64,000 bases of DNA, from NCBI RefSeq assembly GCF_026745355.1, contig NC_079202.1, forward strand, positions 30,252,070-30,316,069, read 5' to 3'. Below are positions 1 to 64,000 of this stretch, in pieces. The notes beneath the pieces are model-generated. The model did not search any database. It was not told the origin of the DNA and was given only the letters and a program-made list of their open reading frames with translations. Source of the stretch: Beta vulgaris subsp. vulgaris (taxonomy: Eukaryota; Streptophyta; Magnoliopsida; Caryophyllales; Amaranthaceae). Made by a program: the position numbers and the translations under genes. Within the stretch, counting starts at the first letter, position 1, and every line of letters starts with the position of its first letter.

Positions 1-924
1 TCTAGATTTAGCTACCACTTTCTCCAAGATAGTCTTTTTTTCACGGTTAGATACTTCTACTTGCCCACTTGTCTGAGGATGGTATGATAGGCCAGTCCTA
101 TGGTAGACGCCATACTTTTTGAGTAGGGCTTCAAAGGTTCTTTTGTGAAAATGGGATCCACCGTCACTAATGACAATCCTTGGTACCCCAAACTGTGGAA
201 ATATAATCTTTTTGAACATTTTCATGACAACCTTAGAGTCATTGGTTGGTGATGCAATGGCTTCTACCCACTTAGATACATAGTCAACAGCAACAAGTAT
301 GAAATTATTGCCTGAGGAAGAGAGAAAAGGACCCATAAAATCAATACCCCAACAAAATAGTTCAACTTCCAGGATGGGGATTTGGGGCATCTCATGTCTA
401 TGGGACATATTTCCTGTTCGTTGGCATGCATCACAAGACTTAACAAAAGTACTAGCATCATGAAATAGAGTCGGCCAATAAAAACCACATTGAAGTACCT
501 TAGCAACTGTTTTGGAGGGCCCAGCATGGCCTCCACATGGAAGGGAGTGAGAGTGCTTCACAATTTCATGCACCTCCCACTCTGGGATACATCGCCTGTA
601 GATGGTGTTAGCACAAAGCCTGTACAGAAGAGGATCATCCTAAAAGTACTTCTTGGCATCATGTAGAAATTTCTTCCTCTATTGGTAACTCATTTCTGGA
701 GGAGTTTGTCCACTCACACAAAAGTTGGCGAAGTCTGCATATCATGGGGTAACAAAAGTGACTGCCAGGAGCTTATCATCAGGAAAGGAGTCATCAATGG
801 GTAGACCTTCTTCCATATCCTCGTACTGCAATCGGGACAACTGGTCAGCCACTACATTTTCCGCACCCTTTTTATCTCTGATCTCCAAGTCGAACTCTTG
901 GAGCAGCAAAATCCACCGAATGAG
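1..924 (-). pseudogene. Integrase part of the outer gypsy pol (decayed, continues beyond the window)
   Basis: The minus strand reads as a gypsy integrase: a zinc-binding region (CKSCDRCQRTGNISHRH, around 400-460), then the catalytic core with GIDFMGPFP, a [10 protein letters not shown] stretch and DGGSHF near 150-170, followed by the region where the catalytic Glu is expected ([10 protein letters not shown]). The Asn usual after Gln-Thr-Ser-Gly-Gln-Val-Glu-Xaa-Ser is present. Only short ORFs remain open because of frameshifts. The C-terminal part lies left of base 1. Confidence 0.8.
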
Positions 925-2262
925 TCAAGGCTTTGCCTCCTTTTTGGCTAGGAGGTACTTCAATGCAGCATGATCGGTGTAGACAATGACCTTAGATCCA
1001 AGCAGATAGGTCCTGAACTTGTCCAGTGCATAGACCACAGCTAGAAGCTCTTTCTCCGTGGTGGCATAGTTAACTTGAGCTTCATATAGTGTTTTGCTAG
1101 CATAGTAGATGGCATGGGGGATGTTGTCTTTTCTCTGAGCAAGGACAGCTCCCATAGCATAATCGCTAGCATCACACATAATCTCAAATGGGAGAGTCCA
1201 ATCTGGAGATCGAATGATAGGCGCAGTAATCAGAGCTTGCTTGATCCTATTAAAAGACACAAGACACTCATCAGTAAACAGGAACGAGGCATCCTTGAGG
1301 AGCAACTGAGTAAGTGGTTTAGCAATTTTAGAGAAGTCCTTGATAAAGCGGCGATAAAATTCTGCATGACCAAGAAAACCTCGAACTCCCTTGACATTCA
1401 CAGGAGGGGATAATTGCTCAATCACTTGAATTTTTGCTTTATCCACCTGGATGCTTCGTTCAGAAATAATATGACCAAGTACCACTCCTTCAGTAATCAT
1501 GAAGTGGCACTTCTCCCAGTTCAATACAAGGTGGACATCCTCACATCTTTTCAGTACTTTAGCTAGATTCAGCAAACATGCATCAATCAATATACAACGT
1601 CATCCATAAATACTTCCATGATGGACTCAATAAGCTCAGAAAATATGGCCATCATCAACGTTGGAGGTAGCGGGGCATTACATAGGCCAAAGGGCATCCT
1701 TAGATAAGCAAAGGTACCATAAGGACATGTAAATGTGGTCTTCTCTTGGTTATCTGGGTGGATAGGAATTTGGAAGAAACTAGAATAGCTATCTAGATAA
1801 AAAAAAAAATGAGAGTGACAAGCTAGACGTTCGAACATCTGATCAATGAAGGTTAGGGGAAAATGGTCTTTCATAGTGGCAACATTTAATTTCCTACAGT
1901 CAATGCACATACGCCACCCAGTGACTACTCTTGTAGCAATTAGTTCATTTTTTCTCGTTTTTAACTATAGTAGTACCGCCCTTTTTAGGAACCACTTGAA
2001 CTGGACTCACCCACTTAGAATCAGAAATGGGATAGATGATCCCAGCATCAAGCAATTTTATAACCTCTTTTTTGACAACTTCCTGCATATTGGGGTTCAA
2101 ACGACGCTAACCTTGTATACTAGGACGATGATCATCCTCGAGATGAATTTTATGCATGTAAAAGTCAAGGCTTATGCCTTTCAAGTCATCAATATTATAA
2201 CCAATGGCCTTTTTACGTTGTCGCAAAACAGACAAAAGTTGGGACATTTGAACATCATTTAG
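925..2262 (-). pseudogene. Reverse transcriptase and RNase H of the outer gypsy element
   Basis: Two adjoining open stretches (1910-1587 and 1590-925) carry the RT palm and the RNase H. Visible RT motifs are CIDCRKLN, RMPFGLCNAP and the catalytic FMDD (1600-1610), then the thumb region with GVRGFLGHAEFYRRFIKDF. RNase H follows with CDASDYAMGAVL, TEKELLAVVYALDKFR and YTDHAALKYLL. Upstream (1910-2262) the reading continues as the finger region (SKWVSPVQVVPKKGG). A frame change at about 1588 and a stop in the upstream part break the polyprotein. Confidence 0.9.
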
Positions 2263-2565
2263 TGAAGCACTAACAATCACAGGGCAATTTTCAGATTCAT
2301 CCAGAAAATCATATCGCAGAGAAGGGGGGAAGGGGTTTCAGTTCAGGTTTCTTTACCTCTACCGGTTTAGTAGCACATACTAACCGTTCGTCCTCGTGAG
2401 TGGTAATACCGTCAAGCTCTACACAGGTAAAAGCTGCTTCCCAATCATCCACTTCAGTATTCCGGAGACTATCATCACCTGTGGAAGATGTAAAACAAAG
2501 CAAAGCCTCCAAAGGATCCCGCAAAAGGGATTTAGGCATGTCATCATTAACCAGCACATCACTGA
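2263..2565 (-). pseudogene. Protease-RT linker of the outer gypsy element
   Basis: An open minus-strand stretch (2557-2309) continues in sense with the RT. It ends in the typical pre-RT text (KPELKPLPPFS), seen in plant gypsy polyproteins just before the RT finger domain. Its upstream end stops at the nested insertion at 2571. The polyprotein resumes on the other side of that insertion at 10518. Confidence 0.75.
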
Positions 2566-2570
2566 CATCT
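2566..2570. repeat. Target site duplication, left copy (catct)
   Basis: The five bases catct stand directly before the TG of the left LTR of the nested gypsy element. The same five bases stand directly after its right end (10513-10517). This defines the nested insertion exactly. Confidence 0.93.
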
Positions 2571-3840
2571 TGGCGAGGCCTAAGTCGTATCGGCTAACGC
2601 GCAAATAAATCAATACTACCCTACATAAACGTAGTATAAGGAAGTAAGGTTCGAATCCACGGAGAAGGTAGGTTTGGTTTGACTAGACGTGTGCTAAGTA
2701 ACAATAGGGGGGTTTAAGGAATGAAATTGAAACAAATAAAGCATAAACAAAGAAAATCAAATAATAAACGAGAACTTGGCAATCAATCTTCACAACCAAT
2801 TCAACCCTTGATCATTGAACAATTTAACACCTAAATTACTTGACGCCCTATTGTGAATCCTAGGATTCAATCCCCCCTAACGTAGTGGTAAGATTAAGCG
2901 AGCGCTCTAATCTGACCCTTAATGGCGTAACAACCTAGCCCGAGCATTCCAGGTTTAATTAAGCAATTAGATAACAACTAGGGAGATTCCAATAGGGTAA
3001 TCTAGCATTCACACAAGCGGTCAAATGCGAAATTATATGATGATTCTTCTTATACTCAATCATCCACGAGCGTGCGATAATTGGGCATAAACTACAAACC
3101 CTAGATAATCTCAAAGCATACAATTATCTAGATAGTAGAGATTGCAATAAGCAAGAAGTTAATTGATCAAGTTAACTTAAGCACAATAACAATCAAACAT
3201 GAAAACAGAAGAATCATCAACATTACATAATTTAAAGAAGAATTGAACTCACAAGTTGATTAAAATGGTTGATTCGATTGATACACCAAGATGGAAGATT
3301 ACTTCCATAATATAAAGATTACAATTTTCTTTGAATTCTCTCTAAAAACAGATGAAAAACGATTCCAAACACAAAGACGAATGTTTTTTATTAGAAAAAT
3401 AGGAGAAGACGAAAAGCCGAATTCCTCGTTAGAGGGCTCCACGACCGCGGAGGGGGTCCGCGCCCGCGGTGAAGTCACGGAGGAGCTCTCGGCACTTTTC
3501 TGCCATAATTCGTCGCGGTCGCAATGAAATCTCCAGCGACCGCGGAGACCTGGCCTTAGCTTCTCATCTCTTCTTGAAAATGACTTACTCATACCAAAAA
3601 TACTCATGAAGCACGCATTTCACTTCCTTGCTTCACTAAGATAACTCTACAAAGAGTTTCTTCGACATGCTAACTTTCCAACTACTTGAACTTTCTCCAA
3701 CACAAATGAGCTCAAATGATTAAAAAGAGCAAATTACAACATAGCAGAGAAAAAGATCAATATCATTGCAAAACTTGTGTCAAATCCCATTAGTAAGTAT
3801 TGAAAAAGTGTCAAGAATGCCATATAAACATGGCATATCA
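2571..3840 (-). repeat. 3' LTR of the nested gypsy element (1270 bp)
   Basis: It begins tggcgaggcctaag and ends catggcatatca on the plus strand, giving TG..CA on either strand. It is nearly identical to 7851-9132 and 9203-10512. It contains a GC-rich block with repeated cgaccgcgg/ccgcggt (3449-3545). It lacks part of the block present in the other two copies, which explains most of the length difference. Confidence 0.93.
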
Positions 3841-3860
3841 AATTCCCCCATGCTTAGACC
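3841..3860 (-). other. Polypurine tract of the nested gypsy element
   Basis: On the minus strand the bases before the 3' LTR read agcatgggggaatt, a purine run ending at the LTR start (TGATATGCC). This is where plus-strand synthesis is expected to begin. Confidence 0.7.
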
Positions 3861-3998
3861 TTTACTCGTCCTCGAGTAAAATCCTAACTCCTTTCTACCT
3901 CCAAGGTCTATAAAGATAAGCATGGAGAAACTCACAGAGAATCCAAACCTAACACCACTACTCCAATCAAAAGCGAATGAAGGATGAATCGCAACTAG

Positions 3999-4487
3999 CT
4001 AAAGTTTGGGCGGAAGTAACCTCCAAGGGTTGTCGCTTGAGGGAGCGACCCAACCAAAAGCCTCTCGAACTTTACTCATAGAAATATCACGAACTCGGTC
4101 ATGCATCCTAAATCGAACACGGGTGTCTCCAGGATGCTTCACCAAGGTGAGAGTGGATAAAAATTCATAAACACACCTCTTATAAGTGCGAGGTGTATAA
4201 TCAAGCATGCCCAACAATCCAGCTCTACCCATCATCTCTCGAAATCCATCTAACAGTCCCAACTGAGCCAAGAAATTAGTGGCAATAAACTTGGTACACT
4301 GGACAACTCGTTTTGATCGACTAAGATTTCTCCAAGTAACTTTTTGCTCCCGATTTAGTCCAGTCAAACCCATAGTGTCAATTATCACCTCACTAGCAAC
4401 AGGTTCCTCATGAGCCTCAGGCTCATTGGAACTTTGGGTACGACCACACTTTCTCACCATTGTTATAGCAACCACAAATCTCACCAA
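3999..4487 (-). CDS. ATHILA-type ORF of the nested gypsy element (short, possibly truncated)
   Basis: This is a 162-codon ORF; the start at 4460 (MVRKCGRTQ) is as likely as the one at 4487. The text GLLDGFREMMGRAGLLG, TYKRCVYEFLSTL, RVRFRMHDRVRDISM and SKVREAFGW resembles the ATHILA ORF-1 family that plant Athila-group retrotransposons carry downstream of pol. The function of that family is not established. It ends about 140 bp before the polypurine tract and is shorter than full-length relatives as I recall them. It stands alone, with no pol between it and the protease. Function in this copy is unknown. Confidence 0.65.
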   Translation of the reverse strand: MVRFVVAITMVRKCGRTQSSNEPEAHEEPVASEVIIDTMGLTGLNREQKVTWRNLSRSKRVVQCTKFIATNFLAQLGLLDGFREMMGRAGLLGMLDYTPRTYKRCVYEFLSTLTLVKHPGDTRVRFRMHDRVRDISMSKVREAFGWVAPSSDNPWRLLPPKL

Positions 4488-5469
4488 GACAACTTAAGTA
4501 AGTCAAACAACAATTCCACCCTCAACTTCTCAAATCAAACTTCCAACAATTCACTTCAAATTTCACAAATTCAATCCTCAACAATGTCAACACAACCACA
4601 AAGAAGTCTAACAGAAAACAATCCACCACAATCTCAACAATCAATCAACCACAACGAAAAATGAAGGCAACTTCCAAAAAGAGAGTGAATAATTGAAGTT
4701 TTACCTTATGGAAGAATCAATAGAGTGGTTGACCAAGTACCCAAGTGAGAACAACACCCCAAGACTGCTCCTTGCTCCTTTAATTGCCCAAGAACTCTAA
4801 GAATCAAAACCCCCCAAATTTTAGGGTTTCCAATAGATGTTGTGAAAAGAAAAGAAAAGTGGAGATTTTTGAAGAGGCTTGAGTGGGAAATGAAATGAGA
4901 GAGTGAGAAAAAGGGATTGAATGAGTGAAAGAGAGGAATTTGAGTGAAAGAATTGAAGGTAGAAGAAGGGAGATGAGGAATTTTGAGAATAGAGAGAGAA
5001 AGGGTCGAAAATTATGAAAGGAGGAAAGAAGAGAAGTGGGCGGAAAAAAAAAAAACTTACCTTGCGGAAATACGCGGACCCGCGACCGCGGAAAAAGGGT
5101 CCGCGACCGCGGAGGTGTTCCACGCTCGCGGTGAGGTCGCGGAACCGCTCACGGCTTTTTTCCTTCTTTTTTTTTTCTCATGCGAGCAGGGGTCACGCCC
5201 GCGGGTCTTAGCGTCGCCCCCGCGGAAAGCGTCTCGGCTTTCTTTTCTTCTTCTCTTTTAAAATCGAAGGGAGTGGTGATGAAACCCACCCCTTTCAGCT
5301 CTCTTGTTTTGCTTCAAAGATTTTCCTACAAAAAGCAAAACACCTAAAACACACCAAAAACAAAACATAACAACTTATCTCCAAATAAAATATATACAAA
5401 ACACGGGTTGCCTCCCGAGAAGCGCTTAGTTTAAAGTCGAAAGTTCGACATCATGCAATCACAAAAGTT
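4488..5469 (-). promoter_or_regulatory. Region between protease and ATHILA-type ORF, with a GC-rich block resembling the one in the LTR
   Basis: At 5070-5225 several copies of cgaccgcgg, ccgcggtgaggtcgcgg and related palindromic words occur, very like the block inside this element's own LTR. Downstream on the minus strand the sequence becomes CT-rich (5000-4840), like a plant 5' leader, and then reaches the ATHILA-type ORF. At 5400-5430 the minus strand carries ctcgggaggcaaccc, a motif I recall from plant Athila-group internal regions. A second promoter for the ORF is an inference. Confidence 0.4.
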
Positions 5470-7661
5470 TTACCTCACATCGAACACATCATGAACACTC
5501 GGCTTAACCACATCAATAGAGTAGATAGAGTGATCCTCTTTACATCCCATGGCATCATCCATTTTGAACTCAATGTTTTGACCATCAAACTGCATGGTCT
5601 AAGAACTAGTGCCACAATCAATCCTAGCATTAGCTGTTTTCAAGAACGGCCTCCCTAAAAGAATAGGGGAGGAATGCCTATCATGCTCCATGTTAATTAC
5701 ATAAAAATCACCAGGAAAAGTCATCTTATCAACTTCCACTAGAACATCTTTCAAGACACCTCTAGGAATGGAAGTGGACCGATCCGCTAATTATATAACA
5801 ACATTAGTAGCAAGCAATTCACCAAGTTCGACGAACTCATATAAGGAATAAGGAAGCACATTAATGGAGGCTCCCAAATCTAGCATAACCCTATCAATCT
5901 TTGTGTCACCAAGGGTTATAGGTATAGTGAACATGCCCGGATCATTGCATTTTTCAGGCATTCTCTTTTGAAAAACAGCGGACACATGTTCACTAACCTT
6001 AACCGTTTGCTTCCCTTTTAAATTTTTCTTCTTCTTGATGGAACAAATTTCCTTCAACCACTTAGCATACAAAGGCACATCTTTTATCAATTTTAACAAA
6101 GGAATATTTACGACACATTGACTAAATGTTTCATAAATATCGTTATAAGATTCAAGCTTACGATTGTCTTTTAACGCTTCGGGGAATGGGGGTACCGGTT
6201 TGGAATCCAGAAAAGATTTTACCTCTTGGTGAGAGCTAGGACTCACCAATTTTTCAGCTTCTTTTGATGGGACTAGAACCTCCACCTCCTCGTCTTTTGT
6301 TACAATCTCCTCCACAACCTTGCTCTTGCCAGGCTCTTGATCAACCAACTCTTTGCCACTCCTCAAAGTCATGGCACTCACATTCCTCTTGGGATTCACC
6401 TCGGTTTGAGATGATAGTTTCCCCGAACTTTGGGCCTCAAGTTTATTCACGACACTAGACATTTGGCCCACTTGTGTTTCCAAATTGTGAATGCTAGACC
6501 TTGTCTCCTGTTGAAATTGCACCATGTTGGATTGCATAGTAGTCACATTTTGAGCCAAGGCCTTGATCATATCCTCGGTGGACATTGAGTTGGAGCTAGA
6601 GGATTTCCCTTGAGCTTGATATGGTGGCATGTGAGGAGGAGGGTGATTACGTTGTTGAAAATTCTGATTTCCTTGGAGAATTGGATTCCCTTGCTTGTAA
6701 CTAAAGGCCGGATGATCTCTCCATCCAGGATTGTAAGAGTTTGAGAATGGATCATACTTCCTTTGCCCTTGATATCCCACGACATTCACCTCTCGTGTTT
6801 CCTCTTGCAAAGTCGGTCAAGAATCGGTCGGATGGCCGGTGTTGGAACAAATACCACAAGCCTTCACTTGTTGTTGATTGCCACTCACCAAAAATTGCCG
6901 GAACATGCCCTTAAGGTCGGACACCTCCGACTCCAAAGAATGATTAGAACTTGCCGCTTTAACTCCCCGAGTGGTATTTCTCTTAGAATAAGTGCGGAAC
7001 TCTCAGCAAACTCACTTATGAGCTCCATGGCTGCTTGTGGGGTCTTGTTATCAATGTTACCCCCACAAGCAGCATTCACCATCCTTCTCTCATCCGGAAG
7101 GAGCCCACCAACTAAGTATAACACAAGATCCTTCTCGGCAAAACCATGGTAGGGACAACAAGCAACGAGCCTCTTAAACTTCTCTAAGTAGTCATAAAGG
7201 AGCTCATCATATCCTTGCTCAATGTTGCTAATGGCCCTCTTAAGCTCATTCAACTTGCTTGAAGGAAAGAACTTCTCCAAGAAAGCTTGCTTCATCCCCC
7301 TCCATGTGGTGATACTGTTGGGGCTCAAATGATAGAACCAATCATTAGCCTTATCCTTCAATGAAAAAGGAAAGGCCCGCAGTTTGATTTGATCCTCCGT
7401 AACACTCCTTGGCTGCATACTAGTACAAACAGCATGGAATTTCGCAAGATGTTTAATTGGATCTTCCCCATTTAAACCATGGAAGCTTGGCAGTAAATGA
7501 ACAAGACCCGACTTTAACTCAAAAGTAACATTCTCCCCAAACTCCGGATATTGGATGGCCAATGGTGCCTGGTCCACATTAGGAACGGAAAGCTCCCTCA
7601 ATGTAGGATCAACCCTTGGCAGCATCTCTTCTTCCTCAACTTTAATGTAGAAAGGTAACAC
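5470..7661 (-). pseudogene. gag-protease of the nested gypsy element (broken)
   Basis: At 7661-6960 lies a retrotransposon gag domain (YPEFGENVTF, LKDKANDWFYHL, AFLEKFFPSSK, LYDYLEKFKRL). A frameshift near 6960 follows, then a CCHC knuckle (CGICSNTGHPTDS) whose last Cys codon is a stop (6817-6819). After that comes a proline/glutamine-rich linker and a retropepsin: DLGASINVLPYSLYE (the usual Asp-Thr/Ser-Gly is Asp-Leu-Gly here) and ILLGRPFLKTA. Two further in-frame stops fall near 5787 and 5603. The reading ends at 5470. No RT follows. Confidence 0.88.
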
Positions 7662-7828
7662 GGAACTGACCCCAAATCTCCTTCCTCAACCTATAAAGTG
7701 TCCTTTCGATCTCTGAATCAAACAACAAAGATCTAATATGAGAAGCACGGGTGTGAACCATAAGACGGGTTCACACACCAATAACAAAAGCAAACAAACA
7801 CACAAAAAACAACCCCAACTTGCTTCCT

Positions 7829-7846
7829 TCCCCGGCAACGGCGCCA
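7829..7846 (-). other. Primer binding site, tRNA-Asp type
   Basis: On the minus strand the 18 bases read TGGCGCCGTTGCCGGGGA. This is complementary to the 3' end of plant tRNA-Asp. It lies four bases (aatt) from the LTR at 7851. Confidence 0.9.
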
Positions 7847-7850
7847 AATT

Positions 7851-9132
7851 TAGCGAGGCCTAAGTCGTATCGGCTAACGTGCAAATAAATCAATACTACC
7901 CTACACAAACGTAGTATAAGGAAGTAAGGTTCGAATCCATGGAGAAGGTAGGTTTGGTTTGACTAGATGTGTGCTAAGTAACAATAAAGGGGGGGGGGTT
8001 TAAGGAATGAAATTGAAACAAATAAAGAATAAACAAAGAAAATCAAATAATAAACGAGAACTTAGCAATCAATCTTCACAACCAATTCAACCCTTGATCA
8101 TTGAACAATTTAACACCTAAGTTACTTGAACGCCCTATTGTGAATCATAGGATTCAATCTCCCCTAACGTAGTGGTAAGATTAAGCGAGCGCTCTAATTT
8201 GATCCTTAATGGCGTAACAACCTAGCCCGAGCGTTCCAGGTTTAATTAAGCAATTAGATAACAACTAGGGAGATTACAATAGGGTAATCTAGCATTCACA
8301 CAAGCAGTCAAATGCGAAATTATATGATGATTCTTCTTATACTCAATCATCCACGAGCGTGCGATAATTGGGCATAAACTACAAACCCTAGATAATCTCA
8401 AAGCAGACAATTATCTAGACAGTAGAGATTGCAATAAGCAAGAAGTTAATTGATCAAGTTAACTTAAGCACAAAAACAATCAAACATGAATAACAAGAAG
8501 AATCATCAACATTCAAGCAATTTAAAAGAAGAATTGAACTCACAAGTTGATTAAAATGGTTGATTCGATTGATACACCAAGATGGGAGATTAGCTCTCCA
8601 TAATATAAAGGATTACAATATTTTCTTTGAATTCTCTCTAAAAACAGATGAAAAACGATGTCCCAGCACACAAGACGAAGTGCTCTTTTTATCAGGAAAA
8701 TAGGAGAAGACGAAAAGCCGAATTCCTCGTTATAGGGCTCCACGACCGCGGAGGAAAGCACCGCGACCGCGGAAAGGGTCCGCGCCCGCGGTGTAGTCGC
8801 GGAGGAGCTCTCGGCACTTTTCTGCCATAATTCGTCGCGGCCGCAATGAAATCTCCAGCGACCGCGGAGACCTGGCCTTAGCTTCTCATCTCTTCTTGAA
8901 AATGACTTACTCATACCAAAAATACTCACGAAGCACGCATTTCACTTCCTTGCTTCACTTAGATAACTCTACAAAGAGTTTCTTCGACATGCTAACTTTC
9001 CAACTTGAACTTTCTCCAACAAAAATGAGCTCAAATGATTAAAAAGAGCAAATTACAACATAGCAGAGAAAAAGATCTATATCATTGCAAAACTTGTGTC
9101 AAATCCCATTAGTAAGTAGTGAAAAAGTGTCA
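7851..9132 (-). repeat. Extra, internally placed LTR copy of the nested gypsy element (lacks its outer ~26 bp)
   Basis: It aligns with 9203-10486 but starts tagcgagg instead of tggcgagg. It stops at aaaaagtgtcaa, where the full LTR would continue gaatgccatataaacatgacatatca. At that point it runs directly into a copy of the element's own leader. It therefore has no proper TG..CA ends and cannot be an independently inserted LTR. Confidence 0.9.
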
Positions 9133-9202
9133 ACAACAAAAGCAAACAAACACACAAATAACAACCCAAACTTGCTGCCTTCCCCGGCAACGGCGCCAAA
9201 TT
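9133..9202 (-). repeat. Duplicated leader and PBS stub between the two tandem LTRs
   Basis: The sequence caaaagcaaacaaacacac to the tRNA-Asp PBS (9181-9198) repeats 7788-7850. It is the first ~70 bp of the element's internal region. Its join to the truncated LTR shares only the bases caa. Confidence 0.88.
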
Positions 9203-10512
9203 TGGCGAGGCCTAAGCCATATCGGCTAACGCGCAAATAAATCAATACTACCCTACACAAACGTAGTATAAGGAAGTAAGGTTCGAATCCACGGAGAAGG
9301 TAGGTTTGGTTTGACTAGACGTGTGCTAAGTAACAATAAAGGGGGGGGGGGGTTAAGGAATAAAATCGAAACAAATAAAGCATAAACAAAGAAAATCAAA
9401 TAATAAACGAGAACTTGGCAATCAATCTTCACAACCAATTCAACCCTTGATCATTGAACAATTTAACACCTAAGTTAATTGAACGCCCTATTGTGAATCA
9501 TAGGATTCAATCTCCCCTAACATAGTGGTAAGATTAAGCGAGCGCTCTAATCTGACCCTTAATGGCGTAACAACCTAGCCCGAGCATTCCAGGTTTAATT
9601 AAGCACTTAGATAACAACTAGGGAGATTCCAATAGGGTAATCTAGCATTCACACAAGTGGTCAAATGCGAAATTATATGATGATTCTTCTTATACTCAAT
9701 CATCCACGAGCGTGCGATAATTGGGCATAAACTACAAACCCTAGATAATCTCAAAGCATACAATTATCTAGATAGTAGAGATTGCAATAAGCAAGAAGTT
9801 AATTGATTAAGTTAACTTAAGCACAAAAACAATCAAACATGAATAACAAGAAGAATCATCAACATTCATGCAATTTAAAAGAAGAATTGAACTCACAAGT
9901 TGATTAAAATGGTTGATTCGATTGATACACTAAGATGGGAGATTAGCTCTCCATAATATAAAGGATTACAATATTTTCTTTGAATTCTCTCTAAAAACAG
10001 ATGAAAAACGATGTCCCGACACACAAGACGAAGTGTTCTTTTTATCAGAAAAATAGGAGAAGACGAAAAGCCGAATTCCTCGTTACAGGGCACCGCGACC
10101 GCGGAGGAAAGCACTGCGACCGCGGAGGGGGTCCGCGCCCGAGGTGAAGTCGCGGAGGAGCTCTCGGCACTATCTGCCATAATTCATCGCGGCCGCAATG
10201 AAATCTCCAGCGACCGCGGAGACCTGGCCTTAGCATCTCATCTCTTCTTGAAAATGACTTACTCATACCAAAAAATACTCACAAAGCACGCATTTCACTT
10301 CCTTGCTTCACTAAGATAACTCTACAAAGAGTTTCTTCGACAAGCTAACTTTCCAGCTTGAACTTTCTCCAACATAAATGAGCTCAAATGATTAAAAAGA
10401 GCAAATTACAACATAGCAGAGAAAAATATCAATATCATTGCAAAATTTGTGTCAAATCCCATTAGTAAGTAGTGAAAAAGTGTCAAGAATGCCATATAAA
10501 CATGACATATCA
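9203..10512 (-). repeat. 5' LTR of the nested gypsy element (1310 bp, full length)
   Basis: It begins tggcgaggcctaag and ends tgacatatca, followed by the catct duplication at 10513-10517. The GC-rich palindromic block lies at 10083-10220. On the minus strand it is followed by an AT-rich stretch with a weak TATA-like run (gataaaaaga, near 10040). Confidence 0.93.
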
Positions 10513-10517
10513 CATCT

Positions 10518-12872
10518 ATTCTATAACAGGCTTCCTCTAGCATGAGACTTTTCAAAGCATTGGTCAAACTAAAAGTCACCTTATCATCTCCCACAGTCAA
10601 AGTCAATTTCCCATTTTTAACATCTATGACAGCTCCAGCAGTATGAAGGAATGGTCTCCCTAAGATGATTGGGATTTTAGTATCCTCTCCCATGTCAAGC
10701 ACAACAAAATCCACAGGAATATAAAATTTACCTACCCTCACAGGAACGTCCTCTAAGATACCTAGGGGGGTATTTAACAGAACGGTCGGTCATTTGAAGA
10801 GTAATGTTGGTATGTTTTAAATCTCTCATGTCAAGCTTTTTGCAAACAGTCAGGGGCATGACACTAACACTAGCACCTAGATCACATAAGGCTTTGTCAA
10901 TAAAAATGGTGCTAATATTATAAGGGAAGGAGAAACTCCCCGAATCTTTCAATTTAGGAGGGGACTGATTTTGCAAAAGAGCACTACATTCTTCAGTAAA
11001 GGCAACAGTTTCTACTGCCTTCATAGTCAAAATTTCCTTCAAAAATTTAGCATATGCAGGTACTTGAGTAATAAGTTCAGTAAATGGGACAGTTACCTGA
11101 AGATTTTTCACTACCTCCATAAACTTACCAAGTTGGTGATCCAGCTTATTGTTTGATAGACGAGTGGGGAATGGTACCTTTATCGCAGGAGTGGTAGATG
11201 AAATTTTTTCAGGTATCATCTGCTTCTCGGCATTTGTGTTGGTGGTAGCCTCAGGAGCTGGCGAAGTTTCAGTTACGTCTGCATTTTTTTCTGGCTCAAC
11301 CGGACCATTCTTAGGCATTGGGAGACCATCATAATGTGTTCCACTCCTAAGAGTGATGGCATTAGCAGTGTCCCTTGGTTGCATTGAATGTGAAGGTAAG
11401 GCCCCATGTGGCCTACTAGCAGAAGAACTAGCCAACCGAGCTAGTTGAATCTCCAACATCTTGTTATGCGTGCCCAAATTTTCCAGTTGAGCTTTTGTGT
11501 CAGCTTGAAAAGTGTTGAACCCTTTCTGCATCTGGAACATCATATTCTTCAAATCTGTCGCGGCTGGGTCAGCAGTAGGAGCAGGTTGTTGAGGTGCTTG
11601 ATTTCTCTGAAAACCAGGTGGAGCTTGTTGTGGAGGTTGATATTGTTGACCCTGTTATTGAGGCGCATATGGTTATTGAGGCGGAGGGTTCAACACATTA
11701 GTACTCCTATATGAAAGGTTTGGATGGTGTCTCAAGCCAGGATTATAGGTGTTGGAATATGGGTTGAACTGGTTCCTAGGTTGTGACTGGAAAGCATTAA
11801 CTGCCTCACAGTTATTCCCTAGCGCAAGACACTCTTGAGAGTTGTGTCGAGGTATTCCACAGGCATCACAAAGGTGAACATTGTAGTTAGAAGTACTAGC
11901 CATAGCGTTAACAGTCATGTGGGGGGAGTCATTACTCAACTTCAAAGAATCAATCTTTTGAGTGAAAGCAGCTAGTTGCCCAGACAGTAAGGAAATGGCT
12001 TCAACATCATGTTTACCTCCCTTTTTCAAAGAGGAATGAATGGTATATGCTTGATTAGATGCTAGCTTCTCCAAAAGTTCATACCCCTCCTCAATCGCTT
12101 TATCGATGAAGAACCCACCGGATGCTCCATCAATTACTCGTCGTGTATCTGCATCAACTCTAGTGTAGAAAATATGACACAAATACCACTGGTCCAGACC
12201 ATGATGAGGACAGAGACGCGGCAGATCCTTGAACTGCTCCCAAGCTTCATATAAAGACTCACCAGGATCTTGGGTGAAAGTAACTATGGCATGTCTCATA
12301 TCGGCAGTTTTCTGGTAAGGGTACCACTTGATATAAAGACTCACCAGAATATTTGAAAGTTCTGGCAAGGTGGTGATGGTGGAAAGCAGCTTATTATACC
12401 TGAATAAAGCTTTATCGCACAGAGAGAAACCAAATAGAAGGAGTTTCATCTCATCAGGAGTAACACCAGCTTGTTTCTGAGTAGCACAACACTGTAAGAA
12501 TCTCTGCAGGTGCTGATTTGGGTCTTCAGATGGTAACCCAACGAACTGATTGTTCAGAACCATATTCAGAACAAGAGACTTGATCTCAAAATTTGTAGCA
12601 GCAATAGTAGGCATCCATACCCCAGTAGGCCCATTATCAGGACATGGTTGTGCATAGTCTCGGAAGGTTCGTGTAACATTCTCACCCATATTGAGAGTAA
12701 TAGGTAAGGTGGGGGATTCTTGGTGTGGGGAAGGTGGTCGAGAAGGTGTCTTTTGGGAGGGTGTCCCTGCAGACAGCTTAGCTTGCTTAGTTTTCTTTCT
12801 GAGTCTACGAGCGGTCTTTTCAATCTCCGGATTGAACGGGATGAGATTTGGAGATTTCAATTTCCTGCTCAT
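10518..12872 (-). pseudogene. gag and protease of the outer gypsy element (broken)
   Basis: The ORF 12872-11673 starts MSRKLKSPNL and holds the gag domain (FEIKSLVLNMV, SLYEAWEQFKDL, RVIDGASGGFF), then a CCHC knuckle (CDACGIPRHNSQEC, near 11860). A stop falls at about 11655-11670. The reading resumes at 11552-10728 with a coiled linker and retropepsin (CDLGASVSVMPL). A run of six G at 10767-10772 coincides with a frame change, after which the protease continues (IPIILGRPFLHTAG) to the nested insertion at 10512. Confidence 0.88.
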
Positions 12873-12978
12873 ACACCAAAAACACTAAAACAAACGTGAG
12901 ATGCTCCAAAGAACAGGTGTTCTTCAGAGTAGAGGTTAGTTTAATGCAATAATGCAGACAAAATAAAATAAACCGTCT

Positions 12979-12996
12979 CCCCGGCAACGGTGCCAA
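12979..12996 (-). other. Primer binding site of the outer gypsy element, tRNA-Asp type with one mismatch
   Basis: The minus strand reads TGGCACCGTTGCCGGGGA, one base different from the tRNA-Asp PBS at 7829-7846. It is separated by five bases from the LTR that starts at 13002. Confidence 0.88.
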
Positions 12997-13001
12997 AATT
13001 T

Positions 13002-14334
13002 GATACGTTAAAGTCGTATCACCTAATCAAAAATACCTAAGGTCCACTAACTAGTAGTCAGGGAAGTCAGGATCGAATCCACAGGGAGAAGTTATATTAT
13101 TATATCTGAACTCTAATATTACACTAACAAAATCAGGTGAATAGAGTTGTGCTACTAAACAAAGCAAATAGCAGAACTAAATACGAAGGTGTAAATATAT
13201 TAATAAAGTACTAGAATCATGGATCACTATGCATACAATTCGGGAAATCAGGGAAGAATAAAAAACCACCTAGTAAGTCAAACTGTCTAGGGCACAAGTA
13301 ATTTCTATCGAACATTACCTCCCTCAAAGATCACCCAGCCACTCTCGCATAGTCAAGGGTCACTTTGCATAATAATTGAAAGCCTATACGGTATCTCTCC
13401 TCTCGAAGCAGATTTAGTATTGCAACAATAGAAATATAAATCAGGCCTAACTTATAATTCTAGCATGAAGAATCAATCATAAGAAACAATTAAAATACAA
13501 CACAATCAAACTAATCTATCAATTCCTCATTGCATACATAGATCCCCACAATTCTAGAAATAAAACTACTCACTTATAATCATGAAAACAATAACAAAAG
13601 TCATATAAAAACTCATACTTTGAAACATTGCAATTAACTAAGAAAAGAATCTAATTAACAAAGAAGAAGTAGTAAAGAAATAATGAAAAAAGATTACCGA
13701 ATTATATTAAACTTGTTAATAAGAAAAAGGTTTAATGTTGAATTGAAATCACAAAGCACTAAATTAAGGTTCTTAAATCACTCTCTAGAGAAAACTAATA
13801 ATAAAAACCAATCTTCTAATAATTATGATTTTTCTATCTATACAAGCCCTAAAAACCATAGCAAAAGTCTTGAAAAAACGGCCCCGCATTCATTAAAAAA
13901 CGCGTGCGCAAAGTCGCCCGATGTAATCGGGCTCCAAAAAAGCAGGAACAGGGCAAAAACCAAAGGCGCCCGATGGAATCGGCCTGACTTGCCCGATAAC
14001 ATCGGGCGGCCTATAGACACAACAGTTATGCTTCAATTGGCAGGGGCGCCCGATGTCGGGCCATGTCGCCCGATCGGGTGAAACACCGAATCACGACTGG
14101 GCGTCCAGCGCCCGATCGGGCCCGCAACTGAATCATGTTTCTCGCTTCTTCGCCCGATTGGGCTGGGCCGCCTAATCCTATCGGGCCGGTCAGGCTTCAT
14201 CGTTTCTTGGCTCTTCTTTTTCTCAAAGTCCTGGAAAGCATCCTCGGGATCTTAAAACTCAGCGTCCAACCTCTCTAATCTAGTGTGCGGTCATATAAAG
14301 TAGTTAATAGCTCCCTAAAACCTACAATCCAACA
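13002..14334 (-). repeat. 5' LTR of the outer gypsy element
   Basis: The inner end is set by the PBS and TG at 13002 (tgatacgttaaagtcg). The outer end is not certain. aaca at 14331-14334 would give TGTT..; without the partner LTR no duplication can be tested. A GC-rich block of gcccgat/atcgggc palindromic words lies at 13903-14190. It is followed on the minus strand by a TATA-like gtatagata near 13845. Confidence 0.75.
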
Positions 14335-14622
14335 CAAAACGGCAAACCACAACTAGATGGAGAGAGTTAGTACAAAATGGCTTCTAAGAGCACCATAACC
14401 ATAACTTTTAGCATATAAGTAGGGGAGAAAAACTCTATATAAAATCGTAACATCATGATTACAGGCCAATAGCCTGCTACTTTGTTGTATCACAAAGCTT
14501 ATTTGTGAAAAGCTTAGGTTGGTTCCCCCTCCCCCCCCTCCATTGTGGTTGACACTCAGGGGGCTTTTCTTTCTGGAAGAAGCATACTGCATAATATTTT
14601 GCTGTGTTAGGACATAGTCAAA
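14335..14622. other. Unassigned stretch between gypsy LTR and LINE remnant
   Basis: No coding region or repeat is recognised. A C-rich run (cccctcccccccctcc) lies near 14530. The part next to 14623 may be decayed LINE sequence, because the RT reading begins without a clear 5' end. Confidence 0.4.
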
Positions 14623-15240
14623 ATGTACACTCCAAGCCATAAGCAAAAAGGGTGCTTAATAAAGATTGACATCCAAAAAGCTTATGACACAATATGTTGG
14701 AAATTCTTAGAAGCAATGATGGAAACTCTTTTGTTCCCTACTAAGATCATTAAATTGATCATGATGTGTGTGACAAGTCCTACATTTACTCTGATGCTCA
14801 ATGGAATGCATATTGGGTTGTTTAGCTCAAATAGGAGCTTGAGGCATGGTGACCTAATGTCACCATTGCTCTTTGTTCTATGTATGGAGTATTTTATAAG
14901 GATCATGAGATACGTAGGAAAGTAGCCTAACTTCAAATATAATCCATGATGCAGTAGCTTGGGAATGAACCACCTATGGTTTGCTGATGACATGATAATC
15001 TTTTGCAAAGGAGATTATCACTCAATGTTGATGCTACTGCAAGCCATGAAACTCTTCTTTGACTCAACTGGACTGGTTGCTAATCCTAAGAAGTCTTCCT
15101 TATATGGTTGTGTGTTGGATGAGCATGAGATGCAAAGAATTATAGATAGCTCTTATGGGGTTTTGTCCCCTCCTAAGATCATTAAACTAGAATGCAGCCA
15201 ACCGTTCCTCTTTCATCTCTGCTTGAAATCCTTCCCTAGA
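14623..15240 (+). pseudogene. LINE (L1-type) reverse transcriptase fragment
   Basis: The reading 14623-14925 contains LIKIDIQKAYDTICWKFLE, a change of Asp-Xaa-Ser-Lys-Ala-Phe/Tyr-Asp motif A of non-LTR RTs. It then has LRHGDLMSPLLFVLCMEY, the Gln/His-Gly-Asp-Xaa-Ser-Pro motif B. The next reading (14959) has HLWFADDMIIF, the catalytic Phe-Ala-Asp-Asp motif C, and ANPKKSSLYG. Both ends of the element are missing and two frame changes are needed. Confidence 0.85.
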
Positions 15241-15286
15241 AAAGGCAACCAAATAGGAAAAAAAAACCCAAAAGTGAGATACTTTA

Positions 15287-15303
15287 AAGCAATGACATTG
15301 TTA
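15287..15303. repeat. 17-bp target site duplication, left copy
   Basis: aagcaatgacattgtta occurs here and again at 17297-17313. Direct repeats of this length are typical of target-primed (LINE-type) insertion. Confidence 0.85.
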
Positions 15304-17296
15304 AGAAACCGGTTGAATTGAAAAAGCACCCTTAGTCGCCCCCTCCCACTCTCACTTTTTTTTTCTCTCTAAAACCCTAGCCTCCCCTACCCCTTCCTCA
15401 TCAGTTAGGGGTTGCCATGGATGATCTCATCCATGGTAAGCTCCTTATCCCTTTTATTTTCAGTTTTTAGTTCCTTTTTTTATTTTGTTGAATAAATTAG
15501 TATCTCTTTATAAGAAATCATCGAACCCTCGTATGGGATTTTTAGTCTCTGTTGTGGAGATCTCCTTCTCTCCTACGGGAGTTGAGAGTATGTTCATTTT
15601 TGTTTTTAGGTATGAAAAATTATTCTCATTGGTTGAAGTTCGAGACTCAACATGAACTTATTCACTAGTGGAAAAAACCTTATCTATCACTTAGTAACAT
15701 ATGCTGTTTTTACCAAACCGCATCAGAAAATCAATTAAGAAAATGAGAAGGAAAGCTTGGAGGAAAATCTGATGCGATCCTCTTGTGGACCACATAACAT
15801 TAAAAAACTGATGCGTTTTTTTTTTAAATTTGATGCGGTTTCTAGGACCGCATAAAATTTTCTACTTTTTTAGGCCCTAAAGTGACGCGGCCCATCAGCT
15901 CCCACATTAATCTCGCGGCCCACTCCCATCCCTCACCCCCACTCAAACTCTACCTGTCCCTCGCTCCAGTCCACTCCCACCCAAACCCTAACTCCCTCAC
16001 TTCCCCTCTCTCTCTCTTCTCTCAACGCCTCTCAAACCCCACCTTCCACTCAAACCCTGATTCCCTCACTTCCCCTCTCTCTCTCTCCTCTCTAATCCTC
16101 TCTATCCTCCCTCATACACCGAAGAATCGAAGAAACCCACACAATGAAATGAAGATGAAGAACGAAAATCCGAACGAAAATCGAAGAAACCTACACATAG
16201 AACGAAGAAAATGAAGAACGGAAATGAGAACGAAGAGGGAAATTGGGGAATAAAGAGCGAAACAAAGAAAGGAAGAGATGAAGAATTGAAGAAATTGTTT
16301 TTTTTTTCCGTTTTTTTCATATTTTTACCAGATTTTTTCGCTTTTTATTTGATTTCATGGTTACATCCCCAATTTTTTTTTTCCTTTTTTCCGTTTTTTT
16401 AGATCTAGGTTTGTTTTCGTTAATTTCCATTTCAGATTTTTTTCCTTTTTTTTTTTTTGTTTTTTAGGTCTAGGTTTGTTTTTGTTTTGTATTCGTTAAT
16501 TTTCGCTGTAATTAGTTTCAATTTTTTCATGTTGTAATTAGTTTTAATTTTTTTTATTTTGATTTAATTTGGTGAAATCGTCTTCAGTAGTTTCAATTTT
16601 TCATTCCTTTCAATTTTTTTAGTTCTAGTTTCATTAGATTATCTAATTTTATTATTTCATCATTCAGATATTGAAACTTGTGAATATTCATTATTTTAAA
16701 TTTTATAATTAATGCATGAATTCAATATACTATACTAGTTTTTTTCAGTTAATTTTATAATTGATGCTGAAAATAATACGAAGATATATTGGCTTTTATT
16801 TCTGTTTTTTTAGATTTTCTTGGGTTTTGGTTGTGTAACTTGGTCATAATACCTTGTGTGATGTTGGTACATCGCATAAGCTTGCAACTCTGCAGTGTAG
16901 AGTTGCAGGCTTTTTTTTTTAATAAATAAATGCTATAGTCTGATGCGGTCATGGATCGCATCTGATGCTATAATCTGATGCGGTCATGGACGACATCATA
17001 TTAATTTTCTTATTCTGCTGCGGACCCATTGATGTGGACCAAAACCGCATCAGTAAGCCCAATTTTGACCGCATCAGATGGGCTTTTTTCCACTAGTGAT
17101 TGGAATCTCGGATGCGGTTAACATGGCTTGATTCAGCAAATAGTAGGGGGTTGCGCTGTATTGCTCGATCTGGTTCATTGTAGTTTCTTCAAAGACGAAT
17201 TTTATTTAACCTTGTTTAATTGTATCTTGTATTTCTTTAATATCTATTGTAGATACCATTTGGCCTTCAATTAAAGAAATTTATCTTTCAAAAAAT
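15304..17296 (+). mobile_element. Short retroposed sequence (about 555 bp without its CACTA insertion)
   Basis: It is bounded by a 17-bp direct repeat and ends in an A-rich tail (ctttcaaaaaat). After removal of the CACTA element (15663-17098 plus one att) it is about 555 bp. The 5' part is CT-rich with aaaccctagcc and a short ORF start (MDDLIHGK, 15418). The 3' part (17102-17290) is AT-rich, like an L1 3' UTR. It could be an internally deleted LINE or a retrocopy of a cellular transcript. There is no RT. Confidence 0.7.
15663..17098. mobile_element. Non-autonomous CACTA (En/Spm) DNA transposon, 1436 bp
   Basis: It starts cactagtggaaaaaacc and ends ggcttttttccactagtg, giving a 15-bp perfect terminal inverted repeat with the diagnostic CACTA. 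The flanking triplet att is duplicated (15660-15662 and 17099-17101). Both ends carry subterminal repeats of gatgcggt/accgcatcag (15715-15860 and 16940-17080), which in this superfamily bind the transposase. No transposase is encoded. A CT-rich centre (15880-16290) of unknown origin may be captured sequence. Confidence 0.92.
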
Positions 17297-17313
17297 AAGC
17301 AATGACATTGTTA
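17297..17313. repeat. 17-bp target site duplication, right copy
   Basis: It is identical to 15287-15303 and follows the A-rich tail of the retroposed sequence. Confidence 0.85.
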
Positions 17314-17671
17314 TAAATTTATTAAGATTATTAAACTACCTACCAAATGTACAATGAAAATGTAAAATCTAACTAAAAAATTTAAATAACTCCATAATCA
17401 AACCTTATATAATATTATATATATATAATGATATAACTCAAAAGTTGTTCAAATCTCACGGCGATTCAGAACAAAGTTCAGAACTGAAATTTTTAATGAG
17501 ATTAAACGTTGATTTTCAAGATTTAAGATCTTATAGAACTATGAAACGACCTGATATAATTAAAAAGGTTTAAGATTTGAGGTTGAGTTGATAAAAAAAA
17601 TCACATATTTTGAGTTTTGAGTTCTATAACAAATTTTGTTACTCAAGATTAAGAACAATCTTTTTTCACTA
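17314..17671. other. AT-rich stretch, nothing recognised
   Basis: The sequence is non-coding and AT-rich, without conserved motifs or repeats that I can name. Confidence 0.5.
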
Positions 17672-17962
17672 AGGGCATGTTCTCTCCAGCTTATTTTCAG
17701 TTCAGTTCAGTTCAGTTCAATTCAGTTCAGTTCAATTCAGTTCAATTCAGTTCAGTTCAATTCAATTCAGTTCAGATCAGTTCAGTTCAGACCAGTTCAG
17801 TTCATTTCAGCTCTTGACAATACTTTTACTCTCACATATCACTATTCATTTCAGTTCAGTTCAATTCAGTTCAGTTCAGATTAGTTCAGTTCAGATCAGT
17901 TCAGTTCAATTCAATTCAGTTCAGTTCAGTTCAGTTGTTTTATGCCGAACAGAACAGGCCCT
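17672..17962. mobile_element. MITE-like element filled with (TTCAG/TTCAA)n
   Basis: The ends are agggcatgttct and agaacaggccct, a 12-bp inverted repeat with one mismatch. The inside (17695-17935) is almost wholly built from ttcag and ttcaa units in one orientation, broken by a unique stretch at 17805-17850. No convincing target duplication was found, so the boundaries are tentative. Confidence 0.6.
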
Positions 17963-19388
17963 ACCAATTCAAACAATAATCGAAAACCCAACCCATTAAA
18001 GATCTAAGCTATATAACAAAAAAAATAATACAATACAATTTTAGATCTAAAATTTCAGAATGAACAATATCTTGACAAATTATCGAAAAGATTTCCATTC
18101 TTGGTTCTTGGTAGAATAAAAACTTGAGTAGTTCTTTGGAGAAACTACACTAGTAGCAAAAAAGAACGACGAATGAGAAAATGGGGGAAGAAGTTAGAAG
18201 AAGAAATTACAGAGAATGAGAGAGGAGAAGATAGAGAGGCGAAAATGGATGGAGGAGAGATGCAAAATGCATATTGAACTGTAAAAGTAGAGACTAAACA
18301 AAGCAAAAATATTGCTATAAAACGTTGCAACCATATACCTGTTATCTTTCTTTCTCTGAATTTTAAACAAAATTTAAGTTGGTAGATATTGGGGAAGGTG
18401 TTTTAGAGTTTATGAATTTTGATGTTGCAATGCGATGCAGATATGATTAGACTATTTATAGTGCTGGGAATTCGGTTCTTATTACGATTTTTTTAAAAAT
18501 ATATATATAATTTTATAATCACGAGTTTTCATATCTAAGAATGATTGAATCAATTCCTAAAATCAAGTTTTGCAATTTAGGAATGATTGAGATTTAGGTG
18601 ATCAACTTGTACATGATTTAAGATTGTAATTGATTGGCATAAGCATGATTTGAAGAGTTTAAAAAATTTCGGCCAATTGCATTGAGAATTGTGAGTGATA
18701 CATGGTGAATTTGCTTAGTTGGATAGTGTTTTAAGTGTCTAAAAAGACACGTGGGATTTGATTTATTCTGAAGGGCAAAATTGATTGCCAAATGGCGAGA
18801 TAAACTATATAGCTATCACGTAAGAGTAAATTATCCACCTTTATTAGTATATATGTATAATTATTACGTTACACGTTATTTTTCAACAATTTTACTCTCT
18901 TTACATGTATAGTGGCAGCACCACTCTAATAAGAAGGTACTAGTCTTCTATGCACGTGATGCGTGCGTCGATTATTGTTTGGGTTTATTATTAATAAATT
19001 TCATCAGAATATAATTATAGAAGTGTGATTTATAATTATTGTTATACAAACTACTATAATCTATAAAGCGTTTAGAAATTGAGATAAACATTTAGATGTA
19101 AAGTTTTATAATCAAATTAAATTTGTAATTTATATAGTTGAGTAACCATTTTTCTCATTATGTCAAGTCACTTTGTTAATGCTTATTTATTTTATTATTG
19201 AAATTTTTACCCATCTTTAAATTAGAAAATGATATAATTGTACAAAATTTGAATATCCAATTAAGTATATATTTAGCTAAGGGAAAAATACATTTCATTG
19301 GGGGACACCATGGCTCCCCCTTTACTTATATACTAAAGATAATACATTAATATTTATGTGTATATATTATTTAATTAAACTTTTGTAG
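17963..19388. other. AT-rich intergenic stretch upstream of the laccase pseudogene
   Basis: A short minus-strand ORF (18330-18145, 61 codons, hydrophobic start) is present but has no recognisable family. The upstream copper-site exons of laccase (His-Trp-His-Gly) were looked for here and not found. Confidence 0.5.
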
Positions 19389-20514
19389 GGAAGTGGTGGA
19401 AGATGGATGTACAAGTACCTTACTATGCATTTATGAGGATAAGAGGAGACTCAAATACTTTTGATGCTGACATAATCAATGGTCGATCTGGCAACCTATT
19501 TCCCCGCTCAAAGCAAGGTAAATTTCAATAAGCCAAGTACCCCTACCTAACCCTCTATATTTTCTAACATGCTTTTAATTTTATAACTTATTAACCACCT
19601 TTAATATTGTTGATGGTTAATGAGTAAAAATTATAAGAAGTTGATATTTGAAATAAAAATCGAGATAATTCTAATAATTGGACTGATTATATTTTCCCTT
19701 ACATATAAATCAAATCACCAACTATATTCAAAGTAGAATATGTAAACTGTATAAACTACAAAACTTTAAAGTGTAGATTAGGAATAATGTCATCAATTGT
19801 TACAAATGTTGTGAAACAAAGGGAACATAAATATTGTAAACTGAAGGATAGTGAAGAACTTATGTTTTCTTTCTTCTTATCGTGTATATTGCAACTTATG
19901 CAAATGCCCTATTGGTACTACAAAAATTACTATTACAAGTCAATATGCATAATAACCCTAGTATATAGGTTTTGGGGGAAATGTTGCCAAGCATTAAATG
20001 CATGGGCATTCAGACTCATAACAAAAAACAATTTTCGTATGTCGATCTTTATTCTTTGAGCTTTTTTTACCTAGATCCTATATATTGGAGTGTCAAAGTT
20101 TCTCATGCTAAAAAATGTTTCCCATACCCGAATTTAAATGTCATTAGGGATGGTCAAGTTGGTAGATCATAATAATGCCAAAGCCTTCACAGGACTGGGA
20201 GCATATTGTCTTTGCAGCTTTGTAAATTTTCTGCTCAAATTTGTGAACAGATATCTTACCGCCTACTTTATTCCAATATGGTGTTTCTTTGTAGATAAAT
20301 TGAGGTCTATGGTAGATCTAGGAAAAAGTGATCTATTGTGTATAATCAATTCAGAGTTGCAAAATATCATGTTTTATGGAGTTGCAAACCATAAGTTAAT
20401 CATTGTAGGACCCGATGCTAGCTACACAAAGCCATTCAAAAAGCGATTATGTTACTATATCGCCGAGCCAAACCATAAATGTGCTTCTAGAGGCCAATCA
20501 AACATCAAATCAAT
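19389..20514 (+). pseudogene. Laccase (multicopper oxidase) pseudogene, two exons left
   Basis: Exon 19389-19517 is flanked by tttgtag and gtaaat and reads GKWWKMDV...DADIINGRSGNLFPRS. This matches the Gly-Glu-Trp-Trp and Thr-Ile-Asn-Gly-Xaa-Pro-Gly-Asp-Leu-Tyr blocks of plant laccases. Exon 20295-20514 follows ctttgtag and reads LRSMVDLGKSDLLCIIN, MFYGVANHKLIIV and DASYTKPF, the start of cupredoxin domain 2. The 777-bp gap between them behaves as the intron. The first exons (copper ligands) and everything after domain 2 are missing. The latter loss coincides with the LTR starting at 20515. Laccases oxidise monolignols in the cell wall; this copy cannot. Confidence 0.8.
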
Positions 20515-21466
20515 TGTAATAGCCCATATTTTTGAGTATTTTTTGAAGTAATTAAAATATTTGCTTTTAAAATATATATATTTTAAGCAAGGGGTATTTT
20601 AATAACTTCACCCGTTTTTAGATTATTTGACGCGAGATGACGTCAATATTGGATTTGTTAAACTTTTGGTTTGAATCCTAGTTAAAAATTTCAAAACAAA
20701 AATTAGGCCATTATTTTTTACGGGATCTTATACTAAATGGAGGAGTTTTGTTTTCTTAAAACATTCAAATTTCTGATGGAGGTTACAAATCTTGGTTTAA
20801 TCTCCTAATCTATGGTGAAGGTTACAAACTATTTAATTTTTGAAATTAAGTACTACTTATTCTACTCCTATAAATATCCCGTACCTTAAGCCATCTTTTC
20901 CACACAAAAACTTTGAAGAATCCATACTCTCTTACTTTCAAGGTTGTTCCTCCTCTTCTCTTCATCTATTCTAGTTTCATATTTCTTATACAAACTTTAA
21001 TTCTCTTTGGTTTAAGAAAAAGATTTTCATGTTTCTTACTCAAAAATATTATGCTTATGATAGGTCATTCATTTTTAAATCCATGATTAAGTTCATGTGA
21101 TAAGTTACTTATTGATTGGTTAGGAGAAAGTTCAAGCATAAGAATGAGTGAAGATACTAGTACACTCGTTGTGCAAGATTAAGGTACATTATGTAGCTAG
21201 ATCTTTTTAAATATTATTTTTTTGTGGTAAAGTTGTTTATGTTGGATTGGATTTGGAAATTTGGTTTAAAATGGTTACAATATTTTACTCTTTGAAATGA
21301 AAAGAAAGAATGATTTTATCAATCAATTTTATATAAAAGTTTTTTTTTTTTTTTTGGAAAATTAAATTAATCTTACAAGGAAACTTGATTGTTTTTATGA
21401 ACTTTGAATGTTCAAAAAATTGTTTATGAGAAAAGGAGGTTTATTCAGGACTTACAAGCTAAGTCA

Positions 21467-21535
<69 letters not shown>

Positions 21536-21542
21536 GATATTA

Positions 21543-21580
<38 letters not shown>

Positions 21581-22253
21581 TATTATGATTATTATTATTA
21601 TTATTACCGATTGATTAACATCAAGAAGGTTTCATGCTTCAAAGTCTAGTTGTTGGCAATTATTGTTACCCCTTGATATAGATCCGTGATGGGATGACTA
21701 GCTTGGGCGGGGGAGGGGGGTATGCACACTTAGGAAATAGAAGGGAAAATAAGAAGAGGAATTATTTTCAAGATTATATTTTAATCCAAGTTATTTCGAA
21801 AGAGTTTCTTCTTGAAAGGTTATTCTTCAACTATTCAAGTATTTGGAAAGACTTTGTTCTTAAAAGGTTATTCTTGAATTATTATTGAAGTGTTTGAAAA
21901 TATTTTATTCTTCAAGACTTATTCTTGAATTATTAGTGATGGCGTTTTCAAAATGAAAATGTTGAGAACTAACAATGTGTTACTTATCTAGTACATTTCG
22001 TACTCGATTTTATACTGACGCGTATTTTCTTTTTCCTATTTGACTTTACCCTGTTTACATTTTTGGGAAGTATTTTTGCAGGAGAGTTTTTGATGTGCAT
22101 GGGAGCATACTATGAAGGGGATATTCACCTAGATTAGGGAGTTTTATTGATTTTATGTATTGAGACAATATTTACTTTCATAATAAAAAAGTTTATTATA
22201 TTGGTTAAAGCAGTCTTCCGTTGCAAGTTATTTTGTTAGTTAGTAGTTGATGC
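20515..22253 (+). mobile_element. Probable solo or truncated gypsy LTR
   Basis: It begins tgtaatagcccatattttt, a start I recall from plant chromovirus (Del/Tekay) LTRs. A TATA-like tataaatatcc lies near 20867, with a CA-rich leader after it, and a U5-like end region around 22200. No target duplication is visible and the right end is uncertain. It interrupts the laccase pseudogene and abuts the remains of Copia C. Confidence 0.45.
21466..21606. repeat. (ATT)n microsatellite
   Basis: About 140 bp of tat/att trinucleotides with a few interruptions (gatattatatt near 21535, attatgatt near 21583). It lies inside the LTR-like region and gives spurious open frames of poly-Ile or poly-Tyr. Confidence 0.97.
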
Positions 22254-23455
22254 AAGTATAATCATGTAAATCATACATTTTATAAGATTTTTGACCATGT
22301 GGATATCCCAAAAATATGCATTTCTTGCTTTCGTGTCAAATTTATCTCTATGTACATTCATGTTATAAGCATAACATAAATAACCAAATACTCTTAGGGG
22401 TCGTTTGGTTCAAACTTAGGAATGTAAAGGGAATGGGATGGGATGACAGGATGGAATGGAAATGGAATATGTTACCTTGAACACTTGTTTGTTTTGATGT
22501 AGGAATGGAATCATTGTCCAAATGACTCCCTTACTTTTTGTTTGGTTCAACTTATTAGTAGAATCAGTTTTTATTAATATCACTCTTATTTGTATAATCA
22601 ACATGAAAATATCTTTTTATATATAAATTGTTAAAAAATACATTAAATTTTGAAATTTTCTACAAAATTCAAAATTTTATAGAAAATTCAAAAAAACTAC
22701 ACTAATTTTGTTATAAATATTATATTAAATTAAAAAAAACTCTAAATAAATGTTATTTTAATGCCTAAAATTTTATGTGAAAACAATGTAGCAACATAAG
22801 TATTCACTTCTAAACAAATAAGATAACTTCAATTATACTTCTTACACAATAAAAACCAAGTTCTATTTCATCAACTAGCAACTTCTTCCGATAATTATAT
22901 CCAAAAAGTATGCATATATTTATAAGATAAACATGACAAAAGTTTGAAAACTAGACGGTAACAACCGAATTGATCAAAAGCATACAAGGGAGACTACTTT
23001 TTAAGAAGATCCAACACATATTGCTTCTACATACTAGGAGGAGCTTGAAGGAAGATCCGAAGTTTTGGTTCTTCTCCAATCAAAATGGTAGCAGCTTGAA
23101 GAGTCTCGAAAGGAGATAAACTTTCTAACTTCATCACCTCCTTTAAGACATTGTTGCTCTTATCATCCTTTAGTTGCTCCCTTTCTTCGTCTTTTGACCA
23201 AGCATACGCCATGTAGCTAGATTTGAGCTCATATCACCAAATATTTTTCCAAAATTGCTCGAAACATTAAGAAGAGCAACAGACAAGTCTCTGTTTCATC
23301 CTTCTTTCTCTCCTTTGGTATCTTGTCCTTTACCTTGGGATTCTTCAGCACCTTTGCTTTCTTCATGGGAGGTTCAAGACCCTCACTAGTTGTCTCAATA
23401 GCTGGCTTCTTCCCCTTTACTATGGTGGAATCAGCATCATCGTCATCGTCATCAT

Positions 23456-24180
23456 TGTAGGAGTTAAGGCTTGGAAAAGCCTTGGCTCATTTTCTTGTTT
23501 GTCCCACATCGCTTGTGGGAGGGAGTTTTCTCATGTTTATATACTTCCTCCCTCCTTCCATCTATTGAGTTGTGACTAGAGATGCTTTTGTGGTTGGATG
23601 ATATGTTGGGTTTGGGCTTGCTATCACACACGCGCGCCGCCCGCCCGGACCGGGCCAGGGCCATGGGCCATGGGCCATGGGCCTTGGGCCTTGGGCCTTG
23701 GGCCTTGGGCCTTGGGCCTTGGGCCTTGGGCCTTGGGCCTTGGGCCTTGGGCTTAACTTAACTAAAGTTTTGGACCCGGGAGCTACGCGTATGTGGCCGT
23801 TGGAATTCTGTAACGTTTTACCGTTACAGTATTCATGGCAATCCCTAATTATCCGCCATTGATTTCTGTCTTGATTACTATCCGTTTTTTGGCTTGATTC
23901 TTCCCTATAAAATCAGAGCCATTCTGTTCAGTCAGAAACACACAAAACAACAAACACTCTTCTCTCTTCTCTTTTCTCTTCCTGGGTTTTCGTGCTATTC
24001 TCTAAAGCTTAGTTTGCTAGTGGTGGCATTCTGAGCTACTGTGTTAACCTTGGGGAGCATTCCGGCCAAGATCGATAACCACCAGTGTCGGGCCGTAATC
24101 GCTTTCAAGTCAGTGATCTCCTATCACGGCACAGTATTTGAAAGCTTATTTTCTGCCTTTGCGAACCGATTATTCCAACA
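23456..24180 (+). repeat. 5' LTR of Copia A
   Basis: 725 bp. It holds a block of repeated gggccatgggcc/gggccttgggcc words (23645-23752), a TATA box (tataaaa, 23906-23912) and a CT-rich transcript start region. At 24095-24108 it holds gtaatcgctttcaa, which is complementary to the bases just after the LTR. Confidence 0.95.
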
Positions 24181-24196
24181 ATTTGAAAGCGATTAC
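24181..24196 (+). promoter_or_regulatory. Non-canonical primer-binding position of Copia A, complementary to the LTR
   Basis: The bases directly after the LTR, atttgaaagcgattac, contain no TGG and match no tRNA 3' end that I recognise. Fourteen of them (24183-24196) are the exact reverse complement of 24095-24108 inside the LTR. With one G-U pair and one more A-U pair the stem extends to 16 bp, so the 3' side of the LTR segment abuts the LTR end. gag starts at 24208, only 27 nt after the LTR. Confidence 0.75.
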
Positions 24197-24207
24197 TAAT
24201 ATTTGCA

Positions 24208-27200
24208 ATGGCAGAAAGTTCAACCAAATCAATGGCTCACCTGTCCAAACTTGAGTCCCTTGATGGAAATAACTACAAACGCTGGGCTCAAAAACTTCTT
24301 ATGTTTTTCGAGCAACTGGATATTGACTATGTCTTGTTCAGTGACTGTCCCACTGCCATTACGGCTACTGCTGATTCAATTCTCCTTCTGCTGCTGTCAT
24401 TAAACAGAATGAGGATAAAATTCTGAAATATGAAAAAGATAATAAAACAGTTCGTTTCCATCTCCTTAATCTGATGACTAATAATTTGTTTGATTTGTTC
24501 ATGGTTCATAAGTCATCAAACTGATTTGGGAGGCCCTTGAGAAAAAATATGGGGATGATGTGCTGGGAAACAGAAATACGTTGTAGGAAAGTGGCTGGCT
24601 TTCCAAATGGTTGATGACAAACCTGTCATGGACCAAGTTCATGTCTATGAGAATCTGTGTGCTGATGTTTTAAATGAGGACATGAAAATTTGTGAGGTTT
24701 TAGGCCAATGTTCTGCTGGAAAAGTTTCCTCCTTCCTGGAGGGAGTTCCGTAACAATCTGAAACATAGGAAAGAGTTCCTGTCTCTTCAGGATCTAATCA
24801 GTCACATGAGGATCGAAGAGGCCAACCGAATCAAGGATAATCAGGACTCGGTTCTTGTCAATGTTACCAAAGCCAATCTGGTGGAATCTGCTGCTGCGCC
24901 AGGTTCTGACAAGTTCAAGGGTAAGGGTAAGAAGGTGTTCAACAAGGGTAAGAAGCAAGGAAAAGTGAACAAACCAAGTGGTAAGATTCAAAAGAACTTT
25001 TGTATGCTATGTGTGTGGAAAGCCTGATCATAAGGCTTACCAATTCCTCAACGCCAAGGTTCTGTCCAAAAAGAAACTCCTCAAGCTAACCTTGCTGTTT
25101 CGGATGAATTATTGCTGCTGTGGTTGTTGAAGCAAATCTGGTCGAAAATCGTTCTGACTGGATTTGGACACCGGGGCTTCAAGGCATTTCTGTTCGAACA
25201 AGGAGCTGCTCCATGACTTCCAGGATGCAACAGAAGGTGAGTGCGTCTACATGGGGAAGCAGCAACTGCTGGAGTGCTTGGACATGGAAAGGTCACTCTA
25301 AAACTTACCTCTGGAAAAACCCTCTCCCTTTCAAATGTCTTGTATGTTCCTACTATGCGTCGTAACCTAGTGTCTGGTGCCTTGTTAAACAAAGCTGGTT
25401 TGAAAATTGTTTTTGAGGCTGACAAGGTTGTAATGACTCGTGGTGGGGAATTTGTGGGGAAAGGGTATCTGAGTGGGGGTTTGTTTATTTTAAATGTTGC
25501 TTCTTCTGTATCTGCTATTAATAAAACTGTTTGTGGTTCTGCTTATATTGCTGAGTCTTTAAATTTATGGCACGGTAGATTAGGACATGTGAATGTTGCT
25601 TCTATTAAGAGACTAAGGACCTTAGAATTGATTCCTAATCTGTCCTCAACCGAGTTTTCTAAGTGTCCTATTTGTGTTGAAGCAAAATTTACCAAGAAAC
25701 CTTGCAAAACTGTGACTCAAAGGACCACCCAACTTCTAGAATTGGTTCATACAGACTTAGCTGACTTTCAGAACACTAGAAGTAGAGGAGGAAAATTCTG
25801 GTATATTTCCTTTGTTGATGATTACTCGAGGTTCACTAAGTTATACCTTCTTAAGACCAAAAGTGAGGCAGGGGAAGCTTTTTTGAAGTATAAGGCCGAG
25901 GTAGAAAACCAACTTGATAGGAAAATCAAGAGGGTTAGGTCTGATAGGGGTAGAGAATATGAGAACTTCTCTTGGAATGACCATTGTGAGAAATTGGGAA
26001 TCATTCATGAACTTAGTGCTCCTTATGTACCCCAACAAAATGGTATAGCTGAAAGGAAAAATAGGTCCTTGAAAAATATGATGAATGCTATGCTTGTAAG
26101 TTCTGGGTTGCCTGATGAAATGTGGGGGGAAGCTGTTCTTTCAGCTTGTCATGTTCTTAACCGAGTTCCTCACAAAAGATTAGATAAGACCCCTTATGAG
26201 CTATGGAAGGGTTATCCTCCAAACTTGAGTTTTCTAGAGTGTGGGGGTGTCTAGCCAAAGTTGGGCTTCCTGACTATAAAAAGTCAAACATAGGACCTAA
26301 GACTTTTGATGCTGTATTCATTGGTTATGCTCATGCTGCATATAGATTCATGTCTTTGAGTGATAGGTCTATCTGTGAGTACAGAGATGCTGAGTTTTTT
26401 GAACATGTTTTTCCTTTGAAAAAAGGTGATGTTGCATCTGTGCCTTCTTGTTCTTCTCCTGCTGTTGATTTATCTACTTGTTCTACGCATGATGTTCTAC
26501 CTACTGTGATACTCCTGCTGATTTGACTTTGAGTAGTAGTTCAGTTGACATGCATGCTAGTAGTTCTCTGTCGTAGATGAGCCTAGGAGAAGTAAGAGAC
26601 CTAGAGTAGCAAAAGACTTTGGTTCTGATTTTGTTACTGCTTTTCTATCTGAAAGTTCTTGTGTTGACTTGTTGAGTGATGAACTAGTTTATGCTTTCAT
26701 GATAGAAGAGGACCCAAAGACCTTTGATGAGGCAATGAGATCTGTGGATGCCAGTTTTTGGAAAGAGGCCATTAAGAGCGAGTTAGATTCCATAGTGTCT
26801 AACTCTACTTGGGAGTTGACTGACTTACCTAAGGGATCAAAGACCATAGATAGTAAATGGATCTTTAAAAAGAAATTGAGACCTGATGGAACTATGAGAG
26901 GTTTAAAGCTAGGCTTGTCATCAGGGGCTTCACTCAGAGGAAAGGACTAGATTACTTTGACACTTATTCTCCTGTGACTAAGATAGCCACTATTAGGACC
27001 CTGCTTGCTCTTGCTGCTATTCATGACTTAGTTATACATCAGATGGATGTTAAGACTGCTTTCCTGAATGGTGACTTAGAGGAGGAGATTTACATGTCTC
27101 AACCTGAGGGTTTCGTGGTGTTAGGTCAAGAAGATAAAGTGTGCAAATTGAGGAAGTCCTTATATGGTCTCAAACAAGCACCAAAACAATGGTATGAAAA

Positions 27201-28248
27201 ATTTGATAGTACTGTGGGTCAAATGGTTTCATTGTAAACAATTCTGATTCTTGTGTTTATTCAAAATTGATAGGATCAGATTGTGTGATTATATGTCTTT
27301 ATGTGGATGACATGCTGATTTTTGGTAACAACTTAAAGGTGGTTAATGATACTAAACTTTTCTTGTCTTCAAAATTTGAGATGAAAGATTTGGGGGAAGC
27401 TGATGTGATTTTAGGAGTCAGACTTAAGAGAGTCTCCGGTCGCATTTCCCTTAGCCAGTCTCATTATGTGGAAAAGGTGCTTAAAAAGTTTAATTCCTTT
27501 GATGTTGTTCCAGTGAGTTCTCCCTATGATTCTAGTATTCATTTGACCAAGAACTTAGGTGAAAGTGTCTCTCAAAGTGAATATGCGAAAATCATAGGTA
27601 GTTTGATGTACCTCATGAACTGTACTCGACCTGACATAGCTTATGCAGTGAGTAGACTTAGTAGATATACACATAACCCTAGTAATGAACACTGGAGTGC
27701 CTTCATCGTCTTCTCAGATACCTAAAAGGAACTGTTGATTTTTGTTTGCACTATTCTAAATTTCCTGCTGTTCTTGAAGGATTTTGTGATGCAAACTGGG
27801 TATCTGGTAATGATGAGATCAGTTCAACTAGTGGCTATGTGTTTACCCTTGGTGGTGGTGCTATATCGTGGAAGTCTTCGAAACAGACTTGTATAGCACG
27901 TTCCACCATGGAGTCTGAGTTCATTGCCCTCGAGTTGGCAGGGCAAGAAGCTGAATGGTTGAGAAACTTGTTGTCTGATGTTCCTTATGGGGTGGACAGA
28001 GTTCACCTGTCTCTCTTCATTGTGATTCTCAAGCAGCCATTGGTGTTGCTAAGAACAGTGTCTACAATGGTAAGAAGAGACACATACGGATCAGACATGG
28101 AGTCGTCAAACAACTCCTGAAAAATGGGGTGATTTCTTTGGACTATGTGAGGTCCGAAAGAAATCTTGCAGACCCCTTTACTAAGGGGTTATCTAGGAGA
28201 GTTGTCCTAGAGTCGTCGAGGGGGATGGGGCTAAAGCCCATTAGTTGA
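24208..28248 (+). pseudogene. Copia A polyprotein (gag-protease-integrase-RT-RNase H), frameshifted
   Basis: It starts MAESSTKSMAHLSKL, with the gag text NNYKRWAQKLLMFF. A zinc knuckle is degraded near 25005-25040 (CGKPDHKAYQF, last Cys lost). The integrase (25571-26254) has HGRLGHVN, HTDL, SDRGREY and PQQNGIAERKNR, so the Asp, Asp and Glu are all present. RT begins near 26850 ([16 protein letters not shown]; catalytic YVDDM at 27301-27315). RNase H (27780-28245) shows GFCDANW, the start of SMTMESEF-like [10 protein letters not shown], and LADPFTKG. At least six frame changes break it, including ones near 24385, 25060, 26255, 27230 and 27725. Confidence 0.92.
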
Positions 28249-28784
28249 GATCTTATGGTGGATACCCGTTTGTGGTCAAACGAAGCCATGAAATCTTAAC
28301 TTGCACTACATTTCCCATCCCTATGACACATGGTAGTGCTTTTATCCATAGCCTATTGGTGGTGCTTCTGAGACGCACTTGATGGATATACATTGAGAGG
28401 TTGAGCATTTTGCTCTTAATAGTTCCATATCCCTTCGGGGTGGTGTTATTGAGAAACACTTGATGGACTACCTACGTAAGTGTGGAGGTTAAGCCGCCTT
28501 CTATGAAAGACTGGGCTGTCTTTCTAGAGCACTTATTAGACCCAAGGAACGCATGGCTATAAAGCGCTTGTGATGTATCGCGGAGATTGCACGATCTTAA
28601 GGTAGGTATGTGTTGTGGGGTCTCAACGGAACTCTGGTGAGTTCAAGAGTAATTCACTCACTAGATAGTAAGTTGTTGCCTCATTTCACTATGCATCAAT
28701 TCAAATCGAAAGATATTGGTGCTTAAGTACTTTCCTTTCCTTACCCAGGAATTTCTTTTGCTTTTCTGAGCCTTTGTGGGGGAT
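28249..28784 (+). other. 3' untranslated region and polypurine tract of Copia A
   Basis: Non-coding. It ends tttgtgggggat just before the 3' LTR, a purine run fitting the plus-strand primer. Confidence 0.7.
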
Positions 28785-29520
28785 TGTAGGAGTTAAGGCT
28801 TGGAAAAGCCTTGGCTCATTTTCTTGTTTGTCCCACATTGCTTGTGGGAGGGATTTTCTCATGTTTATATACTTCCTCCCTCCTTCCATCTATTGAGTTG
28901 TGACTAGAGATGCTTTTGTGGTTGGATGATATGTTGGGTTTGGGCTTGCTATCACACACGCGCGCGCCGCCCGCCCGGACCGGGCCAGGGCCATGGGCCA
29001 TGGGCCATGGGCCTTGGGCCTTGGGCCATGGGCCTTGGGCCTTGGGCCTTGGGCCTTGGGCCTTGGGCCTTGGGCTTTGGGCTTTGGGGAATAAACTTAA
29101 CTTAACTAAAGTTTTGGACCCGGGAGCTACGCGTATGTGGCCGTTGGAATTCTGTAACGTTTTACCGTTACAGTATTCATGGCAATCCCTAATTATCCGC
29201 CCATTGATTTCTGTCTTGATTACTATCCGTTTTTTGGCTTGATTCTTCCCTATAAAATCAGAGCCATTCTGTTCAGTCAGAAACACACAAAACAACAAAC
29301 ACTCTTCTCTCTTCTCTTTTCTCTTCCTGGGTTTTCGTGCTATTCTCTAAAGCTTAGTTTGCTAGTGGTGGCATTCTGAGCTACTGTGTTAACCTTGGGG
29401 AGCATTCCGGCCAAGATCGATAACCACCAGTGTCGGGCCGTCTTTCAAGTCAGTGATCTCCTATCACGGCACAGTATTTGAAAGCTTATTTTCTGCCTTT
29501 GCGAACCGATTATTCCAACA
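28785..29520 (+). repeat. 3' LTR of Copia A
   Basis: 736 bp, nearly identical to 23456-24180. The GGGCC-type block (28985-29085) is of slightly different composition and length. The segment matching 24091-24110 reads ggccgtctttcaagt (29437-29450 region) and lacks the five bases aatcg. Confidence 0.95.
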
Positions 29521-29770
29521 ATCATCACTATCAAGTGTCACTCATTAGTTGTCTCTACTTCCATTTTTTTGATTGCTCCAACATATGACTCCGCCACATC
29601 TCCAGTATCTCGATCTTTCCCATAAATTTCAGCAAGTGTCTCGAAGTGTGGAAATGGCGCCCCATAAAGCCCCTTGGCTTTCTTGTGAGTCTACAACATG
29701 GAAAGTAATGTTTAGTCCTTTTCATGACGAGGTAGATTCAGTGAAAAAATATGCATTCTACATATGAAGC

Positions 29771-29882
29771 TTACAAAAAAAAGACAATCTGTGTAAAAAA
29801 TACAGTCTGTGTAAAAAAGACAATCTATGTAAAAAAAATGCAATCTGTGTAAAAAAGACAATATGTGTAAAAAAATGCAAAC
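29771..29882. repeat. Minisatellite in the PIF/Harbinger intron
   Basis: About six imperfect units of roughly 17-18 bp (gtgtaaaaaagacaatct, with variants tgcaatct and cagtct). It lies in the intron of the Myb-like ORF. Confidence 0.8.
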
Positions 29883-29885
29883 TTT

Positions 29886-31210
29886 TTGCTGCTCTGTGCA
29901 TATGGGAAATCAAGTATGACTACATATGAAAGAAAGACAATATGTGTCCACTGCACAAACCATTGCAAGTGTAAAAAAATTGAACATATAAATAAGCCAA
30001 CTAATCACAAAGCCAAATTTTATGCAGCCTCTTCTTATGCACTTTATTCACTCAGTTTTGCCTTCTTTGAGTTCAGCACATTCACAAACTGAGAGCAAAG
30101 TAAATATATAAACGAGAAACTATAGCCTTATTTTTCCTAATAAGCTAGTTTATCATGATGCACAGGTAATTTCAGTAAACTCAACAGTCTCTATTATCCA
30201 CTTTTTGCTAATTCATAGGATCACTGCTGCTTCTTCAACTCATCAGCCAGGCAATAGTTTAATGACATTGTTGCTCATGGTGGGTGGGATGATTGGGACC
30301 ATAACAACAACAAAAACAAGTAAGTGGCACTACTTTCTCATATAAACACAATCATCCTTCACTTGTCTATTTCATTACCAAAAGAAAAGAATAGAATTAA
30401 GCTAAATTATTTTCAACTGAAATGAGGTAATAATGCAGCCTTTCAGCCTGGTGTTAATCTGAGATAAAATGTAATTATAGCTGGACAGCCTGACCCTTTC
30501 TGCTAGTTTCTTTGGCTTTTTCTATCATAGGGTAATAGAGTATGATGCTACTTATGGAAATTTGTGTTGAACATTCTAATTGTTGATTACTAGTTGAACG
30601 TTACAAATAAGATATCTTATTTTCGTTTCACCTGCTAAGATAAATCTTACACAATTTATCTATCACATGTTCTATTAGTACTAATATCTTGTTCAACATT
30701 AGACTATACTCACTGATTGGTGTTTTGTGCTTAAATTTTGGAAAGTTAGAAGTTATGCTTGTTGTTATGGACTATATGATCTATAACTTAAAACGAGGAA
30801 GGATATAATATAAAGTTTCTTAAAATGAAAAGGAAGATGAACTAATTTGCACTTTTTGTATTTTTTTACTAAATGTGCATATTAAACCGAATATGCATAT
30901 TATAGATTTTAAATTGCAAGTAATAGTTCTTGAAAAATAAGATGCATATGCACATACAACTGCTACTAATTCATAGAACCTAATTTATTGCCCTCATGCT
31001 TTCTCAATAGCACGCAGCCAGGTCGAACAATGGCCACAATGAACCTAATATCTTATTTTGCAGTTTATGTTGGTGTTAACAGAACAAGATACATTGTTCC
31101 TATTTCTTTGTTAAGCAGACCAGAATTTCAGAGTAATAATAACAAAAAATATTCCCTGACGATGTATATAATACCTAAAGTCATATTAGCAAATATGAGG
31201 AAGTGAGAGA
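29886..31210. other. Intron of the PIF/Harbinger Myb-like ORF
   Basis: AT-rich, no other element recognised. The donor (gtaaat at 31221) and acceptor (gtag, ending at 29691 on the minus strand) bound it. Confidence 0.6.
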
Positions 31211-31875
31211 GTGATATTTACCTTAGTCCAAGTAACAAAAACCGTTTTATTTGTTTGGAGCATCTTTCTTTCATCATCCCATGCAAATCCACTAATGGTT
31301 TACATCTCAGCCAAAGCAGTGTATCTTTTCTAAACAATGTTTTAGCTTTGACTCAATATGAGGTTCTGCTCTCAAACCACAAGAAGGCATCTTAGAATGA
31401 AGCATTTCCTCCAACTTGTTCCTGTAACCGCTTTTAAACCCATTTTCGCTCTTCCATTTGGGTCGGTAGCCAATTCGTGCAAAGGCTTTTATCAACACCT
31501 CATCCTCTTTTGGAGTCCAATAATGCTTGTTTTTTCCTCTTCCTCGGCTACCTCCCTCTTGGCTTACTTGATTTGTTACATCCCCTTCCATCCTATCAAG
31601 TATCATATATTATAGCTATGGGAATTGGCAAAACTAGCAGTACAACAATTTTAACAAAAGCAGAAGAACAATGCTATTAAATAGGAGAATTCTTAATCAG
31701 ATACAATAGAACACCAACTAGTAAAAAATAGTAAGAAGGCATCCTATAAGAATAAGCATTGAGATTAAATTTGCCAAAAGTTATCAATAACTTGAAATAT
31801 ATCCAATAGTTGCTACAACTTAAGTATCACAGGTACCTAGAAAGGAGCTGAAAACCCATCGCATTTGTCAATATG

Positions 31876-33105
31876 TCAAAGTTCATTGCCGAATTCTAGC
31901 TCTCCAACTATTAAACATATCTTGAGCGAGAGTGTTTCTGAGGTTAGTCTAGGAATCGGAGGTTTAAGAGTTGAAATGAACTCCATTTCGTCATCCGAAT
32001 CATCATCTGAATCATCGTCTTCAGATTCTTCATCGGAATAATAAGCTATGTCATCTGTAGCTATAATTCTCCTAATGAGATTGTGGATTAAACAACATGC
32101 AATGACAATGCGGCCTTGAGTCCGGATAGGAAAGAATGATGGACTTCTCAATATAGACCACCTCCCTTTTAGCAAACCAAAGCACCTCTCAATCACATTT
32201 CTAGCCCTAGCGTGTTTCATGTTGAAATACTCTTCGGTACTTCGTGGTGGGTTATCCGTCCATTATTTGAGATGATATCTTTGTCCCCTAAAAGGAGCTA
32301 AAAACCCATCGCATTTGGTGTATCCAGCATCAGTGAAGTAATACTTACCTATATTTGAAAAAAAAAAATAACTACATGTTTCCTATATATATTTAGAAAC
32401 TTTTTAGATATAGAATAATATGTTAAGTTACCTTGAGGAACCCTTAACCTATTTGGCCTCGAAATAGCATTCCGTAGCACACGGCAATCATGTGCATAAC
32501 CTTCCCACCCAGATAGCAAATAGACAAACTCTAGATTAGGCGTGCAAACCCCTAATACGTTCATGGCTATGGTGCCTTTCCTTGTTCGATACCTTGCTCT
32601 ATCTTTTGCCGGCACCCTCACATTAATGTATGTGCCATCTAATACACCTAAACAGTTCTACAATACAAGTAATAAACTTAAAATCATTTGAATTTAAAAC
32701 AATTCGACTACTAATACAATTCAATGGGCATAAAGAATTTAGGTGAAATACCTTGAAAGGTTTCCATCTATCATCTTCACAATCTTCGGCTATTGGTGTA
32801 GGTTTGGTAAGTAAGTGCTCATGTAACTTCAAGACAGTCGTAAGACAAAGGTGAAACTGTCTACTCACCATTTCTGCACTTCTAATGAAAAAGTGTCCAA
32901 TAGACCTATTTTTCTTATGGTGAGCTAATATATACATAAACATGGCTACTATCTCCTCAAGTGACATGTTTCGAGTCCCACTAAGTCCTCTTATATCTCT
33001 AAGAATCTCACAAAGCACATTAAAAGTATGTCTAGTCACTCGAGGTTCATTTTTACAAGATACATCACTCTCTTGAATTAGCCTTCTTAAAGTCTCCATA
33101 CACAT
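31876..33105 (-). pseudogene. PIF/Harbinger DDE transposase (one intron region, one internal stop)
   Basis: The N-terminal part (33105-32757) contains TRHTFNVLCEILRD and SLEEIVAMFMYIL. A probable intron follows (gtatttcacc .. ttgtag, 32755-32659). Next comes the catalytic part: LGVLDGTYI (first Asp), VPAKDRARYRTRKG and LSGWEGYAHDCRVLRNAI. A second intron (32431-~32347) precedes FTDAGYTKC (second Asp). The last part has RNVIERCFGLLKGRW (catalytic Glu) and CCLIHNLIRR, ending at 31876 after an acidic tail (DDDSDDDSDDE). An in-frame taa near 32255 sits where relatives have a Glu-Trp or similar. All three catalytic acids remain. Confidence 0.88.
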
Positions 33106-34893
33106 TTTTTTCTAGACCTTTTCCTCCCCGTCAAATCAAGACTCTTAACAATTGATATGCTCATCATGTACCACATAAAATACATCATATACGCAACACA
33201 AATTAATGACACTACCAACTGAATTTGTTGACAATTTCTTCTTCCTTCTTGATATTTGGTTATAACGGTCCATTTTTGAAATAAAACAAACCTCCTAGAA
33301 TTATCATTGCACCCCAAAACAACAACACATAAGTAAATATCCATAAAAAAAATATTAGTACAAGTAGTGATATTTTTGTATGATAACCTGTGAATTAGCA
33401 TTTACTTCTTTTTCTTCATCTTACTTGTTAAACTGGTAAAGCTGCTTATGAACTGATGCTTAGAGCTCCGAGGTCTTATCTACTGGAGAAATTTTTGAAA
33501 ATAATGGAAGTATGTTATAATGGAAGTATGGTACCATAGATAGTGGAATCTAATTGAAGTCCACCATGACATCAGATTTGTAGTAGATGAAATTCAATTT
33601 TATGCTATCTTTGCGTTCCTATAAAATATATAGTTGAAAACTTTGCAAAAGAGGGGTAAAGGCAACTAAATCAAGTATGTTCACTAACTAATGCTTCAAC
33701 CCAAGTTCAAACTGTATGAATATGAAGGCCGCCCTTAACAATGTCAGTTGAAGATAAACAACTCCAACATAGAAGCTTCAGAACTTAAGCATCATATAAC
33801 GAGCTAACGGCATGTTAAAACACAGATTGAATAAAATGATGTGGGTTGTTTAAGATTGACACATCCAGTGATCCAGTGTTAGATTTTTCAAAAATGAAAA
33901 CATGATTTGCATTGCCAATATAATAAAGAATGTTTCTAGCAACTTTGTAACAGAAACATGAAATATGATCATATATTCAGCAAACTCATTTCATATTCAA
34001 ATCTGAGAAAATTAAAAGTGTAACCAAGCTTCCTTCGATATTGATAGTGTATGTTACAATATTGCTTTTATGTAATTACTATCTTACTGCAGCAGTAGAA
34101 TGTTGCAATCAAATAATGTGATTTTGGGAAATTTGATCATCACAACATAGCTAAAAACATCTCAAAATATAATCACATATGGACAATAACATAAGAAGAT
34201 GATTGAACTCAGCTAAACATTTTATCGAACATGTGTCGTGCATGAATAAAACAATCACTCGTGAAAACAACTTTACCCAGTAAATTAGTGAACTCTGAAC
34301 TTATGACAAAAATCAACAATAGCAGCATCATGATAAGTATAGGAAAAGAACCCTAGTTTTTAAGAAGATTGTAGAGATGGATACCTAAGCTTAATTTTGT
34401 ATAGGCAAAAAAAAAACTCTGAAGTTCGCAATCCCTTTGATCTGAGGAGAATTCAACAATAGCAGCATCATGATGAGGAGAATTCGACCAAAAAAAAAAA
34501 AAAGAATAAAAGCATCAATATAGTGAAAATCGCACAAAAAATACTGTAAATTCACTCGAAAATTACGTATGAAAAAAAGATGATTGGTTGTTCTTGCGTA
34601 AACATCATCTTCACAACAGATTTGAAGAACTTCGCAGTAGATTTGAAGATTTCGCAGCAGCTTAGAAATATTTCGAACAAAATTCGAAGATGAATAGAGG
34701 AGAGAGAAAGTAGGTGAAGGGTTTGAAGATGGGGAATCAAAAGTAACGTGATTTGTTTCCTTTAGTGCGAGGAGGGTTTCAAAATGGGGGAATCAAAATT
34801 GGGCTAGTAAAGGAGTGAAAAAAACAATAAAATAAGGGAGTGTGCTACCTCAATCCATTTCCAAGCCCAAAATATTTCCAACCAAACGGGCCC
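33106..34893 (-). other. Upstream and subterminal part of the PIF/Harbinger element
   Basis: AT-rich, no firm coding region. It ends in the right terminal inverted repeat (34874-34893). Confidence 0.6.
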
Positions 34894-34896
34894 TTA

Positions 34897-35850
34897 AAGT
34901 GTTATAAGGAGGAGGTTTATGAAACAATAATCATAAGGTGACTTCCACTGTAATAGCTTGAAAGGTAGCATACAAACAAGATGTGTGGCGGTGAGCAAAC
35001 AACCCCCCTCGAATTTCTTAGGTAGATTTGCATGCAATCTAAGAGCTCTATAAATCTCTAACAATTGCTTATGCTTTGTTTCAACCCTGTCATTCTGTTA
35101 AGGGACATGAGGGACACTTCTCTGGTGAATTATACCCTTATGAGCAAAGAGAGTTAAATATTGTTTTCCTTGATAAGTTTTGTACCATTATTTAATCTAA
35201 TGATCTTCACCTTCTTATTGAATTGAGTTTATATCATCTTCAGTTAATCAATTACAGCTTTATAAAATTATAGATTATTGTGTAACAAAAGGTCCAGACA
35301 ACTCGGATATGGTCATCTAGAATAGTAAAAAAAAATATGAAGCACCATTAAAGGCTGATACTCTATAAGCACCGTACCCAAAGATCTATGTGAATTAGAT
35401 CAAAACATGCCATAACTTTACTTGTGCTAACATGAATTGATACTTTCTGTTGCTTAGAGTGCAAACAAGCAGTACAATCATACTCTTTCAAGCCTTTGCA
35501 ATGACACAGATCTATATGCTACATTATGGACAAAGAAATATGTCCTAAACGAGCATGTAGCATTTCTAAGCTAAGGTAAGATAATTATTGCATTTATGTT
35601 TAAGACTAGTACTAGTCTTAAAAGGAAACACAACATTATCTACAGGTAATTCAGTAACTGCTATATTGCCAGTGGCCTGAGACTTAGATAGCTCAAAACT
35701 CTTGATGTCTGCAGACAAGTTCTATTCAAGTAGTACAATCCATTGTACTACTTGCCTACTTCAACGATGTCTTTAGAATGGTCCTAAAAACAACAGTTAG
35801 TCCCATTAAAAACAACTGTAATTTCATATTTATCCACCAATTGACCAATT
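34897..35850 (-). pseudogene. Copia C integrase remnant (pre-integrase and core)
   Basis: On the minus strand, scattered frames give pieces of the pre-integrase zinc region (35590-35460) and of the core up to the PIF insertion point. Many stops and frame changes are present. The identification rests mainly on its position between a clear protease and the clear integrase end at 22396-22285. Confidence 0.6.
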
Positions 35851-35855
35851 GACAT

Positions 35856-36158
35856 CTAATTATGTTTGAACCCTTCCATTAGCAACATATTATACAACAC
35901 CAAGTCTTCACTCAAAATGACTTTGTTAGTCTTTTTCACCAGTCTATAAGTACCATCCGGTAGACCTACCTTAATTGGTACAAGCAACTCTATTTTATTA
36001 ACCAAGAGTAATTCATAAAAGATCATATGATCACAAGCACCATAATGTATTATCCAGTATGTATTATCATTTTTATCTAAATAAAGATTTGGTACCTGCA
36101 AAACAGGCAAAACAGGCAAAATTGCTAGATCCAACACCTCTAGAATCATCCTTGGCAA
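35856..36158 (-). pseudogene. Copia C protease region
   Basis: It contains YWIIHYGACDHMIF, a damaged form of the copia Trp-Ile-Ile-Asp-Ser-Gly-Ala-Ser-Asp-His-Met site in which the catalytic Asp is His and the Ser is Tyr. It then has PIKVGLPDGTYRLV and LLMEGFKHN, which lead into the pre-integrase domain. The protease is inactive. Confidence 0.82.
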
Positions 36159-36319
36159 TTTGTTTTCCTTTCATAGATCTCATGACTTGTTGACACATCA
36201 TAGCCACCATGTCAGAACTAATCCTAGCAGCAGCAGTAGATTGAATTGGAACAGAAGCTGGATTTTGATCTAGGGGAGTGTCTCCATAATCAACACGAGC
36301 ATTATCAACCAATTTATAA

Positions 36320-37303
36320 CCAACTGTACCACCTCACACACTACCTCTTATACTACCTTTTTTTCCTGCCTTAATAGAGTTATACCAGTTTGGATAACCA
36401 ATTAGCTTAAAGCATTAATCCATTGTGTGACCTCTCCCTTCGTAATGGTCACATAATTTCTCCATTTTCTCCTTTTTCCAATCTCTTTTGTTAGGATTAG
36501 AAAATTTATTTTGTGATTAAATACTCTATTCACTCTTTGCGCTGCCAAAGCACTACTTTTAGTAGTAAACTCAATAGCACCAATGTTAACCTCCTATTGC
36601 TTTTTAATATGTTGCAAAAATGAAAAAGCACGATAAATTGTAGGAATAGGATCCATAGAGAGAATGTTAGATATAGTAGTATGAAAACCACTATCTAAAC
36701 CAAGTAGAAAATGCATACGTTTATCCTCAACCTCCAAATCTTCCAGTTTCTTTAGAAAATTACATGAACTATAACTTAAAGCACCATTATAGCGAACTTG
36801 CAATATTTGAAAGTCTTTTAATCTTACCATAATAAGTAATGATTGACATGTTTTGTTGCTTTAGTAATCCTACTTCTTTCTTCAATTGATACACTAATGG
36901 TCCATTAGCTTGACTAAAGATTTCTTGTAATTCAGTCCACAAATTCAGCTGAATTCTCTATAAATCCATATTCATCAGCAAATTCAGAACTGATGGAGCT
37001 TAAGATCCAACTCATAACCATATAATCAGCTTGTTTCCATTTCTGAAAACTTGTATCCTTTTCATCTGGCATTTTTGAATTTCCATTGATAAATCCTTCT
37101 TTATTCTTTGCAATTAACGTTCTTCTCACATTTCTACTCCAACGCATGAAATTATTTCCAGCAATTACAAACAAGTGACGATGTAGGATTATCCGAAGAT
37201 AAAATGAATATAGGATAATTACCGCCATTATCATTATTTCCTCCAGTACTTCCATTACCTCCATTGAGAAAAATTTCTGAATCTTGCACCATTGAATCTT
37301 CAA
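36320..37303 (-). pseudogene. Copia C gag
   Basis: Two readings (37303-36932 and 36830-36594) carry copia gag text: NNFMRWSRNVRRTLIAKNK, DTSFQKWKQADYMV and DKRMHFLLGLDSGF. The part 36500-36320 should hold the zinc knuckle but is degraded. Frame changes near 36920 and 36590. Confidence 0.82.
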
Positions 37304-37464
37304 TCAAATTGATTAATTCTCAAAATTAAGAAATTATTAATCAATTTCAAACGAATTCGTCTTCAATTCAGAATTTCTAATAATCGCAAAGCAACCATTG
37401 TAAAAAAATTCTAATAATCGAAATCTTAAATCAAAATCAATGAGCGAACCTCAATCTCATATGT

Positions 37465-37476
37465 GCTCTGATACCA
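37465..37476 (-). other. Primer binding site of Copia C, initiator-Met tRNA type
   Basis: The minus strand reads TGGTATCAGAGC directly after the LTR, the standard plant copia PBS. It is a useful in-window contrast to Copia A and B. Confidence 0.92.
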
Positions 37477-37673
37477 TGAAGAATCTAAGAATCTGAAATC
37501 ATGTTATTGATTATAGTAGAACACTAGAGAGGAAATCATACACTCCAGTGAGAGAAAGAGTTGTAATAATATCTAATATAACTGATTATTATAGAGAATG
37601 TTTATTTGTACTAGTGGTTGTTATAACACTAACAAACTCTAACTAATCAGCTGACTAACTTGTTGAGTCAACA
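37477..37673 (-). repeat. 5' LTR of Copia C (197 bp)
   Basis: It begins tgaagaatctaag next to the PBS and ends gttgagtcaaca, giving TGTTGACTC..CTTCA on the minus strand. Such short LTRs are seen in some copia lineages. Confidence 0.82.
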
Positions 37674-38283
37674 AATTTATGAATAAATACAATTTATAAT
37701 AAATTTGGTAGCTTCATTGATTTATGTTCGTTTTCTTTATGATCAGGCAACATAAACTACTTTCACTAAGGATTAATTCTTTTGTCATTGCCTAACGATC
37801 ATGTAGATTATATCTTCATGCATTGATCTAAACCAAATAAATTCGAACTTTGACAAATAATATAAGTTCATTATTGGTTTCGCATTTTATCAGCTACTAG
37901 CTGACAAGAAGAATTAATTATTCTATGTAGAAAAGCAACTAGCATTGTAGCTTATAAGCTCGTTGTTTAGCTACTGCTTAGCTGGCACAAATGATTACAA
38001 GTTAGTTACAGTTTGATAGATTAGTTAGTTAGCTTCCTTAGCTTCCTCTTTACTCTTTGTAAATCCTCTTGTATAAATAGATTTCTTTAGGCTATAAACC
38101 ATTTCAAGTTTTGAGATAATAAATTTTTACAGAGTTCTCTATTTTCTCTCAGAGATGATATGAATTATCTCTTCAAGCATCATTTCTCGAAATAAATGAG
38201 AAGTTTTCCTAATCTCTCAAACAAATAAAAAGCAATTAGCATCAACATATATTATAGCTAAAAGATAACTTTGGAATAAGATT
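37674..38283. other. Stretch between Copia C and the CACTA element, nothing firm
   Basis: AT-rich. A TATA-like tgtataaatag (38072) followed by a short leader-like region gives it the look of an LTR fragment, but no partner, PBS or duplication was found. The missing left end of the CACTA element should be here and is not. Confidence 0.35.
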
Positions 38284-40998
38284 GAAGTTGCAATAGACCA
38301 TTTATGTCTAATAAATCGATCACTCGTAATCTTTTTCTCCCAATGGTACCACAACCATCAAACCTTCCTTCATTTCTAGATAGACCCTTCATAGGAAAGA
38401 ACTTGCATCTATGACCCATATGCCAACAATCTCAACATATCCGATGCATCATTAGGAGTGTCAGATAATGGGTTCATAACTCGTTCTTTAAACCAATCAA
38501 CGACCGACTGTTTATGCCCAATCATCAACTCACATTCATTCTTCAATGGATACTGAACACTAAGCACAGTCATGTGCTCATCTAAGTAAGGATGAACTTA
38601 TTTCAGATTTTATAACACAATTAATTCTGCTTTTCTTTTCAACTCTCCATCAAGAGACAATACTTTTCTCCCAATGGTACCACAACCGTCAAGCCTTCCT
38701 TCATGTCTAGATTTTGGCAATCCAATTGCTGATGCACATGCTAAATACCGACTTACATATTCAGATACTCCCTCCGCAATTGTTCTTTGGACAATACTTG
38801 CTTCTGGTCTAGCTGGATTCATCACTTTACCCTTCAGAGTACCAATATGCCTTTCGAAAGGCCACATATACCTCATACAAACGGGCCCACAAAGTTTAAT
38901 TTCTCGGATAAGATGAATTATCAAATGAGGTATGATGTCAGAGAACGATGGTGTGAAGTACATTTCAAATCGACACATCGTATTTATTACACCGGCTTGC
39001 AAGTTATCTAGAGTGTTAGGATTAATCACCTTGCTAGAGATAGTTGTGAAGAAAAAACACGGCTTTTTAATCGTATATCTTACTTGGGAAGGTAAAATTC
39101 CTCGTATTGCAACAGGTAATAAATGCTGCATCAAGATATGAGAATCATGAGATTTCAAAACAACGAGTTTCAAATCCTTCAGTGAGAGAAGGTTTTGAAA
39201 ATTTGACGAGTATCCAACATGGACCTTTAACCTATGCAGAGACTCACAAAAATTGGTTTTTCTCCTTCTTAGACAAAGTGTAGCAAGCTGGTGCAAGATA
39301 ATAGCGTTGTCCCCGCTCCTGAGGTGCTAGTTCTGGTCTTCCGATTTCAGCCATGTCTTTCCTAGCTTTAACTCCATCCTTTGTCTTCCCGGGCATATTC
39401 AACAATGTTCGATAATGCATCACAAACATTTTTCTCAATGTGCATTAATCAAGACAATGTCTGACTTCAAACATTCCAATACGGAAGGTCCCAAAGCATA
39501 GACCTTTTCTTGTATAAGTTCTTTGAGACACTTTTGAAAGGCTTGCCAAACATTGTTTCAATATCCTTTACCCGCTTAGAAACCTCTTTTCCACGTAAAG
39601 GTACATGGGCTTCTCTCATCTCCACTTTTCCATTGAACAACTTTTTCTTATTACGAAATGGATGATCTGAAGGAAGCATGTACGATAACGCATGTACACA
39701 TTCTTCCCACAATGATATAACCGCTCATCAATCATATCCTCATCACAAATATGACATGCCTTTGCTCCTTTAACTATATACCATGACAAATTCCCTTAAG
39801 CCGGAAAATCATTAATTGTGCAAAATATCATGGCACGCAATGTGAAGTTAGTTTTCGCATACGCATCAAACATCGAAACACCTTCATCCCACAATAATTT
39901 TGTATCTTGAAGGAGTGGGTTAAGATACACATCTAAGTCATTTCCGGGTTGCTTAGGATCCAAAATAAGAAGCGATAGCATAACGCATTTACGCTTCATA
40001 CATAACCAGGGTGGCAAATTATACATAGTCAGCGGAACCAGCCAAGTGCTATGCTGGGTACCTAGTGTGCCAAATGGGTTCATCCCATCTGTACAAAGCC
40101 CAAGCCTATGATTTCGAGGTTCTTTACCAAAACTGGAAAACTTTCGGTCGATATTTCTCCATTGCGGAGAATCGGTCGGATGTCTAAGCATCCTACCTTT
40201 CTTTCTCTCTTCGGCATGGCACCTTAATAATTTAGCATTATTTTCATTCTAAAATAAACACTTAAATCTCATAATGATTGGAAGATACCAAAGAACCTTC
40301 GCTGGAATTTCTTTCTTCTCACCCCTTCAGCATCCTCCTTTATCTTGTATCGAGACTCTCCACATCTTGGACACTCACGCAAATCCTTGTACTCGTTTCG
40401 ATACATCACACAATAATTTGGACATGCATGTATCTTATCATATTCCATACCTAATGGACACAATAATTTTTTTGCCTCGTAGGTAGAGTTGGGAATTTCA
40501 TTCCCTTCATGTAGCAATTCTTGTAAAAAAGTGAAGAACTCACTTAGACTTTTATCTGTCCAACTATGTTTCGATTTCATAATTAATAATGTGAGGATGC
40601 CATAAAGTTTAGTGAAATTCTTACACTCCGGATACATAGGTTTGTCCGCTGCACTTAGAATATTATCATAGATATGCGGACGATCGATTTCTTCATCCTC
40701 CGAATTGTAAAACATCTCATGTACCGTATCATTCTCACCATCTACCCTATTATTCTCATTATCATCCTCTCCTTCAACCTCAACCTCATCATCAATCTGA
40801 TCAACATGCAAATCATCACACAAGCTAGTGGAGCTCATACCCTGATCATAAAACTCTCCACGCTATGTCCACCTAGTATAATTACTCTTAAAATCACGAC
40901 TAATCAAATGAACTTTAATTTGCTCCACATCACGATACCCCTAGAGTTATTGAAATCACAATAAGGACACAAGACACAAGATTAATGTTCTAATGCAA
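38284..40998 (-). pseudogene. CACTA (En/Spm) TNP2-type transposase, decayed
   Basis: From right to left: acidic N-terminal part (EVEVEGEDDNENN), then ACPNYCVMYRNEYKDLRECPRCGESRY with zinc-type Cys pairs (40420-40350). Next are MLRHPTDSPQWRNID and GLCTDGMNPFG...NLPPWLCMK (40191-40000), GNDLDVYLNPLL, FCTINDFPA (39800), VPLRGKEV, TLLNMPGKTKDG (39400) and KSHDSHILMQHLLPVAIRG. The DUF4218-type block follows (MYFTPSFSDIIPHLIIHL, GPVCMRYMWPFERHIG) at 39100-38850, with an EHMTVLS..WFKERV end near 38560-38470. Four or five frame changes break it. TNP2 binds and cuts CACTA ends. Confidence 0.9.
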
Positions 40999-42780
40999 CC
41001 CTGGTAAATCATCAACCCCTTGTAGAAATGTCGCCGAAATCCGATTACCATACATCCAGTTTAGATCCATATTCATACACTAGAGACACCAACAAGACCA
41101 CAATCGATCACATCATTCAAAGTGGCTTATTAAATGCAGTCATGAACATTTGATTCCTTATCACTCCAACCTAACCGATCCTTGAGTTTCTCATCTCACT
41201 AGTGAATGAACATTTGGTTTTCAATTCTAAGAAAAATCCGACAGTACTTCCTTACAGTAGTTAAACTATCATCATATGTACCCAGAGAACACTTAGGGAA
41301 ATGAGCGGGATCCTTCTTAAAATCGAAAACCAAACATTCATTCACATCCTAAGTGAGATAAGAAACTCAACGACAGTCCCGAACCGGGGACTATTCAAGA
41401 CTTACTCCTAATGAGTAAGCCTTGAACAATTATCTAGGCAAATGATGCACATCGCAATTAAACAGCACAAGCCAATCCATTCCTTTCATTTCCCTCTCCA
41501 CCCCATTAAGGTAGGTCCATATAGGTTTGGTTATAATTCAACATATACCTTCCCAATAACATAACCAAATAATTCACATATACTTTCCCAATCATAAAAT
41601 CAAACAATTCCTTAGATTTGCTTACCCTCCCCCCCCCCCCATATAGGTTTGGTCATAATTCAATATTATGGAGACAATTAAAGCAAATCCACACAAATCC
41701 AAATTTATGGTTAAATTAACGTAAATCATGAAATAACAAAAGGTATAATACATACATCTACTCTCAAGGAGCAGCAAAGACAAGCACAACGAGGTGAGCT
41801 TAGAGAATCGGCAAACCGACGAGGACATGACAGAAGATGGCAACTGAAGTACAATGTAGAGGAGATGCAAAGTGAGAGAATGCAACACCATTGAAAGAGA
41901 TTAGTTTAGATCGTCACACAACATATCACTAAATTTCACAAATTCAAGGTAAATTAGAAACTATATATAAATTCTTATAAGTTTGAAATTCTAAAGTGAG
42001 CATTCAAGAATTCTAACTCATAATCGAAACACATAATTCTAAAGTGAGTATTCAAAAAACACATGTAAGAAATTGATTCATTACAAAACATATGAATATA
42101 ATTATAAATTACCAAGCAACTCATTTAGAGCACTAAAAACTATACAAATTCATAAGCAGTACAAACTACAAACTATAAAGTACAAACGTCCTATATTTAA
42201 TATCAAAATTAATTTCACACATGTTTATCATGAGTTGAATTCTAATTTTGACCCGTGAAAAAAATCAGAACTAAAATCATTCAAAGCAACCCCTAAAAAA
42301 ATTAAGGGAACTTGAAAATACATGATTAATGTAAATTAATACAAAAAATTAAAAAATAACAAGAATTACATACATTGCCGACAGCAGCGACGACAAGTGA
42401 AAGAGAAAGAGTGACCCAGAATGATAGTGGGAGAATGAGTGTGGGAGACGTAAAACCGAGTGCACCGACGGCGAGACGATCGCAAGGATTCACCAGCGAA
42501 GTGGGTGGCAGCTGCGAGTGAGTGCGATTGAAAACCGAGAATGTGAGAGTGAGAGTGAGGACCAAGAATGAGAGAGAGAGCGAGTGAGAGTGCGAATCTG
42601 AAAACACCAAAAACAAAGTGAGAGGGGATAATTGAGTGAATTCGTCGAAGAAGTGACAGTCGCCGGCGAGGGTAAGGGAGCGCCAACAAGGGTGAGTTTG
42701 TTGTAGGATAGAGAGAGAAAGTGAGAGTGGGAGATTTCAATTTAGAATTGCGTTTAGGGCCTGACAATAATGTTGTTGGA
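40999..42780 (-). other. 5' part of the CACTA element upstream of TNP2
   Basis: No conserved coding region is seen. A C10-12 run lies at 41629-41640. A short minus-strand ORF (42767-42366) is Ser/Leu-rich and without a known family. An AT-rich part precedes a GA-rich part (42400-42730). Confidence 0.45.
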
Positions 42781-43229
42781 TCGAAAATAAGTGGGAAAAG
42801 TGATTTGCGTCGGATGGGCCATGGGGTCCGATGTAAATTACTTTTTGCAGCGCACTAAAGAGAAGTGTGACGCAGATATGGGTCTCACTTTTTGTATCCA
42901 AGCATGCAGCGATGTGCTTCGGATGGGCCTTAGAGTCCGACACACAACCTTGTATCTGAGCTATATGTGTCACTTTGCTTAAGGGTCCGACGTATATAGC
43001 TTGTGATTTGGCTTCTGTAATGTCCGTCAATGTTTTGCCTATCCGATGCACATAGCTTGTGCGATGATGTTTTGCGTCTCACACTAGGTAAATACAACGC
43101 ATATATGGAGTCTTTTGTGTCGAGTCCCATTTGCATGCGACGCAAATGAGGTCCCCATTCACTTCTGCGTCGTTTTTCCTGTTGTGCGACGTACTTGGGG
43201 AGAGGCAAATCGTCGTTTTTCTACTAGTG
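42781..43229 (-). mobile_element. Terminal and subterminal region of the CACTA element
   Basis: It ends cgtcgtttttctactagtg, the CACTAGTAGAAAAACG terminal repeat reversed. Before it come many copies of gtccga/tcggatggg, gacgca/tgcgtc and related words in both orientations (42805-43200), as in the transposase-binding ends of this superfamily. It differs from the gatgcggt repeats of the other CACTA element at 15663, so the two are separate families. Confidence 0.82.
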
Positions 43230-43683
43230 TAACCACCATAAGTTTCACTGTGCTGCTCCTACTTATCTGGTGTATGATGAGATCCGTTTAGTAATTCGTT
43301 TAATGTGCATGTATGTAGGCATGTTAGTTGTTAGAAGGTCAAACCAACTATGTAACTCATCTTGTTGTACATTGGAAGATGGAGAATAATTCTCAAATTG
43401 TTTGTATGGACTCCTTTTTCCAAATTATGTTTTCCTTGGTGAAAGCTGATTTACAATCATAAAATTTATGTTTCTCTAAAAAGCAAACCACCATAATGGC
43501 ATAAAGGGCTAATATGAGTGAGTGATATAAAATTTGTAATCAATTACGAATCTGAAATGGGTAATGCACGATCACTTTTCCTTATGCATTAGGGTGAAAT
43601 CCAATAAAAAAGTTTAGTAAAACTAGAAGGATACATATGCATATATTCTATTAACTAAATGAGTGTATTTTTGAGCTGAAGTT
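43230..43683. other. Stretch between CACTA element and Copia B, nothing recognised
   Basis: AT-rich, no coding region or repeat seen. The last five bases (aagtt) are the left target duplication of Copia B. Confidence 0.5.
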
Positions 43684-44436
43684 TGTTGGAACATTTATAG
43701 GGTAATGGGTTTGAAACTCATATGGGTATGTACTAGAAGAGGAGGAGGTCTAGTATGCAAAAGGCTAGAGTGCATCAAGTGGCAAAACGCATTGATCAAC
43801 CAAGGGAGACAGAAGACTGGCCGCGAGTCGCGACAACCGTCGCGAGTCGCGACCAGTGGCCCGTCGCGATTCGCGACAGGCGTCGCGGGTCGCGACCAGC
43901 GCCTCGCGACTCGCGAGCCTTTTCGCGAGTCGCGACGTGTCTTCTGCCTTGGAATGCGAAAATATGCCTTGACGGTTTTATGTCCGTTGTGATGTTATGG
44001 TCTCATTTTAATGACCTTTAAGGTCCTTAAATCAGTAGATTAAAGGCCTTTGATGGGTGATTAAAATGGGGGTTATGGGTTTAACTACTCGAGTCAATGA
44101 AAGGTTTATTTTTTTTTTATATAAACCTTGGGATTCCTATGAGTGAGGGGTTAGAAGAAAAATCAGATTTTCTATACTCTCAAAAAAAACCTTCTTGTTT
44201 TGCTTAAGAGAAACCTTGCAATCTTCTCTTGAGTGTTCTTCACAAACACAAAAACACAAGTTCTTGTTGATTCACTTAGAAGATCATCTAAGTGGATTGT
44301 TTCTCTCCATTGTATTTCATTAGTTATTTCGTGTTAACCCGGTGATCCTAGAGGGGCGAAATTAAACTAATAGGAAAGCGTAGTTTCCTTGCCTTGGAGT
44401 GGATATCCGGTTCTCTCATTGATCACACATCTAACA
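43684..44436 (+). repeat. 5' LTR of Copia B
   Basis: 753 bp. It holds a GC-rich block of tcgcgagtcgcgac words (43818-43940), a TATA box (tatataaa, 44118-44125) and, at 44358-44373, the segment gaaattaaactaatag, complementary to the bases that follow the LTR. Confidence 0.95.
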
Positions 44437-44460
44437 ATCTATTAGTTTAATTTCCCCTTT
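44437..44460 (+). promoter_or_regulatory. Non-canonical primer-binding position of Copia B, complementary to the LTR
   Basis: After the LTR come two bases (at) and then ctattagtttaatttc (44439-44454), the exact reverse complement of 44358-44373 (16 bp). If one base (c44357) is bulged, the pairing continues for about five more bases (aggg/ccct). No TGG or known tRNA complement is present. gag starts at 44467, 30 nt after the LTR. The same LTR segment is kept in the 3' LTR (49611-49626). Confidence 0.8.
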
Positions 44461-44466
44461 TCGGAT

Positions 44467-47400
44467 ATGGCTCAAACACTCAAGGACATGACTATGAACT
44501 TCCAAAAGTTGGATAAGTTTGAGGGGGTGGCCTATCGTAGGTGGCAAAAGAAGATGCACTTCTTGTTGACCGCCTTGAATGTGGTGTATGTTTATCAACT
44601 CCTATGCCACCACTCCCGGAAGATGGAGAGGAAGAGCCTCTTGAGACTACTAGGAAGAGGATAAAGTGGGAGAATGATGACTACATTTGTCGTGGTCATA
44701 TTCTCAACTCTCTCACCGACCCGTTGTTTGATCTCTACCAAAATGTGGAGAGTGCAAAGGAACTTTGGGATGCTCTTGAGGCCAAGTACATTTCGGAAGA
44801 TGCTTCAAGTAAGAAATTCCTTGTTAGTAATTTTAATTCTTTTAAAATGACTAATGATCGGCCTATTATGGAGCAATTCCATGAGGTTCATCATATTTTG
44901 AACCAAATAAGATCACATGGTATGGTGATGGATGAGGCAATTGCGGTTGCCTCAATCATTGACAAATTACCAAATTCTTGGAAAGATACAAAACATCTTT
45001 TAAAACATAAAAAGGAAGACATGTCCATGGAGCAATTAGGAACTCATCTTCGTATTGAAGAGGGGATCCGGGCTCAAGATGGGGTTAAGGATACTACTCC
45101 TAGTATTCCTAAATCTACCGTTAATTTGGTAGAGGTTGGTGGGTCTAGTAAGACCAAGAAATCCAACAACAACAAACAAATAACAAAACCAATGTTGCAA
45201 ACAAGAAGAGGAAGACCCTCTCTTGTTGGATATGCAATGGTCCTCATCTTAAGAGGGATTGTCCTTCTAACAACAAGAAGAAGACAAAGAACACACAACC
45301 TAGTGTTGTTCAAAACCAAGGTAACAATGCACATGTTAATGTAATTGAAGAAATGCATTTTGTTGCTATGATTTCTGAAATTATGTGTGTGCAGGTTGAT
45401 GATTCTTGGTGGATAGATTCGGGAGCCTCTAGACATGTGTGCAATAACAAGGATTTCTTCAAGTCTTTGAAAGATTTGGATGATGGTCCAATCTTGTATA
45501 TGGGGAATGATTCTACGGTAAAGGCTAGAGGCATAGGCCAAGTAGAATTGTTGTTAACCTCGGGAAAGACTTTAACTCTCCGGGATGTTGTGTATGTACC
45601 GGAAGTTAGGAAGAATCTTGTGTCAGGAGGTCTCTTGAATAAGTATGGTTTTAAAGTTGTTTTTGAGTCGGATAAATTTGTACTTTCCAAGGGTGGTATT
45701 TTTGTTGGACAAGGTTTCTTTTGTAATGGAATGTTTAAATTTAGTATTGATAATAAAATTGGTACTAGTTCTATTTACATGCTTGATGTTTCTTCTCTAT
45801 GGCACAATCGTTTATGTCATGTGAATTATCGTAGATTATATGACATGTCTAAAATGGGGTTGATACCTCCTTTCGATTTAAAGTTAGAGAAGTGTCACAC
45901 TTGCGTGCTAAATAAAATTACAAAAAATCCTTATCCTAGTGTGACTAGACAAACGGTATTGCTTGAATTGGTGCATAGTGACTTGTGTGACTTTCATAGT
46001 TCACCTTCTTTAGGAAATAAAAATATATTGTAACTTTTATTGATGATTTTTCAAGGTTTTGTTACATATATTTATTATTTACTAAAGATGAAGCACTAGA
46101 AAAGTTTAAGACCTTTAAAATCGAAGTGGAACTCCAACTTAATCAAAAGATTAAAAGACTTCGAACGGATAGGGGTGGTGAATATTATAATCCAAGTTAT
46201 TTTAGTTCCATTGGTGTAATTCATGAAACAACCGCCCCATACTCACCTCAAAGTAATGGTATAGCGGAAAGGAAAAATAGGGTCCTAAAAGAAATGGTTA
46301 ATACATGCTTTCTAATTCGGGTCTTAATGACGGTTTTTGGGGTGATGCAATTTTAACTGCATGTTACATTTTAAATCGAGTTCCTAATAAAAGGAATAAG
46401 ACTACCCCTTATGAACTTTGGTGTAATAAAAAGCCTAATCTCAATTACCTTAAGGTATGGGGTTGTAGGGCAATTGTCAAATTGACGGAACCTAAAAGGA
46501 AAACTTTAGGTGAAAAAGGAATTGATTGCATTTTTATAGGCTATGCGGTACATAGCAAAGCCTATAGGTTTTATGTCATTGAGCCCAATGACTTTGTCTC
46601 TATTCACTCCGTGATAGAGTCAAGGGATGCAATATTTGATGAGACTAGATTCTCATCGATTCCAAGACCAAAGGACATGATACCTAGTACTAGTTCCAAT
46701 GTTGTAGATGACATTTCAAATGATCATGATACTACAACACCGGAAATTAGGAAAAGTAAACGAATTAGAAAAGAGAAATCTTTTGGACCGGATTTTCAAC
46801 TATATTTAGTTGAAGGGTCAAGGGAGTCAATTTCGACTCAAATTTCATATTGTTACAATATGGAGGAGGATCCTAGGTCCTTTGATGAGGCTATGAAGTC
46901 TCATGATTCTGCTTTCTGGAAAGAGGCAGTGAATGATGAAATGGATTCTATAATGGGTAATCACACTTGGATTTTAGCTAATTTACCTCCCGGTTGCAAA
47001 CCCCTAGGTTGTAAATGGATTTTTGTAAGGAAAAAGAAAATCGATGGAACCATACTAAAACATAAGGCCCGGTTAGTGGTCCAAGGTTTTAGGCAAAGAT
47101 ATGGTATCGATTACTTTGATACTTATGCTCCAGTAGCTAGAATAGCTACTATTAGACTATTGATAGCATTAGCTGCGATTCATGGTCTAGTAATTCACCA
47201 AATGGATGTAAAAACTGCTTTTCTTAATGGTGAATTGGAGGAGGAAGTGTACATGAATCAACCTGAAGGGTTTGTGGTTAAAGGTCAAGAAACTAAAGTT
47301 TGAAATTAGTTAGATCTTTGTATGGTCTTAAACAAGCACCTAAGCAATGGCATCAAAAATTTGATGAAGTTGTGTTGTCTAGTGGGTTCAAAATAAATCA

Positions 47401-48438
47401 GTCCGATAAGTGTGTATATAGCAAATTTGATAATAACGGTAAAGGAGTTATAATTTGCTTATATGTTGATGATATGCTTATTTTTGGGACTGATTTGGAA
47501 CAAGTGGAAAAGACCAAAGTCTTCCTTTCCTCTAGCTTCTCCATGAAAGATTTGGGTGAAGCGGATGTTATTCTAGGTATTAGAATAATAAGAGGGAAAG
47601 GGTCGTTTTCTTTATCACAATCTCATTATATTGAGAAAGTGGTCAAGAGGTATAATGAGTCAAATTCGACTCATTTTGCTACTCCTATGGATCCTAGTAT
47701 TCATTGGTTCCGAGTAGTGGTACTCCAATTTCACAATTGGAGTATGCAAGCTTAATTGGAAGCTTGATGTATGCTATGACTAGCACTCGGCCGGATATAG
47801 CCTTTGCTATTGGCAAGCTCAGTAGGTATACTAGTAATCCTAGTATGTTGCATTGGCAAGCATTGAGAAGAGTGTTAAGGTACTTGAATAAGACCTTGGA
47901 TTATGTCATAACATACAATAGAGAACCTTCTATCTTAGAAGGTTACTCGGATGCTAGTTGGATTTCGAATAAGGAAGATTATTCATCCACTAGTGGTTGG
48001 GTGTTTCTTCTTGGAGGAGGTGCCATTTCATGGGCTTCCAAGAAGCAAACATGTATAACGGATTCCACTATGGCATCGGAATTCATTGCTTTGGCTTCTT
48101 GTTGCCAAGAAGCGGAATGGCTAAGGAATGTGTTGAGTGAGGTGGACTTATGGGTGAAACCAATGTCACCTCTTGCTATCCATTGTGATAGTGCATCAAC
48201 CATAGCTAAAGCATATAGTGAAGTCTACAATGGCAAGTCAAGGCACATTGGAGTTAGACATAGCTATGTGCGGGAAATGATAAGGAATAGTTGTATAACT
48301 ATTAATTTTGTTCGGTCTAGTTTGAACTTGGCGGATACGTTTACAAAACCGTTGTCAAGGGAACTAGTGAACAAAATGAACAAAGGGATGGGTCTTAAGC
48401 CTATTGATCAACCTATGGTGAAGGAAAACTCTATTTGA
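44467..48438 (+). pseudogene. Copia B polyprotein, lightly damaged
   Basis: It starts MAQTLKDMTMNFQKLDKF. gag runs to about 45190, and a zinc knuckle CWICNGPHLKRDC lies at 45226-45264. Protease WWIDSGASRHV is at 45409-45441 with the catalytic Asp intact. Integrase: LWHNRLCHVN (45801), HSDL, RTDRGGEY and PQSNGIAERKNR (Asp, Asp, Glu present). [29 protein letters not shown] and catalytic YVDDM (47461-47475). RNase H: GYSDASW, STMASEFIAL and LADTFTKPL, ending at 48438. Frame changes lie near 44560, 45190, 46033, 46310, 47303 and 47705; the rest is open. Confidence 0.93.
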
Positions 48439-48947
48439 TGTCTAATACAACGTTAGATCTCAAATTCAAGGAGGATAGTACTTCTCTAAGAGGTTGGGAG
48501 CACTTGTTTAATACATCCCGAGGTTAGTGCTTGTTGCTACAATGATAAAGAGGTTGAATTTTATTCTTAATAAATCTTTGATAAGGTGCTCAATTGTAGG
48601 AGCATGTCCGGAAAGATTTACCTATGTAAGCTAGAAGTTTGGCCGCTTCATCAAGTCTTAGGCTTGACTTGGAATGCTTATGAATGGATATGGACACCAA
48701 GGCTTCATAGGTGTCGGAGGTTTTAAGAACCTAGTTTATGTTTGTGTGTATTAGTAACTTCAATAATTTGTAATGGTTATATGATTCAAAGCTTTGTCTA
48801 TCATTATGATCTAAATTATTGTAAAGATTACTTTTACTAAATGGAAATTCAATCGTTAGATATTTCCATGATGCATGAACATGTGTGTTTGCGATTTATA
48901 GCAAGTTGAAAAACTTTTCAACATTACCCTATAAATGGGAGGAGGAT
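48439..48947 (+). other. 3' untranslated region and polypurine tract of Copia B
   Basis: Non-coding. It ends aatgggaggaggat right before the 3' LTR, a clear polypurine tract. Confidence 0.75.
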
Positions 48948-49689
48948 TGTTGGAACATTTATAGGGTAATGGGTTTGAAACTCATAAGGGTATGTACTAG
49001 AAGAGGAGGAGGTCTAGTATGCAAAAGGCTAGAGTGCATCAAGTGGCAAAACGCATTGATAAACCAAGGGAGACAGAAGACTGGCCGCGAGTCGCGACAA
49101 CCGTCGCGAGTCGCGACCAGTGGCCCGTCGCGAGTCGCGACAGGCGTCGCGGGTCGCGACCAGCGCCTCGCGACTCGCGAGCTTTTCGCGAGTCGCGACG
49201 TGTCTTCTGCCTTGGAATGCGAAAAGATGCCTTGACGGTTTTATGTCCGTTGTGATGTTATGGCCTCATTTTAATGACCTTTAAGGTCCTTAAATCAGCT
49301 GATTAAAGGCCTTTGATGGGTGATTAAAATGGGGGTTATGGTTAACTACTCTAGTCAATGAAAGGTTTATTTTCCTATATAAACCTTGGGATTCCTATGA
49401 GTGAAGGGTTGAAGAAAAATCAGAATTTTCTATACTCTCAAATACTTCTTGCTTAGCTTAAGAGAAAACTTGCAATCTTCTCTTGAGTGTTCTTCACAAA
49501 CACAAAACACAAGTTCTTGTTGATTCACTTAGAAGATCATCTAAGTGGATTGTTTCTCTCCATTGTATCTCATTAGTTATTTCGTGTTAACCCGGTGATC
49601 CTAGAGGGGCGAAATTAAACTAATAGGAAAGCGTAGTTTCCGTGCCTTGGAGTGGATATCCGGTTCTCTCATTGATCACACATCTAACA
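48948..49689 (+). repeat. 3' LTR of Copia B
   Basis: 742 bp, almost the same as 43684-44436. It includes the tcgcgagtcgcgac block (49084-49203) and the gaaattaaactaatag segment (49611-49626). Confidence 0.95.
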
Positions 49690-49923
49690 AATTTTTCAAT
49701 TATCATGGAACTATAAATATATTTATTTGGGAATACAAAAAGATGCACACTCAGTTAAGAAAAATGCTCATGATGAAAAAGTTAAATATTTAGTAAAAAG
49801 AAAATATGCACATTCCGTTTAGGAAAAATATGCTAGATAGTGTCTCACTTTAGGAACTTTCTCATTGAACCTTAAATCTTTATACATGTACATATAGGTT
49901 AAAATAAAATTAGAATTTCATGT

Positions 49924-50360
49924 TGTCTCTGTCTAGATATTAAGGATGCTAATGTGTGCTGAGAGACTTGAGGTAGGCCCCAAGAAGGTACGCCTGAGCT
50001 CCGTTATCCGTACGTCGGAATGCTGCAAAACAAGGTTAGCCTACCCCGGGGGTGGTCTCGGGATCGCCCCTCCGACGCTCAAGTCAGTAAATGATAAGAC
50101 AACCCTTATTTATAGTTGTAGAGAGAAAGTGATCACCATAGAGAGAAAGTGATCACTGTAGAGAGAGATGCTCTGGGTTTTGTAGCTTAGAATAGCTTAC
50201 CTTTGTCTGATGAGACAACCCTTATTTATAGAGGATAGGAGCCCCAATAAATGAGGGTATTTTAGTCATCTCCTGTTGGTGGAGGGTTGGCTTCCCTAGA
50301 TGTAGGGGTATTTTAGTAACTTTACAATAAGTGGGCTGGTCCAGGAAATGGGCTCAAACA
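49924..50360 (-). repeat. 3' LTR of the gene-less LTR element
   Basis: 437 bp, matching 53250-53672. It carries an extra copy of the TATA-region bases (gacaacccttatttatag at 50098-50115 and again at 50214-50231), while the other LTR has one copy. Confidence 0.88.
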
Positions 50361-50549
50361 ATTAGCCCCACGCCAAGTAATCGGAGTGGAAATCGCCATT
50401 TTAGTTCGGTTGATTGGCGGAATAAGGTGATTGAATTTTTGCCGATGTTGAGCAGAACTAAAGAATTTTCATCCCGGATCGTAGCGGAGGAAATCTTCTG
50501 GCGCTAGGATTAACCAAGCCACGGGGTTAGGGGGCAACGCCCTTGAACT

Positions 50550-51400
50550 TTTTTGAAGTATAGGCTGGCTGAGTGGCCGAGTAGCCCCCTCAGCCTTGCC
50601 GACCGGGTGCCCTGGTTAAGAGTCCGACCAGGTATCGTGGTCGAGAGGGCCGACCAGGTGCTTTGGTTGAGGGGTCGACCTGGTGCCTTGGTCGAGATGC
50701 CGACTGGGTGCTTGAGGCTAGCCGACCGCGGGCATTTGAGGTTGGCCGAGCTTCCGTTCGAGGATGAAAGATCGAGTTGAGTTGATGCTCTGGTCGAGCC
50801 GGTGCATTGATGCTGGCCGACCGGTTACTCGAGGTTGGCCGACCGAGGGCCTTTGAGGTTGGCCGAGCCGCTGCTCGAGGATGGCTGACCGGGTCGAGTT
50901 GGTGCCCTGACCGAGATTGCCAGACGCGCTCATTGGCCGACTTGGCCGAGTAGGTCCGAGACGGCCGAGGCGGGTGAATTAGCTGACTGGCCGAGTAGCT
51001 CCCTTGAGCCGAGTGGCCGACCAGGTGTCGCGGCCGAGTACTTCGGAAAGGTGCATTGCCCGACTGGCCAAGCGGGGTGCCATGGCCGATTGGCCGAGTA
51101 GCTCCCTTGAGCCGAGGGGCGGACCAGGTGCCGAGGCCGAGTGGGTCGGAAGGGCGCATTGCCCGACTAGCCGAGCGGGGTGCCATGGCTGCCTGGCCGA
51201 GTGGAGTAACATGGCCAAGCGGGCGCATTGGCCGACTGGCCGAGCAAGTGCATTGGCCGAGTGGCCGAGCGGGTGCCATGGCGGAGTAGGTCTGAGCCGA
51301 CTGGCTTCTTATCCTTTTGGGCTTCCTTGTGCCGAAAGGGTCGGAGGCCACTCGGATGAGGGGCTAATGAGCCCCATGCTGTCCAAGCGGGTGCCAATGA
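50550..51400. repeat. Imperfect repeats of ggccgagtgg/ggtgcc words
   Basis: GC-rich, built of short words (gccgagtggccgag, gaccaggtgcc, cgagcgggtgcc). Because stop codons are rare in these words, long frames stay open on both strands (for example 51351-50590). These are not taken as genes. Confidence 0.85.
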
Positions 51401-52275
51401 GGTACTTAGATTGAAATTGGCTAAGGACGAGAGCGACTCGTCAAAAGAGAGTGGGTCTCCTAGTGGCCGAGCAGGTCGAACGCCACTCGGATGAGAGGCT
51501 AATGAGCCTCATGTTGTCCGAGTGGGTGTCAATGAAGTACTTAGCTTAAATTTGGCTAAGTATGAGAGCGACTCGTCAAAGGAGAGGGGATCTCCTAGTG
51601 GTCGAGCGGGTCGGACGCCACTCGGATGAGGGGCTAATGAGCCCCATGCTGTCCGAGTGGGTGCCAATAAACTACGTAGCTTGAATTTGGCTAAGGATGA
51701 GAGCGACTCGTCAAAGGAGAGGGGGTCTCCTAGTGGCCGAGCGGGTCGGACGCCACTCGGATGAAAGGCTAATGAGCCTCATGCTGTCCGAGTGGGTGCC
51801 AATGAAGTACTTAGTTTGAATTTGGATAAGTATGAGAGCGACTCGTCAAAGGAGAGGGGGTCTCCTAGTGGCCGAGCGGGTCGGACGCCACTCGGAAGAG
51901 GGGCTAATGAGCCCCATGGTGCCCGAGCGGGTGCCAATGAGGTACTTAGCTTGAAATTGGCTAAGGATGAGAGCGACTCGTCAAAGGAGAGGGGGTCTCA
52001 TAGTGGCCGAGCGAGTCGGACGCCACTGGGATGAGAGGCCAATGAGCCTCATGCTGTCCGAGAGGGTGCCAATGAAGTACTTAGATTGAATTTGGCTAAA
52101 GATGAGAGCGACTCGTCAAAGGATAGGGGGTCTCCTAGTGTCCGAGTGGGTCGGACGCCACTCGAATGAGGGGCTAATGAGCCCCCTGTTGTCCGAGTGG
52201 GTGCCAATGAAGTACTTAGCTTGAATTTGGCTCAGTATGAGAGCGGCTCGTCAAAGGAGAGTCGGCTATGTTAGT
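51385..52275. repeat. Tandem array of seven 135-bp units
   Basis: The word gagagcgactcgtcaaa recurs at about 51430, 51565, 51700, 51835, 51970, 52105 and 52239, a period of 135 bp. Each unit also has agtacttagcttgaa, ggtctcctagtggccgag and cgccactcggatgag. The period equals 45 codons; a two-unit plus-strand frame (51792-52034) shows a 45-residue repeat, but stops in other units argue against a protein. Confidence 0.92.
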
Positions 52276-53230
52276 GAGATTTCCCCCTCATGACTGAGGA
52301 GGTGCCATGGCGAAATTCTCGCCTTTTGAGTCTCCTTTTGCTCCCCTTTTTTGACCTGATAGTCTTCGAGGTATTAAGGCTTTTGATGGTGTGCCTTTGA
52401 AGCTTGAGATAAATTTTTCATTGGTTGAGTAGGCATCCAAGGACGAGTAGATGCCCCGGTTGAGTAAGCACCCAAGGATGAGTGTGTACATTTAAGGAGT
52501 AGGTACTGTTGATGAGTTGGTGCCTTCGATGATGAGTAGGCACATCTAGTTGAGTATATTCTTTTGGCCGAGTTGGGACCCAAGGATGAGTGGATACCTT
52601 GAATGAGTAGATATCGTTGATGAGTCGGTCCCTTTGATGTATAGGCACCTTTGGCTGAACTATGCCATAAACTTGAGGGTGCCACTGTTTATTCTGGAGG
52701 GGTTTTACGGTTCCGAGTGACATCACCCCTTGTTCAGATCAGTCTTCATGGGTTGTGTTCTTCGATACAACTTGTTTGAGTGATAACATGTTTTTCCCTT
52801 TTCAGGGTTGACGCAGTCCTTCCCTCTGTTTAGGTCCCAGCCGGCTAGGCTGAGCATTTCGGGAGGGACGAATGATCTCGTTATGACGAGTGAAAACCAT
52901 ACTCATCCGGCTTTGCTGGAGAGTTTGTTGGAGATGAGCTGCAATCAAGGTAATGTTGTTTGTAGTTATGGGTGGAGGGTCAGCTGCTTATGTTGGACCC
53001 GATGCCGCGGGATGAACGACTTCATGATGAGTTCCCCATTGGGGTAGAACCCTAATTGGGATAGAGGGATAACACCGTGAGTGCATATGGGATGCTTGAG
53101 CTCTCCCGGAATGGTTGGCTTTGGATCGTGTCTTCTTGGTTGGGGTCATTATTGAGCAATAATGAGGTGAGTTTTGTTGAGTAGCAACAAGGTGAATCTT
53201 GCTGAATGGTGGCGAAGTAACTTCTTGTAC
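52276..53230. other. Rest of the internal region of the gene-less LTR element
   Basis: 52400-52680 holds looser repeats of gatgagtaggcacc and ggttgagtaggc type (about 25-35 bp). 52806-52950 is a unique stretch with splice-like borders on the plus strand (cccttttcag, caaggtaatg), possibly a captured exon, but of no known family. Confidence 0.55.
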
Positions 53231-53246
53231 TTTCCCCACAACGCCA
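53231..53246 (-). other. Putative primer binding site of the gene-less LTR element
   Basis: The minus strand reads TGGCGTTGTGGGGAAA three bases from the LTR. The leading TGG fits a tRNA 3' CCA; which tRNA is not assigned. Confidence 0.65.
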
Positions 53247-53249
53247 AAC

Positions 53250-53672
53250 TGTTTCTGTCTAGAAATTAAGGATGCTAATGTGTGCTGAGAGACTTGATGT
53301 AGGTCCCAAGAAGGTACGCCTGAGCTCTGTTATCTGTACGTCGGAATCCTGCAAAACAAGGTTAGCCTACCTCGGGGGTGGTCCCGGGATCGCCCCTCCG
53401 ACGCTCAAGTCAGTAAATGATTGAGGTAAAGAGAGAAAGTGATCACTGTAGAGAGAGAAAGTGATCACTGTAGAGAGAGATGCTCCGAATTTTGTAGCTT
53501 AGAATTGCTTACCTTTGTCTGATGAGACAACACTTATTTATAGAGGATAGAAGCCCCAATAAACGAGGGTATTTTAGTCACCTCCTGCTGATGGAGGGTT
53601 GGCTTTCCTAGATGTAGGGGTGTTTTAGTAACTTTGTCATAAGTGGGCTGGTCCAGGAAATGGGCCCAAACA
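53250..53672 (-). repeat. 5' LTR of the gene-less LTR element
   Basis: 423 bp, tgtttctgtctag to gggcccaaaca, with two agagagaaagtgatcactgt repeats near 53430-53475. Confidence 0.88.
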
Positions 53673-54054
53673 GATGTATACTTCAGCTAATTTGATGGTG
53701 AGGTTTTATATAACTCAACCACCTTAGTCATAATAGAATGATGCTTATGATATACCGAAAGATGATATAGACTTCCCTCAAAAAAGTAAATGATATACAC
53801 ACGATCTGGTAGGAGTTTAGTTGTCATATACAGCATTATGAAGATGATATAGCGAAAGAATCATGTATAAGTCAAAAAGATGAATTACAGAGGCATCAAG
53901 AGTACAAGTTCCCTACAGTATATCGCTGGTGACAACTAAACCAGCATAGTATTACAAGTAAAAAGAACTTAAAACTTGTATATATTACATACAAAAAGAA
54001 AACAGACTTGAGGTAATCAGAAAGATAGATAAAGAAAGTTTGCTATGTACTGTT
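53673..54054. other. Downstream flank of PSB33 (3' UTR expected here)
   Basis: AT-rich. The 3' UTR of the minus-strand gene ending at 54055 should lie here. No other feature seen. Confidence 0.5.
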
Positions 54055-57000
54055 TTAATTAAAAGCATCAGTAACAGAATAAAGGAAATCCAAGAATCCA
54101 GTCCCCTTGAGAAGGCCTTTACCGGTTAGAAGTTCAAAATCTAGTAATAATAGAAACCCAATGACAGCAGCCTTTCCATTAATCCCTTCGTTCTTTGGCG
54201 TGAAACCAAATCCTCCTGAACTTTCATCAACCACCATTTTCACCTGGAGTCATATAAAAAATTGCATTGGAAGAAAAAGACGGAAATGTAGCAGAAGGCA
54301 CACCAGAGATGCACGGAGTGATCGAGGCACTTTTTTTTTTTTTGTTTAACAGTTTGTTTGGTAGAAAGAATTTGGAAGGAAAAGAAAGAAAGTGGAAGGA
54401 AATTTGTTACTTTCCAATGTTTGATTTTATAAAAAAAAGTTAAGTGAAAGGAAATGGAAGGAAAGACTCTTTAATAAAATATCACTTTCCTTTCCTCCCA
54501 AAAGTGGGGGAATTTGGGTGGAAAGTGAAAATTTATACCAAACATGGGAAATTAAAGGTTTTTCCCTTTCTCTTCCGTTCTTTTCTTTTCTCTTCCCTTC
54601 CTTTCTCTTCTCTTCCTTTCATTTACTAAAAATGAACCAAACAGACGGTAAGAGAATAAACTCATGTTTATAGTAAAGTTGTCCGATATTGTCTATTCAA
54701 GGAAGATACTGGACCAAGATAGGTGATTATGCATTAATCTTCGACTATTGTTTGGTTTAAAGGAATAAGTTTCCAAGGTAAACTGATTTGTCCAATATCC
54801 CTTTTTGGTTAGTAAGGAAAGGAAACAATTTTCTTGGGTTAAAAAATGTTTTCTTAGTTTCAGTGTATCTATTTTGTGTATAGCTTGTATGTAAGAAAGT
54901 AGAGTTTACCTCCTCCACGTTGACATCCGAAGCTGTTATACCAGGTTGAGCCTTTCCACTAAAGACAATCTCTGCAGACGCATCTTTATATGAACTACCA
55001 CCCATGCTGATATAGATATTTTGATCATCAGTTTTTACAGGATAGACATACAATGTCCTTAGAGCCGGGGTAAGAACTCTCAACACCGGATTATTTGGAT
55101 ACCATTCCTTGATTTCTCCAGTTCGAAGATCGAATGTACTGTCAGTTGTAGGACAGACTATGCAGCCATCCTGGCATAGAAGGGGGAGGGGGGGGGAGCA
55201 CATAAGTACGAAACAATAAATTGAGTGAACAAGACAATTAAAATGTAAGATGAATTCGGACATTTGAATGCAGTTTCAACAGCTCAACATACATGAAGGT
55301 TTCTGAGTAAGTGAGTCGTCACACAGTTTTCAGAAACTATAGATCTAATATTCTAGTGAGCTCCCTAGTGTAGATCTAGCAAAAATATCGGAATAACAGG
55401 CTAATAAAGCTCAGAAATCGTAAAGCACTCCTATGCATGTACCAGTCCGCTGGCAAACAAAATGAAATTGCATTCTGCAATGCTATTTAATTTACATGCT
55501 TCCCCAAAGTTTACTTGTTGAAGAAACAATATTGCTGGCTGGCCCATAGAGCCTCGGCTAGCTACCACAAATGTACAATGAGAGAGGACAGAGACCATAC
55601 AGTAACAAGATAAGGCCTTTTCTCTGAGACCGGGTTGCTATGATATGAATATGTTATATAGGAACTATGTGAAAAAATAAGAACCTGTCACAGTGTCAAT
55701 ACAAAACACTCAACTATAGCGTAATTTTCTAGAGGTGTTGAGATAAATGATGACAGGTATAATGCACTATGCACAAGATGTTATACCTTGCAGTTCTACA
55801 AACCTAATTTTCACATCATGTCGTCGATCTAGAAGAACACTTCCAAGTTAGCTGAGATATAACCCACATCGAAATACAGAGAAATTCAACTTAATCATCA
55901 ATTTCATCTTATGCACAGAATGTGCACTCAGCTTTTTGTTATTAAGGCACTAGATATATATGCACCTAGCATTGGAATATCCGAGAAGAGCACAGCAACA
56001 AAGGCAGAAGGAGGGTTACCAGATCTTCTGGTCAGATGTAGGACGTGGCTAGTCATGGTTTGCGGTTGGCAGCAGGAAAACCTGCCCTTTTTCACAAGCC
56101 CGTGATTCACAAGCATGGCCTAGGGACATCAAGTAGGCCTTGTATGTGAGCAATTCAGAATAAGGTTATAACTAGGCCATTAATTTCATTTTCTTTTCTG
56201 TGTTGTTGTCTTTGCTCTGTACTAATGATAATACAACATGAAAATTTGATATTTTCTAACAGTACTATTCACCTAGAATTTATGATATACTGCCTCTGCA
56301 AATAGTTTCAACACTTCTTTTTTTAACTCTCCAATCCATAACTTTGACCCTACATACATCTAGTTACGTATTAGCAAAAATAACAAAAGGTTGATTTTTC
56401 GAATATAATACTCGAAACCAATCAAGCAACACCCCGTATGAATATATTTTAATGTCCCTGAGTAAAATTATATAGTCAGTGTACAAGTTTTTGAGCTTGA
56501 AACAAGATGTTTTACAATCAGAGGGAGTATTATATTGCTCTTTTGTTAAAGTAAATAGTTATCAATTCTATTTTCTTCAATGATGACAATTATTATCATT
56601 GAATTTTTGCATTGACATTTCGTAGACAAAACTGCTAGGCTTAATACAACACAAAAAACAAAGCAGCAAAGATACTAATATATATAAATGGAAAAGAAAA
56701 AGTCCCTAAAAATGGAGATGCCATGCGATGGCCAGTGAGTCAGCCCTGAAAGGCATTGAGGCATGTTCTGCTCTGGGCTTTGACATTCGATAACTGTCCA
56801 AGCAACGTGAGCCGTGGACCATCCCAATCACCATCTAGCACAACAGCCCAGCAACGTCTCCCAGAAACAACAGGAAGAAACAGTCTAGCCACATAACTAA
56901 AAGGACTTGAGTGATCATGGAATATAGAAGCATAAAGAATTTGATACCAAATGCTTTTAGGACATAAAAATGTTATGAAACTCGCCTAAATTTAACCAAA

Positions 57001-59016
57001 GTAAGAAATCCTCCCTCCACTGCCTTGCAGGCTTGCAGTATCATATTCTAAAGAACCTGAGCATTCCAACTAGCAAACTAAACTAACAGAAAACAATATA
57101 GACTAATTCTATCATCTCAGCTTATTAGTAATGGATCACAACTTAAACCAAATATTCTAGGAGAAGTGCTCAAACAGAGTTTTAATTGCATTTTCATGTA
57201 CTACATATCCATGGTCTAATTATCTTGTCTTTAATTTCCACCACAGTCTGCACATGTATCCGTTTTTCACAACTTATTACCAACTAAAAACCAATTTATA
57301 CTGGAATCATGATCTAAAAGAAACTGAAAGAAAGTTTTAAAATTCCAATCAACGTACTGCATTGCACATACTCTCCCAATTACTGGGAAGCTAAAACTAC
57401 AACAAGCAGATAATCCCAGCATTTTAATCTTTCTCAGATTTTAGCCCCAGGTTTTAGTTTGAACTCACAGTAGCAGTGCACTGATACAGTCACTGTGGAC
57501 ATGCTAAAAAATCTTTATGATCATCATTGTTCCACAGCTAATTCTGTCATATGAATGATGGTAACTTATGCCATCTTTTCTCTACAATGATGCTATGAAC
57601 ATATAATGAAGACAAGTAGAGTAGTTCCTAATATCATTTCGAGAAAAGTTCAGATCAGATCCCTGCATCTTCCTTTCTTTGTCCTGATCCTTCCTAAAAC
57701 TTTCCTACAACTATACGTATACATCCAACACCATGATAGTTTTAGCCTGAAGCATGGGAAACAGGAACAGAGGATATATCTGCCGAAACCCTCTATAATC
57801 GAGTAAACTTCATTCATTTGTGTTTGGGCAGTCCACACATAAGCTTCCTATCTCTCACATACCGCCTTTTCCATACCCCGTGTGATGTAGGATCCTCCAC
57901 TAGATATATCTCTCTTTCAATCGAGTTTCTAACACTTACTTCCAGTCTTCCACACCATCTACCAAATTGCCGACATTCCTTAAGAAAGATCATTATAATG
58001 TTTGCCCAAACCAAACATGATATCTATTTGAGCCAGCGAGTATGAATTTTGTAATAATCAAACCACCACGAAGTCCACGCATACAAGCTGAATTTCAATC
58101 ACCAAGTATTCAATGGTCAAAACTCAAATGGTTGCATCCTAATCAGTAATCATCACAAGTCACAACCACATTGATCAGACTTAGTACTTCTATATGTTTT
58201 CATTTTTATATCAAACACAAATGACAGTCCGGAATCTGGATGATCCTACCAGGGCTACTAATAGGACTCAAATTTGTTCTTCCGGTATCATAGTCTAAGA
58301 TTCCGGTTCTATGTTATTCACTTTCAGGATAACATCAGATATACACTCGAAAAGCAAAGCATACATAAGTAAAATCTTAGGCCTAAAACTGATAAACAAA
58401 CTAAGTTCAACTCTACCAACTGAGAAAACACACCAAATACATCACAATAACTCAACCCATAATAAAACAGATTGGACTACCAAACAATCGAACCAAAATT
58501 AGTTGGTCTACAAAAAGACGGTCTTATCTAACTATCAAAAAGTAGTGTAAGCAAAAAAGCGATCCATTAAGATAAATAGTGAGACAGTCTCATTTGCGAA
58601 AACTATATACTCACCTGAGTAAGTTTGGCATTGATCAAACCCTCAGAATAAGCACCTTCAGCAGGGGACCTATTCTCAATAGCAAAAACAACATCCTTAT
58701 ACCACAGTAACAAAATGCTCTCTCCATCTTGTATGATCACTCGTCTCTCTCCTCTAGGCAACGCTGACAAAGGCACAACAGGCACCCAGTTCTTCCCTCC
58801 ACCATCCGACGCTGGAGATTCTTCGGCCAACGAGACTTCTGCCGCCTTGCATCCTATAGTTCTCCTAAAACTGATCAAATTCCGGGTGGAAATGGAAAAT
58901 TTGGAAGTGGGAAATTGAGTATGTACGTTGGGGGAGGGCTTGGGAAGAGATCGTTTAGAGGAGAGAGAGAGGAGAGTGGAGATGGATTTGAGGGGTGTAG
59001 TAGTGGTGGCAGCCAT
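54055..59016 (-). CDS. PSB33: PSB33-type thylakoid protein (Rieske-like fold plus LHC-like helix), three exons
   Basis: Exons: 59016-58615 (134 codons), 55170-54910 (87) and 54243-54055 (62 plus stop), all in phase 0, with gtgag/ccag, gtaaac/ccag borders; total 283 residues. The first ~55 residues are Ser/Thr/Pro-rich with few acids, a chloroplast transit peptide. Next is a Rieske-like fold (WVPVVPLSALPRGERR, CIVCPTTDSTFDLRTGE). Exon 3 has EGINGKAAVIGFLLLLDFELLTG, a single membrane helix like that of light-harvesting-like proteins. The first Fe-S box lacks Cys-His and the second lacks the final His, so no 2Fe-2S cluster is expected, as known for Arabidopsis PSB33 (At1g71500, also LIL8), which supports photosystem II. 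Start chosen at MAATTTTP; an upstream in-frame ATG (59214) would bury the transit peptide. Confidence 0.92.
54350..54648. mobile_element. Tourist-like MITE in PSB33 intron 2
   Basis: It is bounded by TAA (54347-54349 and 54649-54651). The ends are cagtttgtttgg and ccaaacagacgg, an imperfect inverted repeat. The arms are GGAAGG/CCTTCC-rich and largely complementary, so it can fold as a long hairpin. 299 bp. Confidence 0.7.
55171..58614 (-). other. Intron 1 of PSB33 (3.4 kb)
   Basis: Long, AT-rich, with short open frames (55911-56105, 57606-58045) that match no family I know. A g11 run with one a (ggggaggggggggga) lies at 55181-55197 next to the exon 2 acceptor. No transposon ends were recognised. 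Confidence 0.6.
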
Positions 59017-59784
59017 GGAAGCTGAGAGAAAGGATGGTGAAGAAGGGAAGAAGAGGTGGGAGATGGAGAAGGGAGAGTTGGGAAGAGAGGTTGGAAAGAG
59101 AGAGCAAATACAGAACTGTCCATGGCCACAGGAAGTGGATAACAAAATTTTTACTACAAAGTACAAACTACTTCCTTTTTCTTGATGATAAGTCAAACAC
59201 TTTAATGTTGACACTTGTCAACACATAACTCTCACAAATTCAACATTAAAATTTGGAAATATTTATTTATAAAAATTAACAAAAAATAATAAAATTTTCA
59301 TTAAAATAAATTGAACAACATTTTAAATTATCATTTTTATTTTTATATATCTTACACCTTTTAAAAGTAGAGTTGGAAACACTATTCCTTTCAATAGTGT
59401 TATGAGTGACAAAAGGTTGATATTCACTATTCATTTCATTTGCATGTGCTGCTCACATGTTCTCACTCACATTTCAACGCACGCTTCCTTCACGTGATGT
59501 AATGCTTCCTTCTCCTCCTCAATCTCACAGCTTCTCAGTTGTCTCAAAATTCAATCCACTTCCAATTTCCAATTTCCAATTCCAGTAATCTCAGTTGTTC
59601 TCAAAATTCATCAATCATCATCATCATCAATTCACACAATTTGCAAATAGATATTTTAGAAATCAGAGCTGAATTTAGAAATTAGAGATTAGGTATTCAA
59701 TCATCATTAGAAATTAGAGGTTAGGAATTCAATACACAAATTTGACAAAATCAATCAATTGAATTCAGAATTCTGGAATTCAAG
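59017..59784. promoter_or_regulatory. Divergent promoter region between PSB33 and the next gene
   Basis: The region holds the PSB33 5' UTR (CT-rich on the minus strand, up to about 59170), an AT-rich centre (59230-59370) and, on the plus strand, a CT-rich leader-like part (59480-59640) of the next gene. No single TATA box is convincing for either direction. Confidence 0.45.
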
Positions 59785-60504
59785 ATGCAAAGAACACCGA
59801 AATTGCGTCGCATCGAATTCAAAGGCTCAAGCTTTACTCCAATGCGAGCTCCGTCTGAGTCTACGATGCTTAGTAATGGATTTCGGATGTGGCTCAATTC
59901 TGGGATTTGGAGGTTGGTCGTTTGATTTAATTTGGTTCTACTAGATTTACTGGATTGTGTATTCGTGTTCTTTTGTTACTATATTTATCCATGATTTTGG
60001 TTTGGATGATTTTGGTTTGAGTGGAAAGATTGGTTTGAATTCCTGAAATTTAATTTTTGGTTGAATTCCTATGATTTGGGTTTGGGTGGGAAGATTGCTT
60101 TGAATTCCTAAGCTTGAGTTTATTTTATCCATTTAATTAAATTAACAATTAAACAGGTTAGCATGAAAGAATTAAGGAAATCGCACTTTATATTGTTGTA
60201 ATCATGATTTCCCATTGGGCTGGGGAGGTAGCACAGCAGGATTACTTCTCAACTATATAGTTCCTTTACTTGTGTTCTAACTAGCTTCCAACTAGGAAAA
60301 AAGAGGATTAGTTCCTTGTTTTGAGGGTGAGGCCATACCAGATGAGAAGTTCACAGTACAATAATTCCTATATTTTAATCAATATATTTGACATGGCTCA
60401 AATTTTGCCCTCCTCAGCCTAGGGTTTAACCTTCTTTGCTACATATTTCTCTACTATAAATACTTTTCTTGAGATCAAACTGCCTTTTGGTCTTTGTCTT
60501 CTTC

Positions 60505-61265
60505 CCCACAACTTGAAATTCCAACTAAAAGTGGTAGGTTATTAATCTGTCTTCTCTTTTTACTGGCAGCATTCCGTGGTTAAGCATTGTAATTGCTTTT
60601 AATCATGTATCATCTGATCATCAAGCACACAAACAAATAGAACTTGGCACAAATGAAGTATTGGATATTGTATATTACTGGACAAAAGATCTGATGTGTT
60701 TGCAAACTGCTAACCTTTATTAGTTCGCTTAAAAACGTGCAAGAATCAAGTACATAAATAAATGTGTGTTGCTTGGATCAAACTTTCTAATATTAAACTT
60801 CTATAGGCTGTGTTCTTTGATTTCTATCATTTTGAAGAAGGAATTAAAGTGGAGTTTTTGTTTGTATTGTGGTTATTGTTTGGTGTTTGAGGGTGTTCTT
60901 TTGTTCAGAGTAATTAGATTGGGGAATTGAATTCTATAGGTTTCATAGTAGCCTCTTGAATGCAAGTTTCTCTGCCCCCCCCCCCCAAACTTGAAATTCC
61001 ATTTGAAAGTGGTGGGTTATTGTCTTAGCTTCTCTTCAGCATTGTAATTGCTTCTAATCATTTATTATTTACTCATCAAGCATACAAATAACACAGCCAT
61101 ATCTAATGGATTTACAAAGTATAAAACTTTATTAGTTCCTTTAAAAGGCTACACGAATCAAGCACACAAATAAATGTTTGTTGGTGGGATCATACTTGCT
61201 AATATTCAACTTCTAAAAATGTTTTTTGGTGGGGTCATACTTGCTAATATTCAACTTCTAAAAAC
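60505..61265. repeat. Local duplication in the intron
   Basis: cttgaaattccaactaaaagtggtaggttatt (60520-60545) and the 300 bp after it recur, diverged, from 60989 (cttgaaattccatttgaaagtgg). Shared parts include gcattgtaattgctt..aatcat and acaaataaatgtgtg/tgtttg. catacttgctaatattcaacttctaaaaa is repeated again at 61190 and 61238. Confidence 0.7.
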
Positions 61266-61929
61266 TGTTTAAAGAAAATTTCAACATTTTTAAAAAGGAA
61301 AACAAATGTTAGGATTTTGTTTGTATTGTAGTTATTGTTTTAAATTTGAGGGTGCTCTTTTGTCCAGAGAATTTAGGTTATGGAACTGGATTATTTAGGT
61401 TTCGTAACAGCTCCTTTAATGCAACTTTTACCTCTTTTTTAAACGATTGACATGAAAATTTCTTTTGCCTGTAGGTTTTACCTTTCACTGTAGGACTTCC
61501 TTTCTTTATACACACCAGTGCAATTAATCTGAAATTAATTTGTAACTTGTAATTAATTATGGAACTGTATTACAAAAAATGCAATGAATATGAAAAATTG
61601 TTGTATATTTCAAGTTTGGGATCATATGAGTTTGGGATCTAACAAATGCATGGTAGCCTGTTGTTAGGGTCTTTGGCTTGTGCAATCATATGTGTTAGAG
61701 TCTTTTGCTTGTGCAATCATATAAGTTTGCGATCTAACAAATGCATGGTGGCCTGTTGTTTTATGATTAGTATTAGAATGTTAGTTTACATTTGGCTGCT
61801 TACAAGCTTATGATCTTGTGGATAGGTGACACTTTTGATCAGTTCTATAGTATGTTTGGTTCTTTTTTTCGCTGTAGTAGCCTCTTGGTTTCCCACATTG
61901 TAACCTTGCTGTTTTTATTGTGATTGTAG

Positions 61930-62345
61930 GTTTTCTTTTCTTCACACATACCAGTGCTGGCCAAACTGTAAAACAGGTCTGGTAATTGTTTCGCTTCATA
62001 TGCACTATTGTTTCCTTGCCAACAAGTTGTGGTTATTTGTTAAGTGTCTCCGGTTAGGCCTCTCCTTGTGAAGTGTATGTGTTGATATGGTGCTTGTGCG
62101 TTTGCCTCTTTGCTAGCCTGTTAGTTACACTTTATGTTGTAGCTTTTCCTTTCTACACACACACCAGTGCTAGCCAACCTGTAACGCAGCCCTGTTAATT
62201 GTTTCTCTTTGTATGCAATATTGTTTCCTTGCCAACAACCTACAGTGATTTGTTAAGTGTCTTTTGTTAGCCTCCTTCTTGTGAGATGTATGTGTTCGTA
62301 TGATAATTGTGTGTTTCCTTCTTGGCTTGCCTGTTAGTTAGACTT
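61930..62345. repeat. Tandem duplication of about 210 bp in the intron
   Basis: caccagtgctagccaacctgtaa, ttgtttccttgccaacaa, tttgttaagtgtct and cttgtgagatgtatgtgtt-type words occur twice, about 212 bp apart (61948-62100 and 62161-62312). A weaker third start is at 61500. Confidence 0.7.
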
Positions 62346-62692
62346 TGTGCTGTCTTTCATTCATTATTGCCTGTGGTTAGTTTTCATATACATCACTCTC
62401 ATTTATCATGTTAGACTTAAAGAGGGTATGACAAGTACTTGTGCTTGCTAATTAAGGAAAAATGCTAGATTTTGCTTTCTAAGAGGACATTAAAATTAAC
62501 TCTAACAATGTGTTTAGTCATCGAGACATGTCCGACACAAATAACTTAGCACGGAAAACTCCTCCATAAACATGTGGCTATATCCGTATACGCAGAGATT
62601 TTAGGATGTGACGCTGTGCCTTATAGGGTATGGCTATTTTCTATGCACAGTGTTTGTTGTAAATTCATTTTTTGTTTTGACAGGTTTTAAGT

Positions 62693-63683
62693 ATGTCGCT
62701 TAGCTCAATGTGCATCCCATTCCAGCCTCTGCTAAGGCAGATTACTAAGTGCCTAAGCTTCCAAGTCCCTGCCTATGGTGTTCTCGACTTAGCTAAGCAT
62801 AATGCTTGCGTAGCTATGAGCACAGAGTGTGGCCCAATTACTTACGTGTATGCTGGTGGGGAGGCTGCCAGCTTAAGTGGAATCATGTGACAAGGCTGCT
62901 GAACACGCTGTTTGTGACCTTATTAGGAAATATGGTATTCATGTTGAGGACTTCACAGCTGGAAAGAAGCGCATGTTTGATAGATGTGGTCACCTCTATA
63001 GGCTTAAGAGAGTAGAACTAGAAGGTGTTGGGAGAGGGCTTCCATCAGGGATGCCATCTGAAGTTGAATACCTAGATGCTTCCCGTTCTGTTAACCACAT
63101 CACACTTGACTACATGAGTATCTTGCCTATGGTGGTGAAGCACACACATGCTTTGGTAACTCCATTAGAAAACATATGCTTCAATGGTTCTAAGCACACT
63201 TTCTGGCTGACAATTACATTCCCCCACAATATACATGGGATGGCATGTATCTTTGGTGATGCTTTTGCTTCGTTAGATGCCGCCAAACAAAGTGTTGCAA
63301 AGAAGGCAATCACTTTTTTGATGCACAAATATAACTTCACCATTATTGACGCTAATTACAGAGCTGCAGACTATGCGTCTATTTTTTGCGCTCTTGAAAG
63401 AGAAAGCTACCTAACTACCAAAGAGCGTGTGCTTAGCATTCAAGAGCCTATACAACCTAGCCCTCTGGTTGTGGAGCAAGATTGCTTGACTCCGCGCGGG
63501 AAACAGTTCCAAATACCTACAATGGTATCGCCTCCTTTCCCACCTAAGAAGCGTAGAGCCAGGCCATCGTTCGGAAGTGTGGCGAGTTATAGCAAAAACT
63601 CTGCAGTTCCTCTTTTGTCAATTCCTTCTGAGCTTGAAATTGTTCTTAAGCGGGCCAACCAAAATGGATGCTATGTAGCTTAG
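62693..63683 (+). pseudogene. dsRNA-binding-like protein gene with a one-base frameshift
   Basis: The reading 62693-62878 (MSLSSMCIPFQPLLRQ ... GGEAASLS) and the reading from 62880 (ESCDKAAEHAVCDLIRKYGI ... to 63683) join smoothly if one g of the pair 62879-62880 is skipped. Together they give two modules of dsRBD-like pattern. The first has Tyr/Phe-rich strands followed by KAAEHAVCDLIRKYG; the second (63090-63360) has TFWLTITFPHNIHG..FASLDAAKQSVAKKAITFLM. The C-terminal part has PPKKRRARPS, a likely nuclear signal. As it stands, translation could start at ATG 62877 and give 268 residues. I do not recognise a named orthologue. The dsRNA-binding role is inferred from pattern only. It may be a live gene with a sequencing error. 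Confidence 0.6.
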
Positions 63684-64000
63684 CTATCTACGTTGCTAGG
63701 ATTAGGTTGCAATAGGTGTCTGTTCTTGCTCTTTTGTATCTAGCAAAGCAGTTCATGTTTTTTGCTGCATGCTTTGAGAGGTGTTTAGATTAATCTTTTA
63801 GGCTCTTCTATCTACACTAGCCATAGTTCCTCTCAAAAGGTTGTGTATTATCTTCAAATATGTATGGTTGCTCTTGTATGTGGCTTACATGGGGTGTAAT
63901 AGATTTTGTGCACTTTTATGTGCTTAATGAAATATTATCTATATCTCATGTTGTTTACTACATTGCTCTTTCTCTTTTCAATGCAAGTGTTCTGCATACT
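63684..64000 (+). other. 3' UTR of the dsRNA-binding-like gene
   Basis: AT-rich and T-rich with several ttgct and gtttag words. aatgaaat near 63925 could act as a poly(A) signal. The window ends here. Confidence 0.5.

Follow-up and report, generated by a model that had tools for sequence, protein, structure and literature searches.

Plant Ty1/copia elements of the lineage TAR have been predicted to prime their own reverse transcription (Neumann et al. 2019; PMC6317226), in a study whose dataset comprised domains of 5410 plant Ty1/copia elements and which cites an earlier self-priming proposal for Houba and Osr-1. For self-priming in TAR, that study required 10 bp or more, beginning 0–5 bp past the LTR, to be complementary to the 5' LTR. 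Outside this superfamily, the Tf1/sushi (and Tcn1) chromoviruses, which are Ty3/gypsy elements, self-prime reverse transcription through an LTR-adjacent primer-binding site (PBS) that complements the element's own RNA. In the Tf1 leader, the sequences next to the PBS pair in two side duplexes with the part of the LTR that follows the primer (PMC10085805). The fungal GalEa copia elements have no tRNA PBS and carry a hairpin in its place; this Conserved Hairpin Site spans 9 bp and forms a palindrome together with the final A of the LTR, and the authors of PMC5445492 did not find a U5 complement of it.

We analysed a window of 64,000 nucleotides of Beta vulgaris subsp. vulgaris, meaning the whole stretch of DNA presented here, and compared two of its insertions with these systems. 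Both insertions, termed Copia B and Copia A, are Ty1/copia elements, and in each of them the sequence two bases past the 5' LTR complements a segment of that same LTR. We put the probability at about 0.8 that Copia B and Copia A would start minus-strand synthesis from their own RNA and not from a tRNA, a reading that is built on sequence complementarity. Copia B occupies positions 43684–49689 and has the following features:

43684..44436, plus strand: 5' LTR of Copia B, TGTTGG...TAACA, sharing 96.0% identity with the 3' LTR (blastn, 756 alignment columns)
44118..44125, plus strand: TATA box-like TATATAAA, a motif from which a start near 44150 is predicted
44358..44373, plus strand: candidate self-primer segment GAAATTAAACTAATAG, by sequence complementarity
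44437..44438, plus strand: spacer of two bases (AT) separating the LTR from the PBS, as in Copia A
44439..44454, plus strand: putative PBS CTATTAGTTTAATTTC, exact 16-nt reverse complement of 44358–44373
44467..44469, plus strand: gag start codon, in a frame that is interrupted further on
48948..49689, plus strand: 3' LTR of Copia B, TGTTGG...TAACA, holding the uninterrupted primer segment at 49611–49626

The 5-bp flanks of the insertion are AAGTT and AATTT, which are identical at 4/5 positions. An initial annotation of this DNA had described the 16-nt complement, the 65-nt loop from primer segment to PBS, the 30 nt from the LTR end (44436) to the gag ATG (44467) and the retention of the segment in the 3' LTR, and all of these were reproduced when recomputed. 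It had also reported an extension of the pairing by about five bases with one bulge. The bulge was recovered, but the extension proved longer: beyond the 16 nt, a bulged C is followed by 7 pairs, including two G-U, then by a mismatch and 4 more pairs, giving 11 further pairs between 44345–44356 and 44455–44466. A gag domain was detected in a different frame, from 44541. Repeated G+C-rich palindromic TCGCGAGTCGCGA motifs lie in the U3 part of the LTR, at 43840–43916 and 49104–49180. Like GalEa, Copia B and Copia A lack a tRNA PBS and have a hairpin in its place. Copia B differs from GalEa in having a 16-nt U5 complement and no Conserved Hairpin Site palindrome, the sequence at 44436–44445 being the non-palindromic AATCTATTAG.

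Most plant copia lineages are primed by tRNA-Met, and half-tRNAs prime Bianca and Osser (PMC6317226). A host tRNA, a tRNA half or another small RNA might likewise prime Copia B and Copia A, the LTR complement then having some other role. We consider this very unlikely. TGG is absent from the first 30 nt downstream of the Copia B 5' LTR, as had been claimed, and from the first 27 nt downstream of the Copia A 5' LTR, so that no 3'-CCA tRNA end pairs at either site. Bianca and Osser resemble Copia A and Copia B as copia elements whose PBS is directed at something other than the 3' end of a tRNA, but they are primed by half-tRNA-Ile or half-tRNA-Met, whereas the best exact match of the PBSs of Copia A and Copia B to the two tRNAs compared (iMet and Ile-AAU) was 3–6 nt, against 14–16 nt for the own LTR. 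A tRNA that pairs better than the 16 nt of the Copia B LTR, which the initial annotation had named as a check, was thus not encountered among these two, and a tRNA primer was rejected on both grounds. Within the window, no tRNA family reached the Rfam gathering score and ARAGORN reported 0 tRNA genes. Moreover, tRNA priming would leave two unrelated exact complements at equal offset unexplained.

The second of these complements lies in Copia A (23456–29520), which is bounded by the 5-bp flanks ATCAT on both sides and has the same arrangement:

23456..24180, plus strand: 5' LTR of Copia A, TGTAGG...CAACA
23906..23911, plus strand: TATA box-like TATAAA, a motif from which a start near 23938 is predicted
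24095..24108, plus strand: candidate self-primer segment GTAATCGCTTTCAA, by sequence complementarity
24183..24196, plus strand: putative PBS, exact 14-nt complement of 24095–24108, after the spacer AT
24202..24219, plus strand: post-PBS stretch around the gag start, pairing with U5 24148–24165; candidate Tf1-like side duplex
28785..29520, plus strand: 3' LTR of Copia A

In the 3' LTR of Copia A the primer segment is disrupted by a 6-nt difference (GCCGTCTTTCAAG in place of GCCGTAATCGCTTTCAAG); this loss counts against the self-priming reading but is probably post-insertion decay. The Copia A LTRs also carry tandem TTGGGCC-type units (23660–23755 and 28985–29090), whose run length differs between the two LTRs, and another TATATA is found at 23538.

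In both elements the complement begins at LTR end + 3, after the spacer AT, and spans 16 nt (Copia B) or 14 nt (Copia A). In a blastn comparison at word size 7 and an E limit of 1, the LTRs of Copia A did not match those of Copia B, and the pairing is therefore kept although the sequence differs. This result, from two elements only, agrees with the covariation of segment and PBS proposed earlier as a check, and the like geometry with different sequence in Copia A strengthens the self-priming reading. The pol pieces of the two elements were 38–78% identical by piece, RT reaching, for instance, 78% in a stretch of 81 aa and 59% in one of 112 aa; gag was less alike (29–32% identity). We scanned 10 open pieces from Copia A and Copia B against Pfam, and 3/10 matched no family. 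The pieces of Copia B matched Retrotran_gag_2, Pol_BBD, gag_pre-integrs, SH3_retrovirus and RVT_2, with no integrase-core match among those scanned, and the pieces of Copia A matched gag_pre-integrs, Pol_BBD, rve and RVT_2.

Such a complement could also have arisen by chance, or when the edge of the LTR was recently duplicated in inverted orientation, and the evidence for self-priming covers n=2 elements, both within the 64-kb window. We compared the observed complements with shuffled sequences: the 40 nt that follow the LTR were left unchanged, and the LTR was shuffled 5000 times with dinucleotides preserved (offsets 0–5). The 16-nt complement of Copia B was reached in 0/5000 shuffled LTRs (longest: 13 nt), and the 14-nt complement of Copia A likewise in 0/5000. 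When the internal region of each element, minus its last 40 bases, was scanned, the PBS was the longest LTR complement in Copia B (16 nt; next independent: 10) and in Copia A (14 nt; next: 11). The plus strand of the window contains 10 perfect inverted repeats of at least 13 nt with a loop of 30–300 nt, and AACAAT (the LTR end plus AT) precedes the 3' arm in two of these ten, those of Copia A and Copia B. The different sequences with an identical spacer in the two elements also speak against chance or duplication, as does the retention of the Copia B segment in both LTRs despite ~4% site differences. We regard an origin of this kind as next to negligible.

With complements of 16 nt (Copia B) and 14 nt (Copia A), each at offset 2, both elements lie within the limits used for TAR. 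They share with TAR (Houba, Osr-1, Fourf) a Ty1/copia pol and an LTR-complementary PBS without a tRNA match, and among the features compared with the available part of the TAR description we found no difference. Most simply, Copia A and Copia B would be two more TAR-type members, a placement drawn from their PBS type. Self-priming in plant copia elements is thus not new but already predicted in print. The initial annotation, which was not aware of such a description for plant copia elements, has been overtaken on this point by the TAR prediction of 2019 (PMC6317226). Its claim to novelty does not hold, but self-priming, as it proposed, remains the reading with the most support, to which Copia A adds. 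Judged by titles and the openings of abstracts, we found no experimental test of plant copia self-priming among the papers listed.

Alternatively, the hairpin could act in the leader without priming, and serve packaging, dimerisation or the translation of gag. Consistent with such a role, the extended stem of Copia B ends at the base preceding the gag start, and the Copia B hairpin pairs in 32/32 combinations of RNA start and end (mean primer:PBS pairing probability 0.81–0.97). The leader of Copia B folded better than its shuffles (z −3.28; 0/100). In Copia A, the primer:PBS hairpin had a probability of 0.99–1.00 in 8/8 contexts ending 20–30 nt past the LTR. However, it dropped to 0.00–0.41 in 23/24 contexts extending further into gag (0.99 in the other one), and this instability in most longer leader contexts argues against a general leader structure. 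The leader fold of Copia A was no better than shuffles (z −0.70; 45/200), and both results for Copia A also weigh against the self-priming reading. Pairing begins exactly 2 bases past the LTR in both elements, a precision that would not be required of a general leader hairpin, and neither element shows another apparent PBS. A leader structure without a priming role is, in our view, unlikely.

In the competing fold of Copia A, U5 24148–24165 pairs with the post-PBS stretch 24202–24219, and in the context 23938–24270 the PBS has no stable partner (best single-partner probability: 0.34). We examined whether the two leaders could form side duplexes of the Tf1 type. The test for a downstream duplex was devised after the alternative fold of Copia A and the Tf1 description were known, and its counts are not blind. 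The U5/post-PBS duplex reached −28.3 kcal/mol in Copia A, a value equalled or bettered by 21 and 5 of 2000 shuffles, and −28.0 kcal/mol in Copia B (199 and 66 of 2000). For the next two 60-nt stretches, used as controls, 511–1434 (Copia A) and 182–1336 (Copia B) of 2000 shuffles were as good, and one Copia B control stretch nearly matched the test duplex (−27.7 vs −28.0 kcal/mol). The folding energies are thus suggestive of a downstream side duplex in Copia A and weak for Copia B. A U5/pre-PBS duplex was unsupported, with 1584 and 1726 (Copia A) and 444 and 577 (Copia B) of 2000 shuffles as good. The full three-duplex fold of Tf1 is therefore not established. If the U5-gag duplex of Copia A formed together with the primer:PBS pairing, the modelled structure would be a pseudoknot resembling the one described in Tf1.

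For self-priming of Copia B and Copia A, we propose the following course. The LTR segment (44358–44373 in Copia B, 24095–24108 in Copia A) would pair with the PBS two bases past the LTR. The element's RNase H would then cut just 3' of the segment, as in Tf1, and the cut would leave a 3' OH from which the copying of U5 could be primed. In a cis form of this model, the cut would make 44374 the 5' end of the template and the first base of R, which would end at the poly(A) site. In a trans form, the primer would be donated by another RNA copy or by the 3' LTR copy.

The TATA motifs at 23906 and 44118 predict starts near 23938 and 44150, which would place both segments well inside the RNA. The distance from TATA motif to segment is 189 nt (Copia A) and 240 nt (Copia B), and the segments lie ~157 nt (Copia A) and ~208 nt (Copia B) inside the TATA-predicted transcript. 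The initial annotation had raised this position as a difficulty for Copia B, and on the TATA prediction it holds for both elements. The predicted TATA positions argue against the segment being the RNA 5' end in either element. This is a difference from Tf1-type elements, whose primer is the RNA 5' end, as against ~160–210 nt inside for Copia A and Copia B. The passages of PMC6317226 consulted give no account of how first-strand transfer would proceed with a primer so distant from the RNA 5' end. A segment far inside the RNA does not exclude the cis model, which would be workable if cleavage sets the 5' end of the template, so that R begins at 44374 and ends at poly(A); the model would require a poly(A) site 3' of the segment. 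A primer well inside the leader, provided by internal cis cleavage or by trans donation and accompanied in Copia A by a pseudoknotted U5-gag duplex, is a tentative proposal to which we give somewhat less than even odds. If true, priming from an internal segment would be a self-priming mechanism distinct from that of Tf1.

Here, a priming mode of plant copia elements was reached from raw sequence, and elsewhere, in the available literature, it also rests on sequence prediction. The window offers two complete examples with defined predicted cut sites. Self-primed elements would need no host tRNA, which may bear on host control via tRNA fragments.

We also searched for relatives of these elements. 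The bare 16-mer occurs in 54 IMG/VR stretches as a sequence match alone, scans of viral contigs at the protein level detected no relatives, and phage records gave no match. Among 4483 protein homologues, the named ones within the best 120 were mostly from Tanacetum and Lactuca, with generic names. From 138 candidate stretches, a GTDB scan yielded four distant loci (L055–L058; 33–48% identity to the query), which are contigs in bacterial MAGs encoding copia-type polyproteins and are likely eukaryotic contamination. Two small linear 'plasmids' of Streptomyces camelliae (L059, NZ_CP115302.1) and Kitasatospora cathayae (L060, NZ_CP115454.1) encode a copia-type reverse transcriptase with 39.8% identity to Copia B; the two share 99.4% identity across 4649 aligned bases and probably represent non-bacterial contamination of the assemblies. 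When the four loci and the two plasmid records were each compared with themselves, L055, L056 and L058 proved to carry repeats close to either end. L056, which has 33% identity to the query and comes from a MAG record with the label Trichormus, has such a near-terminal repeat at 26–166 followed by TGGTATCAGAGCC, which we take to be a tRNA-Met primer site. The longest complement to its own repeat after the repeat end is 4 nt, and L056 thus serves as one non-self-primed control (n=1).

Several other features were observed in the window. Just downstream of Copia B, tandem 135-bp repeats (51331–52305) lie between two similar stretches (49924–50360 and 53250–53672). A repeat of ~1.3 kb is present in three copies (2570–3840, 7779–9133 and 9131–10512), the last two of which are adjacent. 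LTR edges were sought in the pair 49924–50360/53250–53672 and in the three 1.3-kb repeats, with no usable PBS junction found. A TTCAG-type 5-bp repeat array extends over 17696–17936, and the plant C/D box snoRNA snoR71 is located at 12196–12302 (Rfam RF00097, 48.5 bits).
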